Positions 1 through 64,000 of a stretch of DNA of 64,000 nt are shown in pieces. The stretch is from Cyclobacterium sp. SYSU L10401 (GTDB taxonomy: Bacteria; Bacteroidota; Bacteroidia; Cytophagales; Cyclobacteriaceae). The notes under the pieces were generated by a model, which worked only from the letters and a program-made list of their open reading frames with translations, did no database searches and had not been told where the DNA came from. The position numbers were made by a program, and so were the translations under genes. The stretch is from the NCBI RefSeq assembly GCF_010993705.1, contig NZ_WOFO01000003.1, forward strand, positions 499,598 through 563,597, written 5' to 3'. Numbering within the stretch: the first letter of the stretch is position 1; the number at the start of each line of letters is the position of its first letter.

Positions 1-4
1 TGGG

Positions 5-120
5 TTGGGAAAACCCCAAAGGTCAATAGTCCTAACCGTTGAGGTCTTTGGGACCTCGATGGTTTTTTTCGTGACAGTCCTGGGAAAAGACCTTCTGGTT
101 TGGGGAAATCCAAAGGTCAA
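5..120. repeat. Pair of 22-bp direct repeats around a hairpin
   Basis: Two related 22-bp copies lie at 5-26 and 99-120. Both end in the identical string CCAAAGGTCAA, and each can itself fold as a short TTGGG/CCAA-type hairpin. Between them, at 34-64, is the larger hairpin listed separately. This looks like a small intergenic repeat element; no gene is seen in 1-214. Confidence 0.5.
34..64. repeat. Imperfect hairpin related to the 17664-17694 repeat
   Basis: The left arm AACCGTTGAGGTC (34-46) pairs with the right arm GACCTCGATGGTT (52-64) with two mismatches. The core AACC-TTGAGGT matches the perfect hairpin that overlaps the mnmE stop codon, so both are probably members of one dispersed palindromic repeat family. 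The right arm is followed by a T run, so it could also act as a terminator for a gene upstream of the window. Confidence 0.55.
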
Positions 121-214
121 CATCATTCTCTATTATAACGAATAAAAACAGTTGGTTCCACAACTTAATATTTCTTTTTCGTATAAATAGGGGTAAATCT
201 ATACTATAAAATCC

Positions 215-883
215 ATGGCCAATATTTTTAAGAAGTTTTTATTGATTGTATTTATTCTTCCCATTTTGTTGAGTTGTACTACGCACTATTTGGCCTCCTG
301 GCAAAATGAGGAGCGACCCGATGGTACCATTGACGGTAGGGATTACACTGAAGAAAATGGTACGGTCGGTATTTCACATGCTTTCAATAGTCAAAATGGA
401 AGGATATTGATACGTATAGAGAATTATGCGGATAAGCCGATTTTGGTCGATCTGACCAAATCTGCCTTGACTATCAATGGTAACACGATTGGTTTTATTG
501 ACGGTAAGGCAACCATTTATGGAAGTATATCCAATTTGGGAACGGGCACAATAAGCGGTTTTGACGGTGAGATTTCCGAAAAAACCAATACGCTTTATAT
601 TCCACCCCAGGCTTTTGTAGAAAATGAGTTTGCAGATATTCGTGCAGAAACTAGAAATATTATGGGAGAAGACCTTGAAGGCAACTGGTCTTATAATTCT
701 CTCTTTAACAAGGAACTAAAGGCTAAAATGGCCTTTTACGATCGTGAGAGTACCCCCATAACTCTAAAAAGTTACCTTAATTATTCTATGCTCGATACCG
801 ATAACCAGCCGGTAAAGACAGAAGTCATTAATCAAAATTTTTACCTGGCTTCATTCTTTAAAGTCCGAGAACTAACCCAATAA
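215..883 (+). CDS. Lipoprotein of unknown function
   Basis: This is a 222-residue protein with a hydrophobic signal peptide and a lipobox ending in Cys21 (LPILLSC), so it should be lipid-anchored in the envelope. The mature part is polar, without transmembrane segments. It has beta-rich stretches and no family I can name. It stands alone, preceded by a repeat-containing spacer and followed by an apparently decayed stretch. The first ATG (215) gives a good signal peptide and is taken as the start. No function is assigned. Confidence 0.75.
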   Translation: MANIFKKFLLIVFILPILLSCTTHYLASWQNEERPDGTIDGRDYTEENGTVGISHAFNSQNGRILIRIENYADKPILVDLTKSALTINGNTIGFIDGKATIYGSISNLGTGTISGFDGEISEKTNTLYIPPQAFVENEFADIRAETRNIMGEDLEGNWSYNSLFNKELKAKMAFYDRESTPITLKSYLNYSMLDTDNQPVKTEVINQNFYLASFFKVRELTQ

Positions 884-1211
884 CAATTTAACCAAATCCT
901 GGCGCCAAGGGAAGAGATGTCGGGATACTCCATCGTTAGAGGTAAAGGGGTAGGCTTGGTAACTTTAATGGCTGGTTTAGTTGGATTGGGCGTGGTAGCT
1001 GGTGGATCTGAATGATGGTGGTATAGTGGGCTAATTTTACCTGCCTATTGGCCACAAGAATGGGCACCTGCGTTATGATCTGTCCAAAAATATCCTGGTT
1101 ACTTTCATAGTCGATATCCGAGGGGTTTCCTAAAATGTGAAGGGTAGAAGTATGGATTTTTTATAAGTTAATGTAGAAATGGATATGCTTGATCGTGTAA
1201 AGTAATCCCAT
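884..1211. other. Gene-free spacer, probably decayed
   Basis: No open frame of useful length is present on either strand. Short glycine-rich, membrane-protein-like stretches occur in shifting plus-strand frames around 930-1070 and are broken by stops. This would fit a degraded gene, but no family can be identified. Confidence 0.3.
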
Positions 1212-2102
1212 TTATTTCGAATCCTTTTTAAATGGCTCATAAGACATCCAATCCACCTCCAACTCGTAGGGCTGCAATGGTTTTTCAATGGAAAGCGGAT
1301 TGGTTTCCACCGACCAATTGTTGGTATGCCAAAAATTCATGCGGTAACGCGTACGGTGTTGGGGAATTCCCTTTTCTGATCCCTGATAATCCCACAATAC
1401 AATTTTTTCACCGTTTTCAGGGTGAAGCATCCACCATTGGATGCGGTCCGGATACCAGTCGAAACCATAGGTGTAAAATCGTGCCGAGGCATCATAGTCT
1501 GCAATGGCCTCAATGGTGTCGGGCTGATTTTGCAAATCGGCCAAGGGGACCCTCAGGTCATTGTGATCTTCTCTGTAGACCGTACTATAGATAGTTCCTT
1601 CAGCCAGATTGATGATCCTGCCAACTCTTTTAAGCTCTCCTGAATGACCCGTCCAAGTACCCATATAAATAACGGTAGGGTCTGCGAGTAACCATTCGAA
1701 GTCAATTTCACTCAGTCCTGGAATACTATCCATATGATAAGTGAAATATCCCACCACAGCCCCAACATTGGGTTGTATATGACTTGTCTTCGGAACTTTC
1801 AGCCTGGCAGCATAAGAGCCATAATGGGTGAAGTGCCTGGAGATAATTTCTGGCCCGCGACCCGCACCGGCACTATCTGTAGGATCTATCTTAAAGGAAA
1901 GGATTTTAGTGCCCTCCTCTGAAGGGGAATTCACCCCCAGCTTGTATTTAAATGGCGCCTTGTTTCCGGTGGAGCCATATCTGAAATACGCTGAAGTAGT
2001 ATCGGAAAAATCTTCGACAAAGGCTTCGTGAAACTTCCCGGTTTGGGAAATGGCTATAAAGGGAATGAAATAGACCATGGCCGATAAAATGCGCTTATAC
2101 AT
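1212..2102 (-). CDS. Glycoside hydrolase family 16-like secreted enzyme
   Basis: This is a 296-residue protein with an N-terminal signal peptide (about residues 1-20). It carries the GH16 active-site signature E132-I-D-F-E136, the nucleophile and acid/base of retaining beta-glucanases, agarases and related enzymes. Downstream aromatic-rich strands (YGFDWYPDRIQWW, NFWHTNNW) are typical of the GH16 beta-jelly-roll. GH16 enzymes cleave beta-1,3/1,4-glucans or galactans, and the substrate cannot be told from sequence alone. It is a single-domain protein without an evident carbohydrate-binding module or T9SS tail. A Bacteroidota-type promoter lies 26 bp upstream of the start codon. Confidence 0.85.
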   Translation of the reverse strand: MYKRILSAMVYFIPFIAISQTGKFHEAFVEDFSDTTSAYFRYGSTGNKAPFKYKLGVNSPSEEGTKILSFKIDPTDSAGAGRGPEIISRHFTHYGSYAARLKVPKTSHIQPNVGAVVGYFTYHMDSIPGLSEIDFEWLLADPTVIYMGTWTGHSGELKRVGRIINLAEGTIYSTVYREDHNDLRVPLADLQNQPDTIEAIADYDASARFYTYGFDWYPDRIQWWMLHPENGEKIVLWDYQGSEKGIPQHRTRYRMNFWHTNNWSVETNPLSIEKPLQPYELEVDWMSYEPFKKDSK

Positions 2103-2127
2103 AGACCGCTACTGTTTGGAGGAGAAC

Positions 2128-2154
2128 CAAATCTACAAAAAATATGGATTGCAA
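2128..2154 (-). promoter_or_regulatory. Candidate promoter of the GH16 gene
   Basis: Read on the minus strand, TTG (2154-2152), a 16-bp spacer and TAGATTTG (2135-2128) match the Bacteroidota sigma-70 pattern TTG...TAnnTTTG. The -7 element lies about 26 bp before the ATG at 2102. Confidence 0.5.
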
Positions 2155-2481
2155 GGCATAGTTGCAAGGCCGTTTAGGTTTGGATTTTGTAAAAAATATG
2201 GCTTTATCATTTGGTTGTTTCTTGTTTACCGTATTTTCTCTAAGGTTGAATTATCACTTCAAGAGGAAAGCCCAACATCTCTGGTTGCTTTTTCATCATA
2301 TCAGCAGCAGGTACTCTTTATCGGTTTAGCATGAGTCTGACAACAGTATGCCTACCATTGGCAGGAAACAGGTCTTCTTCTTTTCCGTCCATTCACAGAT
2401 AGCACCTACTGGGTTTTAATGTAAAACAGGGTAATCCTCCTCTTCGGATTTCGGTCCGGGTAAACAATAGCTCTGCTAAAC
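2155..2481. other. Spacer without recognisable gene
   Basis: Only short frames with no family resemblance are present. The stretch separates the starts and ends of two minus-strand genes and holds nothing beyond the promoter noted above. Confidence 0.3.
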
Positions 2482-3162
2482 TCAATTCAATATAAAATCG
2501 GCAGCCATTCGGGCATGGAGCGTCGTAGTAGCCAGGAGGGGTAGCGCAAAATCTGTTTCATCCATAAGGATTGGGAGTTCGGTACATCCGAGAATTATGC
2601 CTTCTGCGCCTTTTTTCTGGAGCAAGTGCATTTGTTCCAGAAAAAACGTTTTTGCCTCGTCCCTGAAAATGCCCTGCGTCAATTCATTGGAGACATACCA
2701 ATGATTTTGTGCGATGTAGCGTTCGTCTGGGATGACTGTCTGTATGCTAAATTTCTTTGCTAAACGAGAAGGAATGAAATCACCGGTCATGGTGGGCCTG
2801 TTACCCAGGAGACCCAGTGTCTGTAGCTTTTTTTCCTTTGCCTCTTTCCCCACGGCATCAGCGATGTGCAATATTGGTATGCCTACTTGCGGCTGTACGA
2901 AATCGTACACCATATGCGGCGTATTGGCACAGATGACCAGGGCTTTTGCACCTGCCGCTTCCAGGGTTTGGGCAATTTCCAGGTATTTGGCATTGATTTT
3001 TTCTTTATCCTGGGCTCGCATCAGTTCTATATTCAAGCTGTATATAAGCAGTTCGGGATTTCCCTGCGTACCGATCCTTTCTCCCACCAACTCATTAATA
3101 AGACGATAGTAAACAATGGTAGCATGCCATGAAGTGCCACCGATTAAACCTATTTTTTTCAT
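2482..3162 (-). CDS. Aspartate/glutamate racemase family protein
   Basis: This 226-residue protein is of the usual length for the Asp/Glu racemase superfamily (RacD/YgeA branch), cofactor-independent enzymes that invert amino acids with two cysteines. The N-terminal motif IGLIGGTSW and the two catalytic cysteines, C78 in VICANT and C193 in LGCTELP, are all present, so it should be active. The YgeA-like branch has broad specificity, and the exact substrate is not deducible. It would supply D-amino acids for cell wall or metabolism. It is monocistronic on the minus strand, with no signal peptide, so it is cytoplasmic. Confidence 0.85.
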   Translation of the reverse strand: MKKIGLIGGTSWHATIVYYRLINELVGERIGTQGNPELLIYSLNIELMRAQDKEKINAKYLEIAQTLEAAGAKALVICANTPHMVYDFVQPQVGIPILHIADAVGKEAKEKKLQTLGLLGNRPTMTGDFIPSRLAKKFSIQTVIPDERYIAQNHWYVSNELTQGIFRDEAKTFFLEQMHLLQKKGAEGIILGCTELPILMDETDFALPLLATTTLHARMAADFILN

Positions 3163-3335
3163 TTGTAACCTGATCTGATTCCATCACAAAGTAAGAAAAA
3201 GACTTTCCTTTTCCTTCCATTTAAAAAATTTCATGGATCAGCGACCCATGGGAGGGAGCGCGACAGGATCTTGCACTTCGTTTTTATAAAGAGAAACATG
3301 CGCAACTATCCAAGGATAATTTGTAAAATGACCTG

Positions 3336-3621
3336 GCAATAGAAGTTTTTGACAAAGCAGCCGAAAAATCAAAAATAGGATTACCGAAGGAGTATGGTTG
3401 TATGAAGCTTCAGATTTTGATAGACCGTTTTGAGGGTATTTTGAAAAAGAAATAGGTTGTCATTTAGTGAAAAGAGGAAGTCAATATTCGGACGAAAATG
3501 GAATGGTATGCAGGCGACTGTTTTTTATGGAACCATTATTGTGTTATCAGATAATAAGGGTAAAATATTAGTACTGCCGATATCCTTTGATCTGGATATA
3601 GAAAATTATGTTCCTTTCTAA
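3336..3621 (+). pseudogene. Decayed coding fragments of unknown family
   Basis: Two short plus-strand frames look like former coding sequence. 3336-3455 reads as 39 residues (AIEVFDKAAEKSKIGLPKEY...) without a start codon. 3508-3621 reads as 37 residues (MQATVFYGTIIVLSDNKGK...), preceded by SQYSDENGM in the neighbouring frame, as if a frameshift had occurred. I cannot name the parent gene. The rest of the 3163-3681 gap shows no gene. Confidence 0.35.
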
Positions 3622-3681
3622 ATTGTGGCTTAAAAACGTTGAGTGTAAAAGATTAATCAGCCACCATTAACTATTAATACA

Positions 3682-4812
3682 ATGAAAGCAGAAATAATTC
3701 TAATAAAAGCTTTTATCCTGATCTTACTCATGTCATGCAATGCCCAAGACAAGGAAAGAGCTAATGCTGTAGTTCAAAATAAATTTATTTTGACCGGACG
3801 TATAGAAAATGCAGGTGAACTTGAAACAGTCCAGCTGCTAGAAGGAGAGACGGCTACCCATTCTATCGAATTAGAAAGTAATGGCGGATTTTATTTCGAA
3901 GGAAGTGCGCCTGATGAGGCTTTATATACCTTTTTGGTTGGAGAGCGATCATTTATGCTGGTACTAAAAAATGGAAAAAAAGTCGAATTCAACGCTGACC
4001 TGTCCAACCCTGACCATTACACGGTAAAGGGTTCGGAAACATCGGCTAAACTACAAGAGCTAGATGCGATTCGTCAAAAATTTGATAAACAACAGGTTAA
4101 ATTACATGGTGATTTTGAAAAGCGGATAGACAGCGGCGAAACGATGTTATCGATACAGAATGATTTGATGGCCAAGAATGAAAAGTATGTCAGCGAGTTA
4201 TCAGAGAAGGTGTTGCAGTTTTTTTTGGAGAACAAAAATAATCTGGCCGGTTTTTATGGAATAATGACTTTGTATTCCGTTGACCCGACAGCACATGAGG
4301 AAGCAATCATTAAACACATGGAAGAATTCCGGGAAAAGTTTCCAAACAATCAAGATGTGCAATCCTTTGCCTCACATATTGAAGAGATAAAACCATTAAG
4401 TATCGGTCAGCAAGCACCCGACTTTAGCTCCTTGACACCGGAAGGCAAAGAAGTCAAGCTTTCCGACTTCAGGGGCCAGTACGTTCTTTTGGATTTTTGG
4501 GCCGCCTGGTGTGCGCCATGCCGCGAAGAGAACCCTAATATCGTTTCCCAATATCATAAATTTAAAGATAAAGGGTTTACCGTGGTAGGACTATCCCTGG
4601 ATAAAGATCGGGATGCCTGGCTTAAGGCCATCAAAGATGACAAACTGGTATGGACGCAGCTATCGGACCTCAAAATGTGGGATAGCGAAGCAGGCCGCTT
4701 GTATAACATTACGGCTATTCCAGCATCCTTTATGATTGACCCGGAAGGAAAAATAATTGAAAAAAACCTGCGCGGACCAGCACTGCAACGGTTTTTAGAG
4801 CGCAATTTATAA
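3682..4812 (+). CDS. TlpA-like lipoprotein thioredoxin with DUF4369-like N-terminus
   Basis: This is a 376-residue lipoprotein (lipobox ending in Cys19, LLMSC). An N-terminal beta-rich DUF4369-like domain (about 30-125) and a helical linker precede a C-terminal AhpC/TSA-Redoxin domain (about 235-376). That domain carries the redox motif W276-C277-A-P-C280 and the cis-proline region TAIPASFMIDPEGKI. Family members are periplasmic thiol-disulfide oxidoreductases that reduce or isomerise disulfides. The architecture is very common in Bacteroidota. The gene is monocistronic, and a small GC-rich hairpin follows at 4842-4857. Confidence 0.85.
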   Translation: MKAEIILIKAFILILLMSCNAQDKERANAVVQNKFILTGRIENAGELETVQLLEGETATHSIELESNGGFYFEGSAPDEALYTFLVGERSFMLVLKNGKKVEFNADLSNPDHYTVKGSETSAKLQELDAIRQKFDKQQVKLHGDFEKRIDSGETMLSIQNDLMAKNEKYVSELSEKVLQFFLENKNNLAGFYGIMTLYSVDPTAHEEAIIKHMEEFREKFPNNQDVQSFASHIEEIKPLSIGQQAPDFSSLTPEGKEVKLSDFRGQYVLLDFWAAWCAPCREENPNIVSQYHKFKDKGFTVVGLSLDKDRDAWLKAIKDDKLVWTQLSDLKMWDSEAGRLYNITAIPASFMIDPEGKIIEKNLRGPALQRFLERNL

Positions 4813-5299
4813 TTCCAGGTAAGTTTTTACAGAGGGTATAAGGCTATCCTTATAGCCAATTAATATTATTTATATCAATTGATTAGGTAAACTATTTGCG
4901 GTAGAAATGCACTTCAGAATTAAACAGTGAAATTCAAGGAAAAATAGGTGTCTGGGAATATGCTATTGGTTAGATTATTTTTTATAATTAATCACTATCT
5001 TTAAAAGTAAATGTGATAGGAATGGACTTAGTAGTAAAAAAAGCCTTGTCCATTGAAAACCTTTCCAGCATCCGGATCACCTCATGTGACCGATAAAATG
5101 GTAAGCCGTTCATACTACTTCTTGGAAACAGGGAATTACATGATTTTAAATGGTGTAGACAAAAAAACCTTGTTTGAGGAAACAGTCCCAAGGTGATAAA
5201 TTTACAATTTGGTTAACCAATAGACTCCAAACATGAATTATCAAATTAAACATCAATGGCTTAGATAAAAAATATTTACCCACCAAAACATCATTAATT
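4813..5299. other. Spacer with one small hairpin
   Basis: The hairpin GGCTAT-CCTT-ATAGCC (4842-4857) follows the TlpA-like gene but has no T tract, so it is at best a weak terminator. A 67-residue minus-strand frame (4988-5191) ends cleanly and is not obviously random. It has no recognisable family or promoter and may be a remnant. Nothing else is seen. Confidence 0.3.
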
Positions 5300-6208
5300 A
5301 TGGCTAGCAAGCAGGATATCGATTATACCTATTCTACAATGGACAAGATATGGAGATGGAGTGTTGGGGAAACTGCTGATTTTACCGGGGCTAAGTATGA
5401 TGGGGATTTTTCAATTTCACTGGAAGAGGCGCAGCAAAATAAACACAAGTTTATTGCCGAAAACCTGGAAATAAAAGCAGGCGATAGGGTACTGGATATC
5501 GGTTCGGGCTGGGGGCCATTTTTAAGCTATATCAAAGAATTGGGTGCAATAGGAACTGGCATTACACTTTCGGAGGGGCAATACAATGCTTGTAGACGTA
5601 ATGGCCTGGATGTACATATTTGTAATTATCGCGACCTAAGACCCGCTACCTTTGGAAAATTTGATGCAATAGCCTCAGTTGGGGCGTTTGAACATTTTTG
5701 TTCAGTGGATGAGTACAGGGCGGGTAAACAAGATGAGGTTTATAAAAACTTTTTTAAAATTGTCAGCAGTCTCATACCGGTAGGCAAACGATGTTTTATC
5801 CAATCCATGGTTTTTGGTAAAGACATGATAGACATTGACAGTGCCGATATACATGCACCTAAGGACTCTAATGAATATTTGCTAGCGTTGATTATGAATG
5901 AATTTCCCGGTTCCTGGATTCCGTATGGAAAAGAGCAAATCATTAAAAATGCAGCTCCGTATTTTAAGCTTGTTACTGAACATAGTGGCCGGCTGGATTA
6001 CATTGAAACCATCAAAGTATGGCGTCAAAAACTTAAATCTTTTGGCTGGAAGAAGTACTGGGCCTACCTGCAGCTTGTTCCTCAACTTTTCACCGACCCA
6101 TCGATGCGTAAACGCTTGAGCAACCTTAAAGTAGCACCTATCAAGGTTGTTTTCGAACGAGGAATTTGGGACCATCACCGCCTGGTGTTTGAAAAAGTAA
6201 GTGATTAA
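5300..6208 (+). CDS. Cyclopropane-fatty-acyl-phospholipid synthase-like methyltransferase
   Basis: This is a 302-residue cytoplasmic class I SAM-dependent methyltransferase. The SAM-binding glycine motif is D66-I-G-S-G-W-G72, followed by GTGITLSEGQ and the family signature ASVGAFEHF (about 125-133). These patterns match the CFA synthase/mycolic acid cyclopropane synthase (CmaS) group, which transfers a methylene or methyl from SAM to unsaturated acyl chains. At 302 residues it is close to the short mycobacterial form and lacks the extra N-terminal region of E. coli Cfa. It stands alone, and its lipid substrate is uncertain. Confidence 0.75.
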   Translation: MASKQDIDYTYSTMDKIWRWSVGETADFTGAKYDGDFSISLEEAQQNKHKFIAENLEIKAGDRVLDIGSGWGPFLSYIKELGAIGTGITLSEGQYNACRRNGLDVHICNYRDLRPATFGKFDAIASVGAFEHFCSVDEYRAGKQDEVYKNFFKIVSSLIPVGKRCFIQSMVFGKDMIDIDSADIHAPKDSNEYLLALIMNEFPGSWIPYGKEQIIKNAAPYFKLVTEHSGRLDYIETIKVWRQKLKSFGWKKYWAYLQLVPQLFTDPSMRKRLSNLKVAPIKVVFERGIWDHHRLVFEKVSD

Positions 6209-6532
6209 TCTTTCTGGAACTACTTACGCCCAAATATGGAGCAAGTACTTTTAAATTATTTCGTGCATTCAGATTTCTATGGCTTAGGAGAGAGGGTAAG
6301 ACCTTGGATAGGGTGGTGCAATTCCTCGTATTCCACCACCAAACCCTTTGCATTCCAGCTCGTTTTGGATTCCCGTAAGGTGATCTCCTAAATATTCAAT
6401 TTTATTCCTAATCTCAAACCAATAATCAGGAAAAAGACCAATGCGTAAGAATCGATTGCTAAATATTTGTATAGTTTTGTACCAGGCGAAGGATTTACCC
6501 ACTAATTTCTTACCAGTAATTCATCAAACAAT
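6209..6532. other. Spacer without supported gene
   Basis: A 72-residue minus-strand frame (6284-6502) is open but matches no family I know and has no promoter. I see no RNA gene or repeat in this stretch. Confidence 0.3.
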
Positions 6533-7900
6533 ATGGCTAAAAGACCTACGAATGATAAAGCCACGGACCACGGTTTCAATACAGTTGCCGAAAAGAAAGT
6601 AAGCAACACTTTCTTAACACGACGTGAAATGCTTGGAATAAGCAGTTTAGCCGGCTTGGCCACTTTTACTGGAATCGGTTTTAATGCTGCTGCGCAGTCT
6701 CCACAACGACGGCTCCGCATTGCCGTTTTGGCCAGCTATTGGGGTGCTACCAGATCCCATGCAGATTGGATCGTAACCAAGTTGATTGACGGATATTGGT
6801 GGCAGGGTGCCCACACGCCATCACGAGTTGAGGTAGCTTCTATCTTTCTGCACCAACATGACCAAAGTGAACTGGGCCAGAAGGTAGCAAAGGCCAAAGG
6901 TATTCCGATCTTTAAAACAGTAGGGGAGGCCGTGACGCTGGGAGGGAAGGAACTTGCAGTGGATGGTGTGGTCATTGTGGGAGAACATGGAGATTATCCA
7001 AAGGACCTGAAGGGACATTGGCTTTTACCACGCTGGCTGATCTACAGCCAGGTGATACAGGTTTTCGAGCAGAGTAAGCGGTCCGTTCCGGTCTTTAATG
7101 ACAAGCACCTCTCTTACAATTGGGATGAAGCCAAGTGGATGTTTGACAAATCCCGTGAGCTCGATTTCCCCTTGACCGGCGGCTCCTCCATACCCGTCTA
7201 CTACCGTAAGCCTGAGATAGAGATCGATATCGATACACCCATAAAACATTCGATCGTTCTTGGTGGAGCAGCAGACGAAGGCGGCATTTTCCATTGTATT
7301 GACGTACTTCAAGCCTTTGTAGAGCGCAGGAAGGGAGGGGAGTCAGGTGTTAAATCGGTACAGTCCATCAGGGGGCCCGAGACTTGGAATTGGGTGGAGC
7401 GCAATCCATGGGCAAGCACGCTGATAGAATCAGTCGCAAAAAAATTTGAACTACCGTCTGGACATTTTCAGCAGAATGCCCAGACAAACCTGTGTTTGGT
7501 GGAGTATAATGATGGAACTAAAGCAGCTGTACTCTCTGGCCGGGGTGTTGGCTGGACTTACGCTGGCGAAATCGAAGGGCAAAAAGACCCAACGATCATC
7601 TCTATGCTGGGCTGGGCAGGTCCCTTCGATCAGTATCATGCATCGAACGCCCAACCGCATTGGATAACCGAGATGATGGTTACCAAAAAAGAACCCTTCC
7701 CTGCTGAGCGATTGCTGCTTTCCACCGGAATTGTAAACCATTACATGGAATCCAACTGGGAAAATGGTCGGTTCACGCCTATTGGACGTCGCATCGAGAC
7801 GCCCTACATGGATATGACCTACCAATCTACCCGGGGTGCACAATTTAACAAAGGCGAGCGGCCACCCAGCCGGCCCTATATTAGGGGTTTTGACTCATAA
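6533..7900 (+). CDS. Tat-exported Gfo/Idh/MocA-like protein
   Basis: This is a 455-residue protein. A twin-arginine signal (TRREMLGISSLAGLATFTG, about residues 32-50, ending near an AAAQS cleavage site) predicts folded export by Tat. The following part (RIAVLASYWG..., VDGVVIVGEHGDYP, VPVFNDKHLS) has the spacing of a Gfo/Idh Rossmann domain, but the classical GxGxxG and EKP motifs are altered. It may therefore bind nucleotide differently or be a divergent relative. It is followed after about 19 bp by an M19 dipeptidase that also has an RR-type signal, suggesting a two-gene extracytoplasmic operon. No precise function is assigned. Confidence 0.6.
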   Translation: MAKRPTNDKATDHGFNTVAEKKVSNTFLTRREMLGISSLAGLATFTGIGFNAAAQSPQRRLRIAVLASYWGATRSHADWIVTKLIDGYWWQGAHTPSRVEVASIFLHQHDQSELGQKVAKAKGIPIFKTVGEAVTLGGKELAVDGVVIVGEHGDYPKDLKGHWLLPRWLIYSQVIQVFEQSKRSVPVFNDKHLSYNWDEAKWMFDKSRELDFPLTGGSSIPVYYRKPEIEIDIDTPIKHSIVLGGAADEGGIFHCIDVLQAFVERRKGGESGVKSVQSIRGPETWNWVERNPWASTLIESVAKKFELPSGHFQQNAQTNLCLVEYNDGTKAAVLSGRGVGWTYAGEIEGQKDPTIISMLGWAGPFDQYHASNAQPHWITEMMVTKKEPFPAERLLLSTGIVNHYMESNWENGRFTPIGRRIETPYMDMTYQSTRGAQFNKGERPPSRPYIRGFDS

Positions 7901-7919
7901 TTGATAATTGGATAATCTC

Positions 7920-9161
7920 ATGAAACGCCGAGACCTTATAAAAAACTTAACACTTCTTCCCATTGCAGGAAGCATGTTTCCAATAGAAACCTTAAAAGCT
8001 GCTTCTGCCACCGGAATGAGTCTTCCCTCAGATCCCCCTACCAAGCCAATAAATGATTTACATCACCAGGCCTTGGTGATGGACGGGCATACGCACGTCA
8101 TGACCCGCGAGCTACTGTTTGGTACCGATATTGGACAGCGTTATACCGATGGGACCGTCGATTTGCCAAGGGCTATAGAAGGTGGTGTAGACGCCATGTT
8201 TTTTTCTGTGTATACACCTGAACACTATTATCCCGGAAGGTTCGAGACAAAAAACACCTTTCGCGTGGTAAACCTGGCGCTGGACCAAATCGAAAAGAAC
8301 CATGCGGTGATCGAGCTTGCCCTTACCGCTTCGGATATCGAACGCATCACCAAGAAAGGAAAGATTGCGGCATTTCTGGATTTAGAAGGCCCTTTTGACC
8401 TGGACGGAGATATCAACCTATTACGTGCACTATATCGATTAGGCCTTAGGTCCATGCAGCTAACCGCCCACAATACCACCAATGCTTTTATAGATACCTG
8501 CAATGATGTCAGACGATGGGGGGGTATCAATGAGCTGGGAAAAACAATCATTGCCGAAATGAATCGTCTTGGAATGGTCATCAATATTGCCCATGCATCC
8601 AATGAGGCGATCCTGCAAACGGCCGAGGCGAGCAAGCATCCTATTATCTATAGTCATGGAGGTTTCTACAGCATCGTGCCTCATCCGCGCTGTATTACTG
8701 ACGAAGCAGCGAAAGCGCTGGCATCAAAAGGTGGCGTAATTGGGATTCACTTTGGCAGCCTATTTAACAACCCAAAATACTGGGAATGGCAGACAGATAC
8801 TAAAGAAACCACCCCAGCTTCCGTTCAGGGTGCTGAATTGAAGACCATTGAAGAAGTGGATCAGGAACTGATGAAAGAGGTTCCACTGAATTTCAAGGGA
8901 ACGATTCCGGACCCCTATTGGATGCATGTAGATCAGTTGGCGAAAGTGATTGACTATGGGGTGAATTTAGTAGGAGAAGACCATGTTGCCATAGGTTCCG
9001 ATTTAGATGGCGGTCCTGAGTTGCCTCGGGAAATCCAGGATATCAGCGATTTTCCCCAGATTACCCTGGCCATGCAGCGGCTCGGTTATAGCGATCAGCG
9101 AATCAAAAAAATCCTTGGCTTAAACTGGCTTCGTGTGATCCGGGAGGTAACAGGGAAATGA
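7920..9161 (+). CDS. Membrane dipeptidase family (peptidase M19) protein
   Basis: This protein has 413 residues from the ATG at 7920. A TTG start four codons earlier (7908) is possible, but the ATG gives the better RR-type signal peptide (MKRRDLIKNLTLLPIAG). M19 enzymes are zinc-dependent dipeptidases of the amidohydrolase fold. The metal-site landmarks are visible: D-G-H57-T-H59, LDLEGP, INIAHAS, IYSHGG and IGSDLDGG. The first motif is HxH, where classical renal dipeptidases have HxD, so it may belong to a divergent subclass acting on D-amino-acid-containing or other amide substrates. It is probably co-transcribed with the preceding Tat-exported protein. Confidence 0.8.
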   Translation: MKRRDLIKNLTLLPIAGSMFPIETLKAASATGMSLPSDPPTKPINDLHHQALVMDGHTHVMTRELLFGTDIGQRYTDGTVDLPRAIEGGVDAMFFSVYTPEHYYPGRFETKNTFRVVNLALDQIEKNHAVIELALTASDIERITKKGKIAAFLDLEGPFDLDGDINLLRALYRLGLRSMQLTAHNTTNAFIDTCNDVRRWGGINELGKTIIAEMNRLGMVINIAHASNEAILQTAEASKHPIIYSHGGFYSIVPHPRCITDEAAKALASKGGVIGIHFGSLFNNPKYWEWQTDTKETTPASVQGAELKTIEEVDQELMKEVPLNFKGTIPDPYWMHVDQLAKVIDYGVNLVGEDHVAIGSDLDGGPELPREIQDISDFPQITLAMQRLGYSDQRIKKILGLNWLRVIREVTGK

Positions 9162-9247
9162 CTCCACTAAATCAAGATAAATGATGGTCGCTTTTTGGCA
9201 CCGTACCCAGGCAGATAATCAACCGGCATGTTCAAATTCTTTTTTAT

Positions 9248-9400
9248 CCATCAATTTTGATTTTAGATGAACGTACTGCGGGTTTGGATCCCTTAACAAG
9301 GGAAATTTTAAAAGAGCATTTAAGAAGGCAGATCAGCTCAGGAAAACTGGATTTGATTACCTCTCATATTTTAAATGACCTTGAAATAATGATTTGTTAA
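9248..9400 (+). pseudogene. Remnant of an ABC transporter ATPase (NosF/CcmA-like)
   Basis: An open stretch of 50 codons without a start reads PSILILDERTAGLDPLTREI..., followed by SGKLDLITSHILNDLE. This is the Walker B/D-loop (LILDEPTAGLDP) and H-loop (TSHI) region of an ABC ATPase, most like NosF-type ATPases. The Walker A and signature segments are absent, and the Walker B proline is replaced by Arg. It is a non-functional C-terminal fragment. Confidence 0.7.
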
Positions 9401-9431
9401 AACATAACTTATTTCGAAAAAAGATGGAACA

Positions 9432-9464
9432 TTGCCGATAAATATTCAGTTTTCTCTAACTTTG
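9432..9464 (+). promoter_or_regulatory. Candidate promoter of the dab operon
   Basis: TTG (9432-9434), a 22-bp spacer and TAACTTTG (9457-9464), a perfect TAnnTTTG -7 element, lie 17 bp before the ATG of the small membrane protein at 9482. The spacing is at the long end for Bacteroidota promoters. Confidence 0.5.
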
Positions 9465-9481
9465 GAAATTCGCATTTATCA

Positions 9482-9880
9482 ATGTCCAAAAATTTAGCAA
9501 TACAGCCAGGTTTCAGAAAATTTCCCTTAATCGGAATTTTGCTGGGGTTGCTTTATGTGATTTTCTCTACCTTCCTTTTTTTCCAGTTGAGCAATTTTGT
9601 ACCGGATAACAGGAGCTTTTCTATCCATCCAACCAAAATTTCAGCAACGGAGACTCATAAGACTTCTGGAAGAATTACGGGTTTTATCTTTGAAGAAGTA
9701 GAAGAAAAAGAGGAAGAAAATTATCATAAAAATTCCCTGGGCACCCATGCGACAACATTCGAGACGCAATTTCCTTCAATTGCTGCTATTTCGAGGGGCA
9801 TTATTAAATCTAAGTTTATTTTTTATTGTAAGGTATCATTGTATATACTTTTCCAAAAACTCCGGCTAGACCTGGCATAA
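9482..9880 (+). CDS. Small membrane protein upstream of dabA
   Basis: This is a 132-residue protein with one strong N-terminal transmembrane segment (about residues 14-36). A polar, Glu/His-containing region (EEVEEKEEENYHK, about 71-83) follows, then a moderately hydrophobic C-terminus (about 107-128). No family was recognised. It lies 66 bp upstream of dabA on the same strand and has a good promoter just before it, so co-transcription with dabAB is plausible. Whether it takes part in carbon uptake is unknown. Confidence 0.55.
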   Translation: MSKNLAIQPGFRKFPLIGILLGLLYVIFSTFLFFQLSNFVPDNRSFSIHPTKISATETHKTSGRITGFIFEEVEEKEEENYHKNSLGTHATTFETQFPSIAAISRGIIKSKFIFYCKVSLYILFQKLRLDLA

Positions 9881-9946
9881 AATTCTGTGTGAATACGGGT
9901 TTTTCCAGTTTAAATATTTTATTCTTCCACTTTTAATTTCTTTAAT

Positions 9947-12436
9947 ATGGCGCATAGCGTGTCATCGGCCATGGATGATATCATCCAGAAATTGGGCCAC
10001 TATCTTCCTGCACAATTCCCGCTAAAGGATTTTGTGCACCACAACACCTTACATGCATTCCAGCATTTACCTTTTCACGAAGCTTTGCATAAAGCATCAG
10101 TAACCTTTGGTTACAAGGTTTATTGGAACATTGAAAGGTACAGAGCATATTTCTATGAAAAGAAAATCAATGAAGAAATTCTGAAACGGGTAATTACCGA
10201 ACATAAAGGAGCTGATGATCTGGCCCATTGGACAAACCTTTTGCTTCACAAGTCGCCAAAGGAGTTGATCGAGCCCAAAATCGGCCAAATCAGAAAACTG
10301 TGGAGACAAGCTTATAACCTTAATTTGGATAAAGAGGTCCATCAGACCCTATTCCGATTGCTAAATGCTTATTTGGATCAGGGTATTGCCATTTGGAAAT
10401 TTCCTGCCGGAACAAATGGGCTGTTAGCAGGTATCAGGAAATTAGAAAAAAACAGTTTCAGCACTTTTATTAAGAGTGAGCGGGTCAGGGAGCTGCTCTT
10501 TGATAAGAGCACCCAATTGGAGGATTTACTTGATCTTTTGGTAGGCAATGAAAAATTCTATGGCCAATACCTGTTCGACCAGCAGTTTTCCCACCCGGGC
10601 TGGTCTGGAATGGTGTCTGTGTTGGAGCATAACGAAAGCACCCTTCTGGACAAAAGAAAGGTTTGTTTATATGACCTGATATTTTTGGAGTGTCTTCTGG
10701 AAATCGATGCTTTGGACAGGAGAAGGGGTAATCGATGGGCAGCGTTAGCGCCGTTAATTCCGCCTGACCATCTTGGAATTTTTGAAGAACTAAAATACTC
10801 CGAATGGTTTGAAATTCATAAACTTTGGCAGGAAGCTTTGGAGTGGTCTTACTACGACCAGGTCATCAAAGGACTTCAACTTAGCCACGAAGAAGATTTC
10901 AAAAAAAAGGCAGCTTTTCAGGCCATGTTCTGCCTTGATGACAGGTCTTGTTCTATTAGGCGGCATGTAGAACACTTTGCCCCGGATGCCCAGACCTTTG
11001 GAACTGCCGGTTTCTTTAACCTTCCCTTCTATTTTCAGCCCCAGCATGGCAAGTTTATGACCAAAGTTTGTCCCGCTCCTGTCACCCCTTCACATGTCAT
11101 CAAAGAAACCGAATCCAAAATAAGACATGAAAAAGATGCCCATTTCAGTAAACATTCCAAGGGTATATTTGGGGGTTGGGCCATCAGTCAGACCATGGGT
11201 TTCTGGTCGGCTTTGAAATTGGCCAAAAATATTTTCTACCCTTCAGCAACCCCTGCCATGGTTTCTTCTTTCAAGCACATGGACCCCAGAGGTAAATTGA
11301 GTATAGTAAGCAAAAATCCGGAAAATAAACATCACGGACTTCAGGTTGGCTTCACGATAGAGGAAATGGCCGATGCCTTGGAAGGACTTTTGAGGAGCAT
11401 CGGTTTGGTCCAGGATTTTGCCCATTTGGTATATGTCATTGGTCATGGTGCCAGTTCGGTAAATAATACCCATTATGCCGGATATGACTGTGGCGCCTGT
11501 AGTGGAAGGGCCGGATCTGTTAATGCCCGCGTGGCCGCGACCATCGGCAACAACCTTGAGGTAAGGGAGGTTTTAGCCAAAAGGGGTCTTATAATCCCAG
11601 ATACCACCGTATTTGTAGGAGGGTTACATGATACCACCCGGGACGAAATGGAGTTTTACGATGTAGAGGATCTCGTGGATTCCATCAGGATTTTACACGA
11701 AAGAAATGTGAAGACTTTTGAAGTAGCCCTGGATTATAATGCAAAGGAAAGATCAAGAAGGTTTCATACCATTGATTCCAGACAGGATGCAAAGAAAGTA
11801 CATGAACAAGTGAAGAAAAGGGCTTTGTCGCTTTTTGTAACCAGACCTGAATGGAATCATGCGACTAATGCACTTTGTTTGATTGGAAAAAGGGAAAATA
11901 ACCGTCACTTGTTTTTAGACAAGCGTGCATTCCTCAATTCTTATGATTACAGCATTGATCTGGAGGGCAAATATCTCTTTGGTATCCTTAAAGCAGTGGC
12001 ACCGGTTTGTGGTGGAATTAATTTGGAATATTATTTTTCGAAAGTAGATAACGACAGGCTGGGTGCCGGAAGTAAGTTGCCACACAATGTGATGGGCCTG
12101 ATCGCTGTGGCCAATGGGATGGATGGTGACTTGAGAACAGGCTTACCCATGCAAATGGTTAATATTCATGATCCTCTCAGAATATTGATCACGGTGGAAC
12201 ATTATCCAGACATCGTATTGAAAACCATCCAAACCCATGAACAAACCTATGAATGGTTTGCCAATGATTGGGTAAAGCTGGTTTGTATCCATCCCGAAAG
12301 CAAAAAGGCTTTTGTTTTTAAAGAAAGTGAGTTTTTTGAATACATTCCACTCACCCATTCGATCGAGGCTGTTAAAAACCTCAATGCTGTACTGGAATCC
12401 ACTTCGGAAAATCTACCTGTATACCTTATTGGATAA
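9947..12436 (+). CDS. dabA: DabA, inorganic carbon transporter subunit (DUF2309/UPF0753)
   Basis: This 829-residue protein is the soluble, membrane-associated subunit of the DAB inorganic carbon pump. In this system DabA resembles a beta-carbonic anhydrase, and DabA-DabB energises one-way conversion of CO2 to bicarbonate. The zinc-site residues align: C329-x-D331 (CLDDRS), H500 (IGHGASS) and C515 (GYDCGACSG). The 15-residue H-to-C spacing equals that known in Halothiobacillus DabA (C351, D353, H524, C539). The N-terminal family motif (FPLKDFVHHNTLHAFQH) is intact. dabB starts 3 bp after its stop. Confidence 0.93.
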   Translation: MAHSVSSAMDDIIQKLGHYLPAQFPLKDFVHHNTLHAFQHLPFHEALHKASVTFGYKVYWNIERYRAYFYEKKINEEILKRVITEHKGADDLAHWTNLLLHKSPKELIEPKIGQIRKLWRQAYNLNLDKEVHQTLFRLLNAYLDQGIAIWKFPAGTNGLLAGIRKLEKNSFSTFIKSERVRELLFDKSTQLEDLLDLLVGNEKFYGQYLFDQQFSHPGWSGMVSVLEHNESTLLDKRKVCLYDLIFLECLLEIDALDRRRGNRWAALAPLIPPDHLGIFEELKYSEWFEIHKLWQEALEWSYYDQVIKGLQLSHEEDFKKKAAFQAMFCLDDRSCSIRRHVEHFAPDAQTFGTAGFFNLPFYFQPQHGKFMTKVCPAPVTPSHVIKETESKIRHEKDAHFSKHSKGIFGGWAISQTMGFWSALKLAKNIFYPSATPAMVSSFKHMDPRGKLSIVSKNPENKHHGLQVGFTIEEMADALEGLLRSIGLVQDFAHLVYVIGHGASSVNNTHYAGYDCGACSGRAGSVNARVAATIGNNLEVREVLAKRGLIIPDTTVFVGGLHDTTRDEMEFYDVEDLVDSIRILHERNVKTFEVALDYNAKERSRRFHTIDSRQDAKKVHEQVKKRALSLFVTRPEWNHATNALCLIGKRENNRHLFLDKRAFLNSYDYSIDLEGKYLFGILKAVAPVCGGINLEYYFSKVDNDRLGAGSKLPHNVMGLIAVANGMDGDLRTGLPMQMVNIHDPLRILITVEHYPDIVLKTIQTHEQTYEWFANDWVKLVCIHPESKKAFVFKESEFFEYIPLTHSIEAVKNLNAVLESTSENLPVYLIG

Positions 12437-12439
12437 AAC

Positions 12440-14317
12440 ATGGAAAATAACATAATGATCAGTTTATTCGTTTTGCTTCCTTTGTTGACTTTTTTGATCT
12501 CCTTGCTAATTCCCGAGGGAAGGGAAAAAACCTTTTCCAGATTGGCTTTTGGCGCCTTGAGTTTACAGTTATTGGGCATCACAGGTTATAGCGTTTACTG
12601 GATAATTAATGGCATGAATCACGTTAACATCCCGGCATTGGAAATTTTTAATAAAGGTGATTACCAATTTCTGCTTGGTTTTTATTTTGATACTGTTTCA
12701 GCGGTTTTTCTTTGGGTGGGGGCCTTTATTTCTTTTTTGATCATAAGGTACAGTAGGTTTTATATGCACTTAGAAGAAGGATACAAAAGGTTTTTCATCA
12801 CTTTACTTTTCTTCTACCTGGCCTATAATCTCACCGTATTGGCAGGTAATTTCGAAACCCTATTTTTGGGCTGGGAAATGTTAGGGATTTCTTCTTTCTT
12901 ATTGATCGCATTTTACAGAGACCGGTATTTACCGGTTAGGAATGCGGTAAAGGTTTTCTCCATTTACAGGATTGGGGATATTGGCATCATCCTCGCAATG
13001 TGGGCAAGCCATCATATGTGGCATGAAAACATAAATTTCATCAAATTATTGGATAAGGATCTTGTTTCCAACCAAATGAGTTCCCATGGGGGAATCGGAC
13101 TGTTCATTGCCGTCTGTTTATGGATAGCGGCAGCGGCAAAGTCCGCCCAATTTCCTTTTTCTTCCTGGCTTCCAAAGGCCATGGAAGGACCTACTCCCTC
13201 TTCAGCCATCTTCTATGGGTCTCTTTCAGTACATTTTGGTGTTTTTCTCTTGCTGAGGACTTTCCCTTTCTGGGAGCATCAGCTGACGGCGAGAATACTG
13301 ATAGGGCTTCTTGGTCTGGTGACAGCAGTAATGGCCTATTCCATTGCAAGAGTTCAGTCCACTATTAAAACCCAAATCGCCTATGCTTCCATAGCACAGA
13401 TAGGAATTATGTTTATTGAAGTGGCCCTGGGCTTGCAGGTACTGGCATTGATACATTTTGCCGGGAATGCATTTTTAAGGACCTACCAGTTATTGGTTTC
13501 CCCTTCTGTGGTGGCCTACATGATAAGGGATAAGTTTTACCATTTCAAGCCCAAAACAATCCGTCTGGAGGACACATTCTCTAAAAGATTGGCCTACAGT
13601 ATGTACATTCTTTCTCTAAAAGAATGGAATTTGGACAGGTTGCTCAATAGGATGTTTTTCAATCCTATCAAAAGGTTTGGGCGAAAACTGGATTTCCTGA
13701 CACCCAAAAACCTTTTGCTGTTTTTTCTGCCCCTTTACGCACTTGGTTTATTCTTGTATTTTAATAAAGAATGGGTACCGGATACTATCCTTTACTATTT
13801 GCCAGGTTCATTTGGTCTCTTGGGTTTGTTCATGGTGTTCAAGGCTTTTTCTGAGAGAATTTATCCCAGGCTGGCCTTATTGCTGGTTATGGCCAATCAT
13901 TTCTGGGTTGCATTGGCCGTTTCATTCAATGAAAATTTTGATTACAGTCAAACGATGATTTACCTCAGTGGCGTCGTGGTGGCAGGTATCATTGGTTTCT
14001 GGACCTTGGATTACCTTAGGAAAAAGGAACCCAACCATTTTGACCTTAACCAGTACTATGGCCATGTGTATGAATATCCGAAACTTGCCTTGGTATTTCT
14101 GCTTGCTTCCCTGGGTTTGATGGGATTTCCTATAAGTCCGACTTTCGTTGGTGTGGATTTATTATTCAGTCATATTCACCAGGATCAATACCTGTTGGCC
14201 TCTTTTGATGCCATCAGTTATATCTTTGGCGGCATTGCCCTGATCCGTATCTATGCGCGGCTTTTCCTAGGCCCTCATGTCAAAAATTATCATGCTACCG
14301 CTTTAAAATCTTCTTAA
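12440..14317 (+). CDS. dabB: DabB, NuoL-like proton/cation-conducting membrane subunit
   Basis: This is a 625-residue polytopic membrane protein of the NADH-quinone oxidoreductase subunit L/Mrp family. Its core carries the conserved stretches ETLFLGWEMLGISSFLL and AAAAKSAQFPFSSWLPKAMEGPTPSSA, with the lysine and proline typical of antiporter-like subunits. Next to dabA (3 bp gap) this identifies DabB, the membrane partner that couples ion flow to DabA. It lies directly upstream of a wrecked SulP gene. The order dabA-dabB is reversed relative to Halothiobacillus. Confidence 0.9.
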   Translation: MENNIMISLFVLLPLLTFLISLLIPEGREKTFSRLAFGALSLQLLGITGYSVYWIINGMNHVNIPALEIFNKGDYQFLLGFYFDTVSAVFLWVGAFISFLIIRYSRFYMHLEEGYKRFFITLLFFYLAYNLTVLAGNFETLFLGWEMLGISSFLLIAFYRDRYLPVRNAVKVFSIYRIGDIGIILAMWASHHMWHENINFIKLLDKDLVSNQMSSHGGIGLFIAVCLWIAAAAKSAQFPFSSWLPKAMEGPTPSSAIFYGSLSVHFGVFLLLRTFPFWEHQLTARILIGLLGLVTAVMAYSIARVQSTIKTQIAYASIAQIGIMFIEVALGLQVLALIHFAGNAFLRTYQLLVSPSVVAYMIRDKFYHFKPKTIRLEDTFSKRLAYSMYILSLKEWNLDRLLNRMFFNPIKRFGRKLDFLTPKNLLLFFLPLYALGLFLYFNKEWVPDTILYYLPGSFGLLGLFMVFKAFSERIYPRLALLLVMANHFWVALAVSFNENFDYSQTMIYLSGVVVAGIIGFWTLDYLRKKEPNHFDLNQYYGHVYEYPKLALVFLLASLGLMGFPISPTFVGVDLLFSHIHQDQYLLASFDAISYIFGGIALIRIYARLFLGPHVKNYHATALKSS

Positions 14318-14329
14318 ACCAAATACAAC

Positions 14330-14759
14330 ATGCATAAGTCTGCTGTTGAAGTTCCTATGTCAAGATTGGCAGAACTTCGTAAAAATTGGAAATCTGACCT
14401 GATTTCTGGATACTTTACCAGACAACCTAATTGCTGCCGTGACCTTACCTGATTTTTCCCAGGTATTTTCAATGAACTCGATTAAATACATTTTCATGTT
14501 TGCTTTGGTTGGAAGCCTGGAGTCACTGCTCAGTACAAAAGCTATAGATGGTTTGGATCCCCTCAAGCGGAAGTCCAATATGAACAAGGACCTGATTGGT
14601 GTAGGTCTTGGCAATGTGCTGGCAGGCATGATCGGTGGGCTGGCCATGATTTCGGAAATCGTAAGAAGTTCTGCCAACATCAACAGTGGGGCGAAAACAG
14701 GCTCGTGTTTTTCGCCTGGTAAATTCATTCCTATTGTGCTAAAAACAACCCTCCTGTAA
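14330..14759 (+). pseudogene. SulP-family anion transporter, internally deleted
   Basis: The start (14330, MHKSAVEVPMSRLAELRKNW...) resembles a SulP N-terminus up to about 14407. The reading frame then shifts and resumes with [14 protein letters not shown]. There follows a well conserved SulP core ([43 protein letters not shown], about 14440-14700), after which the sequence diverges and stops. Roughly 200 or more residues are missing at the first junction and all of the C-terminus at the second, so it cannot be functional. SulP proteins include bicarbonate transporters, which fits the dabAB neighbour. Confidence 0.85.
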
Positions 14760-15127
14760 CAAAAGTAACTTTTTGATTTAAATTAAACCCACTGAACACC
14801 TAATCTTTTAATATATCATTTCTATTTAGCTTGGGACCGATTTTTCAGAAGGGTGGAATCTGAAGAAAATGGCTTTTAGTAATTAGACATTCGGATTTAG
14901 CATTCTACTATTCCTCACCTGTTCCTACTTGGTAAAGAAGGCTCGTTTGAAAAACAGATCTTTCAACGGTTTCCTTGAACCCATCTATCCGAGTTCGTAA
15001 AAAATAAAAGAAAGGCGGTTGCCTTGACACAACCTGCATTGGCCAGTATAGCAGGGGTGGGGTTGCCGTTTTTATGCGATCTGGAGTAGGGCAAGCCTAC
15101 CTTATGAATGGAAAAGGTCAACCATGC
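14760..15127. other. Gene-free stretch after the SulP pseudogene
   Basis: No intact frame is present. On the minus strand an ATG overlaps the antitoxin stop (ATGA at 15131-15128), as expected for a toxin gene, but it ends after nine codons. The toxin has therefore been lost or replaced. Confidence 0.4.
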
Positions 15128-15376
15128 TCATAGACCAAGAAGCTTGTCAAAATCCTTGGGATCAACCCTTGTGGTCTTTCCGGCTTTGTGCTGGGCTATT
15201 CCTTCCATTATCTCCAATTTTACCTTGGGATCCATAAAATATTGGTCGTCCTCACTGATTGGGGTGATAGCGAAGGCGTGTTTTCTACCCTGCTGGACGA
15301 TGACCTGTTGTTTTAACGCCAGCTCGAAATACTTTTTCTGATTATCTCTAAACTCCCTTGAATTGATAATTATCAT
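15128..15376 (-). CDS. Phd/YefM-like antitoxin without its toxin
   Basis: This is an 82-residue protein with the beginning typical of Bacteroidota Phd/YefM antitoxins (MIIINSREFRDNQKKYFELA) and a mid-region VIVQQGRKHAFAITP. The N-terminal domain of this family dimerises and binds the operator, and the C-terminal tail neutralises a RelE/Txe or Doc-type toxin. The stop codon overlaps an ATG, as in TA operons, but no toxin frame continues. It appears to be an orphan in a region full of TA debris. Confidence 0.7.
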   Translation of the reverse strand: MIIINSREFRDNQKKYFELALKQQVIVQQGRKHAFAITPISEDDQYFMDPKVKLEIMEGIAQHKAGKTTRVDPKDFDKLLGL

Positions 15377-15546
15377 TATATTTTGGTTTATTTAATGTAC
15401 CTATTTGGTACGCAAATATAAGCAAAAAAGTTCAGGTTTTTCCTTGTCGAAATCGAGGATGGACGTGAGGGAAGAAATGAGGGAATTACTATTTATTTCC
15501 CGGGAAGAACCTGACAAAGATAGTAATGCATTCGCAGTTTTAGGGC

Positions 15547-15726
15547 TTAGGAAAGGGAAGGAGGCTGGATTGAGTGCTGCTTTTCTTCATAATCCGCCAC
15601 CAAATCGGAAAGCAAATTCAGTTCCTCGTAGCCCTTAGCTTCTGTATTTTCTAAGTTTTCAGCAACAGAAAGTAATTCCTCAATTCTGTTTTTTATGGCA
15701 GTATATTCTTTTTCTGACTTAATCAT
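15547..15726 (-). pseudogene. N-terminal stump of a HigA-type HTH antitoxin
   Basis: A 59-codon frame reads MIKSEKEYTAIKNRIEELLS..., then YEELNLLSDLVADYEEKQHSI and PPSLS, and stops. This matches the N-terminal helical segment of the large HigA/HTH-type antitoxins (IKTEKEY...ELDILSDLVEEYE), which normally continue with an XRE helix-turn-helix. The DNA-binding domain is missing here. Truncation is inferred from the family pattern. Confidence 0.65.
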
Positions 15727-16097
15727 GGCTCAGGTATTTTGAATGTCCTATATTTTGTCATACCCGCCTGTCCGGCCGGCAGGTTCCGCATGGGTGCCAA
15801 TAAATCGTATATATACTTTCTTAGCGTGTTATACCACTTCAGAATAGGAGAAGCAAAGAGAAGCATCTTGCGATTTTCAGATATCCGCTCAAAAGTATTT
15901 TCTGAGAAGATATGGTACTTTTTCGTTTGCATATGTCCAAAAACCTCCGGTCACACAGATATATTTCGGTAAGGTCGTCAGCCTGCCAGATAAGAAGGTG
16001 TCCCATTATCCAATTCCAGCTCGATTTTTGGACTCTTCCAATAACTAGGCCCTATGGTGGATCATCATTTCGACAATTTAAAACCTATCTGGAAACC
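15727..16097. other. Spacer with no intact gene
   Basis: Apart from the GC-rich palindrome at 15767-15783, no family is recognised. A 69-residue minus-strand frame (15723-15932) overlaps the HigA-stump start by ATGA, as a toxin gene would, but it shows no toxin motif and reads through the palindrome. Confidence 0.3.
15767..15783. repeat. GC-rich near-palindrome CCTGTCCGGCCGGCAGG
   Basis: This 17-bp near-perfect palindrome is centred on CCGGCCGG. When read through on the minus strand it gives LPAGQAG, a peptide often seen in spurious Bacteroidota ORFs. It is therefore likely a member of a dispersed intergenic repeat family. Confidence 0.55.
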
Positions 16098-16469
16098 TCA
16101 AATTGAGGCCAGTTGCTTCTTTGCTTTTTCAGAAATTTTGGCTTTCTCCACCGCCTTTCTGTTTTTAATCCGGATCTTGTCAATCTCATAGGCCACCTGG
16201 TATTTCATCCAGAATTCTGCTTTGATGCCAAATGCATTTTCCAGTCTGACCGCCAGCTCAGGAGTAAGGTTTCGCTTGCCATTAATGATATCTGACATTA
16301 CGTTTTTGGCAATTCCCAATTCTTTGGCCAAGTCAATTTGCTTCATTTCCCTGGCATCTAGTTCATCTTTCAAAAGCCTGCCGGGATGACTGGCTAACCC
16401 CGGAACAAGATCGTTGGCTAATATGCTGTCACTACTCATAATGTTTTGATATTTCATTTTAAACGCCAA
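16098..16469 (-). CDS. higA: HigA-family XRE antitoxin
   Basis: This protein has up to 123 residues. The HigA/VapI signature HPGRLLKDELDAREMKQIDLA is followed by the helix-turn-helix (LGIAKNVMSDIINGKRNLTPELAVRLENAFG) and the family motif AEFWMKYQ. HigA represses its own operon and neutralises the HigB mRNase, which is normally encoded just upstream. No higB frame is present in the short space before it, so this is an orphan or solitary regulator. Internal ATGs at codons 5 and 11 are possible starts. A 9-bp inverted repeat 12 bp upstream is the probable operator. Confidence 0.8.
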   Translation of the reverse strand: MAFKMKYQNIMSSDSILANDLVPGLASHPGRLLKDELDAREMKQIDLAKELGIAKNVMSDIINGKRNLTPELAVRLENAFGIKAEFWMKYQVAYEIDKIRIKNRKAVEKAKISEKAKKQLASI

Positions 16470-16480
16470 GATAAAAAAAT

Positions 16481-16503
16481 AAGTTTACTAAAAAAGTAAA
16501 CTT
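16481..16503. promoter_or_regulatory. Inverted-repeat operator of higA
   Basis: AAGTTTACT (16481-16489), a 5-bp A spacer and AGTAAACTT (16495-16503) form a perfect 9-bp inverted repeat directly upstream of the HigA start. This is the position expected for autorepression. Read on the minus strand, a weak -7-like TATCTTGG lies between it and the gene. Confidence 0.6.
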
Positions 16504-16548
16504 TTGTAATGTAGTCCGAAACTTATTTGGCAATTTTGTTCAGATATT

Positions 16549-16851
16549 TTAGATGTCCTCTATTTTGCTGAACAATCTATTCCGGTTAAGAACACTAATT
16601 ACCAATTTCTTCACCTTTTCCACCTTTCTTTTCCCTTCCTTTTGAACTGTTGCATTTTTTGCAACAGTTGCTTCCCTGACCAGTTCACCTTCTTTGTAAA
16701 TGTTTTTGATATGCCTGGAAACTATAGATTTATCTCTTTCAAACAATTCTGATATTTGCTGCAATGGCAACCAAAAGGTGTCGCCTTCAAAACGAACCTC
16801 AATTTGAGTTTGGCCATCGCTCCCTCGGTAGATTTCGATTTGATTTTCCAT
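16549..16851 (-). pseudogene. Truncated RhuM-family gene
   Basis: The 100-residue product begins like RhuM-family proteins (MENQIEIYRGSDGQTQIEVR, FEGDTFWLPLQQISELFERD, IYKEGEL, VQKEGKRKVEK). It then departs from the family and stops, whereas intact members have about 300 residues. RhuM proteins are common on mobile islands and in some defence or TA-like loci. The winged-helix-like N-terminus is retained, but it is most likely a decayed gene. Confidence 0.7.
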
Positions 16852-17148
16852 AAAAGTTTCTCCTTAAAATTTTACTCGAATTCCTCCAATCCAACATCTT
16901 TCGCACATCATGGAGCATAGGTATTTCCAAATATAGCAATTTACGAATATCAAGTGTGATGATGAACTGACATCATGTAGGAAAATAATAATGCTTATTT
17001 TACTGTTTACCTGATTCTTGCTGACCGTCCATTTTATAAGCTTAAATAAGCATTTCAACAAGTAAGTCCAACATTTCTGCGACCTTTCTGATCTTACCGG
17101 TGTAAGCACCTTTTTTGGGTTTAAGCACCAGGCTGAGAGTAATTTTCC
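16852..17148. other. AT-rich spacer with possible debris
   Basis: No supported gene is present. A minus-strand stretch at about 17050-17105 reads GAYTGKIRKVAEMLDLLVEMLI and stops. It could be the tail of a lost coding region, but no family was recognised. Confidence 0.25.
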
Positions 17149-17616
17149 CTAAAATCGATACCGATTTGCCATAGCGGTAGCAATCTTTGATTTATTTTTG
17201 GAAAAATAAGAAATAAAATCTTCCGGTAAGGTCAGTTGTTCATACACTTCATCATAGAAATGTAAGGAGGCAGAGAATACCAGGGTTTTCATTTTGTGTA
17301 ATCGAAAACATAGCGGGCCCTCCTCGAATTCCATCTGGCAAACCTCCATATCGGCTTCCCGGTTGAGGTATCGGATCCAACTATTGTTGTAACCCAATGC
17401 TTCAAAATCTTTGATACGCTGGATCCTAAATCCCTCAATAAAATCGCCAAGACTTTCCTCTTCGGAAAATAGACGAAAGGAAAAATCTAATTCATTCATT
17501 TCAAAATCGTAGGAGAAAGAAATCCCACCGTCAATTAAGTAGATGGACAGGCCATTTTGGGTTTGGAATCCGGGTTTTTTGGAGGAAAGGTATTGAGCTA
17601 ATTCTTCGACGGTCAT
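17149..17616 (-). CDS. Hypothetical cytoplasmic protein
   Basis: This is a 155-residue acidic protein without signal peptide or membrane segments. It has alternating strands and aromatic residues (FSYDFEMNELDFSFRLF), and the composition looks genuinely coding. No family was recognised. It follows mnmE on the same strand, but the palindromic repeat at 17664-17694 between them may terminate mnmE transcripts, so it may be expressed separately. Confidence 0.55.
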   Translation of the reverse strand: MTVEELAQYLSSKKPGFQTQNGLSIYLIDGGISFSYDFEMNELDFSFRLFSEEESLGDFIEGFRIQRIKDFEALGYNNSWIRYLNREADMEVCQMEFEEGPLCFRLHKMKTLVFSASLHFYDEVYEQLTLPEDFISYFSKNKSKIATAMANRYRF

Positions 17617-17663
17617 TTTAGATATTTTTAAAATCGAGGATCAATCACTGATTTTCACGGTGA

Positions 17664-17694
17664 AACCTTTGAGGTTTTGAAAACCTCAAAGGTT
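17664..17694. repeat. Perfect 15-bp inverted repeat at the end of mnmE
   Basis: AACCTTTGAGGTTTT (17664-17678) and AAAACCTCAAAGGTT (17680-17694) are exact reverse complements separated by one base. The repeat runs into the mnmE stop codon (17693-17695). It resembles the imperfect hairpin at 34-64, so it is probably a dispersed palindromic element reused as a transcript end. Confidence 0.75.
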
Positions 17695-19075
17695 ACTTTC
17701 CGATACAAAACTTACTAAATATATTCGCCAGCAAATCATCCGTTGTAATCTCCCCGGTGATTTCGCCCAGATAGTGCAGGGAGCGGCGGATATCCATAGC
17801 CAGAAAATCATTGGTGACCTCCTGATCCAGACCATTCAGCACATCCAGCAAGGACTCCCTTGTCCGTGTCAGGGAATCGTAATGCCGGATATTCGTAACG
17901 ATGGTATTCCCGGTTTTGAACTTGTCCAAGTTTACCAGCTCCAATATCCTTTTTCTCAAAAGATCCAGGTTCTCTTTTTTGCCAGCAGAAATGAAAATGG
18001 TGTCAGGGAACACCTTATTTAATTCATTGGTTAACTGCTCTTTACCCTTGTCCATCTTATTGGCTACTTTAAGGAAGGGAACCCCCAGGTTTTCCAAAAG
18101 GTTGACGTCCCGGTTGATTTCTACCATATCGGTATCGCCGAGATCGAAAAGGTACAGAATCAGGGAGGCGGATTTCATTTTTTCCTTGGTACGGCTTACG
18201 CCCATGGCCTCGATGGTATCGTTGGTTTCCCGCAAGCCTGCAGTATCTATGAACCGAAAAATGACCCCGCCTATATTGATTTCATCTTCTATAAAGTCCC
18301 GGGTGGTGCCAGCTATCTCCGAAACTATGGCTTTTTCTTCATTGAGCAGGGCATTGAGCAGGGTGGACTTTCCGGCATTGGGTTTCCCTGCAATGACCGT
18401 GGGCACCCCGTTTTTGATCACATTGCCCAGGTCAAAGCTGCTGATCAGGTTTTCCACTACCCGCAGTAGCTTCTCAACCAATACCCGCAAGTCATCCCTG
18501 CTGGCAAACTCCACATCCTCCTCTGTGAAATCCAGTTCCAGTTCAATCATGGAGGCAAAATGGATCAACTGGGTACGTAGCCCGGCAATTTCTCCCGAAA
18601 AACCACCGCGCATCTGGTTCATGGCTGCCTGATGGGAAGCTTCCGAATCGGAGTGGATCAGGTCTGCCACTGCTTCTGCCTGGGCCAGGTCAAACTGACC
18701 ATTGAGAAAAGCCCTTTGGGTAAATTCCCCGGGTCGGGCAGGCCTGGCGCCTTGGCGGATCATCAGCTTGATGACCTGATTGACTATATAGGAAGAGCCA
18801 TGCGTGCTAATTTCTACCACATCCTCTTTTGTAAACGATTTAGGGGCTATAAAAAGTGAAACCAAAACCTCATCTATGACCTTTGACCCATCCCGCAAGG
18901 TGCCAAAGTGAATGGTATGGCCCGGCTGCTTTTCCAGATCCTTGCCGTAAAAAACTTTGTTTACCAACCCGATGGCTTGTGGTCCCGATAGCCGGATCAC
19001 TGCAATGGCGCCTACACCCTGAGGGGTAGCCAGCGCAACAATGGTGTCCTCTTTTTGGCTGATAGCATGTACCAT
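17693..19075 (-). CDS. mnmE: tRNA modification GTPase MnmE
   Basis: This 460-residue protein is full length. MnmE with MnmG installs the carboxymethylaminomethyl group on wobble uridine 34 of certain tRNAs. It has the N-terminal formyl-THF-binding domain, the G domain with P-loop G230-KPNAGKS, D277-T-A-G and N339-K-M-D, and the C-terminal C-I-G-K with the essential cysteine. Its ATG abuts the stop of the upstream thioredoxin-like gene (no spacer), so the two are probably translated from one mRNA. Confidence 0.97.
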   Translation of the reverse strand: MVHAISQKEDTIVALATPQGVGAIAVIRLSGPQAIGLVNKVFYGKDLEKQPGHTIHFGTLRDGSKVIDEVLVSLFIAPKSFTKEDVVEISTHGSSYIVNQVIKLMIRQGARPARPGEFTQRAFLNGQFDLAQAEAVADLIHSDSEASHQAAMNQMRGGFSGEIAGLRTQLIHFASMIELELDFTEEDVEFASRDDLRVLVEKLLRVVENLISSFDLGNVIKNGVPTVIAGKPNAGKSTLLNALLNEEKAIVSEIAGTTRDFIEDEINIGGVIFRFIDTAGLRETNDTIEAMGVSRTKEKMKSASLILYLFDLGDTDMVEINRDVNLLENLGVPFLKVANKMDKGKEQLTNELNKVFPDTIFISAGKKENLDLLRKRILELVNLDKFKTGNTIVTNIRHYDSLTRTRESLLDVLNGLDQEVTNDFLAMDIRRSLHYLGEITGEITTDDLLANIFSKFCIGK

Positions 19076-19528
19076 TTATTGTTTGAAATTTTCGAGCAGG
19101 GCAACCAATGCCTCTACAAAAGGGGTGGCCTCCCGGTATCCGGGCAACTGGGTGATGTTTTCCATGGCCGCATCCATGATAACAAAATTGGGGTAAGAAC
19201 GCACCCGCATGGCCCGTGCCATTTCTTCCTCCGAATATTCCTTGCCCCGAAAATCAAATTTTCGCTTTCCGTCTTCAGCATTTAATTTGACCGCATAAAA
19301 ATTTTGGTTCACATAGCTGATCACTTCCTTATCGGTAAAGGTTTCTTTGTCCATTTTTTTGCACCATCCACACCAATCCGTATAGACGTCGACCAGAATC
19401 ATTTTAGGCTGCTCTTCTACCTTATCAATGACCTCCTCAAAACTATACCAGGTAATGGCCTCCTCTTGCGCTTTCAGACTGAATGTAATCATCAAGCCCA
19501 ACACCACAATCCCCAATGATTTTTTCAT
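19076..19528 (-). CDS. Periplasmic thioredoxin-like (DUF255-type) protein
   Basis: This is a 150-residue protein with a signal peptide (about residues 1-20, ending SLKAQ). The thioredoxin fold carries the motif DWCGWCKKM (W-C-G-W-C) and a cis-proline segment VRSYPNFVIMD. WCGWC-type proteins of this group reduce extracytoplasmic disulfides, and exact partners are unknown. It directly abuts mnmE, an unusual pairing of an envelope redox protein with a tRNA enzyme. Confidence 0.8.
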   Translation of the reverse strand: MKKSLGIVVLGLMITFSLKAQEEAITWYSFEEVIDKVEEQPKMILVDVYTDWCGWCKKMDKETFTDKEVISYVNQNFYAVKLNAEDGKRKFDFRGKEYSEEEMARAMRVRSYPNFVIMDAAMENITQLPGYREATPFVEALVALLENFKQ

Positions 19529-19629
19529 GTTTCTACTGATTTATTTGACAAATATAAAAAATTACGTTCCTCTTTTTTCAGGTAAATATTGACTTAAAAC
19601 CAAAATTGCATGCCATAGGTTCCGCAAAC

Positions 19630-20301
19630 TCAGGAGGGATGTAACATCACCTGAATGTTGGCCGAAACCTCCTTGGAAACAAAAACTTTCTTTTGGCCAT
19701 CTATTAACAATTCCAGGGAGCCATCAAACTCTATTCTATCCAGGACGGCTACTTTCGCACCTATATAAACGCCTACCTTGTCCAGGTATTTTAGAAAGGC
19801 GGCACTGCTGTTGTTGACAGCCACTATTTTGCCGGATTGACCAGCAGGTACGTCTCCCAGAGCAATCCTGGGTTTGCTGCTCAACTCTCCAAATTCATCG
19901 GGAATGGGGTCTCCATGAGGATCAAATTTTGGAAAGCCCAAATACTCATCCAGTCTGCGGACGAGTAGGGGAGCATTGACATGCTCTAACTCCTCCGCAA
20001 TGGTGTCAATTTCATCCCAGCTAAACTTTAATTTTTCTACCAAAAAAACCTCCCAGAGCCGGTTTCTCCGAATGATGTGTAAGGCAGTCTTGTCACCCAA
20101 TTCAGTCAGGCTGACTCCCTGGTATTTTTTGTAGTGGATCAATTCTTTCTCAGCCAACTTTTTTAACATGTCACTCACAGAGGCGGCACTGGTTTGGATC
20201 AGGGAGGCAATCTCATTGGTGGATACCTTTTCCAGTCCTTCTTCCAGTAAATGGTAAATCGCTTTGAGATAATTTTCTTCTGCGGGAGATAGTTTTTTCA
20301 T
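19630..20301 (-). CDS. DtxR/MntR-family metal-dependent repressor
   Basis: This 223-residue protein has an N-terminal winged helix (residues about 5-70: YLKAIYHL, TNEIASLIQTSAASVSDMLKKLAEKELI). A metal-binding dimerisation domain follows (about 70-140, with EELEHVNAPLLVRRLDEYLGFP and DPHGDPIP), then an SH3/FeoA-like C-terminal domain. The family senses Mn(II) or Fe(II) and represses metal uptake genes. Two matching palindromes and a -7 element lie upstream of its own gene, pointing to autoregulation. Whether it senses Mn or Fe cannot be decided here. Confidence 0.88.
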   Translation of the reverse strand: MKKLSPAEENYLKAIYHLLEEGLEKVSTNEIASLIQTSAASVSDMLKKLAEKELIHYKKYQGVSLTELGDKTALHIIRRNRLWEVFLVEKLKFSWDEIDTIAEELEHVNAPLLVRRLDEYLGFPKFDPHGDPIPDEFGELSSKPRIALGDVPAGQSGKIVAVNNSSAAFLKYLDKVGVYIGAKVAVLDRIEFDGSLELLIDGQKKVFVSKEVSANIQVMLHPS

Positions 20302-20315
20302 GGGCCGTTTTTTGG

Positions 20316-20342
20316 CAAAAATAGAATTTAGATTGGTCTAAA
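20316..20342 (-). promoter_or_regulatory. Promoter with operator 1 of the DtxR/MntR-type gene
   Basis: Read on the minus strand, TATTTTTG (20323-20316) fits the TAnnTTTG -7 element. Immediately upstream is TTTAGATTGGTCTAAA (20327-20342), an inverted repeat TTTAG-N6-CTAAA, which would overlap the core promoter and block it when bound. Confidence 0.6.
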
Positions 20343-20425
20343 AAAAATTTTAATTTGAGACTAAATCAAATGTGGACAAGTGGGTTGGTAATGTTTTGAA
20401 AAATTAAGGTGAGTATTAATTTAAT

Positions 20426-20441
20426 TTTAGCCTAATCTAAA
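20426..20441. promoter_or_regulatory. Operator 2 of the DtxR/MntR-type gene
   Basis: TTTAGCCTAATCTAAA has the same architecture (TTTAG-N6-CTAAA) as operator 1, 99 bp apart centre to centre. The duplicate site supports real protein binding and possibly looping. No divergent gene starts here. Confidence 0.55.
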
Positions 20442-20553
20442 AAAAGTATAATGAACTGATTTATAGCTATTTAAAATATCTACGAATGTAAATTTGGGAA
20501 AATATTGTCGGGATTTGGGATATAAGAAAAGTACAATTTACCCGATGTGATGC

Positions 20554-21690
20554 TTAAAGAAATCTTTCAATCAGTTGCTGAAAAGATTTTTTCTCCGCTT
20601 CCCAGCTTACTTCATTACCAGGGGCCACCTGATAAAACTCCATCCGGGAGAATTTTTCCCAGTTGGTTTTAATCCTGGTAGTATCCTTAAAATCGATCCC
20701 TATTCCGGCAGGATATTTTTGCAGCATTTCTTCCCAAACTTTATTTTCAGAGATGAGTATGGGTTTTTGATGGGCGATGCCTTCATAAAGCTTGGTTGGT
20801 ATTTTATCCTTAATACTGGGAAGCTGCCTGTAAGGGAGCAATAAAACATCAGCCAATCGGATTTGGCTGAGTACGTGGGAATGGGGCAATGGGTCCGGGG
20901 AAAGCTGGAGATTTATTCCCGGGTGCATGGACACCTTTGCCTGGAGTTCGGCCGCATAGGAGGGCAGGGGACAATGCCCTATAACATGTAGCCTGGCCTC
21001 GGGTAGGACATCCCTGAGGCAAATAAACCAATTGATGGCAGTGGAAACTCCATAAACCCTGCTAATCGTACCTGTCAGTAAGAATTGTGGAGCCTGGCTC
21101 TGTCCCAATGTAAAAGGAGGTAAAAGATTTTCAGGCATGCAGGCTTTATTTTCTATGACCGTATGGTTTTTATTGGCAGGCATTTCGGCTGTAAAGCACC
21201 TCTCAGCAAAAATAAAATGGTCAATAAAAGGGCGGCTGAATCTTTCGAAAAAATAGACCAGTATCTTTCCCAGCACTTTCTTTAAACCGGATTGGGTTTG
21301 ATTGTATTGCAGGTTCCACAGGTAATTTTCCTGTACATCGTAAAGCAGCTTGTAGGACAACATCCATTTTCCCAATACGGCAGCAGGTAATAGCTCAAAG
21401 GTACCTACCACCACCACCCTGGGTTTGATTCTGAAAAGGTGAAAGATAAACCTGAATGGTACCAGTACCCGGGACGGATGGGTCCTGTTTTTGGAAAAAA
21501 TATCAATAAATTGAATATTTTTGACTTTGCACTTTTTTTTTGAAGAAAAACCTATGATGTTAAGGTGGTATTTATTTGTTTCACGCAATGAAAATCCCAG
21601 CTTAAACAACATCCTGGAATCATTCACAGGTTTAAGGATGGAAGCCAGGACTATAGGGATTTTTTTTCTCATCATTCGGTATTCATTCAA
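20554..21690 (-). CDS. Glycosyltransferase family 4-like protein
   Basis: This is a 378-residue protein with the two-Rossmann GT-B layout. The N-terminal half contains RVVVVGTFELLPAAVLGKWM, and the C-terminal half contains LLTGTISRVYG, ARLHVIGHCP, ADVLLLPY and the donor-site region IPTKLYEGIAHQKPILIS. Such enzymes transfer sugars from nucleotide donors to envelope polysaccharides or lipids; donor and acceptor are unknown. It is a lone gene whose start lies close to that of the divergent dapD. The ATG at codon 6 or 7 is an equally likely start. Confidence 0.78.
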   Translation of the reverse strand: MNEYRMMRKKIPIVLASILKPVNDSRMLFKLGFSLRETNKYHLNIIGFSSKKKCKVKNIQFIDIFSKNRTHPSRVLVPFRFIFHLFRIKPRVVVVGTFELLPAAVLGKWMLSYKLLYDVQENYLWNLQYNQTQSGLKKVLGKILVYFFERFSRPFIDHFIFAERCFTAEMPANKNHTVIENKACMPENLLPPFTLGQSQAPQFLLTGTISRVYGVSTAINWFICLRDVLPEARLHVIGHCPLPSYAAELQAKVSMHPGINLQLSPDPLPHSHVLSQIRLADVLLLPYRQLPSIKDKIPTKLYEGIAHQKPILISENKVWEEMLQKYPAGIGIDFKDTTRIKTNWEKFSRMEFYQVAPGNEVSWEAEKKSFQQLIERFL

Positions 21691-21713
21691 ACAAAGCTAA
21701 TATTTAAAATTTT

Positions 21714-22529
21714 ATGGAATTACAGCACATCATAGAAAAAGCCTGGGACAACAGGGATTTGTTAAACGAAAAGGATGTCCAGATTGCCATCAAAACAGTT
21801 ATTGCAGATTTGGATAATGGTTCTTTGAGGGTTGCAGAACCTCTCAATGACGGCTCATGGAAAGTAAATGATTGGGTGAAAAAGGCTGTGATTCTCTATT
21901 TTCCGATTCAGAAAATGAGGACGATAGAAGTCGGCCCCTTCGAGTTTCATGATAAAATGGCATTAAAAACCAATTATGCCAAGCAGGGTGTCCGGGTAGT
22001 TCCTCATGCAGTGGCAAGATATGGCGCATTTCTTGCTAGGGGTGTAGTCATGATGCCTTCTTATGTAAACATCGGCGCTTATGTTGACTCTGGTACCATG
22101 GTCGACACCTGGGCTACTGTAGGCTCCTGTGCGCAGATCGGGAAAAATGTACACCTTAGTGGCGGTGTGGGCATAGGAGGAGTTTTGGAACCAATTCAGG
22201 CGGCACCCGTAATCATTGAAGAAGGTGCCTTTATTGGATCCAGAGCGATCATTGTAGAAGGAGTAAGGATAGCGAAGGAAGCGGTAATCGGTGCAGGTGT
22301 AACGCTTACAGCAAGTTCTAAAATCATAGACGTAACCGGAGATGAGCCGAAAGAATACAAAGGATATGTTCCTGAAAGAGCGGTGGTTATACCTGGATCC
22401 CTTAAGAAAAACTTTAGCGCTGGAGAGTTCATGGTGCCATGCGCACTGATTATTGGCCAAAGAAAAGCTTCCACTGATTTAAAGACTTCCCTAAACGAAG
22501 CCCTTCGAGAAAATAGTGTAGCTGTATAA
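21714..22529 (+). CDS. dapD: 2,3,4,5-tetrahydropyridine-2,6-dicarboxylate N-succinyltransferase
   Basis: This 271-residue protein is of standard DapD length. DapD transfers succinyl from succinyl-CoA to tetrahydrodipicolinate in the diaminopimelate/lysine pathway, in the cytoplasm. Family hallmarks are present: FHDKMALKTNYAKQGVRVVPHAVARYGAF, the left-handed beta-helix hexapeptide repeats (MPSYVNIGAYVDSGTMVDTW, GSCAQIGKNVHLSGGVGIGG) and the EPIQAAPVIIEEGAFIG stretch. A TPR lipoprotein follows after 13 bp. Confidence 0.96.
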   Translation: MELQHIIEKAWDNRDLLNEKDVQIAIKTVIADLDNGSLRVAEPLNDGSWKVNDWVKKAVILYFPIQKMRTIEVGPFEFHDKMALKTNYAKQGVRVVPHAVARYGAFLARGVVMMPSYVNIGAYVDSGTMVDTWATVGSCAQIGKNVHLSGGVGIGGVLEPIQAAPVIIEEGAFIGSRAIIVEGVRIAKEAVIGAGVTLTASSKIIDVTGDEPKEYKGYVPERAVVIPGSLKKNFSAGEFMVPCALIIGQRKASTDLKTSLNEALRENSVAV

Positions 22530-22542
22530 ACTAAATTCAAAT

Positions 22543-23145
22543 ATGATTACCATTAAAAACCTATTAAGCATTTTTTTTATTGCCTTTTTGTTGGCTTCCT
22601 GTGGTGATAGTTCTTCTTCCAAAGGAGATGTTTACTACAATGAGGGCCAATATGAGGAAGCCATAATGGCTTATACCAGTTATTTGGAAAACAGGCCCAA
22701 TAATGTGAAGGCCCTTTATAATAAAGGAAGAGCTCATGAAGAATTGAATGATTTCAAAGAAGCGGAAGAAAGCTTCAAATTAGCCTTGAAGCAGGATCCC
22801 AAAAACATTCAGGTTTTATTGAGTCTGTCTAATTTATACCATAAAAATGATCAGCCGGAATTGGCTTTGATGTATGCGGACAATGCGGTGGAAGTATCTG
22901 GTGCGCCTTCTATGGCCTATTTCTTAAAAGCCCGGTCCATGCACCGTATAGGCAACGTCAAGGAAGCACTCAGGGAGTACAATACTGCCATAAAAATGAG
23001 TCCTAAAAACGGACAATCTTATTATTACAGAGGGATGTTGTACGTCGCTACCGAGGAGGCCACCAAAGCCTGCCAGGATTTCAGAGCTGCTAAAGAAAAT
23101 GGTTATGAACCAGCGGATGAAGCCATTAGTAATTACTGTCCATAA
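22543..23145 (+). CDS. TPR-containing lipoprotein
   Basis: This is a 200-residue lipoprotein (lipobox ending in Cys20, LLASC). About four tetratricopeptide units follow (for example VYYNEGQYEEAIMAYTSYLE, ALYNKGRAHEELNDFKEAEE, MAYFLKARSMHRIGNVKEAL), covering nearly the whole mature protein. It is a protein-protein interaction scaffold in the envelope, with unknown partners. It is likely co-transcribed with dapD and ends in a clear terminator. Confidence 0.82.
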   Translation: MITIKNLLSIFFIAFLLASCGDSSSSKGDVYYNEGQYEEAIMAYTSYLENRPNNVKALYNKGRAHEELNDFKEAEESFKLALKQDPKNIQVLLSLSNLYHKNDQPELALMYADNAVEVSGAPSMAYFLKARSMHRIGNVKEALREYNTAIKMSPKNGQSYYYRGMLYVATEEATKACQDFRAAKENGYEPADEAISNYCP

Positions 23146-23150
23146 AAGAA

Positions 23151-23177
23151 AAAGTCTGGAAACCCCAGACTTTTTTT
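23151..23177. terminator. Rho-independent terminator, probably bidirectional
   Basis: AAAGTCTGG (23151-23159) pairs with CCAGACTTT (23165-23173), followed by a T run on the plus strand and preceded by an A-rich stretch. It sits between two convergent genes. Confidence 0.85.
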
Positions 23178-23862
23178 ATTCATGCTCGTGATCACAAATC
23201 ACTTCGGATTGAATTTTGCCTGTTCCGTCACAAGTCTTGCACGCTCCATGCTCTACAAGGCTGCCTTCACATTTGGTGCAGGTGAGCCTTCCTTTACCTG
23301 AGCACCGGTCGCATTCAAAATATTCAACAATATTAAAGACATTCCTTTTGGTCACCAGGCCATCTCCGGTACAGCGACTGCAGCCGATAACCCCAAGCCC
23401 CCGGCACAGGGAACAGGCTTGTTCCGTGTGGCCTTCCCCCTGGCAGGTTTCACAGGTTTGGTATCGGTAGCCCTTGCGATCACAGAGATTGCAATTAGCA
23501 ATGGCGGCGAGTGGTTTTTCCAGCTTTTCTACAAGTACCTTTGCTTCATCGTAATGTTCTCCTTTAAAACCATTCAGGTCAAGGTATTTTTGGATGAAGG
23601 ATCCGCTATTGTGATATTGTCCTAATTCATAAAGCGTAGCAGCAAAAAAATAAGGCATCTCGGCAGGAATAGGGAGGTTGCTGCTGATGATTTCCCTGAA
23701 GTGATTGTTTGCTTCCAAATAGTTTTCATTTTCCATGGCATTTACCGCCTTGTCCATCAATCTGGAAGTAGAGCCCAGGTTGGGTTGTAGCTGGGCAAGA
23801 GATGGGAAATAAAGCAGGCATAAAAGAAAAAGTAAAGCGTACCTGAGACCTTTCATGCGCAT
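23176..23862 (-). CDS. Exported TPR-like protein with DnaJ-type cysteine cluster
   Basis: The start at 23862 (MRMKGLRYALLFLLCLLYF..., signal peptide ending SLAQ) is preferred over an in-frame ATG at 24015 inside the upstream gene. The mature protein has a helical TPR-like part (LMDKAVNAMENENYLEANNHF..., MPYFFAATLYELGQYHNSGSF). A C-terminal half follows with about seven CxxC(x)G-type units (CNLCDRKGY, CETCQGEGH, CSLCRGLGV, CSRCTGDGL, CDRCSGKGR, CTKCEG, CKTCDGTGK). These resemble the zinc-binding domain of DnaJ, which has only four. There is no J domain. The function is unknown and may be zinc or unfolded-protein binding outside the cytoplasm. Confidence 0.75.
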   Translation of the reverse strand: MRMKGLRYALLFLLCLLYFPSLAQLQPNLGSTSRLMDKAVNAMENENYLEANNHFREIISSNLPIPAEMPYFFAATLYELGQYHNSGSFIQKYLDLNGFKGEHYDEAKVLVEKLEKPLAAIANCNLCDRKGYRYQTCETCQGEGHTEQACSLCRGLGVIGCSRCTGDGLVTKRNVFNIVEYFECDRCSGKGRLTCTKCEGSLVEHGACKTCDGTGKIQSEVICDHEHE

Positions 23863-23983
23863 TATTATCTGTGGGGTGCTTATGGAGGGGATCCTTTCAG
23901 GTTTAATGTATTTATATTTAACAAACTGCTGTTTTTCAATAAAAGCTGAAAGCTTTGCGGAACTTTGGGAGTATCTCCAAATG

Positions 23984-24943
23984 CTATTCAAACCAAATGT
24001 CATATCTAATCTCATTTTCTAATGCTGATTCCAGGCTATCTGGAAGGACTTCGAAGAAATCCAACCCGGAAAATTGTTCTAAACTATCCACAGAAACCAC
24101 ATGATGCAATAAAGGTCGGCTGGATTTTTCATTTTTTAACAAAAAAGCCAACATTTTATACGAAGGGGGATGGATGTCAAAGATAACTTTATAAAAATAT
24201 TCCGGGACCCTTACCTCATTTTCTCCTATGGAAAGCGCCCCATTGGTTTTGACCACCGGGCCTGTAATCACCAGGATATTTTCATATTCCATGGCCCATG
24301 ACCGCACCTGCTGTTCTAATTTTTTCCATATACCCCGGTTAAAGCCTGGATGCTGAGGGGAAATATTGCTCATATAAAAACTCGCTTTCATGGCACTTTC
24401 TGAATACGTAAAATCCGCTGCAGGAGCCAGGTGCCCCCTGTCGTATCCTGATTTCAAGTAATCCTTGGGGTGAGCCGAGCCTGTTTCAATAAAGCGATCT
24501 TCCATAAAAACATCCTTACGCTGATGCTTTCCCAACAGCTTTTCCGGGGTCAATTGATAGGCCACCCAGGCGGCTTGTTCCAACGATTCGTCATAACCCA
24601 GAGCGTAATAGCCATGGTGGACCACTTGTAAGCTGCTTTCGGGAGACCATTGGGGTATCAAAAGGGCATGAACATAAGCCGAATCCAAGGAAAAATGGGA
24701 AGTGTCTCCGGCTTTATTTTTATTTTCCGGGGATTGCTTTTGGTCTTTTTTGGTATCAGTAGGACCTTTTTCTACCTCTTTTGCAGGCTGATAAATAGAA
24801 ATGCTATCCTGATTTTTTTTCCATTCCTTTCGAACAAGGAAAGCCAGGAAAACCATCATAACCAAAAAGAATAAATAATATAAAAAAATGTTTTTATTGG
24901 ATCTATTACCTCTTTTTGATTTAATTTTATGCTGTTTTGTCAT
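23984..24943 (-). CDS. Membrane-anchored DNA/RNA non-specific endonuclease (NUC1)
   Basis: This is a 319-residue protein. A basic N-terminus and one transmembrane helix (about 19-37) anchor it, a polar linker follows, and the beta-beta-alpha-metal nuclease domain occupies about 100-315. The catalytic motif D-R-G-H-L-A-P-A, with the general-base histidine, is intact, as are the NISPQHPGFNRGIWKKLE metal-site asparagine region and VITGPV. Such enzymes degrade nucleic acids outside the cytoplasm for nutrition or defence. The next gene downstream is the cysteine-cluster protein. Confidence 0.9.
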   Translation of the reverse strand: MTKQHKIKSKRGNRSNKNIFLYYLFFLVMMVFLAFLVRKEWKKNQDSISIYQPAKEVEKGPTDTKKDQKQSPENKNKAGDTSHFSLDSAYVHALLIPQWSPESSLQVVHHGYYALGYDESLEQAAWVAYQLTPEKLLGKHQRKDVFMEDRFIETGSAHPKDYLKSGYDRGHLAPAADFTYSESAMKASFYMSNISPQHPGFNRGIWKKLEQQVRSWAMEYENILVITGPVVKTNGALSIGENEVRVPEYFYKVIFDIHPPSYKMLAFLLKNEKSSRPLLHHVVSVDSLEQFSGLDFFEVLPDSLESALENEIRYDIWFE

Positions 24944-25001
24944 TTGCTATTCTAAAAATGGATAATTTAACCGTGTAATTAATGAATACCTTACATATTA
25001 T

Positions 25002-26207
25002 ATGAAAATAGGAGTAGTCGGCGGCGGTGCAGCTGGTTTTTTTTCTGCCATTCATGCAGCATACGCCGGCCATAAAGTTAAACTTTTTGAAAAGAGTCCA
25101 AAACTACTTTCAAAAGTATTGATTTCGGGTGGGGGTAGGTGTAACCTGACGCATGGTACATTTTTTTTAAATGAATTATTAAAGGGATACCCCAGAGGTA
25201 GTGGGTTTTTAAAAAAAGTATTCCATCATTTCAGCACATCCGACACCATGGCCTGGTTTGAGAGCAGGGGAGTATTACTCAAAACAGAAACGGATTTAAG
25301 GGTGTTTCCACAGAGTGATGATTCGAAAACCATCGTCAATCTGCTTTTGGATCAGGCAAGTAAATATGGGGTGGAAGTAATGACCCGGAAGGAAATACGT
25401 GAAATAATCCCGGTAGATGGCTATTTTCTCCTGAAAGGGGATGAAATAGAAGAAAAAATGGACCGGTTAATCATTTGTACCGGAGGTAATAACAAAAAAG
25501 AGCCTTATTCCTTTTTAGAGAAACTTGGACATACCATCATTAATCCCATACCCTCTTTGTTTACATTCAATACACCAGATACAGGGTTGAAATTATTAAA
25601 GGGGATCAGTGTTCCCAGTGGGAAGATCAGGTTTGAGGGATCAAAACTTAGCTATTCGGGGCCGATTCTGATTACCCATTGGGGTATATCTGGTCCGGCT
25701 GTATTGAAGCTTTCTGCTTTTGGAGCAGATTGGTTGCACGGCAAGCAGTATCAAGCAGCTGTGCTGATCAAGTGGGATGAAAGCTTTTCAGAGCCTGGAT
25801 TAAAAAATGCCTTGAATGACTTCAAAAAAAGGCATCCTAAAAAAAACATAAGAAAAAACGCCCTTTTTAGCCTTCCTGCCAGACTTTGGCAATATTTGAC
25901 CCTAAAGGCGGATATAGAAGAACATTTAAACTGGGATGATATCAGTAAAAAAAAGATCAACAAATTGATAGAAAACCTATTTAACTTTTCCTTAATAATC
26001 TCAGGAAAAACTACCTTTAAGGAAGAATTCGTTACTGCTGGTGGAGTAGATCTTCGGGAGATTGATGCCAACACCATGGAAAGCAAACTGATACCCGGAC
26101 TTTTTTTTGCCGGAGAAGTCATTGATGTGGATGGAATCACCGGAGGATTTAATTTTCAAGCAGCCTGGAGTACCGGATTTCTGGCTGGAAAATCGTCAAC
26201 AAAATAA
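25002..26207 (+). CDS. HI0933/YhiN-family flavoprotein
   Basis: This 401-residue protein starts with the FAD-binding dinucleotide motif GVVGGGAAGFFSAIHAA. The family motifs KVLISGGGRCNLTH and the C-terminal AGEVIDVDGITGGFNFQAAWSTGFLAG are both characteristic of the HI0933/BaiN group. The reaction is not firmly established for most members; proposed roles are NAD(P)H-dependent oxidoreductases. An Hpt-like gene starts 5 bp after the stop. Confidence 0.88.
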   Translation: MKIGVVGGGAAGFFSAIHAAYAGHKVKLFEKSPKLLSKVLISGGGRCNLTHGTFFLNELLKGYPRGSGFLKKVFHHFSTSDTMAWFESRGVLLKTETDLRVFPQSDDSKTIVNLLLDQASKYGVEVMTRKEIREIIPVDGYFLLKGDEIEEKMDRLIICTGGNNKKEPYSFLEKLGHTIINPIPSLFTFNTPDTGLKLLKGISVPSGKIRFEGSKLSYSGPILITHWGISGPAVLKLSAFGADWLHGKQYQAAVLIKWDESFSEPGLKNALNDFKKRHPKKNIRKNALFSLPARLWQYLTLKADIEEHLNWDDISKKKINKLIENLFNFSLIISGKTTFKEEFVTAGGVDLREIDANTMESKLIPGLFFAGEVIDVDGITGGFNFQAAWSTGFLAGKSSTK

Positions 26208-26212
26208 TTACT

Positions 26213-26560
26213 ATGGATAAAAATTTTAAGAATATTGATTTCAAAAAAATTGAAGATATGGTGGAAGACGATTTAGACTTCCGAAACCAATTGTTGGATG
26301 CCATTCAGGCGGCTGTTGAAGAACTCCGAAGCACCTATATCAGGGGGATAGAGGAGAAAAGCCTACCTACGATCAAGCAGGCAAGACATAAAATAAAGCC
26401 TACCCTAGGTTTATTTGATTTGGAAAAATTAGCCATAATTATCGGTAACGGTAAGCGATTAATGCTGGAAAAGGGATTTGATGAGGGTATTGAAGCTCAT
26501 AAAAATGAATTTCTGGAGGCAGCGAATGATGTGCTGAAGGAGGTGAAAAATTACAGATAG
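26213..26560 (+). CDS. Hpt-like phosphotransfer protein
   Basis: This is a 115-residue all-helical protein. The segment QARH59KIKPTLGLFDLEKL matches the phospho-accepting helix of histidine phosphotransfer domains (HxxKG/P), with H59 as the putative phosphosite. The length equals a single Hpt domain. No kinase is fused or adjacent, and a stand-alone receiver protein follows about 180 bp downstream. It would shuttle phosphate between an unlinked hybrid kinase and a receiver. Confidence 0.6.
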   Translation: MDKNFKNIDFKKIEDMVEDDLDFRNQLLDAIQAAVEELRSTYIRGIEEKSLPTIKQARHKIKPTLGLFDLEKLAIIIGNGKRLMLEKGFDEGIEAHKNEFLEAANDVLKEVKNYR

Positions 26561-26646
26561 ATTTTCAATAGTCATTTTTTCCTGCTTCAAAATTCTGGTC
26601 CCAGCTCAATTGGGTAGGAATAAAAAAACATTTTATTTATAAGTAG

Positions 26647-26674
26647 TTGAATTGAGGGGGAAGTAATATCTTTG
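26647..26674 (+). promoter_or_regulatory. Candidate promoter of the receiver gene
   Basis: TTG (26647-26649), a 17-bp spacer and TATCTTTG (26667-26674) form a good Bacteroidota promoter. A second -7-like TATATTTG lies at 26726-26733, close to the start codon. Separate transcription of the receiver from the Hpt gene is therefore possible. Confidence 0.45.
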
Positions 26675-26742
26675 CTGGATTTGGAAGAAATTTTTCTTCA
26701 AAAAATGAGGTAATCCTGAAAACAATATATTTGTTTTGATTT

Positions 26743-27159
26743 ATGTGCATAAACCTGTTAATAGTGGATGATAGTGACGTTGATATTTTAATAGTTGAAG
26801 ATGCTATCTCGGAATTTTCTGACACTATTAATTTCAAAAGTTTTTCTCATCCCGAAAATTTTTTATCCTACATTGAATCGATCCATCCTGAAATGTTTCG
26901 GATGGAAAAATTCATCATAATTTCTGACATCAATATGCCCAAGATTAATGGTTTTGAAATGTTAGAGAGAATCAGGGCTCAGCCCCAAATGGCACTGGTT
27001 CCCATCATCATGTTCTCCTCCAGTTCCAGCCATCAGGATGCCCTCAAGTCCTTATCTTTAGGTGCCAATGCTTATTTGACCAAACCACTCCATATTGATA
27101 CCTACCAAAAACTAATTTGCAACACCATTGAATTTTGGAAGCATCATCTTCAGGCTTAA
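26743..27159 (+). CDS. Single-domain response regulator (CheY-like)
   Basis: The 138-residue product is a receiver domain with no output domain. The acidic pair D9-D10, phospho-acceptor D62 (SDINMPKINGFEML), the S92/S93 switch region and K114 (TKP) are all present, so it should be phosphorylatable. It pairs naturally with the upstream Hpt-like protein in a phosphorelay. This receiver subtype is often a signalling intermediate rather than a transcription factor. Confidence 0.88.
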   Translation: MCINLLIVDDSDVDILIVEDAISEFSDTINFKSFSHPENFLSYIESIHPEMFRMEKFIIISDINMPKINGFEMLERIRAQPQMALVPIIMFSSSSSHQDALKSLSLGANAYLTKPLHIDTYQKLICNTIEFWKHHLQA

Positions 27160-27172
27160 AGGCTTCAATGGC

Positions 27173-28372
27173 CTATATTTTTGTTAAGGCCAGCTCTGCA
27201 ACTTTATCTCCAATAGACAGCGCACTGGTAGCAGCCGGGGAAGGAGCATTGATGACATGAACCGCCCTGCTAGTTTCGTGGATGGCAAAATCATCCAAAA
27301 GGCCCCCTTCACGGTCGCATGCCTGCGCCCTGACACCTGCTCCTCCAGCTTCCAAATCCGTTTCCTGTATATCCGGAATCAACTCCTGAAGGGCTGCTGT
27401 AAAGGCCTTTTTTGAAAATGATCGTTTATACTCTCCCAGACCAGTTTTCCAATATTTTCCCGCCACTTTCTGAAGGCCTGGCCAACTTATGGCTTCTATA
27501 AATTCCTTCAGGTTAAAGTCACTTTTGTTATACCCCTCTTTCTTAAATGCCAGGACAGCATTAGGACCGGCTTCCACACCACCCCTCATCATCCGGGTAA
27601 AATGAACACCTAAAAAAGGGAAATTAGGATCTGGAACGGGGTAGATCAGGTTCTTGACCAAATATTGCCGTTCTTTCTTTATTTTAAAATACTCCCCTCT
27701 GAAGGGAATTATTTTAATGGACAAGGGGGCGTTTTCATGGAGTTCAGCAATTTTATCTGCGTATAAACCCGCACAGTTTATCAAAACCTTAGTAGTACAA
27801 TCACTGCTTGAAGTTTCAATTACAATTTTATTATTTATATTTTTGATATTCAGTACCTTATGGTTTATAAATATATCTCCCCCCAAGGCTTGAAATTCTT
27901 TGGCATAGCTTAATGCAACAGCTTTATAATCTACAATTCCTGTTTGCGGCACATGTAATGCACCCAGTCCACTACAATAGGGTTCCAGTTCTTTAAGCTC
28001 ATCCAAAGTAATGGACCTAATACCGGTTAGCCCATTTTGCAAACCTCTTTCCAATAGAAATTTTAGCTGTGGCAATTGATCTTTTTCTGTGGCTACCACC
28101 ACCTTGCCGGTTATTTCATAGGGGATTTCATGTGTTTCGCAATATTGTACCAATTGTCGGTAGCCGTCAATACAGTTCTTAGCTTTGAGGCTTCCAGGCT
28201 TATAGTACAAACCGGAATGGATTACACCACTGTTATTTCCGGTCTGATGCCGGGCCAATTCTCCTTCTTTTTCAAGAATGGCTACTTTTAAATCAGGTTT
28301 TTGTGTCTTGATTTTTAATCCTGTTGCCAGGCCAACAATTCCTCCTCCTATAATGGTAATATCGTATGCCAT
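27173..28372 (-). CDS. lhgO: L-2-hydroxyglutarate oxidase
   Basis: This is a 399-residue FAD enzyme of the DAO superfamily from the ATG at 28372 (MAYDITIIGGGIVGLATGLK); upstream in-frame ATGs would add an unlikely leader. LhgO oxidises L-2-hydroxyglutarate to 2-oxoglutarate and passes electrons to the quinone pool. Family segments HQTGNNSGVIHSGLYYKPGS, VPDPNFPFLGVHFTRMM, EAGPNAVLAF and GGAGVRAQACDREG are all present. It is convergent with the receiver gene. Confidence 0.92.
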   Translation of the reverse strand: MAYDITIIGGGIVGLATGLKIKTQKPDLKVAILEKEGELARHQTGNNSGVIHSGLYYKPGSLKAKNCIDGYRQLVQYCETHEIPYEITGKVVVATEKDQLPQLKFLLERGLQNGLTGIRSITLDELKELEPYCSGLGALHVPQTGIVDYKAVALSYAKEFQALGGDIFINHKVLNIKNINNKIVIETSSSDCTTKVLINCAGLYADKIAELHENAPLSIKIIPFRGEYFKIKKERQYLVKNLIYPVPDPNFPFLGVHFTRMMRGGVEAGPNAVLAFKKEGYNKSDFNLKEFIEAISWPGLQKVAGKYWKTGLGEYKRSFSKKAFTAALQELIPDIQETDLEAGGAGVRAQACDREGGLLDDFAIHETSRAVHVINAPSPAATSALSIGDKVAELALTKI

Positions 28373-28477
28373 AAATTTCAGATCTGTGTGCACAAATATA
28401 GCCTGTAGTTAGATAAAACTTGAAGGTTTCGCAGATAATCGCAGCGGAAACCTTTCCCATCATCATTTACCTTGCCG

Positions 28478-29188
28478 CTACCATTGCTCATCTTCGTGGG
28501 AGGATTCCCTGTTTTGCTCAAAATATTCCGCCAGTAAATTGGGTGCGACATCTTCCAACCTAAGGGTAGCCTTGAGTAATAAGCCATTAATTTCCAGCAT
28601 CCTGTCATAGGTCGGTTGTTGAATATGAACAGGGATTTTATAGAGCAGGTGTTTGTTGTTTTGCAAAGTGGAACCTGGCTTAAAAAGAAAGGGCCATAAG
28701 GTTTTTGAGCAGGAATAACCGATATAATCAATTGGATAGGTATCCAGGTAGTTGGATATCCTTTCATTGATTTGATTGAAAAAAATTTCCGATTCTCCCA
28801 ATCTCACCCTTGATCCAGCCCTGGATTTCCCCTTTGTTTTCAGGTATTTGATTTGACTTTTACCTTGCTTTTTTCTGACCATATAGGCCCTGAAAACCTT
28901 ATGAGATATATTGATGCCATTTTCGAAATAGCCTACTGCTGCCATTCCTGCTTTTACCATACACAGGATATGGTTTTTTTCTTCCCACTTTATCCCGGCC
29001 TTTTCCGGTGCATAAACGGCTGTCATTGGAAGTCTTACATCCCCCAGCCTGCAGGCCTGATGATAAATAAAGATTTTATGCTTAATTGTATCGTATTCGT
29101 GTTGCATGCCATTTTTTGAGGTCCAATCCAAAAAATGCTCCAGCTCATCGGCTTTAATCAAGGCCTGCCGGTTGGTGTTTTGACTCAT
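28478..29188 (-). CDS. Vms1-like release factor (bacterial VLRF1/eRF1-type) protein
   Basis: This is a 236-residue protein. The central part, YFENGINISHKVFRAYMVRK then K-Q-G109-K-S-Q112, followed by KGKSRAGSRVRL and a helical stretch, aligns by eye with the catalytic region of eukaryotic Vms1/ANKZF1 (HKSFHRYTVRxxQGGSQ...AKSAGxxLRR). It keeps the GxxQ peptidyl-tRNA hydrolysis motif as G-K-S-Q. VLRF1 proteins act on stalled 60S/50S-nascent chain complexes. No zinc-finger or ankyrin part is present, as expected for bacterial members. The assignment is from pattern recognition only. Confidence 0.65.
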   Translation of the reverse strand: MSQNTNRQALIKADELEHFLDWTSKNGMQHEYDTIKHKIFIYHQACRLGDVRLPMTAVYAPEKAGIKWEEKNHILCMVKAGMAAVGYFENGINISHKVFRAYMVRKKQGKSQIKYLKTKGKSRAGSRVRLGESEIFFNQINERISNYLDTYPIDYIGYSCSKTLWPFLFKPGSTLQNNKHLLYKIPVHIQQPTYDRMLEINGLLLKATLRLEDVAPNLLAEYFEQNRESSHEDEQW

Positions 29189-29349
29189 AAAATTATAAAA
29201 TGGTTGTTTGATCGGAAGAACCTATTCCATGACAAAAAGGAAAATCGTTTACCATGACCATTCGGTAGATCGGCATTGTGATTCATGGAATTGACATTTT
29301 CATTTTTCAACATTTTTGCTACATTTAATTAATCAATATATAAAAACTT

Positions 29350-30543
29350 ATGAATATCGCCATGCTCGGTTCCGGGTTTATAGCCCGATTTTATGCGGAC
29401 ACTTTACATGCCCAAAGGAGGAAGGACCAGATCACTACTGTATATTCCAGAAATGAAGCCAATGCCAAAAGATTTGCTGCAGATTATGACTTGGAATCCT
29501 ATAGCACCGAAATGGAAGAAAGCATTGGTGCGGATAGTATTGATGCGGTAATTGTGGCCCTGCCCAACCACCTGCACGAAGAAGCCGTGCTGGCTTGTGC
29601 CAGGTTGGGAAAAGCCGTGTTGTGCACCAAACCACTGGGCAGAAATGCCAGTGAGGCCAGGCGCATGCTGGATGCAGTAGAGAAGGCTGGTATATTTGCC
29701 GGATACCTGGAGGACCTTTGTTACACACCCAAATTTTTGAAATCAGTAGAAAGTGTTGCTGCCGGAAGCCTGGGAAGGATATTGTGGACCAAATCCCGCG
29801 AAGCGCATCCCGGACCTCACAGCGACTGGTTTTGGGATAAGGAACTATCTGGCGGTGGAGCCATCATAGATCTAGCTTGTCATTGTGTAGAAATCGGTCG
29901 CAATTTTATCGGCAAGTCTGTACGGCCCATGGAAGTCATGTGCTGGGCAGATACCCAGGTGCACCCCATAGAAGCAGAAGACCATGCCATTGGGCTGGTC
30001 CGTTACGAAAATGGGGCCATTGGCCAGTTTGAAGTCAGTTGGACTTTTCGAGGAGGCATGGATTTGAGAGATGAAGTGATGGGAACGGAAGGTACCATTT
30101 GGCTGAATAGTTTTTTAAGAACCGGGTTTGACATGTTTACCACTGGTAAAGGGGGTAAATATGTGGCAGAAAAGGCAGAATCTGACTCAGGATGGCTATT
30201 TCCTGTTGGGGATGAAGCCCATGAATTGGGCTATCCGCACATGTTTACGGATATGTTTGATGCCATCGAAGAGGGCAGGGCACCCCTGGAAACCTTCTAT
30301 GACGGATATGTAGTCAATGCCATCCTTGATGCGGCATTTTTGTCAGCAAAAAGTAAAAATTGGGAAAAAGTCCTACTAGAAGATTGGAGAGGAGATTCAA
30401 AACACCAGCAGGATAAATTTTATGCTTCCTATGATGCCAGATACTTCCTGATTAAAAAAGAGCTTCTGCCCAATGGAGACGAAAAATTAATCCTGAAGGA
30501 CAAGGAAACCGGTAAGATCAAACAGGAAACCAAAAGAAATTAA
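29350..30543 (+). CDS. Gfo/Idh/MocA family oxidoreductase
   Basis: This is a 397-residue cytoplasmic NAD(P)-dependent sugar or polyol dehydrogenase. It has an N-terminal Rossmann fold (MNIAMLGSGFIARFYADTL), the substrate/cofactor motif CTKPLGRN (the EKP position, here TKP) and a C-terminal beta-sheet domain. The active-site histidine region (GGGAIIDLACHCVEIGRNFIG) is of the form expected for catalytic members. The substrate is not predictable. It starts a co-directional series continuing with the DUF5916 protein. Confidence 0.85.
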   Translation: MNIAMLGSGFIARFYADTLHAQRRKDQITTVYSRNEANAKRFAADYDLESYSTEMEESIGADSIDAVIVALPNHLHEEAVLACARLGKAVLCTKPLGRNASEARRMLDAVEKAGIFAGYLEDLCYTPKFLKSVESVAAGSLGRILWTKSREAHPGPHSDWFWDKELSGGGAIIDLACHCVEIGRNFIGKSVRPMEVMCWADTQVHPIEAEDHAIGLVRYENGAIGQFEVSWTFRGGMDLRDEVMGTEGTIWLNSFLRTGFDMFTTGKGGKYVAEKAESDSGWLFPVGDEAHELGYPHMFTDMFDAIEEGRAPLETFYDGYVVNAILDAAFLSAKSKNWEKVLLEDWRGDSKHQQDKFYASYDARYFLIKKELLPNGDEKLILKDKETGKIKQETKRN

Positions 30544-30721
30544 CCATTAAAACCAGGTTTGGCACAACCAATATAAATTACCGTTTTTTTCAATAGAATT
30601 GTAGAAATAAAAGTCCACAATAGGATTATTTAACTTATTATTGCCCTTCAAAATAAATTGATTCAAGGTAATATTTCGGGTTTTCGGTATGGTTTGGAGC
30701 TTATTTGCAGGGAAGGTTAAG

Positions 30722-32899
30722 ATGAATCAGGTCTGCCTGGTACTTTTAGGAGTACTCTTGTCATTTCCTGGTTTCAGTCAAAAAATTAATGATGACTACA
30801 GGTTGCATATCAAGCGGGCCAGTTCTCCGGTAATCATAGACGGTAAAGCGGATGAGCAGGCCTGGAAGGACGCTGAAGTGGCCAGTGATTTTTATATGAT
30901 CCTGCCCATGGACACCAGTTTCTCTCAGGTAGAGACGGAAGTCATGATGACCTATGACGATGAGCGCCTATACTTGTTGGTAATCAACCACCATGCTGTC
31001 CCCGGTCCCTATTATGTGGAATCACTGCGCCGGGATTTTTCATTTGGAAAGAATGACAATTTCCTCTTATTCATGGACACCTTCGATGACCAGACCAATG
31101 GCTTTTCATTTGGTGCCAATGCCGCCGGAGCCCAATGGGACGGGATCATGTATGAAGGGGGAAAGGTAGATTTAAGCTGGGACAATAAGTGGGTTTCCAA
31201 GGTTCAAAACTATGAAGACAGATGGGTTTTTGAGGCCTCCATACCGTTCAAATCCATCCGATACAAAAAAGGAATCAAGGAATGGGGGATTAATTTCAGT
31301 CGCCTGGACTTAAAAACCACGGAAAAATCTTCCTGGGCTCCTGTCCCCAGGCAGTTTCCTTCCGCCTCCCTGGCTTATACAGGTATCCTGGTTTGGGATG
31401 AGGCCCCGCCAGAGGCAGGAATGAATGTTTCCATCATCCCTTATGTCATGGGAGGTAGTGTAAAAGACAATGAAGGCGGCATTCCAACAGATTACCAAAA
31501 CAGGGTAGGAGTGGATGCAAAAATCGCTGTAAGTTCTTCATTAAACCTGGACCTAACCGTAAATCCTGATTTTTCGCAGGTGGAAGTGGACCGGCAGATT
31601 ACCAACCTGGATCGCTTCGAATTGTTTTTTCCTGAACGGAGACAATTTTTTCTGGAAAATGGAGATTTGTTCGCCAATTTTGGATACGAAACCATCCGGC
31701 CATTCTTTTCCCGACGCATTGGTTTGAATGCCCCCATTCAGTTTGGGGCCAGGCTTAGCGGAAAAATCAATCGCGACTGGCGTATTGGGGCCATGAACAT
31801 GCAAACAGGACAGGTAGAGGAAACGGCAACACCAGCCCAAAACTTTACCGTGATGTCAGCCCAAAGGAGAGTGGGACAACGGTCCAATATTGCCGCCATC
31901 TTCGTCAATAAGGCCAATATGGGCCAGGTGCCCGGCAGTAATGGAGCAAATGTGGAACCTATCCCTGCCTATGATAGAAATTTGGGTTTGGAATACAACC
32001 TGGCCTCATCCAACAACCTCTGGACCGGAAAGGCCCTTTTCCTGAAATCGTTTAGCCCCGTTCAATCGGGTGAAAGCATGGTGCATGCGGCCAATCTCAG
32101 GTATTCCAGTGGCAACCTGACCTGGGAATGGAAACATGAATACGTTTCACCCAATTATACAGCAGAGGTAGGTTATGTTCCCCGAAATGGCTACTACCGG
32201 ATCAATCCAAATATGGAATACCTCTTTTTCCCAAAGAGTAAGAAAATTCTCAGGCATGGCCCCACCGTAAATACTTCCCTTTTTTACAATATGGATAGGG
32301 AACAGACAGACAACATTACCGAATTGGGCTATACGGTGCGGTTCAGGAGTCAGAGTAACCTGACGGCCAAATACACCTATAACCGGATATTGTTACAACA
32401 GGCTTTTGACCCTACAAACTTTAGCGGCGATACATTGGCGGCGTTTACAGACCACACCTGGAATGCCATAGGCATGGAATATGTATCCAAACCGCAAAGT
32501 CTCTTTACTTACACTGTCTCCTCTCAGTACGGAGGCTATTTTGCTCAGGGAGAAAGGTTTAATCTATCTGGAGAGCTGGGATACAGGTTCCAGCCTTATG
32601 TTGGCCTATCGATGACGGGAAATTATAACCAGATTGATCTTCCGGAACCCTGGGGTGATACCAGGTTTTGGCTGGTGGGTCCCAGAGTGGATGTGACCTT
32701 TACCAACACCCTGTTTTTCACTGCATTTGCGCAATACAACGAGCAGATAGACAATATCAATTTAAACACCAGGTTTCAATGGCGGTTTAAGCCTGCTTCT
32801 GACCTTTACCTGGTTTTTACAGATAATTACCTGCCTGCACCATTTTATGTAAAAAACAGGACCCTGGCATTGAAATTTACTTACTGGTGGACCTGGTAG
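30722..32899 (+). CDS. DUF5916/CBM9-like outer-membrane protein
   Basis: This protein has 725 residues from the ATG at 30722, which gives a clean signal peptide (MNQVCLVLLGVLLSFPGFSQ); an ATG 11 codons earlier is less likely. An N-terminal CBM9-like domain (VIIDGKADEQAWKDAEVASDF..., about 20-210) is followed by DUF5916, which forms a C-terminal outer-membrane beta-barrel. Conserved DUF5916 stretches include NPDFSQVEVDRQITNLDRFELFFPERRQFFLEN. The family is common in Bacteroidota, of unknown function, possibly ligand binding at the surface. It ends with aromatic residues (TYWWTW), as barrels do. Confidence 0.82.
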   Translation: MNQVCLVLLGVLLSFPGFSQKINDDYRLHIKRASSPVIIDGKADEQAWKDAEVASDFYMILPMDTSFSQVETEVMMTYDDERLYLLVINHHAVPGPYYVESLRRDFSFGKNDNFLLFMDTFDDQTNGFSFGANAAGAQWDGIMYEGGKVDLSWDNKWVSKVQNYEDRWVFEASIPFKSIRYKKGIKEWGINFSRLDLKTTEKSSWAPVPRQFPSASLAYTGILVWDEAPPEAGMNVSIIPYVMGGSVKDNEGGIPTDYQNRVGVDAKIAVSSSLNLDLTVNPDFSQVEVDRQITNLDRFELFFPERRQFFLENGDLFANFGYETIRPFFSRRIGLNAPIQFGARLSGKINRDWRIGAMNMQTGQVEETATPAQNFTVMSAQRRVGQRSNIAAIFVNKANMGQVPGSNGANVEPIPAYDRNLGLEYNLASSNNLWTGKALFLKSFSPVQSGESMVHAANLRYSSGNLTWEWKHEYVSPNYTAEVGYVPRNGYYRINPNMEYLFFPKSKKILRHGPTVNTSLFYNMDREQTDNITELGYTVRFRSQSNLTAKYTYNRILLQQAFDPTNFSGDTLAAFTDHTWNAIGMEYVSKPQSLFTYTVSSQYGGYFAQGERFNLSGELGYRFQPYVGLSMTGNYNQIDLPEPWGDTRFWLVGPRVDVTFTNTLFFTAFAQYNEQIDNINLNTRFQWRFKPASDLYLVFTDNYLPAPFYVKNRTLALKFTYWWTW

Positions 32900-32910
32900 C
32901 ATCGGACCAG

Positions 32911-33855
32911 CTACCAATGATCCAGTCCCAGTAGTTTTCTACCCAGGGGACTTAAGCTGGCCCTTTCATACTTGGATTGTTCCCAGTTTCTGGGATCTCC
33001 CGGAAAGGCATATCCATCGGGTGCTATCCTGTTTTTCCAGGAAGATATGCGCCAATTTCTCAGCTCCTCATTATCATTCTCGGCTGGCATCATGGAGATG
33101 TATTGGGCCATCCTTACTTTGTCCCGACTGGTATTCGGGCGGATTCCATGGGGCAGTTTACTATTGAAGATCAACAGGTCACCCTCCTCCAGCTTTATTT
33201 TTGCCAATTCAAATCCACTGGTGTCAGGTTTGAACCTGTCCCTGTCTTCCGGTTGACTTTGTTTCCAGGTTTCATATTCGCGATAGAGTTCCGGGATACA
33301 TTGAAAACCTCCTACATTTGGTTCAGTCTGGTCATTCAATGCGACCAGTCCCTGAACATTTTGAGGGTTCGTTTCCGGATCATAATCCCAATGAATGAAG
33401 CCTTTGAACTCAAATCCAGGTCGGGAAGGCAGGTTAAGGTTTGCCCTGTCTATGGTAACCCAAAGTTCATCCATACCCCAAATATCGGTGAAGGTTTCAT
33501 ACACCTTAGGGTATTGCCGGATATCCCACAGGTATTGGTGGTTGTAAATTTCTACCATCCCGCTATTGGTCAATTCTTTCATTTTCATTTCCGGTTTGTC
33601 CTCCCCATACCAGGTTTCCGGACGATTAGGGTCCTTCTCTTCAAATTCCCACAACAACTGCTGCAACCTGGATGTCAGTCCTTTGGGTACTGCTTTTTTG
33701 ATGATCACATACCCGTTGTCTACCCAGAAATGCCAATCATTCTCCGTCAAAACCTTCAGCGGACGACCCGTGCTTCTGTCATTTAAAAAAACTTTACTGG
33801 AGGTCGCAGTAGATGGGTTTCCAGGAATATCTTTATGATTTTTATTAATAGCCAT
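32911..33855 (-). CDS. Phytanoyl-CoA dioxygenase (PhyH) family protein
   Basis: This is a 314-residue Fe(II)/2-oxoglutarate-dependent oxygenase. The iron ligands are visible as H-W-D in GFIHWDYDPET and the distal histidine in LPHGIRPNTSRDKVRMAQYI, whose Arg should bind 2-oxoglutarate. The N-terminal part contains GYVIIKKAVPKGL. PhyH members hydroxylate lipids, compatible solutes or other small molecules, and the substrate is unknown. It is convergent with the DUF5916 gene (stops 11 bp apart) and divergent from the PIG-L gene. Confidence 0.85.
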   Translation of the reverse strand: MAINKNHKDIPGNPSTATSSKVFLNDRSTGRPLKVLTENDWHFWVDNGYVIIKKAVPKGLTSRLQQLLWEFEEKDPNRPETWYGEDKPEMKMKELTNSGMVEIYNHQYLWDIRQYPKVYETFTDIWGMDELWVTIDRANLNLPSRPGFEFKGFIHWDYDPETNPQNVQGLVALNDQTEPNVGGFQCIPELYREYETWKQSQPEDRDRFKPDTSGFELAKIKLEEGDLLIFNSKLPHGIRPNTSRDKVRMAQYISMMPAENDNEELRNWRISSWKNRIAPDGYAFPGDPRNWEQSKYERASLSPLGRKLLGLDHW

Positions 33856-34014
33856 CGTAAAATTTTTATCTTTCAGGCAAAATATAACATTAATAATTTA
33901 ATTCTACAAAAACCTAAAATATTAAGAATAAGCGACATTTTTGATTTGATCTGCTTATATTTCCATTAATGTAAATTAGTTTCAGGATGGATTTTACATT
34001 GCTTAGCTTGAAAC

Positions 34015-36534
34015 ATGAAACCTCAACCAATGAACTTATTCAAACTACCTGTCTTGCTCATGGTATGCTGCCTGGCAGGATTGTGGCTACCTGCTCCCTT
34101 GGCTCAGGCGCAAAGTGGTTCGGAAATTTACCACCAACTTTTAAAACTAAAGGAGACCAAACGGGTATTGTATATCGCTGCCCATCCAGATGATGAAAAT
34201 ACCCGGCTGATCGGTTATTTGTCTAATGCCATTAATGCTGAGGTCGCTTATTTGTCACTCACCAGGGGTGATGGCGGACAAAACCTGATTGGAAAAGAAT
34301 TGGGCATCCAGTTGGGAATGATCCGCACACAGGAATTATTGAAAGCCAGAGAAACGGATGGTGGCAGACAATTTTTTTCGCGAGCCATTGACTTTGGTTA
34401 CAGCAAAAATCCAGACGAAACCTTAAACAATTGGGACCGGGAAAAATTGCTTTCTGATGTGGTTTGGGTCATCAGGAACTTCCAGCCAGACATCATCATT
34501 ACCAGATTTAACACCACCCCGGGTACTACCCATGGACACCATACTACCTCAGCCATTCTTGCGGGAGAGGCTTTCAAAAAATCTGGAGATCCCGATGTTT
34601 TTCCAGAACAATTGCAGGTGGTAGCTCCCTGGACCGCCAAAAGAATTTTTTGGAATGCATACAATTGGGGAGGGCAATATGAGCCCAAACCAGATAAAAA
34701 ATATTATCGTTTTCCAGTAGGCGCATTCAATCCCTTGCTTGGCACCACCTATTCACAAATTGCAGCAGACAGCAGGACCATGCATAAGTCGCAAGGCTTC
34801 GGGTCTACGGCTTCTATTGGAGAGGGACAGGATTTCATCGAGTTTGTTGCCGGAGATTCATTTGAAGATGGTCCCTTTGATGGTATTCCCAACAGATGGG
34901 AAAACCTGGATCGGGGTAAAGTCATTCAGAACCAAATTGAGGGGTTGCTGGAAAATTTTGATTTTGTGCATCCGGAAAATAATTTACCGGAACTACTCGA
35001 TATTAAAGTAAATTTAAATCAGGTTCAGGAAAATTTACCCTGGGTCAAAGAAAAGCAAAAACTGATCGATGAGATCACCTTAGATGCCCTGGGCTGGAAA
35101 TCCTTGTTTTTAGCTAACAAAGAGTTGTCCTTTCCTTCTGACCAAATTGGCGGTCGGCTTGTGGTGAATCAACCCTATAAAACAGCTGTCAATTTACGGT
35201 CATTTGAGGTATTGGATACTACCCACGAATTGAATTCAACCCTGAGTGACAACAAACCTTTTGAATTGGAAATGGATTTGTCTATACCGGAAACGTATCC
35301 TATTTCCCAACCCTATTGGCTGGAAAAAGCTCCCGAGAACAATTTATATACAGTAAGTGAGCAGGCCATGATCGGAAAAGCCTTCAACGAGCCCTCTATT
35401 TCGGGAACCTTGGGTTTTGATATCAATGGGCATAATTTTGAAATAGAAATTCCCCTCCAATACCGATACAATGATCAGGTCAACGGCGAAATCATTCAGC
35501 CTTTTACGATTGTACCAAAGGCTTCGGTAAGTGTAGATCAGGACAATGTATTCCTGCTCAATGGACAGGAATCCATCATAGGAGTGACGGTGACTTTTGA
35601 AGGAGATATGGTACCAGGAACCATAGGCATCGACGGACTGAACAATGAAGCCTACCGCATTGTGGGAAAGCTGACAGACAAGGCCAATGGCAAGTACTAT
35701 TTTAAAGTAGCCTTATCCAATACCAATGGGGTGGAAAAATCAAACCATACCGTGTTTTTTGAAAGTGAAGATGGCCTGGTTTTCAACCAAGGCAGGAATC
35801 GCATCCTATATGATCATATTCCAAACCTGACCTATTTTCCGGAAGCTTCATTTAACCTGATCCGGATGAATATGGACATGAGCCAACAAACGATTGGGTA
35901 CATACCGGGTGCAGGAGATGATATTCCCGGCGTTTTGAGAAACCTGGGCTATACGGTGGAAATGTTGGAGAATGACAATTTCGGCCCCTCGCTTTTTAGC
36001 AAATACCCTACCATCATCGTAGGCATCAGGGCCTTCAACGTCAATCAACGGCTGGCCAACCAAACCGCAGCATTGATGGAATATGTGAAAGATGGGGGTA
36101 ACCTGATTGTGCAATACAATACCAGTTCGCCCTTGCTCTCCCGTGATTTTGGTCCCTATCCGCTGGAGCTTTCCAGGGACAGGATAGCTGTGGAAGATTC
36201 ACCCGTAAAAATACTATTGAAGGAGCATCCGGCGCTGAATCATCCCAATAAAATTGAAAATATGGATTTTGAAGGCTGGGTTCAGGAAAGGGGCTTGTAT
36301 TTCCCTAGAGATTGGGATGATAATTACCAAACGCCCCTGCTCATGCAGGACCCCAATGAGTCCCCGACCAAAGGATCGCTCCTGCTAAGCCGCTATGGCA
36401 AGGGTACTTTCACCTATTCAGGCATCTCCTGGTTCCGATTATTGCCTGCAGGGGTTCCAGGAGCAATTAAATTATTTGTCAACCTAATCGAACAATCCGG
36501 TGAAGAAGGAAAAGGAATATCAGCATTGGAATAG
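34015..36534 (+). CDS. Exported PIG-L/LmbE family deacetylase
   Basis: This is an 839-residue protein with a signal peptide (about 1-33, LPAPLAQAQ). A PIG-L domain (about 50-290) carries the zinc motif AAHPDDENTRLIGYL, TRGDGGQ and TTHGHHTTSA. PIG-L enzymes remove N-acetyl groups from amino sugars. A long C-terminal region (about 300-839) is beta-rich and contains a glutamine-amidotransferase-like segment (YPTIIVGIRAFNVNQRLANQ...MEYVKDGGNLIVQYNTSS). The domain set is common in Bacteroidota next to SSS symporters, as here. The 3' end overlaps a micro-ORF in another frame. Confidence 0.85.
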   Translation: MKPQPMNLFKLPVLLMVCCLAGLWLPAPLAQAQSGSEIYHQLLKLKETKRVLYIAAHPDDENTRLIGYLSNAINAEVAYLSLTRGDGGQNLIGKELGIQLGMIRTQELLKARETDGGRQFFSRAIDFGYSKNPDETLNNWDREKLLSDVVWVIRNFQPDIIITRFNTTPGTTHGHHTTSAILAGEAFKKSGDPDVFPEQLQVVAPWTAKRIFWNAYNWGGQYEPKPDKKYYRFPVGAFNPLLGTTYSQIAADSRTMHKSQGFGSTASIGEGQDFIEFVAGDSFEDGPFDGIPNRWENLDRGKVIQNQIEGLLENFDFVHPENNLPELLDIKVNLNQVQENLPWVKEKQKLIDEITLDALGWKSLFLANKELSFPSDQIGGRLVVNQPYKTAVNLRSFEVLDTTHELNSTLSDNKPFELEMDLSIPETYPISQPYWLEKAPENNLYTVSEQAMIGKAFNEPSISGTLGFDINGHNFEIEIPLQYRYNDQVNGEIIQPFTIVPKASVSVDQDNVFLLNGQESIIGVTVTFEGDMVPGTIGIDGLNNEAYRIVGKLTDKANGKYYFKVALSNTNGVEKSNHTVFFESEDGLVFNQGRNRILYDHIPNLTYFPEASFNLIRMNMDMSQQTIGYIPGAGDDIPGVLRNLGYTVEMLENDNFGPSLFSKYPTIIVGIRAFNVNQRLANQTAALMEYVKDGGNLIVQYNTSSPLLSRDFGPYPLELSRDRIAVEDSPVKILLKEHPALNHPNKIENMDFEGWVQERGLYFPRDWDDNYQTPLLMQDPNESPTKGSLLLSRYGKGTFTYSGISWFRLLPAGVPGAIKLFVNLIEQSGEEGKGISALE

Positions 36535-36610
36535 ACTTTATTGGCTTCAGGTGATTGTGCTTGGCATTTTGGTTATTTTACTTTATATATTAACCCATGC
36601 TTTTTCATGA
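36500..36610 (+). CDS. 36-residue single-span membrane micro-protein
   Basis: A GTG-initiated frame reads MKKEKEYQHWNRLYWL then QVIVLGILVILLYILTHAFS: a basic N-terminus, aromatic interface residues and one perfect transmembrane helix. It overlaps the last 35 nt of the PIG-L gene in another frame and ends in ATGA, overlapping the symporter start by 4 nt, the classic sign of translational coupling. An in-frame stop lies just upstream, so GTG at 36500 is the only reasonable start. It is likely an accessory subunit of the symporter (inference). Confidence 0.6.
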   Translation: MKKEKEYQHWNRLYWLQVIVLGILVILLYILTHAFS

Positions 36611-38322
36611 GTTACCTGGACTGGACCATCATGTTCGGCACCTTGGTTGCTATTGCCGCTTATGGTATATACAAAACCTATGGCCCCAAGGACATGGAAA
36701 AATACCTGAAAGGGGGGAATGATCTGAACTGGTGGACCATAGGCCTTTCCATCATGGCAACCCAGGCTTCTGCCATTACTTTTTTAAGTACTCCCGGACA
36801 GGCTTATGCAGACGGCATGAGGTTTATACAATTTTATTTTGGCCTGCCTGTAGCCATGATCATCATCTCGGTGGTGTTTTTGCCCATTTATTACCGGTTA
36901 AAGGTCTATACTGCCTATGAGTTTCTGGAGACCCGTTTTGACCTGAAAACAAGGACCCTGACGGCCTGTTTGTTTTTGGTTCAGCGTGGATTGGCAGCCG
37001 GGATTACCATTTATGCGCCGGCCATTATTCTATCTACATTGCTGGAATGGAACCTGACACTTACCAATTTTTTCATCGGGATAATGGTGATCGTCTATAC
37101 CGTTTCGGGAGGTACGAAAGCGGTATCCATCACCCAAAAACAACAAATGACCGTAATGATGGGTGGGATGATTCTGGCTGGAATCATTGTCATTCATATG
37201 ATCCCGGTGAAATTTACCGAAGCCTTGCATTTGGCTGGCAAAATGGAGAAATTAAATATCGTCAATTTTGAATTTGATCTTTCCGACAGGTATAACTTCT
37301 GGTCGGGAGTGACAGGGGCTTTGTTTTTGTTTTTATCCTATTTTGGCACGGATCAATCTCAGGTACAGCGGTACCTCAGTGGCCGCTCCTTAACACAGAG
37401 CAGGATGGGATTGATGATGAACGGATTTTTAAAGGTGCCCATGCAATTTGTGATCTTATTTATTGGTGTCATGGTGTTTGTTTTTTACCAGTTTTTCCAG
37501 CCGCCTGTCATTTTCAATACCATTCAATTGGATAAACTCAAGCAAAGTGAACTTATAGAGGATTTTCAGGTACTGGAAGATGAATACAGCCATATATTTG
37601 ATGAAAAAAGTGAAAGTATTCAGCAGTTATTGGGAGCCATTTCTTCAGAAAACGAGTCTCAAACGAATCAGTACAAGGCTGAGATCTTTGATCATTCAGC
37701 CAGGCAGGAAGAAGTAAGAGAAAAAGTAAAAGCATTGATTGTCAGGAATGACCCGTTAGCAGAAACCAACGATACCGATTACGTTTTTATGCGTTTTGTG
37801 ATGGATTACCTGCCTAAAGGGATCGTAGGGCTCCTATTTGCTGTGATTTTCAGTGCAGCCATGTCATCCACTGCATCGGAATTGAATGCCCTTTCCTCTA
37901 CGACGACCATGGATATCTACAAAAGGTCCATCAGAAAGTCAGAAAGCAGCAGGCATTACATGTTATCATCTAAATGGTTTACAGCCCTTTGGGGGTTATT
38001 TGCTGTGCTTTTTGCTACTTATGCTACCTTGTTTGAGAACCTGATTCAGGCAGTTAACTTATTGGGATCCCTTTTTTATGGCACCATACTCGGTATATTC
38101 CTGGTTGGCTTTTTTATGAAATGGGTTGGGGGAAGAGCCGTCTTTGTGGCTTCCATTATCACTGAAATATTGATCCTGACCCTCCATTTTTATAATGGAA
38201 AAACCGTTGCTGGAATGGCAATTGATGTGGGATACTTGTGGTACAATGCCATCGGCTGTATCCTGGTCATGTTGATTGCCGCTATTCTGCAGTTATTTAT
38301 CCCCAAAAAAGTCAAAGGATAA
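36607..38322 (+). CDS. Sodium:solute symporter (SSS family)
   Basis: This protein has 571 residues from the ATG at 36607, chosen because it overlaps the micro-protein stop (ATGA) and begins MSYLDWTIMFGTLVAIAAYG. It has about 13 transmembrane segments of the LeuT-like SSS fold. Conserved segments are ATQASAITFLSTPGQAYADG, YTVSGGTKAVSITQKQQ, YFGTDQSQVQRYLSGRS and FSAAMSSTASELNALSSTT, the last two at the sodium site and TM8 region. A charged cytoplasmic insertion sits at about 300-390. The substrate is unknown; the PIG-L neighbour suggests sugar derivatives. Confidence 0.9.
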   Translation: MSYLDWTIMFGTLVAIAAYGIYKTYGPKDMEKYLKGGNDLNWWTIGLSIMATQASAITFLSTPGQAYADGMRFIQFYFGLPVAMIIISVVFLPIYYRLKVYTAYEFLETRFDLKTRTLTACLFLVQRGLAAGITIYAPAIILSTLLEWNLTLTNFFIGIMVIVYTVSGGTKAVSITQKQQMTVMMGGMILAGIIVIHMIPVKFTEALHLAGKMEKLNIVNFEFDLSDRYNFWSGVTGALFLFLSYFGTDQSQVQRYLSGRSLTQSRMGLMMNGFLKVPMQFVILFIGVMVFVFYQFFQPPVIFNTIQLDKLKQSELIEDFQVLEDEYSHIFDEKSESIQQLLGAISSENESQTNQYKAEIFDHSARQEEVREKVKALIVRNDPLAETNDTDYVFMRFVMDYLPKGIVGLLFAVIFSAAMSSTASELNALSSTTTMDIYKRSIRKSESSRHYMLSSKWFTALWGLFAVLFATYATLFENLIQAVNLLGSLFYGTILGIFLVGFFMKWVGGRAVFVASIITEILILTLHFYNGKTVAGMAIDVGYLWYNAIGCILVMLIAAILQLFIPKKVKG

Positions 38323-38329
38323 AAAAATT

Positions 38330-38364
38330 AAAGGAGCTGCTCATTAAACCTGAGCAGCTCCTTT
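38330..38364. terminator. Strong bidirectional terminator
   Basis: AAAGGAGCTGCTCA (38330-38343) and TGAGCAGCTCCTTT (38351-38364) are perfect 14-bp arms with a 7-base loop, flanked by A-rich sequence upstream. It lies between the convergent SSS and DUF2911 genes. Confidence 0.88.
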
Positions 38365-38368
38365 GAAA

Positions 38369-39217
38369 CTATTTTAAAGAAGCAATCAGTCTTTCATTCA
38401 GACCAACATAATCTGGATTATTGGCTTCCTTGGCCAGTTCCAGGGATTGCTGTGCCGTGGCGATGGCTTCTGATTTCATGCCTAAAGCTGCCTGAATTTT
38501 AGCTTTCAGGTGTACGATATAATATTTTGGATCAGCGTCCACAGCTTTATTGACCCATTCCAAAGCAGTGTCCAGGTCCTTGTCATTGGTAAAGTAGTAG
38601 TTTGCTGCCTGAAAATAAAGCCCGGGGTTATCACTGTCCTGATCGATAAGCAATTCCCTGATCTGTTTCATGACCACCGGATCCACTTCAGTTTCCATCC
38701 TTAGCTCGATCTGGCTCTTATCCCATGCCAGTTGTAAAGTCGCGCCAGTATCTGTCAGGTCTGCAAATTGAATGGACATGGATTCCACTGGCTTTCTTAG
38801 TTTGTTTACCGGAACAGATACCCGTAGGGCATCGTCATTGGCATCATAACCCATTGCTCCCCAAAGTTCGGTTTTTTTGGAAAAAATGACCGTCCATTGT
38901 TTTTTATCCGGTATGGTATAAAAAGCGTATTTGCCAGCAGGCAGATTTTGCCCATTTACCTTGATATCTGTATCGAATTCAAGTGTAGTAGGGTTGTTGG
39001 CACCGGTCCTCCAAACCTGTCCAAAGGGAACCAACTCGCCAAAAATTTTTCGTCCCTTTTTACTTGGTCTGGAATAATCTAGGTGGACTTCAGTTAATCC
39101 CATTTGCTGAACCACTTTGCTACTGGGACTGGCCTGAGGCATTTTGATCTGAGCGAATCCATTTATTTGGATTAACGACAAAATTGTAATGAGAAAAAGC
39201 AGATTTTTTGTTTTCAT
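38369..39217 (-). CDS. DUF2911 protein with TPR-like C-terminus
   Basis: This is a 282-residue exported protein (signal peptide ending INGFAQ). A DUF2911 domain (about 25-170) has the signature motifs PSKKGRKIFGELVPFGQVWRTGANN and AGKYAFYTIPDKKQWTVIFSK. A TPR pair follows (about 195-280; NPGLYFQAANYYFTNDKDLD). The family is frequent in Bacteroidota, and its biochemical function is unknown. It is a single gene with its own terminator. Confidence 0.88.
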   Translation of the reverse strand: MKTKNLLFLITILSLIQINGFAQIKMPQASPSSKVVQQMGLTEVHLDYSRPSKKGRKIFGELVPFGQVWRTGANNPTTLEFDTDIKVNGQNLPAGKYAFYTIPDKKQWTVIFSKKTELWGAMGYDANDDALRVSVPVNKLRKPVESMSIQFADLTDTGATLQLAWDKSQIELRMETEVDPVVMKQIRELLIDQDSDNPGLYFQAANYYFTNDKDLDTALEWVNKAVDADPKYYIVHLKAKIQAALGMKSEAIATAQQSLELAKEANNPDYVGLNERLIASLK

Positions 39218-39452
39218 AGAAATTTATAATTAGATTGTAGTTATGATCATCCGAAGCATTTTTAGTTTACGGCACAGGTAAATCTATTGTTTTACCGGTA
39301 GGATCCTTTTCGGTAAAGATATGGAAATTGTGAGTAAATTCTGTGCCATTTTAGTAATCCTGTTGGGGTAATTGTTTGGTGGTTGGTTAGCTAAAGTGCA
39401 TTTTTGGAGGTCATTTTTGAAAATATTTAATCTTTTAATCAAAATTCTTTCA

Positions 39453-40379
39453 ATGGGACTTGCAATTATTGCTCCAAATAAATCAATAGATGAAATCAAT
39501 GCCTGGACGGCTGTGTTCAGGGAAATCAATCCTCAATTACATATTCAGGTTTTTCCTGAGATCAGCGATAAAAAAGCCGTAGAGGTAGTGGTGCTCTGGC
39601 AGCACCCCAAAGGTATATTACATGAATTTCCAAACCTGCGCTTAATTTGTTCCATGGGATCAGGAGTAGATCATATCATGGCAGATTACAGTCCGGACAA
39701 TGTGCCGATTACCCGAATCGTAGATCCTAGATTGACGTTTTCCATGACCAATTATGTGGTCATGGGCATTCTTAATCATCACCGGCAGATCTTGCGGTAC
39801 ATCAAGGATAACCAATCCAAAACCTGGGACATGAGCCAACCTGAGATTCCCATTTCAGTAGGGGTAATGGGAGTAGGTGAATTGGGCGGTGATGTTTTGG
39901 ATAAAGTTGCCGGGCTTGGATTTCCAGCCATAGGTTATGGCAATTCACCCAAATCCAATTTCAGGCACCGCTATTTTTACGGCGATCAATTGCAGGAGTT
40001 TTTAAATGAAGTGAATCTGATTGTCTGTTTGCTACCCTTAACGCCCAAGACGGTCGGATTTTTAAACAAGGATTTATTCAGGAAATTTAAAAAAGGAACT
40101 TACCTGATCAACGTAGCGAGGGGAAAGCACCTGGTGGAAGAAGACCTTATACCAGCCATCCAGGCCGGTTTTATTTCAGGTGCCTTGCTGGATGTTTTTC
40201 AGGAGGAGCCCTTGCCCGTGACACACCCCTTCTGGGAGCATGATAAAATTACCGTCACCCCACATATTGCCAGTATCACCAATCACAAAGCCGCAGCTCC
40301 ACAAATTATGGAGAACTACCAGAACCTGATGGCCGATAAACCCCTTATCAACCAAATCAACAAAAACCAGGGCTATTAA
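39453..40379 (+). CDS. D-2-hydroxyacid dehydrogenase (GhrA-like)
   Basis: This protein has 308 residues from the ATG at 39453 (MGLAIIAPNKSID). A longer frame back to 39372 exists but adds a hydrophobic leader unlike the family. The NAD(P) motif VGVMGVGELGGDVLDKVAGLG and the catalytic Arg (NVARGKH), Glu (DVFQEEPLP) and His (VTPHIAS) are all in place. The layout matches glyoxylate/hydroxypyruvate reductase A, which reduces 2-oxoacids to 2-hydroxyacids. A universal stress protein gene starts 16 bp downstream. Confidence 0.88.
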   Translation: MGLAIIAPNKSIDEINAWTAVFREINPQLHIQVFPEISDKKAVEVVVLWQHPKGILHEFPNLRLICSMGSGVDHIMADYSPDNVPITRIVDPRLTFSMTNYVVMGILNHHRQILRYIKDNQSKTWDMSQPEIPISVGVMGVGELGGDVLDKVAGLGFPAIGYGNSPKSNFRHRYFYGDQLQEFLNEVNLIVCLLPLTPKTVGFLNKDLFRKFKKGTYLINVARGKHLVEEDLIPAIQAGFISGALLDVFQEEPLPVTHPFWEHDKITVTPHIASITNHKAAAPQIMENYQNLMADKPLINQINKNQGY

Positions 40380-40417
40380 ACCTATACCATTCTTTATGAA
40401 AACCTATACCATTCTTT
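40379..40417. repeat. Tandem 22-bp duplication at a start codon
   Basis: AACCTATACCATTCTTT occurs at 40379-40395 and again at 40401-40417 with a period of 22 bp. The second copy is the first coding bases of the universal stress protein, and the first copy lies in its leader, touching the stop codon of the dehydrogenase. Confidence 0.8.
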
Positions 40418-41232
40418 GTCCTACTGATTTTTCCGAATGCTCCTTAAATGCCATTGAATATGCAGCCAAAATAGGTGAGGAAAAAGGGGCAACATTAATT
40501 TTGTTTCATGTACCAGATCAGGAGGACTACGAAAAACTTTTCCCCGGAAACCAACTGAGTGAAAGCCTTCAAACAGCTCAAAGGAAATTAAAGCGCCTGG
40601 TGGAAACCGTTCGGGAGGAAAGTCTGGATAAAGGACTTTCCGAGTGTAAAGGCATCCTGCAGGAAGGGAAGACCGTTTCCTCCATTCTTGACTTTTCGGA
40701 AAGGGAAAAAGTGGACCTGATCATCATGGGAACTGAGGGAATCAATGAGGTCAAAAAAAACTATATAGGTACAAAGTCCAGCAAGGTAGTCCTAAAGGCA
40801 GCTTGTGATGTCTTTATCATTCCCAGAAAGGTATTTTTCAAAGCCCCAAGAAAACTGGTCTACGCTACGGATTACCTGGAGGAAGACAAACTGGCCATTC
40901 AGAAAGTAATTGAGCTGGCAAAGTATTATGAGGCCGAAGTAGATGTGGTACATGTCAGTACCCGGGTGAAAATCATCGACAAGGCCCAACACCTGCTTAT
41001 GATGGAGGAGTTAATTCCTTTTGTTAATTATGAAAAAATAAATTTTGTGTTGAAAAGCTATCGGGATGAGCCAGGTCTTGGATTGGAAAACTACCTGATC
41101 ACCGCCAAAGGGGATATATTATTTACCCTGAGCAGAAAAAAGTCATGGTTTGAACAACTTTTCACTAAAAACCTTTCCAAAAAGATGTCTTACTTTATCA
41201 ACAAGCCCCTTTATGTGGTCAAGACCCTTTGA
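40396..41232 (+). CDS. Universal stress protein, tandem UspA domains
   Basis: This is a 278-residue protein with two UspA domains. The first (1-150) starts TILCPTDFSECSLNAIEYA and contains a nucleotide-binding loop-like segment (LIIMGTEGINEVKKNYIGTKSSKV). The second (about 155-278, LVYATDYLEEDKLAI) is more divergent and lacks a clear G-2x-G-9x-G loop. USPs bind ATP or AMP and act in stress survival. It is probably co-transcribed with the dehydrogenase upstream. Its end overlaps the convergent TPR gene by 14 bp. Confidence 0.88.
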   Translation: MKTYTILCPTDFSECSLNAIEYAAKIGEEKGATLILFHVPDQEDYEKLFPGNQLSESLQTAQRKLKRLVETVREESLDKGLSECKGILQEGKTVSSILDFSEREKVDLIIMGTEGINEVKKNYIGTKSSKVVLKAACDVFIIPRKVFFKAPRKLVYATDYLEEDKLAIQKVIELAKYYEAEVDVVHVSTRVKIIDKAQHLLMMEELIPFVNYEKINFVLKSYRDEPGLGLENYLITAKGDILFTLSRKKSWFEQLFTKNLSKKMSYFINKPLYVVKTL

Positions 41233-41920
41233 ACTTTGAACTTAAGAATTGCTTAAATTCATGCCTGGTCTCCTTTTTGGTAAATAAGTCGGTTAAAATA
41301 GAAAAGTAATGGCCCAAACTCATGGGCTTATTTTCATCCTCCTGGATAAAATGAGGCTCATTTAAGGAAGTATTCTCCGGGGAAGTGAAATCTTCTTTGC
41401 TTTCCTTGTTGTCATAGCCAGACAACCGATCTGCTTCAGAAAAGCTGTTTTTAGATTTTTGCTGATAGCCTAATTTCTCTTCTACCAATCCTTTATTGTT
41501 ATAGGCAATGGCATCTTCAGGATCAAGGGCAATGGCTTTTTCATAATCCGCTATGGCCCCCTTCAAATCACCGATCCTATCTTTGAAATAAGCCCTGCTG
41601 GAATAACGATATGGGTTATTGGGATCTAAATTCAGGGCCTGATCAAAGGCCTCCATCGCCTCCTGATTCCTTTTCAGCAAATGAAGGACCACTGCACGAT
41701 CGCTGATAAAGGTAGTATTAAAGGGCTCTAGTGCAATCAATTTATCAAAATCGCTGATGGCCTGGTCCAATGATCCCAGCCGGGACTGGATTCTGCCCCG
41801 AAAATGCAGGTATTCTGATTTTGGGCCATCAGATTGCACCAATTTATCAAATATCAGTAACGCTTCCTCGAATTTCCCCTCTTTGTAGCAAATAATTCCT
41901 TTTTCTATCGTTTCCACCAT
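41219..41920 (-). CDS. TPR-repeat protein
   Basis: This is a 233-residue protein without signal peptide. About four consecutive tetratricopeptide repeats (residues about 5-160; for example YKEGKFEEALLIFDKLVQ, RGRIQSRLGSLDQAISDFDKL) are followed by a charged, low-complexity tail. It is a cytoplasmic interaction scaffold with unknown partners. It is divergent from holA (118 bp apart) and convergent with the stress-protein gene, overlapping its end. Confidence 0.8.
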   Translation of the reverse strand: MVETIEKGIICYKEGKFEEALLIFDKLVQSDGPKSEYLHFRGRIQSRLGSLDQAISDFDKLIALEPFNTTFISDRAVVLHLLKRNQEAMEAFDQALNLDPNNPYRYSSRAYFKDRIGDLKGAIADYEKAIALDPEDAIAYNNKGLVEEKLGYQQKSKNSFSEADRLSGYDNKESKEDFTSPENTSLNEPHFIQEDENKPMSLGHYFSILTDLFTKKETRHEFKQFLSSKFKGS

Positions 41921-42037
41921 TTTTCATTTAGATCTTCTATACATACAAAAATTATGGCTGTATTGTTTCTGCTCACCCTTGATAATCCTATATTCTTTTT
42001 ATATTTGAGTTCTTGTTGAGATATTTTTAAACCAGGT

Positions 42038-43060
42038 ATGCCCAATAATCCGGAAAGTATTCTTAAAGATTTAGAAGCAAACAAATTTGCCCCCATCTAT
42101 TTTCTTCAGGGAGAGGAACCCTACTTCATCGACAAAATTACTGATTTTATTGAAAACAATGCCCTATCCCCGCAGGATCGTGGATTTAACCAAACCATTG
42201 TTTATGGAAAGGATTCCAGTATGGAGTCTATCCTTACCCATGCCAAAAGATTTCCCATGATGGCAGACCGGCAGGTGGTCATCGTAAAGGAAGCCCAATA
42301 CATTCAGGATTTGAACAGGGAACATGGCATGCAGCAGTTACTTTCCTACATTCAAAATCCCTTACCCAGTACCATCCTTGTTTTTGCCTATAAATATAAA
42401 ATATTAGACGGCAGAAAGGCCCTGGCGAAAGAATTGGATAAGAAGGCTGTTTTGGTGAAATCCGACAAAATACAAGAATACAAGCTGGGTCCTTACATTG
42501 ACAAATATGTCAAATCAAAGGGGTTTACCATTGAACCCAGGGCCTGTCAGGTAATTGCGGAATCCATTGGCAATAATATGGAGGTGCTGACAAATGAGAT
42601 TGATAAAATGCTCATAAATTTTGACGAGCCCGTTCAAATTGATTCTTCGCACATTCAAAAATATGTTGGCATCAGTAAGGATTTTAATAATTTTGAATTG
42701 ACAAAATCGCTGAGCTATAAGGATGTCCCAAAGGCCAATACCATCATCCGCTACTTTTCCCAGAACCAGAAATCACACCCCCTGGTACCTCTTTTATACT
42801 TGCTGTACACCCATTTTACGCGTTTACTGCTCCTCAAAGTTAACCAGAACATGGGTGAACGGGAACTGGCAGGACTATTAAAAGTAAACCCCTATTTTAT
42901 AAAAGAATACATCACTGCAGGGAAAAATTACCCTTTAGGCAAGATTATTGATATCATCGGATACCTGAGAGAAGCAGATTTACGTTCCAAAGGAGTAACA
43001 GCAAGCAATATGGAAGAAAGCCAGATACTTAAAGAACTCATTTTTAAAATTCTTCATTGA
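42038..43060 (+). CDS. holA: DNA polymerase III subunit delta
   Basis: This 340-residue protein is typical of HolA, the clamp-loader subunit that opens the sliding clamp. The N-terminal motif FAPIYFLQGEEPYFIDKITDFIE, the segment FPMMADRQVVIVKEAQ and the C-terminal domain (LVPLLYLLYTHFTRLLLLK) match the family. It heads a long co-directional block; the next start lies within a few bases to 15 bp of its stop. Confidence 0.93.
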   Translation: MPNNPESILKDLEANKFAPIYFLQGEEPYFIDKITDFIENNALSPQDRGFNQTIVYGKDSSMESILTHAKRFPMMADRQVVIVKEAQYIQDLNREHGMQQLLSYIQNPLPSTILVFAYKYKILDGRKALAKELDKKAVLVKSDKIQEYKLGPYIDKYVKSKGFTIEPRACQVIAESIGNNMEVLTNEIDKMLINFDEPVQIDSSHIQKYVGISKDFNNFELTKSLSYKDVPKANTIIRYFSQNQKSHPLVPLLYLLYTHFTRLLLLKVNQNMGERELAGLLKVNPYFIKEYITAGKNYPLGKIIDIIGYLREADLRSKGVTASNMEESQILKELIFKILH

Positions 43061-43074
43061 TCCGAATGGTTAGA

Positions 43075-46074
43075 ATGAAAAGAATAATTTTACTTTCGGT
43101 ACTTGTGAATTTGGCATGGTATACATCCAAAGCACAAAGCACGCAGCACCAGAACAACATGGCTTCTACCTTTCAGGAGGCCCTGGATTTATTTCATAAG
43201 GACCAGTTTGCTTCCTCCAAAGAAGCCTTTGAAAAAATCGATTTTGAAGCCGCCGATTCCAACAAATCAACAGATGTAGCTTATTACATCGCCCTTAATT
43301 CACTCAGGGGAGATTTCCCTGAAGGGCCTTCGGTTCTGGAAGCGTTTATTATGGATCACCCGGGCCACCCCTTAAGTCATGATGCTGCCTGGGAATTGGG
43401 CAATTATTTCTTGGCCAGGAAGGATTACCGCAAGGCCATAGCAAATTTCAGCTTGCTTCAAGATGTACCCCTGATGGAAGAAAGGCATCCTGAATATCTT
43501 TTCAAGATAGGTTATAGCTATTTTCAACTTAAGAACTATGCGCAGTCGAAATATTACTTTGAACGGGCAAAAAGGTACAGGAGTCCGTTTCTGGCAGGGG
43601 CCTATTACTATTCTGGCTTTAGTTCCTTTAAACAAAATGAATTTGAGCAGGCCGTCGCAGATTTTAAGGAAGCAGGTAAATCCAGGGAATTCAGTTTAAA
43701 GGTCCCCTACATGTTGTCAGCCATCTACTACCAGCAGGACAAACTTGACAGCCTAATCGGATACGCTGCCCCGCTGGTAGGCAAAGCAGGCCTGGAAAAC
43801 AAAGCACAGATCCACTTATTGCTGGCAGAAGCCTATTATAATGAGCGGGATTTTTCCCAGGCAGCAGTAAATTACCAGGCTTTTCTTGATGAAAAAAAGG
43901 GCCAATTGTCCAGAGATCAGAAATACAAGGCGGGAGTGGCTAATTATGAAATGGGGCATTATGAAGCTTCCAGCAATTATTTTAAAGATGTTGCTTTGGT
44001 AAATGACGACCTGGGGCAGGTATCAAGTTACTTTTTGGGGCATGCTTACATACAATTGAAGAATTTACCTTTTGCGGCAAATAGCTTTAGTGCAGCCTAT
44101 AAGATGGATTTCAAGCCCGGTATCAAAGAAGAGGCTTTGTTTAACTACGCCAAAGTAAATTTGGAAATGGGGAAATTTCAGGAAGCCGTTTCTGGTCTGG
44201 ACAATTACCTGGATCAGTATCCCCGTGGTGAAAAAATAAATGAGGCAGAAAACCTATTGAGTGATGCCTTGATCAATACCAGTAATTACCTCCGGGCCAT
44301 TTCTCACATAGAGGGCATGCAACAAAAGTCAGATCGGATCAAAGCGGCCTATCAGAAAGTGACTTTTTATCAGGCGATGACCTACTTACGGGATAATAAC
44401 TTCAACGGAACCCTGGACCTTTTGAACAAATCCATGCGCTTTCCTATGGATAAAGGATTACTCTATCAGGCACAATATTGGAAAGGAGAGGTAAATGCCA
44501 TCAATGATAAACCGGATGCTGCCATTCAGGCTTATGAGCGTTTGCTGGCCATGAAGCCCCCTGGTAATGATCAAAGCTTGATTAAAACCCACTATAGTTT
44601 AGGCTATGCTTATTTCAATGAGGGGCAATACGAAAAAGCGGAGAACCAGTTTAAAGTATACACCGATAAACTCAGTAACAGCAATGAAAAGCAGCATTAC
44701 GATGATGGCCTGGTAAGGCTGGGCGATGTATATTATGTTCAAAAGAAATTTGATGCTGCTGCGAGTACCTTTAGAAGAGCAGTAAGGGAAAACAATCAGT
44801 ATAGCGACTATGCTTATTTCAGGGGAGGGGTGGTAGCCAATTTTCAGAATAACAATAACGAGGCCATCCGACAACTGGATCAGGTAATCAACAATTATCC
44901 CAACAGCCTTTACTGGGAAGATGCCGTATTTCAGAAAGCCCAGATCCACATGGAAGACCTCAATTACAGACAGGGAAGGGAGGTCTTTACCAACCTGATT
45001 TCATCCAAACCCAACAGTCCCTTTATTCCCTTTGCCCTGGAAGGAAGGGCAGTGGCCAATTATTCATTGAAAGATTATGATAAAGCTATTGAAGATTATA
45101 AACAAATTTTGAATCAGTTTCCCAATGCAAGTAATGGAGAAACGGCATTGGTGGGTTTGCAGGAAAGTCTTTCTCTCCAAGGAAGATCTGAAGAGTTTTC
45201 CACCTACCTTTCGGAATACCGCACTACCAACCCCAGCAGCAGTAACCTCCAGAATGTGGAATTTGAAGCAGCAAAAAGCCTGGTTTTCAACCAATCTTAT
45301 GAACAAGCCATCAAAGCCCTGGAGGGATTCATGAGAAATTATCCCAAGGCTTCCCAGGTACCGGAAGCGAAATATTATTTGGGAGATGCCTATTTCAGGA
45401 TGGACAATGAGGACAAGGCTTTGGCCTTATTCTATGAACTGGAAAATACTACCGATGTAAATCTAAAGAACCGGGTATTCCAAAAAATTGCTTCTATTGA
45501 ATTTGACCGGGGCAATTTCGATAAAACCATCCCTTATTTTCAATTTACAGCAGATAATGCCAGGAGCAAAGCAGAGGAATATGAAGCTTATTTTGGTTTG
45601 ATGCTTTCTTTTTATGAAACAGGCAATTATGAAAAAGCCGTAGAAAATGCGGACAAAATTCTTGCATTGGGAAATATCACTCCTGAAGCAGAACCCAACG
45701 CATGGCTGATTAAAGGGAAATCCTTGCAGGAAGCCGATGATGATACGGGAGCAGCAGCTGCTTATCAGGAGTTGGTGGACAATTACAATACCATTCAGGG
45801 GGCAGAAGGATTGTACCACCTGGCACGCATACAAACCGAAGCAGGAGCATATGCGGCATCAAACGAATTGATTTTCGAGAGATCTCAGGCATTCAGTCAG
45901 TATGAGTACTGGTACGGGATGCAATTTGTACAACTGGCCAAAAATTACCTGGCAATGGATGAAAAATTTCAGGCAAAAGCCACTTTGGAATCCATCATAG
46001 AGAATTCATCTGATGCAGGGGTGAAGCAGGAAGCCGAGGAGTTATTAGAAACCATCAACGCAACTGGAGAATGA
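43075..46074 (+). CDS. Giant periplasmic TPR-repeat protein
   Basis: This protein has about 999 residues from the ATG at 43075, chosen for its signal peptide (MKRIILLSVLVNLAWYTSKAQS); 43066 is an alternative. Almost the entire mature protein consists of tetratricopeptide or outer-membrane-lipoprotein-type TPR repeats, well over 15 units (for example YYYSGFSSFKQNEFEQAVADF, YYLGDAYFRMDNEDKALALF). The SPFIPFALEGRAVANYSLKDY-like units resemble BamD/YbgF (CpoB). It overlaps the outer-membrane barrel gene by 4 nt (ATGA), indicating coupling. It is probably a periplasmic scaffold for the Tol/Ton-like genes downstream. Confidence 0.85.
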   Translation: MKRIILLSVLVNLAWYTSKAQSTQHQNNMASTFQEALDLFHKDQFASSKEAFEKIDFEAADSNKSTDVAYYIALNSLRGDFPEGPSVLEAFIMDHPGHPLSHDAAWELGNYFLARKDYRKAIANFSLLQDVPLMEERHPEYLFKIGYSYFQLKNYAQSKYYFERAKRYRSPFLAGAYYYSGFSSFKQNEFEQAVADFKEAGKSREFSLKVPYMLSAIYYQQDKLDSLIGYAAPLVGKAGLENKAQIHLLLAEAYYNERDFSQAAVNYQAFLDEKKGQLSRDQKYKAGVANYEMGHYEASSNYFKDVALVNDDLGQVSSYFLGHAYIQLKNLPFAANSFSAAYKMDFKPGIKEEALFNYAKVNLEMGKFQEAVSGLDNYLDQYPRGEKINEAENLLSDALINTSNYLRAISHIEGMQQKSDRIKAAYQKVTFYQAMTYLRDNNFNGTLDLLNKSMRFPMDKGLLYQAQYWKGEVNAINDKPDAAIQAYERLLAMKPPGNDQSLIKTHYSLGYAYFNEGQYEKAENQFKVYTDKLSNSNEKQHYDDGLVRLGDVYYVQKKFDAAASTFRRAVRENNQYSDYAYFRGGVVANFQNNNNEAIRQLDQVINNYPNSLYWEDAVFQKAQIHMEDLNYRQGREVFTNLISSKPNSPFIPFALEGRAVANYSLKDYDKAIEDYKQILNQFPNASNGETALVGLQESLSLQGRSEEFSTYLSEYRTTNPSSSNLQNVEFEAAKSLVFNQSYEQAIKALEGFMRNYPKASQVPEAKYYLGDAYFRMDNEDKALALFYELENTTDVNLKNRVFQKIASIEFDRGNFDKTIPYFQFTADNARSKAEEYEAYFGLMLSFYETGNYEKAVENADKILALGNITPEAEPNAWLIKGKSLQEADDDTGAAAAYQELVDNYNTIQGAEGLYHLARIQTEAGAYAASNELIFERSQAFSQYEYWYGMQFVQLAKNYLAMDEKFQAKATLESIIENSSDAGVKQEAEELLETINATGE

Positions 46075-47750
46075 ACCAAATAAAATCTCTTTGTATGGGA
46101 TTCACCTTATGGGGAATGCTGCTGTCCATCCAGTCAAATGGCCAGGAGGGGCAGGAGCCGGATAGGGGAGAAATCAGGGATACCGAATTCATCATCCGGA
46201 AAGACAGGGTATTGAGTTTACCCAGGCAGTCCAGGGTTTTCGAAAAAAGCCCGACTTTACCTCCTGTAGCTGCCTCTACCAATTACAGTTATCAGGTTAA
46301 GGATTTTTTTGTACCCCTTGATCCCGTGGTACTGGAAACCCAGCCCTACCAAAAACCCTTCCCTTTGCCTGCCTATGACCAAACGCTGGGCAGCGCAAAA
46401 CTTGGATTTGGAAATTATTCTTCACCCTTGATCCGGTTGGATATACATAATTTGCCCGATCCTGATAAGTCATACGGACTGCATCTGAGGCATCAGGGGT
46501 TTTATACGGGACCTGTGGATGGAGAAAATTCGGCTGAAGACCATACTGAAATTGGTTTAAGTGGAAGTTTATATAAGGATGTTGTGGAAATTTATGGTAA
46601 CCTGGATTTTCAAAGGGACATGTATCATTTTTACGGCTATACCGCTGACCCTGAAATAGCGATTCCATCTGATAGCATCAAGCAAGTATTCAATACGATA
46701 AAGACTGTTGTAGGTATAAAAAGAATAGACCGGTCCGAGCCTTTTGATTATGGCGCCAGCCTTTCCCTCAGGTTGTTTAATGATCGGTATGAAGCCCGGG
46801 AAAGTGAAGCATTGGTCAAAGTCAGGGCACTATTCAGGGCCAATGAAAACCTCATCGGAGGAATTAATTCGCAGCTGGCATTTACCTCACCTACAGATGT
46901 CAAATATGAAGCGATCAACAGAAATTATTTCAAATTGCATCCCTATGCCCAGTATAACAAAGATGGCTTTCATGTGGAAATCGGCGCCAATGTGATTCAT
47001 GAGAATGACATTGTACCCAACAAACTGAAGGAATTTTATGTGTTTCCATCCGTATTCCTATCCTATCATGTAATGCCGTCCATTGGCCTGTATGCTGAAT
47101 ATAAAGGCGATGTAATAAGAAATACCTATTATGATTTTGTCCGGGAGAATCCTTTTCTGGGTCCTTCCGACCAGCTGAGAAATACCGTTCAAAATTATAG
47201 AATTGATGCCGGAATTTCAGGGAAAGCCAATGATGAAGCCAATTACAAAGCAGGATTAAGATATGGAGATTATACCAACATGCATTTCTTTGGCAACAAT
47301 GCTACCGATAGCACCCGGTTTCAACTCATTTACGATAACAATACCAGGGTAATGGAATACCATGCAGCACTAGATTACAAATTTGACCAGTATTATCAGC
47401 TGCAGGCAAGCGCCCATTATTTCCAATATACGCTTGACGAAATCAATACCGCCTGGCACAGGCCGGAATGGGAACTCCATCTCAACAATACTTTCACGCC
47501 GGATGAACAATGGACCTTACATGCCAATCTGAATGCTTTGGGAGGGATTCAAGCCATTAACCTGGCCGCTGACAGCCAAAGAAAATTGGATCCCATATTG
47601 GATCTACACCTGAGTGTAGATTATGCGATCACGGAAAGATTTTCAGCTTTCCTTCAGGGAAATAATTTACTGAATCAATCCTATGAACGATTTAACTATT
47701 ATCCGGTAAGATCCATACAGGTAATCGGTGGAATCGGATTTAAATTCTGA
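46071..47750 (+). CDS. Plug-less outer-membrane barrel (TonB-receptor-like C-terminus)
   Basis: This is a 559-residue protein with a signal peptide (about 1-24). A short periplasmic N-terminal segment (about 25-100) is followed by alternating aromatic beta-strands to the end (NNLLNQSYERFNYYPVRSIQ, final Phe), as in the C-terminal strands of TonB-dependent receptors. The plug domain and a visible TonB box are absent, so it is shorter than classical receptors (700-1000 residues). It overlaps the TPR gene by 4 nt and is followed by SPOR/TolQ/TolR/TonB-like genes, suggesting a common envelope complex. Confidence 0.75.
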   Translation: MNQIKSLCMGFTLWGMLLSIQSNGQEGQEPDRGEIRDTEFIIRKDRVLSLPRQSRVFEKSPTLPPVAASTNYSYQVKDFFVPLDPVVLETQPYQKPFPLPAYDQTLGSAKLGFGNYSSPLIRLDIHNLPDPDKSYGLHLRHQGFYTGPVDGENSAEDHTEIGLSGSLYKDVVEIYGNLDFQRDMYHFYGYTADPEIAIPSDSIKQVFNTIKTVVGIKRIDRSEPFDYGASLSLRLFNDRYEARESEALVKVRALFRANENLIGGINSQLAFTSPTDVKYEAINRNYFKLHPYAQYNKDGFHVEIGANVIHENDIVPNKLKEFYVFPSVFLSYHVMPSIGLYAEYKGDVIRNTYYDFVRENPFLGPSDQLRNTVQNYRIDAGISGKANDEANYKAGLRYGDYTNMHFFGNNATDSTRFQLIYDNNTRVMEYHAALDYKFDQYYQLQASAHYFQYTLDEINTAWHRPEWELHLNNTFTPDEQWTLHANLNALGGIQAINLAADSQRKLDPILDLHLSVDYAITERFSAFLQGNNLLNQSYERFNYYPVRSIQVIGGIGFKF

Positions 47751-47884
47751 AAAATTTGAAAATAGAAAACCTTCCGGGATTTTGAGGGGGTTTTAGAAGG
47801 TAAATATCAGGTAATTATTCGTAGCAATATTGGCGAATTGCTGGTTTTACTTTAGCTTAGTGGATTAAATCAACCATTTTTGAG

Positions 47885-48562
47885 ATGTCTGAAAATAAAT
47901 CTAAGGATCATAACAGCCAATCCGATAATGATGAGGACTTTGGGCTTCCCCCGGTAAATGTAAGTCCATTAAAAAGCGACCCACAAAAATTGGTTGCAGA
48001 AAAACCGGCTGTACCTGTAGCCCAGGAATCAGGTTCATCCTCCGTTCCTGATGCTGGAAAAAATCCTGAAAAGAAAGAAAAAAAAGACCGTACCAATTGG
48101 GTGATCTTGTTGATCCTGCTTTTTATATTAGCCGTTGGATATGGTGTTTACCATTTTGGACTGATGGAGGATTTCAATAGAAATACTCCTGAAGTGACCA
48201 CTGAGGATACAACGCCACCTGCTGTGGAAAGCCCTGAACCTGAACCAAGCCCGGATCCTGAAGCTGCTATTCCGGAAACTGAGGAGCCAACAACAGCACC
48301 CCAGCTCACCGAAATCGAAGGCCGAGAAGGTAGTCCCAGGTATTTTTTAGTAGTAGGTAGTTTTATAGACGACGATCTTGCCAGGGATTATTCCTCCAGA
48401 CTCAATAATTCGGGATTGAATACGTTTTTGGTGCATCCGTACGGCAATATTAATTTTTACAGACTGGCTGTTGGACAATTTGAAAATTTAGATTTGGCAT
48501 TGGAGGCCATGGAATCCTCCCAGAATGATTACAAGGAAAACTTATGGGTTTTGAAATACTAA
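47885..48562 (+). CDS. SPOR-domain membrane protein
   Basis: This is a 225-residue protein. A cytoplasmic acidic N-terminus (1-72) precedes one transmembrane helix (about 73-93, WVILLILLFILAVGYGVYHFG). A Pro/Glu/Thr-rich linker and a C-terminal SPOR domain follow (about 150-225, RYFLVVGSFIDDDLARDYSSRL ... FYRLAVGQFENLDLALEAM). SPOR domains bind denuded peptidoglycan at the division septum. The stop lies 1 bp before the TolQ/ExbB gene, so the envelope motor and a septal peptidoglycan sensor are co-transcribed. Confidence 0.87.
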   Translation: MSENKSKDHNSQSDNDEDFGLPPVNVSPLKSDPQKLVAEKPAVPVAQESGSSSVPDAGKNPEKKEKKDRTNWVILLILLFILAVGYGVYHFGLMEDFNRNTPEVTTEDTTPPAVESPEPEPSPDPEAAIPETEEPTTAPQLTEIEGREGSPRYFLVVGSFIDDDLARDYSSRLNNSGLNTFLVHPYGNINFYRLAVGQFENLDLALEAMESSQNDYKENLWVLKY

Positions 48563-48563
48563 T

Positions 48564-49265
48564 ATGATATTATTACAAACTTTGTCAACAGCTGATGGAC
48601 AGCAAACCGTAGATTCCCTTGCCTTGATGGAAGGAACCGGATCTTCAGATATCGGATTACTGGAATTATTGATAAAAGGAGGATACATGATGATCCCTCT
48701 CTACCTTTTATTCATCCTGGCTATTTTTATTTTTGTAGAACGGATACTTACGCTTAAAAAGGCCTCCAAAACACCAAAAGGCATGATCGATCAGGTCAAG
48801 ATGATGGTGCAAAGCGGGAATATTGAGCAGGCCAAAATGATCTGCCAGGGAGAAGAGACGCCCGTTGCCCACATGATTGCCAAGGGATTGGAAAGGATAG
48901 GAAGCCCTTTGAAAAACATAGAAGTAGCCATAGAGAATGTGGGTAAAATTGAAATCTATAAATTGGAGAAAAACCTGGGGCTCCTTGCTACCGTTTCCGG
49001 AGCAGCTCCCATGATTGGCTTTTTGGGTACTGTCGCAGGAATGATCCGGGCATTTATTGGAGTAGCACAGGAAGAGGGGATGGTATCCCCCAAACTTTTG
49101 TCCACAGGGATTTATGAAGCCATGATTACCACGGCTACCGGGTTGGTGGTAGGAATTGTTGCTTATTTGGGTTACAATTATCTGGTGACCCAGGTGTCTA
49201 AGTTGATACACAACATGGAATACACTACCATAGAATTTATCGATTTACTTCAGGACAAGAAATAA
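48564..49265 (+). CDS. TolQ/ExbB-family proton channel protein
   Basis: This is a 233-residue three-span membrane protein. The MotA/TolQ/ExbB domain has a long cytoplasmic loop and the pore helices GLLATVSGAAPMIGFLGTVAGMIRAFI and GIYEAMITTATGLVVGIVAYLGYN, with the conserved Thr/Gly and polar residues. It forms the proton-driven pentameric motor with ExbD/TolR. Spacers to both neighbours are 1 bp. Assignment between ExbB and TolQ rests on context: a SPOR protein upstream favours a division-linked Tol-like role. Confidence 0.92.
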   Translation: MILLQTLSTADGQQTVDSLALMEGTGSSDIGLLELLIKGGYMMIPLYLLFILAIFIFVERILTLKKASKTPKGMIDQVKMMVQSGNIEQAKMICQGEETPVAHMIAKGLERIGSPLKNIEVAIENVGKIEIYKLEKNLGLLATVSGAAPMIGFLGTVAGMIRAFIGVAQEEGMVSPKLLSTGIYEAMITTATGLVVGIVAYLGYNYLVTQVSKLIHNMEYTTIEFIDLLQDKK

Positions 49266-49266
49266 A

Positions 49267-49659
49267 ATGGCCTTACAATCTAAGAACAAAATCGAAGCCG
49301 CCTTCAGCATGTCTTCCATGACAGACATCATTTTCCTGTTGCTGATATTTTTTATGCTTACTTCATCCTTTATCACTCCCTCCGGACTGCCGGTAAACCT
49401 TCCCTCTAGCGAGAGTTCTGATATAGTGATGCAGGAAATCACCGTGAGCATCACCAAGGACCTGAGGTATGCCGTCAACGACCGGCAGGTGAACAGGAAT
49501 GAAATTAAAAATGAACTTACTGCGTTACTTAGTGAGAAGAAAGGATATGTAGTTTTACATATTGATAAAGAAGTGCCGGTTGAATACCTGGTGGAAATTG
49601 GAGGCATAGCAGCTGCACTGGAAGCCAATGTAACGATTGCAACACAACCATTTAAGTAA
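49267..49659 (+). CDS. TolR/ExbD-family protein
   Basis: This is a 130-residue protein with a single N-terminal transmembrane helix that carries the essential aspartate (D20 in MTDIIFLLLIFFMLTSSF) used for proton translocation. A periplasmic ExbD/TolR domain ends LVEIGGIAAALEANVTIATQP. It is the rod-like partner of the TolQ/ExbB pentamer. The gene is 3 bp upstream of the TonB-like gene. Confidence 0.92.
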   Translation: MALQSKNKIEAAFSMSSMTDIIFLLLIFFMLTSSFITPSGLPVNLPSSESSDIVMQEITVSITKDLRYAVNDRQVNRNEIKNELTALLSEKKGYVVLHIDKEVPVEYLVEIGGIAAALEANVTIATQPFK

Positions 49660-49662
49660 ATC

Positions 49663-50616
49663 ATGGAAGTCTGGGAAGACCAAAGAGAACAAGCAACCAC
49701 TAAAAGAAAGGCCATAATCATTACCTTCATCATGAATGTATTGATACTGACTGCCGTGTACTTTATAGTGGTATGGAAGCAGCCGGTTCCTCCCATGTCT
49801 CAATTTGGCCTGGAACTTAACCTGGGCTTTTCCGATGTAGGTACGGGCGAAAACCAAACCACTACACCGCCTTCCAGCAGCGAGGAACCTGCCACAGAGG
49901 CAGCAGCCCCTGGTGAGCCTGCCCCTCAGCCATCGGAAAACGCCGTCCCCACTAGTCCTCCCGAATCCACTCCTTCCCAAAATACCCCTCAGCAAAGTCA
50001 ACCCAAGGTGGAATCCCCATCCAGGGTGCCCAGCCCCATACAAGCAGAAGAACAACTGGAAGAATCCATAAAAGAACCGGAAAAAACAAACGAAAAACCT
50101 TCAGAATCTGCTAGTAATGAGGTGAAGGAAGCACCTGCTCCTGAAAAAGTAGAAGAAAAAAAGCCCACCGTAGATCCCCGAGCAATTTTTGGGGCAGGGG
50201 GGACCAAAGGCTCTTCCAGACAACCTGCTGCCGGAAGTCAACAGGGTGAATCCAATCAAAGCGGCGATGAAGGCAATCCCCAGGGCACGGTAGATGGCAG
50301 GTCCATCTTGCAATCCGGAAGGGGTAATACCGGAGATGGATCAGGTTACAACCTGGATCTGGCAGGCTGGGATTTTGCATCCAAACCCAATATTCAGGAT
50401 AATTTATCCAACAGAAACGGGAAAATTGTATTCCGGATAACCGTAAATGACGACGGAAAAATTGTACAGGCGATTCCTCTGGAATATAACGTCACAAATG
50501 AAGTAATGAATTACTACCGGACAGTGGTCAATGGTCTTTCGTTCAAACGGCAGAGTGGGAATCCCACCGCCGAATATTCTACCGGTAGAATTACTTTTAT
50601 CATAAGGGTTGACTAG
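49663..50616 (+). CDS. TonB/TolA-like energy transducer
   Basis: This is a 317-residue protein. A cytoplasmic N-terminus and one transmembrane helix (about 20-38) precede a long Pro/Glu/Ser/Lys-rich spacer (about 60-200) able to span the periplasm. A C-terminal domain follows (about 230-317; NRNGKIVFRITVNDDGKIVQAIPL ... GRITFIIRVD), resembling TonB_C/TolA C-terminal folds. It would transmit motor motion to an outer-membrane partner, plausibly the barrel encoded upstream. folC starts 9 bp after the stop. Confidence 0.85.
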   Translation: MEVWEDQREQATTKRKAIIITFIMNVLILTAVYFIVVWKQPVPPMSQFGLELNLGFSDVGTGENQTTTPPSSSEEPATEAAAPGEPAPQPSENAVPTSPPESTPSQNTPQQSQPKVESPSRVPSPIQAEEQLEESIKEPEKTNEKPSESASNEVKEAPAPEKVEEKKPTVDPRAIFGAGGTKGSSRQPAAGSQQGESNQSGDEGNPQGTVDGRSILQSGRGNTGDGSGYNLDLAGWDFASKPNIQDNLSNRNGKIVFRITVNDDGKIVQAIPLEYNVTNEVMNYYRTVVNGLSFKRQSGNPTAEYSTGRITFIIRVD

Positions 50617-50625
50617 TTTGAATCC

Positions 50626-51930
50626 ATGAATTATCAGGAATCCCTTGACTTTTTATTCCAGGCCCTACCTATGTTTCAGCGGGTAGGCGGCAGCGCTTTC
50701 AAAAAGGACCTCAGCAACACCTTTAAGCTTTGTGAAAGGCTGGGGCAGCCCCAAAACAATTTCAAAAGTATTCATATCGCTGGGACCAATGGAAAGGGGA
50801 GTACTGCACATGCCCTGGCTTCCGTGCTGCAGGAAGCCGGATACAAAACAGGCTTGTACACCTCTCCTCATTTGAAATCCTTTCGCGAGAGGATTAAAAT
50901 TAATGGCAAGGAAATCCCAGAAAGTGAGGTGATTGCTTTTGTGAAAGGCCATCAAGCCTACCTGACAGCACTAAAGCCCAGCTTTTTTGAAATGACGGTT
51001 GCTTTGGCATTTGACCATTTTTCCAAACAAAAGGTAGATTATGCCATCATAGAAACAGGGATGGGCGGTCGTTTTGATAGCACCAATGTGATCCAGCCCA
51101 TCCTCAGTCTGATCACCAATATAGGTATGGACCACACGCAATTCCTGGGCGATACCCTGGATAAGATCGCATTTGAAAAAGCAGGCATCATCAAGGCCGG
51201 CGTTCCGGTAATTATCGGGCAAACCCATCCCTTAACCGCCGGGGTATTTACTCAGCGGGCAGAAGAAACACAATCACCGATCACCTTTGCCGATCAAGGG
51301 GTGAAGGTTACCTCCAGGCGCTCTGAGGCAAATGAAGGGCATGTTGCCAATGCGGTCTATCAGATCAAGCCCGCAATGGGCAGTCTTCAGGAGATCTCCA
51401 TGGATTTATTGGGGAAATATCAGATTAAAAACCTTCCAGCTATCCTTAAAGCCCTGGAAATATTGCAGGCTATGGGACTGGAAATCAAAGATACACATAT
51501 TGCCAAAGGATTGTCACAAATAAAACGGAATACCGGATTAAAAGGCCGCTGGCAAATCTTAAGTCAATCCCCTTTAACCATTTGTGATACAGGACATAAT
51601 ATAGATGGATTTGAATCCATACTTTCACAGGTAGAAGAATTGGATCGGGAAACCCTATTTTTCGTTTTGGGTATGGTCGCAGACAAAGATCAGGACCAGA
51701 TCCTTTCTCTTCTGCCAAAAAAAGGGGTCTATGTTTTTTGTCAGGCGGACCAACCCAGATCCCTGCCGGCTGAACAATTAATGGAAAAGGCCAAGACCTA
51801 TGGATTGAGCGGAACCTGTATTCCTGATGTAAACCAGGCACTGGAATATGCTAAAAAAAGTGCCGGAAACAGGGATTTGATTTTTATTGGAGGGAGTACC
51901 TTTGTAGTAGCCGAATTGAACGAATTATAA
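50626..51930 (+). CDS. folC: Folylpolyglutamate/dihydrofolate synthase
   Basis: This is a 434-residue Mur-ligase-fold enzyme. The P-loop GTNGKGSTAHAL, the motif ETGMGGRFDSTNV and the C-terminal DTGHNIDGF are all present. FolC adds glutamate to dihydropteroate and/or folates, and most bacterial forms are bifunctional. It follows the TonB-like gene by 9 bp and precedes trmB by 5 bp, so the envelope genes and this enzyme are probably one operon without functional relation. Confidence 0.94.
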   Translation: MNYQESLDFLFQALPMFQRVGGSAFKKDLSNTFKLCERLGQPQNNFKSIHIAGTNGKGSTAHALASVLQEAGYKTGLYTSPHLKSFRERIKINGKEIPESEVIAFVKGHQAYLTALKPSFFEMTVALAFDHFSKQKVDYAIIETGMGGRFDSTNVIQPILSLITNIGMDHTQFLGDTLDKIAFEKAGIIKAGVPVIIGQTHPLTAGVFTQRAEETQSPITFADQGVKVTSRRSEANEGHVANAVYQIKPAMGSLQEISMDLLGKYQIKNLPAILKALEILQAMGLEIKDTHIAKGLSQIKRNTGLKGRWQILSQSPLTICDTGHNIDGFESILSQVEELDRETLFFVLGMVADKDQDQILSLLPKKGVYVFCQADQPRSLPAEQLMEKAKTYGLSGTCIPDVNQALEYAKKSAGNRDLIFIGGSTFVVAELNEL

Positions 51931-51935
51931 GAATA

Positions 51936-52601
51936 ATGGGCAGAAAGAAACTAGAACGCTTCAGGCAAAATGAAGAAAATCCCCATGTGGTACAAGCAGG
52001 CAAAAAGATTTTCGAAGAGATCAAGGGACAATGGAAATCCTTTCAATTTCAGAACGACCATCCCCTGGTGGTAGAACTGGCTTGTGGCAGAGGAGAGTTT
52101 ACCGTAGGTTTGGCCAGACAATATCCAGAGAAAAATTTTGTGGGTGTGGATATCAAAGGGTCCAGGATTTGGAAGGGGAGTAGCCAGGCGTTTGCCGAAG
52201 GAATAAACAATGCCGCATTTTTAAGAACACAAATTGAACTGCTGGAGCGGTTTTTTGCACCTGGTGAAATCAATGAGTTGTGGATCACCTTCCCCGATCC
52301 CAGGCCCAGAGAAGGTGATGAAAGGAAACGATTGACTTCTCCAAGATTTTTGGACAGCTACCGCCAACTTATGGCAGATGGGGGGCACATTCATTTTAAA
52401 ACCGACAATACCGGATTATTTAATTATACGCATGAGGTGCTATCTGCCAGTACAGATATCCGGATAATCAGGAAAACAACTGATTTTTACCTTTCCGACT
52501 GGAAAGACGAGCACCACGGCATCAGAACACGCTATGAAAAAATGTTTATGGAAAAAGGAGAAACCATCAAATACATTGAATTTTGTTTTATCCAGAGCTA
52601 A
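51936..52601 (+). CDS. trmB: tRNA (guanine-N7)-methyltransferase TrmB
   Basis: This is a 221-residue SAM-dependent enzyme that makes m7G46 in tRNAs. The SAM motif VVELACGRGEFTVGLARQYP, GVDIKGSRIWKG and the family signature TFPDPRPREGDERKRLTSPRF are intact. It is the last gene of the block. Its stop overlaps the stop of the convergent TrpF-like gene (CTAA). Confidence 0.94.
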   Translation: MGRKKLERFRQNEENPHVVQAGKKIFEEIKGQWKSFQFQNDHPLVVELACGRGEFTVGLARQYPEKNFVGVDIKGSRIWKGSSQAFAEGINNAAFLRTQIELLERFFAPGEINELWITFPDPRPREGDERKRLTSPRFLDSYRQLMADGGHIHFKTDNTGLFNYTHEVLSASTDIRIIRKTTDFYLSDWKDEHHGIRTRYEKMFMEKGETIKYIEFCFIQS

Positions 52602-53227
52602 TCCTCTACCTCAAGCAACTCCAGGATATCTGCCAGTTCATCAAAATCCTTGATTCCAGGCTTGATTTCATGACCACCTTTCATGCTGATGCCCTTGACT
52701 CCAGATGCTTCTAAAATTTGCTCTACATTTTGCTCATCAAACCCAAAACCCAGCAATACTTCACAATTCTCAGACAGGGCCTGCAGGTGCTTTTGTTCCG
52801 TTTGCTCCAATTGCCTGTTGCCTTCTGCTTCAAGATTGAGCATTACTTTATGGGCTTTCAGTGTTTTGGAAAAAGAGAGTACCTCTTCCCAATCTGCTTC
52901 TTTTTTTATGGTAAAATTATAAATAAGTCCATAGCCAGAATTATGGAGCATTTGTAAATGAAACTTTTCGTCGACTTGTATATAGTCAAAACCCTCATAT
53001 TGCTGAAGCGTTTCTAAAATTTGATCCGGATGGGCGAAACGAAACTCAGCTACATATTGCAACCCGGACAGCCAATCGGTTATTTCTTTGAATTCGGTAG
53101 GAGAGACGTAATATTCGTTATTTTCCTCAAGGGAGAAGCCCATCAGGTTGACGTACATTCCGGCACAGTATCTGGCATCACTGAGGTTATTTACATTGCT
53201 TATCTTTACAAAAGTTTTTAAAGCCAT
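52598..53227 (-). CDS. TrpF-like protein lacking the catalytic cysteine
   Basis: This is a 209-residue beta/alpha-barrel protein. Its start VKISNVNNLSDARYCAGM matches the N-terminus of phosphoribosylanthranilate isomerase (VKICGITxxEDA), except that the catalytic Cys is Ser. The end LLGFGFDEQNVEQILEASGV then KGGHEIKPGIKDFDELADIL keeps the C-terminal phosphate-site pattern (GGLxPENV...SSGVE.PGxKD). The DTKxGGGTG loop is shortened. It is probably not a TrpF enzyme and may bind a phosphorylated ligand. No trp genes are nearby. Confidence 0.6.
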   Translation of the reverse strand: MALKTFVKISNVNNLSDARYCAGMYVNLMGFSLEENNEYYVSPTEFKEITDWLSGLQYVAEFRFAHPDQILETLQQYEGFDYIQVDEKFHLQMLHNSGYGLIYNFTIKKEADWEEVLSFSKTLKAHKVMLNLEAEGNRQLEQTEQKHLQALSENCEVLLGFGFDEQNVEQILEASGVKGISMKGGHEIKPGIKDFDELADILELLEVED

Positions 53228-53279
53228 TTTATTTTAGGGTATTATTTGTGTAATTTTCAACGGAATTCAAAGATAGAGA

Positions 53280-53969
53280 ATGTATATTTTGTTTAAAAGG
53301 CAGGGATTCTTTCTGTACTTGATTTTTATGGCCAGTTGTGGGATAGAGCGGGAGGAACCGGAAAGTATTTCTTCCCCTTTTTACCCTTTATCTCCCGGTA
53401 AATTTTGGGAGTACAGGGTGGCGGAGACGGTTTACTTTGGAGAAAATGATTTTGAAACCCAAACCTTCTTTTACCGGGATCAAATTGTAGACCAATACCT
53501 CAATGCTGAAAATGAATTTGTTTACAGGGTAGAAAGGCAGTCTTCAACTGACAGAAACAATTGGATAAATGAAAGGGTTTTCACCCTACTTTTTAGCCAA
53601 AACCGTATAATCCGCCATTATAACAACCGGCAGGATGTCATTTTGGTATACCCCCTAAACTCAGAACTGGAATGGGACGGCAATTCGCTGAATAACCTAC
53701 CTCCCGAAAATTTTACGGTGGAAAGGCAAGGAGACCATATATTGGACAACTTGAGTTTTCCGGAAACAGTAACGATCCGTCAACAGCAAGAGGACGACCT
53801 GATTACCATCAGGGACAATCGGTATGAGGTGTTTGCTAAAGATATTGGAATGGTAGAAAGCTACTATGAAGTCTTCAGGTATTGTTCCAGAAATGACTGT
53901 TTGGGAGAACAAATCATTCAGGAAGGTCGTTTTACTCATTTAAAGCTAATTGACTATGGCCAAATGTAA
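53280..53969 (+). CDS. Lipoprotein of unknown function
   Basis: This is a 229-residue lipoprotein (lipobox ending in Cys20, LIFMASC). The mature part is beta-rich, with FYPLSPGKFWEYRV near the start, a motif seen in several uncharacterised Bacteroidota surface lipoproteins. Its end overlaps the start of the T9SS subtilase gene by 14 nt, so the two are likely translationally linked. Confidence 0.72.
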   Translation: MYILFKRQGFFLYLIFMASCGIEREEPESISSPFYPLSPGKFWEYRVAETVYFGENDFETQTFFYRDQIVDQYLNAENEFVYRVERQSSTDRNNWINERVFTLLFSQNRIIRHYNNRQDVILVYPLNSELEWDGNSLNNLPPENFTVERQGDHILDNLSFPETVTIRQQQEDDLITIRDNRYEVFAKDIGMVESYYEVFRYCSRNDCLGEQIIQEGRFTHLKLIDYGQM

Positions 53970-55590
53970 CGTCCGTTTTTTGTTTGTGCTGTTCCTCCTG
54001 GGTTGCTGGTCCAACGCTATCGCTCAGGACAGGTATGCCATACATTACAAATACAAACCTACCACCGAGTACAGCCTGGACAGTCCGGAAGAATTGATGA
54101 CAGCGGCCGCTCTCCTGCGCAGGAGCAGAGAAAAGCTGGCGGTAGACAGCACGGATTTGCCCGTCTCCGCACAATACATACCATTGATAGCGAAAGAGGT
54201 TGATCAAGTGATTTATCATTCCAAATGGATGAATGCTTCCATTGTCCATGCGGATGAAAATTCCGCTGATCGATTGAGGCAGTTGGACTTCGTAGAAAAT
54301 GTAATTTTGGTGGCAAGGGGAGGGCTTCGGAATGAGCATGAAGGTAGCCAGGCCCTGCATGAAAAATTTCCATCCAAACTGGAATCCTTTACACCGGAAA
54401 ATAGGGCCTTTGAATTTCAAAACAATATTTTAGGCATTCCTGAAATGCACCGGGCAGGCTTCACCGGGCAGGGTATAAAAGTGGCGGTATTTGATGCAGG
54501 ATTTTTAAATGCAGATGAAATCACCGGGCTGCAGCATTTGTTCAATGAAAACAGAATCATCGCCACAAGAGATTTTGTCCAACCAGGTTCCGGGGATGTG
54601 TTTCGAACGGATACCCATGGTACAGGATCTCTTTCTTTGATGGCTGCTTATGATCCAAGCCAATTGGTAGGAGGGGCTTACGCCGCTGATTATATCCTTT
54701 GTATCACAGAAGATGTTTTTTCAGAATACAGGATAGAAGAATACAACTGGGTACGTGCCGCAGAATTTGCCGACAGCCTGGGGGTGGATGTGATTAATAG
54801 TTCTCTGGGATACAATAATTTTGATGATCCCGAAATGAATTATTCCAGGGAGGATCTCAATGGTACCACTGCGATTATTTCCAGGGGGGCAAGTATGGCA
54901 GCCGATAAGGGTATCCTGGTGGTTTGCAGTTCTGGTAATGAGGGGAATATCAGTTGGAAAACCATTACGGTGCCTGCAGATGCTCGGGGAATCCTTGCAG
55001 TAGGTGCCATCACCAATAGCTTCAATAAAGCCAGCTTCAGTTCTATTGGCCCAAGCAGTGACGGACGGGTCAAACCTGAATTGGCCGCTTTTGGTTCGGG
55101 AGTGACACTTTGGCGTCAAATTGAGGGAACAAGTATTTCCAGCGGTACTTCTTTTTCTTCCCCGCAGGTAGCTGCTCTTGCGGCAGGAGTTTGGCAGGCC
55201 AATCCTGATTGGACCCGGTCTGTGCTCAAGGAAAAGTTATTGGAAAGTGGATCCCAGTCAGATCGGCCGGATTTCGAGCTCGGTTATGGCGTCCCCAGTT
55301 TTTTGAGGATCAATTCGGGCGAAGACAAGAAAGTACTGGTGAAATCTCCTTTGAAAATATACCCTAACCCCCTGACAGAAAATGAATTAAAGGTAGAGTT
55401 TGGCAAACAGGTGAACTGCAGCATGAAGCTTTATGATACCCAGGGAGAAATGCTCGGGCTGTTGTCCCTGTACAGAAGGGAACGAGAAAACCCCTACAGG
55501 ATAGACATGGGAAACCTGCATCCGGGCATTTATTGGCTTGAATTAGAGGATGCTGTAGAAGCCGGGAGTATAAAGTTGTGGAAGAAATAA
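53956..55590 (+). CDS. S8 subtilase with type IX secretion tail
   Basis: This protein has 544 residues from the ATG at 53956 (MAKCNVRFLFVLFLLGCWSN, signal peptide ending AIAQ). The catalytic triad is visible: Asp in VAVFDAGF, His in TDTHGTGSLS and Ser in EGTSISSGTSFSSPQVAALA, with the oxyanion Asn region VVCSSGNEG. The last ~80 residues (LKIYPNPLTENELKVEFG ... LHPGIYWLELED) form a Por-secretion (type A) C-terminal sorting domain, so export is by the T9SS to the cell surface or medium. The Asp motif DAG instead of DTG/DSG is common in this Bacteroidota subgroup. Confidence 0.9.
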   Translation: MAKCNVRFLFVLFLLGCWSNAIAQDRYAIHYKYKPTTEYSLDSPEELMTAAALLRRSREKLAVDSTDLPVSAQYIPLIAKEVDQVIYHSKWMNASIVHADENSADRLRQLDFVENVILVARGGLRNEHEGSQALHEKFPSKLESFTPENRAFEFQNNILGIPEMHRAGFTGQGIKVAVFDAGFLNADEITGLQHLFNENRIIATRDFVQPGSGDVFRTDTHGTGSLSLMAAYDPSQLVGGAYAADYILCITEDVFSEYRIEEYNWVRAAEFADSLGVDVINSSLGYNNFDDPEMNYSREDLNGTTAIISRGASMAADKGILVVCSSGNEGNISWKTITVPADARGILAVGAITNSFNKASFSSIGPSSDGRVKPELAAFGSGVTLWRQIEGTSISSGTSFSSPQVAALAAGVWQANPDWTRSVLKEKLLESGSQSDRPDFELGYGVPSFLRINSGEDKKVLVKSPLKIYPNPLTENELKVEFGKQVNCSMKLYDTQGEMLGLLSLYRRERENPYRIDMGNLHPGIYWLELEDAVEAGSIKLWKK

Positions 55591-55618
55591 GGAAATGAGG
55601 GTTTATTTCCTTTTTTTT
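55589..55618 (+). terminator. Terminator after the subtilase
   Basis: AAGGAAAT (55589-55596) pairs with ATTTCCTT (55605-55612) over an 8-base loop, followed by a T run to 55618. Confidence 0.75.
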
Positions 55619-55670
55619 GTAATTCAAGTCATTCAATAAAGTAAGATACCAATTCCTAAAAGCCAGCACC

Positions 55671-56324
55671 ATGAATCCTTTAATCGCACCATCCATACTG
55701 GCAGCTGATTTTGCCAACCTACAGGCAGAAGTAGAAATGATCAATGGTTCTGAAGCTGATTACATTCATGTAGACATCATGGACGGGGTTTTTGTTCCCA
55801 ACATATCGCTCGGTCTGCCTGTATTGGAGGCCATTCACCGGCATGCCAAAAAACCGCTTGATGTGCACTTGATGATCGTCGAGCCTGACAAATACCTGGC
55901 ACCTTGCCAAAAGGCAGGAGCATCTCAACTGACCGTCCATATCGAGGCCTGCCCACATCTTCACCGGACCGTGCAGGCCATCAAAGAGCTGGGATGTAAA
56001 GCAGGGGTAGCATTGAATCCACATACACCGGTTAAGTTCCTTGAAGACATCATCCGAGAGGTAGACGTCGTATTGCTTATGTCTGTCAATCCGGGATTTG
56101 GGGGGCAAAAATTTATCGATAATACCTATAAGAAAGTGAATGCCCTGACCAGATTGATCGTTGAAACCGGATCCCATGCGAGAATAGAAATAGATGGCGG
56201 GGTCAGTATGGATAATGCAGGGAAGCTTTTTAGTGCAGGAGCCAATATACTTGTAGCCGGGCATTTTGTGTTTTCCTCAAAAAGTCCAGCAGAAACCATT
56301 AAAAAGCTAAAAAACATTGTTTAA
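55671..56324 (+). CDS. rpe: Ribulose-phosphate 3-epimerase
   Basis: This 217-residue TIM barrel interconverts ribulose-5-phosphate and xylulose-5-phosphate in the pentose phosphate pathway. Motifs with metal and catalytic residues are intact: IAPSILAADFANL, YIHVDIMDGVFVPN (catalytic Asp), DVHLMIVEP, VNPGFGGQKFI and EIDGGV. Standard length and a monocistronic arrangement support an ordinary housekeeping gene. Confidence 0.96.
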   Translation: MNPLIAPSILAADFANLQAEVEMINGSEADYIHVDIMDGVFVPNISLGLPVLEAIHRHAKKPLDVHLMIVEPDKYLAPCQKAGASQLTVHIEACPHLHRTVQAIKELGCKAGVALNPHTPVKFLEDIIREVDVVLLMSVNPGFGGQKFIDNTYKKVNALTRLIVETGSHARIEIDGGVSMDNAGKLFSAGANILVAGHFVFSSKSPAETIKKLKNIV

Positions 56325-56444
56325 ATTCAAATTTTAGGGGCTTGGTATAAAATATGGCGTATTTTTTGCGATATTATTTGTGAAATAAATGGATTCTAAT
56401 TTAATTCGTAGGTATAAAGCGTTTAATAAACTGAAATAGAAATT

Positions 56445-56963
56445 ATGAAAAAATTATTTGTATTGGCTTTCCTGATGTTAGGAGTAATAGGATTTCACGC
56501 ACAGGCACAGGATGAAGCAGAAGAGGAAATCACTGATGAAGAGTTGGCTAAATTCGCAGCTGTAGAAGATTCCGTAATGGCTTTCTACGATCAGAAAAAT
56601 GAGGAGTTGGTCAGTATGATCAAGGATAATGAGGTGATTGATGGAGCTGCCCGCTACAATGAAATCAAGGGTGCCTGGGAAGATGAAGAAAAAATGGCCG
56701 AACTTGAAATCACGGATGAGGAGAAAGCTGCCTATGAGGAAATACTGGAATTTATGGGGTCTCTCAGTAATGAGGTGAGGGATTTAAAAATAGGTCTTAT
56801 CAAGAATGATGACATTCTGGGTGTTGCTACTTATAACAAGGTGAACAAAGCCATGAAGGAAAATCCTGAAATCAAGGAAAAAGTAGACAATATGATCGCC
56901 GAGATGAAGGAAAAAAGAACGGTTGAATCTGAAGATGAGGCATCACCTGATGCTGGTGAATAA
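56445..56963 (+). CDS. Acidic exported protein with an internal duplication
   Basis: This is a 172-residue protein with a signal peptide (about 1-21, ending AQAQ). The mature part consists of two related ~60-residue helical units. One starts ITDEELAKFAAVEDS and contains MIKDNEVIDGAARYNEIKGA; the other starts ITDEEKAAYEEILEF and contains LIKNDDILGVATYNKVNKAM. The pattern resembles DUF4168-type exported proteins. A very acidic tail closes it. No known function; it may be periplasmic. A terminator follows. Confidence 0.7.
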   Translation: MKKLFVLAFLMLGVIGFHAQAQDEAEEEITDEELAKFAAVEDSVMAFYDQKNEELVSMIKDNEVIDGAARYNEIKGAWEDEEKMAELEITDEEKAAYEEILEFMGSLSNEVRDLKIGLIKNDDILGVATYNKVNKAMKENPEIKEKVDNMIAEMKEKRTVESEDEASPDAGE

Positions 56964-56986
56964 AAATATTTTCAATAATTATTGAA

Positions 56987-57014
56987 AAAAACCCTCCATT
57001 TGAGAGGGTTTTTT
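56987..57014 (+). terminator. Terminator after the acidic exported protein
   Basis: AAAACCCTC and GAGGGTTTT arms (about 56988-56996 and 57004-57012) with a 7-base loop are followed by a short T tract. Confidence 0.85.
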
Positions 57015-57055
57015 GGTTTTATACGTTAAACAACAAGTATAAAAACCTTAACACG

Positions 57056-58045
57056 ATGAATTTATTCGGAAAAAAGGCATTTGCTGCTGTCTCCATTTTC
57101 TTGTTTATTTGCGGTATTCAGTTCCCTTTAATGGCCCAGGAGGATATTTTTGGCATAGAGCGGAAAATTAAAGGGAGGAAAAGTGAAAATGAGTTGGGTA
57201 ATGTTTTCAGAAACATGGTGAGTAATTTTTCTTTCGAAATATCGACAGGTGCGGCTTACCAGGAACATGATTTGCTTTTTAATAGTGATACGCCATCAAA
57301 TTATCCACTGCGCCCTACGGGGGCAGACCAGCAGATGGATATTCAGCCGGGGGATACACTGGCCATGACAACTGGCCAAATGGCATACCCAATTAATGTG
57401 GGAGTCAGGGTCAATGTTTTTAATTTTGTCACCCTAGGAGCAGGGTATGGTAGGGAATGGGGCAATATATCGCCCCTCATGGGCCAGGGATATGCCTTTG
57501 ATTTTGAACGTTCCAACTATACGTATGATAAATTATACGGAACGCTGGGTTTGGTCCTTTGGGATGCCGGAAAAAGAAACGCTTTTCTGAGATGGCAATA
57601 CAGAAAATATTCCGGCAACAATATTGCCATGCAGTCCGAATTGAAGCAAAGGGCAAGGCAGATTTACCCCTGGAGATTGGTGGCAGAAGGTGAATTTGGG
57701 TCCATGATGATGCGCCATCCACCGGATCAGAACCTAACGGCTCCCGATCCCTATTATGGAATAGCTCTAAGGCTGGAATACGATTTTTCAGAATATACCA
57801 GGGCATTTGTACGATCAGCTGCAGCATTCAGGACATTTGCCTATACTGCTCCCAAGGCTCAGGAAATTCAAAACATCGATCAAAATGTCTATTCCCTGCA
57901 GGTAGGTGTATCGGTCAGTTTACCTGGCACCAAAAAATGCAAGGTCGGAGGCTGCCGGGTGGTCATGAAACACCTGCACAATGGAGTGGAATACCGGGGT
58001 AGTTCCATTTGGTACAGACAAAACAGAAAAGTGGGCCAATGGTAA
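57056..58045 (+). CDS. Outer-membrane beta-barrel protein with C-terminal Cys pair
   Basis: This is a 329-residue exported protein (signal peptide ending PLMAQ). Amphipathic strands, aromatic girdles and repeated turns (INVGVRVNVFNFVTLGAGYG, RLEYDFSEYTRAFVRSA) suggest an outer-membrane barrel. After the barrel comes an extra tail, KKCKVGGCRVVMKHLHNGVEY, with two cysteines and two histidines spaced like a small metal- or heme-binding motif. It is related to uncharacterised Bacteroidota outer-membrane proteins, with no assigned function. Confidence 0.65.
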   Translation: MNLFGKKAFAAVSIFLFICGIQFPLMAQEDIFGIERKIKGRKSENELGNVFRNMVSNFSFEISTGAAYQEHDLLFNSDTPSNYPLRPTGADQQMDIQPGDTLAMTTGQMAYPINVGVRVNVFNFVTLGAGYGREWGNISPLMGQGYAFDFERSNYTYDKLYGTLGLVLWDAGKRNAFLRWQYRKYSGNNIAMQSELKQRARQIYPWRLVAEGEFGSMMMRHPPDQNLTAPDPYYGIALRLEYDFSEYTRAFVRSAAAFRTFAYTAPKAQEIQNIDQNVYSLQVGVSVSLPGTKKCKVGGCRVVMKHLHNGVEYRGSSIWYRQNRKVGQW

Positions 58046-58187
58046 AATAATGAAAATTGCCCATCTGAAACATGCCCTTTCCCAAATTTTTTAAAGAAAT
58101 AGTAAAAATAACTCCATGAAAATAAATTGAATACCTATTAATCAAAATATTAGAAAAATTATATTTTTCAAAACCTGTTCTTTTTGC

Positions 58188-58194
58188 TATCTTG
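58188..58194 (+). promoter_or_regulatory. Possible -7 element of gyrA
   Basis: TATCTTG, a near match to TAnnTTTG, lies 26 bp before the gyrA ATG, preceded by the T-rich stretch TTCTTTTTGC. A 17-bp hairpin GAAAAAT-TAT-ATTTTTC sits further upstream at about 58153-58169. Confidence 0.35.
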
Positions 58195-58220
58195 CAGGTT
58201 ATTAGAGAGAAATTTTAAAT

Positions 58221-60734
58221 ATGGCTCAAGGAGAGAACGAGAACATCATCCCAATTAATATTGAGGAGGAAATGCGTGGTGCTTACATCGATTATTCGAT
58301 GTCGGTAATTGTTTCCAGGGCTTTACCGGACGTGAGAGACGGTTTAAAGCCTGTACACCGCAGGATTTTGTATGGCATGCAGGAATTGGGGGTGACCCAC
58401 AATAAACCATATAAGAAATCTGCCAGAATAGTAGGAGAGGTTCTGGGAAAATACCATCCCCACGGAGATTCTGCCGTATATGAAACACTTGTCAGGATGG
58501 CCCAGCCCTGGTCCCTGCGTTATCCACTGGTAGATCCCCAGGGAAACTTTGGCTCAGTGGACGGGGATAATCCGGCAGCCATGAGGTATACTGAAGCCAG
58601 GCTGAGAAGGATCGCAGAGGAACTCCTAATTGATATCAATAAGGAAACAGTTGATTTTCAATTCAATTTTGATGATACCCTCAAGGAACCGGTAGTCTTA
58701 CCGGCCAAAATTCCCGCCCTGCTTTTAAACGGGGCATCAGGTATCGCTGTGGGAATGGCCACCAATATGGCTCCACACAATTTGGGAGAGGTCATCAATG
58801 GGATCATTGCTTATATTGATAACAATGAGATCACCATTCCGGAACTCATGGAGCACATAATAGCTCCTGATTTCCCTACTGGTGGCATCATTTATGGATA
58901 CAATGGCGTCAAAGCAGCCTTTGAAACAGGTAGAGGAAGGGTAATCATGCGTGGCAAAGCCACTGTCGAGACCAAATCCAATGGACGCGAGATGATTATC
59001 ATCAGCGAAATCCCCTATCAGGTGAATAAGGCCTCTATGGTGGAAAAAACAGCCCAGCTAATCAATGAGAAAAAGCTGGATGGAATCTCCGCCATCCGAG
59101 ATGAATCCGACAGGCAGGGCATGCGCATTGTATATGAGCTAAAAAAGGATGCCGTCCCCAATGTAATCCTAAACAATCTTTACAAGCATACCCAGCTTCA
59201 GACTTCTTTCAGTGTCAACAATGTGGCCCTGGTGAAGGGCAGACCTTATACCTTAAATTTGAAAGACCTGATTGTTCATTATGTAGATCACCGGCATGAG
59301 GTGGTCATCAGAAGGACACAGTACGAACTTAAGGAGGCGGAGAAAAGGGCCCATATACTGGAGGGTTACCTGGTAGCCCTGGACAACCTGGATGAGGTAA
59401 TTCAGTTGATCCGGGATTCCAGAGATCCGGAGACAGCCAGAAATGGTCTGATAGAAAGGTTCGATTTGTCTGAAATTCAGGCCAGAGCCATCCTGGACAT
59501 GCGACTGCAACGGCTTACCGGCATGGAAAGGGAGAAGATCCAGCAGGAATATGATGAACTGATGAAACTCATTGAAGAGTTGAAAGAAATCCTGGCCAAT
59601 GAGGATAAGCGGATGGAAATCATCAAGGAAGAGCTGGTGGAAATGAAAACCCGGTATTCGGATGAGAGAAGGACGGAGATAGAGCACAATGCCGAAGACT
59701 TCAATTATGAGGACATGATCCCTAATGAAGAGGTCGTGATTACTGTTTCGCACCAGGGATATATCAAAAGGACCGTACTTACAGAATATAAATCCCAAAG
59801 CAGGGGAGGAGTAGGCTCAAGAGGAGTTACTACCAAAGAGGACGATTACACAGAATATTTGTTTACCGCCCTTACCCATAATTACCTGTTGATATTTACC
59901 GATCAGGGTAAACTTTTCTGGTTGAAAACCTACGCCATACCTGAGGGAAGTAAAACCTCTAAAGGCAGGCCCATACAGAACCTGATCAATATTCAGAGCG
60001 GAGATAAAATCAGGTCGATCATTCAGGTTACGGACCTGTCAGATGCTGACTATATCAATAATAACAATATTGTGATGGTAACCCGAAACGGTATCATCAA
60101 AAAAACCACCCTGGAACAATATTCCAGGCCCCGAACCAATGGAATCATAGCCTTGAATATCCGGGAAGATGATCAGTTATTAAATGTAGAGTTGACCAAT
60201 GGGGATGCTCATGTAGTGATCGCCTCCAGTTCAGGCAGGGCGGTTCATTTCCATGAATCCAATGTCAGACCCATGGGAAGGACCGCTACCGGCGTAAAGG
60301 CCATCAATTTGGGGGAAGATGGTAATCATGTAATTGGCATGGTTTGTGTTCAGAGAGAAGAAGCTACGCTTTTGGTAGTTACTGAAAAAGGGTATGGAAA
60401 ACGTTCCTTTTTGTCCGAATACAGGATAACCAAAAGGGGCGGAAAGGGTGTAAAAGCCATGAATATCACCGAGAAAACAGGTGGATTAGTGGCCATCAAA
60501 GAAGTCGTAGATACCGATGATTTGATGATCATCAACAGGTCAGGGATCATTATTCGAACTCCTGCCGCAGGAGTAAGGGTAATGGGAAGAGCTACCCAGG
60601 GAGTCAGGCTGATCAGGCTGAACGATACGGATAAAATTTCTTCCGTAGAAAAAATTGAAAATATCCTGGAAGATGATCCCGAAAATGATACACCCGATAA
60701 TGCAGAAAGTGATATAAATCCAGATTTAGAATAA
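58221..60734 (+). CDS. gyrA: DNA gyrase subunit A
   Basis: This 837-residue protein is full length. It cuts and rejoins the DNA gate during negative supercoiling. The catalytic tyrosine is Y123 (AMRYTEARL). The quinolone-determining positions read as the sensitive types, S84 and E88 ([10 protein letters not shown]). The C-terminal beta-pinwheel contains [10 protein letters not shown] at the GyrA-box position, which as I recall is the usual Bacteroidota form. An acidic tail ends the protein. A TPR gene follows after 34 bp. Confidence 0.97.
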
Positions 60735-60768
60735 TAGTTTATAACCAAATAAGAACCACACTCGAAAC

Positions 60769-61980
60769 ATGAAAAAGTTAATTTTATCGTTGGCTTTGGT
60801 GAGCATCGCTGCTACAATTGCCTTTGGCCAGAAAAAGGTAGTCCGCTCAGCCGAAAGGAACTTAAGAAAAGGCAATATTGAAGAAGCCTATTCAGATATC
60901 AAGAATGCCGTAAATGATGAAGATACGGGAAGCCAATCGGATACCTATTATATTAAGGGTAAAATAGAAACCCAGATGTTCGAAGCAGACTCTTCCAATA
61001 CCCAGGAGACGGTTTCCATTGGAAGGGAAGCAGAAAGCAGCTTTATGACCACCTTTGAAATGGAGGACATGGATTCTACCAGCAAGGTAAGTAAAGACTT
61101 ATTTAAAGAAGTTGTTCCGGATTTACCTGCTAATCTTCAAGGTGAAGGTGTCTATCGATTAAAAAATGCTTCCTTCAATAAAGCCATTGAAAAATATGAG
61201 AACGATGATATGGAATTGTCTTTCGAGTTCTTTTCCCTTGCAGCAGACCTTGACCCGAAAGATACTTCAATCGTTTTTAACGCAGGGTATACAGCCAACC
61301 AGATCGGAAAATCCGATGCTGCGAAGGAGTATTTTACCAAATTGCTGGACATTGAGGAATATAATAAACTAAATGCATATTATTTTCTGATCCAGATCGC
61401 CAGCGCAGAAGACAATGATCCGGAAGAAGCTTACCGCCTATCGAAGCAAGCCAGGGAAGAATATCCTGAAGATAAGGGCTTGGCCGAATTTGAAATTCAA
61501 TTGCTCCTGCAATTAGATAAAATGGATGAAGCCATGACTTCTATAGAAAAGGCTTTGGAAAATGATCCGGATAATCCTGCCATTCGCTTAAGGTATGGCT
61601 ATTTGAAAGAAAGTTCAGGAGATATGGAAGGTGCCTTGGAAGAGTACAAGAGAACGGTAGAAGCTGATCCTGAATTCTTTGAAGGAAACTATTATGCTGG
61701 TGCCATTTATTTGGATGAGGCCAGAAATATCATTACGGAGGTGAATAACCTTTCTGATGAGGAGTGGGAAGAAAAATCAGAAAGCATGTTGGCTGAAGCA
61801 GACGGCTTGTATGAAGAAGCCTTACCTTACTTTACCAAAGCTTCCGAATTACAACCTGATAACACAGACATAATGGAAATTTTATTTCAGATCCATACGA
61901 GGTTGAAGAATGAAGCAAAAGCAGAAGAGTACAATGCAATGTTATCTGAGAAATTAGGTCCAGATTGGTTGGAAAGATAA
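60769..61980 (+). CDS. Exported TPR protein
   Basis: This is a 403-residue protein with a signal peptide (about 1-20, ending AFGQ). Tetratricopeptide repeats span most of the mature part (for example AAKEYFTKLLDIEEYNKLNAYY, DEAMTSIEKALENDPDNPAIRL, GALEEYKRTVEADPEFFEGN), and it is strongly acidic. It is likely a periplasmic scaffold. It lies 34 bp after gyrA and ends in a strong terminator, so co-transcription with gyrA is likely. Confidence 0.85.
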   Translation: MKKLILSLALVSIAATIAFGQKKVVRSAERNLRKGNIEEAYSDIKNAVNDEDTGSQSDTYYIKGKIETQMFEADSSNTQETVSIGREAESSFMTTFEMEDMDSTSKVSKDLFKEVVPDLPANLQGEGVYRLKNASFNKAIEKYENDDMELSFEFFSLAADLDPKDTSIVFNAGYTANQIGKSDAAKEYFTKLLDIEEYNKLNAYYFLIQIASAEDNDPEEAYRLSKQAREEYPEDKGLAEFEIQLLLQLDKMDEAMTSIEKALENDPDNPAIRLRYGYLKESSGDMEGALEEYKRTVEADPEFFEGNYYAGAIYLDEARNIITEVNNLSDEEWEEKSESMLAEADGLYEEALPYFTKASELQPDNTDIMEILFQIHTRLKNEAKAEEYNAMLSEKLGPDWLER

Positions 61981-62006
61981 CATTCTGATAATAAAAATTA
62001 ACTTCT

Positions 62007-62040
62007 AAAAGGCTTTCAGTTGAATCTGAAAGCCTTTTTT
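62007..62040. terminator. Strong terminator, probably bidirectional
   Basis: AAAAGGCTTTCAG (62007-62019) and CTGAAAGCCTTTT (62026-62038) are perfect 13-bp arms with a 6-base loop, followed by more Ts. It sits between convergent genes. Confidence 0.88.
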
Positions 62041-63499
62041 ATTTCCATTCTAATGGAAATTCCATGAGGGAAAAATCCCAGGCCCAGGGAATATAAAATA
62101 AGGTAAGCATCAAAATAAATAAGATAGACAGTAGATTTAGAGCAAATCCTGTTTTCATCATTACGGGAATCGTAAGGTAACCTGAGCCAAATACCACCGC
62201 ATTGGGAGGAGTGGCCACAGGCAGCATAAAGGCGCAGGAAGCAGACATGGTCGCCGCCACCATCAACCCGTAAGGATGAACCCCCATGGCTAATGCTACT
62301 GCAGATAATATGGGCAGGAGCATGGAGGCAGTGGCCACATTTGAAGTAATTTCAGTCAGGAAATTGACTGCTGCAATGATGAAAAACAAAAACAACCAAA
62401 ACGGAACATTTTGAAGCAAGATAAACTGTTCACCAATCCAGTTGGCCAAACCGGTTTCCTGAAAGCCCTTTGCCAGGGCCAATCCACCACCAAACAATAT
62501 CAGGATGCCCCAGGGAATTTTTTCTGCAACTTTCCAGTCCAGCAATTGCTCTTTATGCTCATTCCCCGCAGGAATGACGAATAACAACAAGACTCCGGTG
62601 AGCGCAATAATGGTATCATCCAGAGAGGGAATCCAATCCTGTAATATGAAACTGCGACTGATCCAGGAAAAACTGACCGCCACAAATACCCACAAGACCC
62701 GTTTTTCCTGAACACTCATGGGACCGAGCAGGTCTAGCTGCCGGTTGATCTCCTCTTTTCCTCCGGCTATTTTCAAGGTGTCAGGAAATACAAATGCCCA
62801 ATTTACCAGGTAATACCAGCAAATAAATAGCAAACCCAAAGAGATCGGCAAACCCACCAGCATCCACTCGCCAAAACTGATTTCAATGCCATAGGTATTT
62901 TTTAACACGCCCACCAGAATGATATTGGTGGGTGTCCCGATGATGGTAGATAAGCCGCCAATGGAGGCACTGTATGCTATTCCTAACATCAGGGATTGTC
63001 CCAGCGAAGTCCGGATGCTATCATTGGACTGACTGACCTGAACCACCACGGCAATGGCAATGGGCAGCATCATAAGAGAAGTTGCCGTATTGGAAATCCA
63101 CATCGATAGAAAAGCTGTGGCTACCATAAAGCCCAGGATGATTCTTTTCAGGTTGGTACCCAGATAGGAAATGATTTTCAAGGCAATCCTTTTATGCAGA
63201 TTCCATTTTTCGATACAGACTGCAATCATAAATCCACCCATATACAGCAGTACCATCGGATCTGAATAGGGAATGGCTGTAGGTTTGATATCCATTATAC
63301 CGGTAAAGGGAAACAAAACCAGGGGAAGAAGCGCGGTGGCAGCAATGGGTATGGCCTCAGTTATCCACCAGATTGCGATCCAAAATGTAACGGCCAATAA
63401 AGCAAGCCCTGAGGCAGATAGTCCTTCAGGCGCAGCTGTAAAATAAATACCAAAAAAGACCAATGGGCCTAAGAATAAGCCGATTTTTTGCGTTTGCAT
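62039..63499 (-). CDS. SLC13/DASS-family sodium-coupled anion symporter
   Basis: This is a 486-residue polytopic protein. Both sodium-binding SNT signatures of the DASS family are present: SMWISNTATSLMMLPIA (about 130-146) and TEITSNVATASMLLPILSA in the second half. Two re-entrant hairpin regions and a hydrophobic profile of about 11-12 helices support import of dicarboxylates, citrate, sulfate or similar anions with Na+. The exact substrate is unknown. It is a single gene on the minus strand. Confidence 0.9.
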   Translation of the reverse strand: MQTQKIGLFLGPLVFFGIYFTAAPEGLSASGLALLAVTFWIAIWWITEAIPIAATALLPLVLFPFTGIMDIKPTAIPYSDPMVLLYMGGFMIAVCIEKWNLHKRIALKIISYLGTNLKRIILGFMVATAFLSMWISNTATSLMMLPIAIAVVVQVSQSNDSIRTSLGQSLMLGIAYSASIGGLSTIIGTPTNIILVGVLKNTYGIEISFGEWMLVGLPISLGLLFICWYYLVNWAFVFPDTLKIAGGKEEINRQLDLLGPMSVQEKRVLWVFVAVSFSWISRSFILQDWIPSLDDTIIALTGVLLLFVIPAGNEHKEQLLDWKVAEKIPWGILILFGGGLALAKGFQETGLANWIGEQFILLQNVPFWLFLFFIIAAVNFLTEITSNVATASMLLPILSAVALAMGVHPYGLMVAATMSASCAFMLPVATPPNAVVFGSGYLTIPVMMKTGFALNLLSILFILMLTLFYIPWAWDFSLMEFPLEWK

Positions 63500-63729
63500 A
63501 GTTTGTAAGAAACCTTAAGAATAACCATAAATGCTGGAAATCAAAAATTTTTCTATTACAATTGAAGGGAGCAGGTACTAGCAAAAGTAATGAAATAAGG
63601 TTGGCTTTCCATTTATGGATGCCACAGGACAGTGCAGGATAGAAATCACCGTTTTATATACTTTATTTAAGAATAATTGGAAAATTATAGTAATATTGAA
63701 TTATAAGTAATGCTCAACATTTATAAAAA

Positions 63730-64000
63730 ATGCTAATGGTCCCCTTCAATTTTAACCTGATAAAACGTACTCCTACAATTGTTATCCTACTTATCGTTTC
63801 TTTTTTTGCTTTTCAATGTGGTCCTGAAGGGCCCAAATTGGATTTGCGGAAAGGAGACCACATCATTTTAGTAGGAAACAATCTTGGATCCAGAATGATG
63901 AATTACGGACATTTTGAAACAGAAATGCATGTTCGCTATCCGGATTCTTTGTTGTATATCCGAAACATGAGTGATGCCGGTGATACGCCGGGATTCAGGC
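63730..64000 (+). CDS. 5' part of a lipoprotein-like SGNH/GDSL-type gene (runs off the window)
   Basis: An open frame from ATG 63730 continues to the window end (90 codons). It has a signal sequence with a possible lipobox at Cys30 (FFAFQC), then LDLRKGDHIILVGNNLGSRM, MHVRYPDSLLYIRNMSDAGD. The GDHIxxxGNNLxxRM start is characteristic of proteins carrying an SGNH-hydrolase-like domain ahead of PVC-type heme-binding/membrane dehydrogenase modules. The remainder is outside the window, so the full function cannot be given. Confidence 0.6.
   Translation, partial: MLMVPFNFNLIKRTPTIVILLIVSFFAFQCGPEGPKLDLRKGDHIILVGNNLGSRMMNYGHFETEMHVRYPDSLLYIRNMSDAGDTPGFR

Follow-up and report, generated by a model that had tools for sequence, protein, structure and literature searches.

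The analysis of a six-gene set in Cyclobacterium sp. SYSU L10401 points to an energised trans-envelope machine of Bacteroidota, the most likely job of which is tethering or constriction of the outer membrane at division, in bacteria from which TolB is mostly absent; we consider the chances for and against this reading to be about evenly balanced. The set lies in the 64,000-nucleotide stretch of contig NZ_WOFO01000003.1 that was analysed here (the window), with the following features:

42038..43060, + strand: holA (DNA polymerase III delta; TIGR01128), a flank and not a part of the machine
43075-46074, + strand: TPR gene, 999 aa from the ATG, with Pfam TPR repeats
46071-47750, + strand: barrel gene, 559 aa, assigned from the structure model, with a C-terminal Phe
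46164..46268, + strand: barrel tail segment, residues ~32-66, RGEIRDTEFIIRKDRVLSLP..., periplasmic, predicted disordered
47885-48562, + strand: SPOR gene, 225 aa, Pfam SPOR
48564-49265, + strand: TolQ/ExbB-type gene, 233 aa, PF01618 (1.8e-27)
49267-49659, + strand: TolR/ExbD-type gene, 130 aa, PF02472 (9.1e-24)
49663-50616, + strand: TonB/TolA-like gene, 317 aa, assigned from the structure model
50626..51930, + strand: folC (TIGR01499), a flank

The initial annotation had described six co-directional, closely packed genes encoding a TPR protein of ~1000 residues, a barrel without a plug, a SPOR protein and a full proton motor with its transducer, and each of these components stood up to scrutiny. 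An ORF check of the window located all six reading frames, nearly contiguous, at 43075-50616 on the + strand, as stated, and the junctions were read. An ATGA overlap joins the TPR and barrel genes, and the barrel gene is separated from the SPOR gene by a 134-bp gap, in which a consensus scan of the + strand detected no terminator-like site. The TPR ATG lies 14 bp from the holA stop (the mechanical TPR ORF begins at a TTG, 43057), and the TonB-like gene ends 9 bp before the start of folC. The same gene run also takes in holA and folC, a point absent from the first reading.

Of the 80 named Cyclobacteriaceae loci, 75 have the complete holA-to-folC set and five are cut at the ends of short contigs; among 15 loci chosen outside the class of this strain the order TPR>barrel>SPOR>TolQ>TolR>TonB is complete in five, barrel>SPOR>TolQ>TolR>TonB is present in 12 and barrel>SPOR in all 15. 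Confinement to a single strain, which the initial annotation had named as grounds for refutation, is contradicted by these counts, and chance clustering is ruled out because order and orthology recur in relatives within and beyond the class. A single-sequence search detected the barrel in 110 of 119 class genomes, and all 50 same-class genomes of a 198-genome phylum sample have it too; it may therefore be an outer-membrane protein common to most of the class, and the same counts led us to reject a strain-specific oddity. The expected conservation of gene order across Bacteroidota holds to the extent that the order recurs in and outside the class, but within the class the genes mostly occupy separate loci, an outcome that had been named in advance as counting against the proposal. 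Specifically, barrel, SPOR and motor genes are linked in 12/119 class genomes, and 87 of the 118 with any match have neither barrel-SPOR nor SPOR-TolQ adjacency. The SPOR gene adjoins the barrel gene in 27/119 class genomes and the TolQ gene in 16/119, and thereby links the barrel half and the motor half of the set. The TPR gene is directly upstream of the barrel gene in 49 of the 50 same-class genomes of the phylum sample; TolQ and TolR stay together in all 20 motor loci fetched, and folC directly follows TonB in 12 of these; when the set is broken up, folC often keeps its place after tolQ-tolR-tonB.

The components also tend to be present or absent jointly. Outside the class, 50 genomes have both barrel and TPR protein, four the barrel only, 36 the TPR protein only and 58 neither (Fisher p 1.3e-11, relatedness uncorrected). 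A TPR homologue was detected in 136/198 phylum genomes (E<=1e-60), and a TolQ orthologue in 113/119 class genomes at a cut (E<=1.2e-60) set at a gap in the match values. One genus (3 genomes) is devoid of the TPR protein, the barrel and the TolQ orthologue alike, and genome G074 possesses the TPR protein and the motor with no detectable barrel. The machine looks old and widespread in Bacteroidota.

The model of the barrel adopts the 22-strand fold of TonB-dependent transporters, with the barrel half only, and all 50 matches listed in a structure search with it are TonB-dependent transporters or complexes containing them. It aligns to BtuB solely over the barrel part of BtuB, given the plug limits that we take to apply to that protein. 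No plug family appears among the matches of 34 members (E<=0.05), which, together with the model, bears out the absence of the plug; an ordinary TonB-dependent receptor was rejected on this ground. The window barrel and the TonB-like protein match no Pfam family at E<=0.05. Sequence searches of the PDB, run with alignments of the barrel and of the transducer, returned nothing useful, and a contig scan with the class-wide barrel alignment, which is too divergent, was unproductive. Where the plug would be, there is a disordered N-terminal tail (pLDDT <50, barrel residues 20-102). The most conserved barrel 20-mer in Cyclobacteriaceae falls within it (residues 32-51; entropy 0.39 bits vs a barrel mean of 1.52 in 49 sequences); in the class-wide alignment the tail is not the best-conserved region. 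A TonB-box PSSM built from proteobacterial boxes reached p<0.05 in 2/34 class tails and 0/15 outside-class tails, with controls at 0/39 (TPR tails) and 2/34 (barrel interiors), so no significant box was detected in the barrel tails. A regular expression for a D..KI...P-type motif matched 15/34 tails within the class, where 500 shuffles gave 3.6 on average and 9 at most, but only 2/15 outside it. By eye, several outside-class barrel tails look LPEFVITG-like.

The TPR protein starts with a signal-peptide-like N-terminus in which no lipobox Cys was seen, and we infer that it is a periplasmic scaffold. It has no Pfam match to PF16331 (TolA_bind_tri) and scores 41.6 bits against a cut-off of 383 with the CpoB model PRK10803; the TIGR02795 (YbgF) score of 198.6 exceeds the cut-off of 90.1, though it is spread over 8 repeat stretches.

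The SPOR protein is a type II membrane protein with a single span, comprising a short N-terminus with an FGLPPV motif, a transmembrane segment at ~73-91 and a C-terminal SPOR domain, the Pfam match of which in the window copy is marginal (21.1 bits vs a cut-off of 21). A SPOR domain was recognised in 13 of the 17 aligned proteins scanned. An N-terminal HU-CCDC81_bac_1 domain, missing from the window copy and likewise absent from the first reading, is present in 10 of these 17, with Pfam matches to PF18174 and PF18175, of the bacterial HU-CCDC81 family, in 10 and 9, respectively; this family is reportedly the subject of a study by Burroughs et al. 2017. The HU-SPOR model matched 114/119 class genomes (E<=0.001, some by SPOR only), and outside the class HU-type matches were found in four of the six SPOR proteins scanned, once as a separate ORF. 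The HU domains are absent from the Cyclobacteriaceae N-termini read, from L204 (by Pfam) and from L203 and L208 (by length and N-terminus); the gene order is nonetheless kept. FtsN and RgsS-type SPOR proteins share the type II topology with C-terminal SPOR, whereas the protein described here carries HU domains in many relatives and is encoded beside a motor and a barrel. There is a precedent for association of SPOR proteins with such motors: a TolQ pull-down from Sinorhizobium enriched RgsS (PMC7327166).

With respect to the motor, PF01618, PF02472 and the TonB/TolA-fold model jointly account for its parts and the transducer, and the transmembrane Asp20 of the TolR-like protein is invariant in an alignment of 11. 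NCBIfam models for tolQ (87.7 bits) and exbB (61.8) both score far under cut-off on the TolQ-like protein, and a separate classical ExbB-type motor is encoded in the same genome. In a tree of 48 rows (32 of this system, 12 classical ExbB, E. coli TolQ and ExbB, and two TolQ from the phylum's TolB-bearing genus), E. coli TolQ, E. coli ExbB and the two TolB-genus TolQ cluster together (100/99), separately from this system's rows and the classical ExbB, with long branches flagged; the 32 rows do not form one clade, with classical ExbB falling among them. The tree does not place the motor with Tol-Pal TolQ, although long branches make this unsure. A Myxococcus Glt-like gliding machine was rejected, as the GltJ model matches lie far under cut-off and in low-complexity parts. 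The structure models of the TonB-like protein comprise a transmembrane helix (2-37), a long Pro/Gly-rich disordered linker and a C-terminal domain (~229-317) of the TolA/TonB type, slightly closer to TonB. The sizes and gene order of Riemerella anatipestifer ExbB1-ExbD1-TonB1 match the motor half (PMC4446302), from which we infer that TonB1 is probably orthologous to this transducer; that paper describes no TPR, barrel or SPOR partner, and the downstream gene there is of the HI0933 family, not folC.

The set resembles Tol-Pal, the E. coli gene order of which is tolQ-tolR-tolA-tolB-pal-cpoB, in combining a PMF motor, a transducer and a periplasmic TPR protein, but it includes neither TolB nor Pal, has a barrel and a SPOR protein instead, and its TPR protein is ~1000 aa long with no TolA_bind_tri. 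From the Ton system (ExbB-ExbD-TonB), with which it shares the TonB-fold C-terminal domain and the transporter-type barrel, it differs in that the barrel is plug-less and has TPR and SPOR partners. Searches for TolB (PF04052) produced no match in the genome of this strain and weak matches in 2/119 class genomes, and TolB_N was absent from the 15 outside-class genomes with loci read. In the phylum sample TolB_N occurs in 9/198 genomes, none of which has a barrel match at E<=1e-10 and four of which have a TPR match; the control genome Bacteroides ihuae did match TolB_N. In one genus, five genomes have TolB_N matches of TolB size but no TPR or barrel matches, and a tolQ-tolR-tolA-tolB-pal-cpoB-type locus was confirmed in one genome of this genus. 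An exclusion between TolB and the barrel, suggested by sequence searches, would rest on few lineages; a classical Tol-Pal system with a hidden TolB was rejected on the TolB_N searches of the genome, the class and the phylum. As for Pal, the genome yields nine OmpA-domain matches, the smallest open frames among them being 279 and 304 aa. How the outer membrane is attached during division in Bacteroidota without identifiable tol-pal was raised as an open question in 2025, and PorE, a single fused lipoprotein that includes a Pal-like domain and involves other genes and no motor, was proposed for the same gap as a tethering protein (PMC12204202); for outer-membrane tethering, it is a rival candidate from the literature. 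We found no description of the six-gene set in the open-access literature searched, which does not imply absence from print.

The Bacteroidota Tol-like system put forward in the initial annotation is supported in part: the motor, transducer, plug-less barrel, SPOR protein and rarity of TolB hold, but the motor does not group with Tol-Pal in the long-branched tree and the loci within the class are mostly split. We propose that proton flow would drive the TonB-like protein, whose C-terminal domain would cross the periplasm and grip the N-terminal tail of the barrel, directly or via the TPR protein. Because there is no plug to extract, the force would pass into the barrel itself, and the outer membrane would be drawn in towards the inner membrane and the cell wall or be tethered to them in cycles, while the SPOR domain, with its FtsN-like topology, would bring or hold the assembly at septal peptidoglycan. 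Such a machine would work like Tol-Pal, though its motor is apart from Tol-Pal in the tree, and could fill the outer-membrane job of Tol-Pal in Bacteroidota. A septal or outer-membrane-tethering role, though putative, is likely.

It is unlikely, although the prospect is an appreciable one, that the motor and the TonB-like protein constitute a second Ton system for ordinary plugged receptors, with the TPR, barrel and SPOR proteins being old neighbours with another job. Pairing of the transducer with ordinary receptors, which had been named as a refutation, finds partial support in the Riemerella TonB1 complex, which energises the hemin receptor OMhemR in E. coli; tonB1, probably orthologous, can also be deleted and is dispensable on plates, which weighs against the main reading. 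Against the second-Ton explanation, hemin still supported growth of the tonB1 mutant, and TonB2 is the main route of iron uptake (PMC4446302). The conserved order with barrel and SPOR genes in and outside the class and the joint loss of TPR protein, barrel and TolQ orthologue in one genus also argue against this explanation. Somewhat less probable again is a transport or secretion machine, in which the plug-less barrel would be a gated channel that either its own tail or the TPR protein would shut and the TonB-like protein would open. The modelled transporter-fold barrel may offer a wide pore, and a TPR protein adjoining a barrel resembles the arrangements of secretion systems. Furthermore, PopC secretion in Myxococcus requires Oar, a TonB-dependent transporter (PMC6434023). 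Yet the flanks in the window and the named relatives are holA and folC rather than substrate genes, the SPOR/HU protein would have no obvious part in transport, and most class genomes have a single barrel match, unlike substrate-specific transporters.

Most doubtful of all is the possibility that the system primarily co-ordinates the chromosome with the envelope, the HU-TM-SPOR protein tying nucleoid DNA to the septal wall and the motor, with pulling of the outer membrane secondary. The prevalence of HU domains among the SPOR proteins scanned in and outside the class is in its favour, and three genomes retain the HU-SPOR gene despite missing the TPR protein, barrel and TolQ orthologue, so that this gene would have a job of its own; conversely, the gene order is kept where HU domains are absent, as in Cyclobacteriaceae, L203, L204 and L208, and DNA binding is putative.

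Returning to the tethering or constriction machine, we offer, as a speculation that is rather improbable as a whole, that the last common ancestor of Bacteroidota had a third proton-driven envelope machine besides Ton and Tol. In it, a plug-stripped barrel, held by the TPR protein, would be a fixed handle pulled by a TonB-fold rod, and the HU-TM-SPOR protein would couple nucleoid, septal wall and motor, joining chromosome, wall and outer membrane at division as a joint equivalent, in this phylum, of Tol-Pal and FtsN. The conserved set, in which a PMF motor goes with a dedicated barrel and with a wall-binding protein of the septal type, provides concrete genes for study. If the proposal is true, a transporter barrel would have been re-used as a mechanical handle.

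The six genes lie on one strand between holA (upstream) and folC (downstream), and the co-directional, tightly packed arrangement described in the initial annotation is borne out, with spacers of 1-3 bp apart from a single 134-bp gap and a single ATGA overlap.

43075..50616, forward strand: the set, encoding a TPR protein, a barrel without plug, a SPOR protein and TolQ-, TolR- and TonB-like proteins
47885-48562, forward strand: the SPOR gene of the set

Pfam searches recover TPR repeats, a marginal SPOR domain, MotA_ExbB and ExbD, and yield no match at E<=0.05 for the barrel or the TonB-like protein. Hydropathy at our cut predicts three transmembrane segments in TolQ, one each in the SPOR, TolR and TonB-like proteins, and none in the TPR protein or the barrel, whose closest named relatives, from Cyclobacterium, are 83-86% identical. 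The architecture and conservation of the set are firm. The set is complete from holA to folC in 75 of 80 named Cyclobacteriaceae loci, the other five lying on short pieces that end within it. Algoriphagus terrigena (locus L136) carries another barrel homologue, in reverse orientation, downstream of its folC.

Among 119 sampled genomes of the class Bacteroidia, the barrel was found in 110 (single-sequence search, E<=0.001), an HU-SPOR model matches 114 (E<=0.001), and a TolQ orthologue is present in 113 at E<=1.2e-60, a cut chosen because the next block of hits begins at 2.9e-49 and contains classical ExbB; most genomes have two ExbB-type matches, and the 0.5-Mb genome G024 gave zero matches in the TolQ search. 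Gene order, whose conservation across the phylum the initial annotation proposed to check, holds within Cyclobacteriaceae but not throughout the class: among 118 genomes having any hit, barrel>SPOR>TolQ adjacency occurs in 12, barrel>SPOR only in 15 and SPOR>TolQ only in 4, and 87 have neither adjacency, some of these uncertain owing to fragmented assemblies. This count used 111 HU-SPOR genomes, omitting G046 (match position not listed) as well as G001 and G030, whose matches, near 2e-10 and 5e-10, were partial. The motor itself is more tightly linked, with TolQ-TolR adjacent in all 20 motor-centred loci fetched (SPOR beside TolQ in five), followed by the TonB-like gene in 17 (split in L166) and then by folC in 12. 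Locus L164 (genome G025, ~9.5-15 kb) has both motors side by side: the six-gene set and, past one short ORF, a second ExbB-type gene, of the classical kind, with a pair of ExbD-type genes.

In 198 Bacteroidota genomes, a class-wide barrel profile matches 104 (E<=1e-10). Fifty of these belong to the same class, no member of which is among the misses listed; the other 54 lie outside it, and in many of them the match covers the C-terminal part only, such that unrelated barrels may be included. The TPR profile matches 136/198 (E<=1e-60), and the TPR gene immediately precedes the barrel gene in 49/50 class and 23/50 outside genomes bearing both hits; G038 has a second long TPR homologue away from the set (C1:1170331-1172601, E 4e-205). 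Fifteen outside loci were fetched, covering the 11 strongest barrel matches plus four that were less strong (G186, G121, G298, G149). The complete order TPR>barrel>SPOR>TolQ>TolR>TonB is found in five (L200, L201, L203, L204, L208), and seven, from one family, have barrel through TonB with no adjoining TPR gene; L209 has TPR>barrel>SPOR>TonB, the motor genes missing, and L202 and L210 have TPR>barrel>SPOR only. Barrel>SPOR is present in 15/15, tolerating an extra HU-type ORF (L200, L202) and counting L201 via its Pfam SPOR match.

Among 17 aligned SPOR proteins, Pfam detects SPOR in 13, HU-CCDC81_bac_1 in 10, bac_2 in nine and Bac_DNA_binding in five. The Cyclobacteriaceae proteins inspected are missing the HU part and keep an FGLPPV-like motif, which follows the HU part in HU-bearing proteins. 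Among six outside-class proteins scanned, those of L193, L196 and L202 match both HU-type and SPOR families, in L200 the HU-type match falls on an ORF of its own, and for L201 and L204 SPOR is the sole match. The SPOR proteins of the Cyclobacteriaceae inspected and some outside-class copies have no HU domains, the neighbouring genes being retained. The neighbours of separate HU-SPOR genes, judged by eye from N-termini only, look kdsB-like in L187 and L179 and dprA-like (on the opposite strand) in L183.

TolB and the set appear to be mutually exclusive, a pattern that is suggestive and involves few independent events. The source genome has no TolB_N match; in the class, 2/119 genomes have one (E 3e-6 and 8e-4), as does Bacteroides ihuae, the control genome, and among the 15 outside genomes with inspected loci there is none. 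Across the phylum TolB_N occurs in 9/198 genomes, and all nine are without a barrel hit at E<=1e-10; TolB-sized frames occur in only five, all of one genus and having neither TPR nor barrel hit, and the other four have a TPR hit. In G126, of this genus, a single locus, interrupted by a thiamine-pyrophosphate enzyme gene, encodes TolQ, TolR, a TonB_2 protein, TolB, a pair of proteins with OmpA domains and a TPR protein that weakly matches TolA_bind_tri. Joint absence is seen in three genomes of one genus, which are missing the TolQ orthologue, barrel and TPR gene (E<=1e-30), retain the HU-SPOR gene and include one partial barrel match (E 4e-4). There are counter-examples, however: G064 and G092 (91-93% complete) have TPR and barrel and are missing the TolQ orthologue, G030 (460 contigs) has TolQ without barrel or TPR, and in G074, in which no barrel was detected, SPOR, motor, folC and TPR share one locus, with a cytochrome-oxidase-type gene adjoining TPR. 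The order in G074 (L157, L205) is SPOR-TolQ-TolR-TonB-folC-TPR.

In a tree of 48 TolQ/ExbB sequences (32 TolQ of the set, 12 classical ExbB), the 23 class TolQ copies, linked or unlinked, group as a single clade (99/100), to which four copies from one outside family attach (95/89). The remaining five outside copies adjoin this clade, as do the 12 classical ExbB, so the 32 do not form one clade (two changes needed); E. coli TolQ and two TolQ of the TolB-bearing genus group elsewhere with E. coli ExbB (100/99), on branches flagged as long. This tree does not show the motor to be of Tol-Pal descent.

With respect to function, a rival reading is that the transducer serves ordinary receptors, or both these and the set. 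The best evidence for such a reading comes from Riemerella (PMC4446302): the component sizes of exbB-exbD-tonB1 fit the motor of the set, in E. coli the TonB1 complex can energise OMhemR, and tonB1 is deletable, the mutant still growing on hemin and the tonB1 tonB2 double mutant not. The SPOR protein RgsS of Sinorhizobium was enriched in a TolQ pull-down (PMC7327166). We infer that the set may function in division or outer-membrane tethering, and consider the chances of this to be about even.
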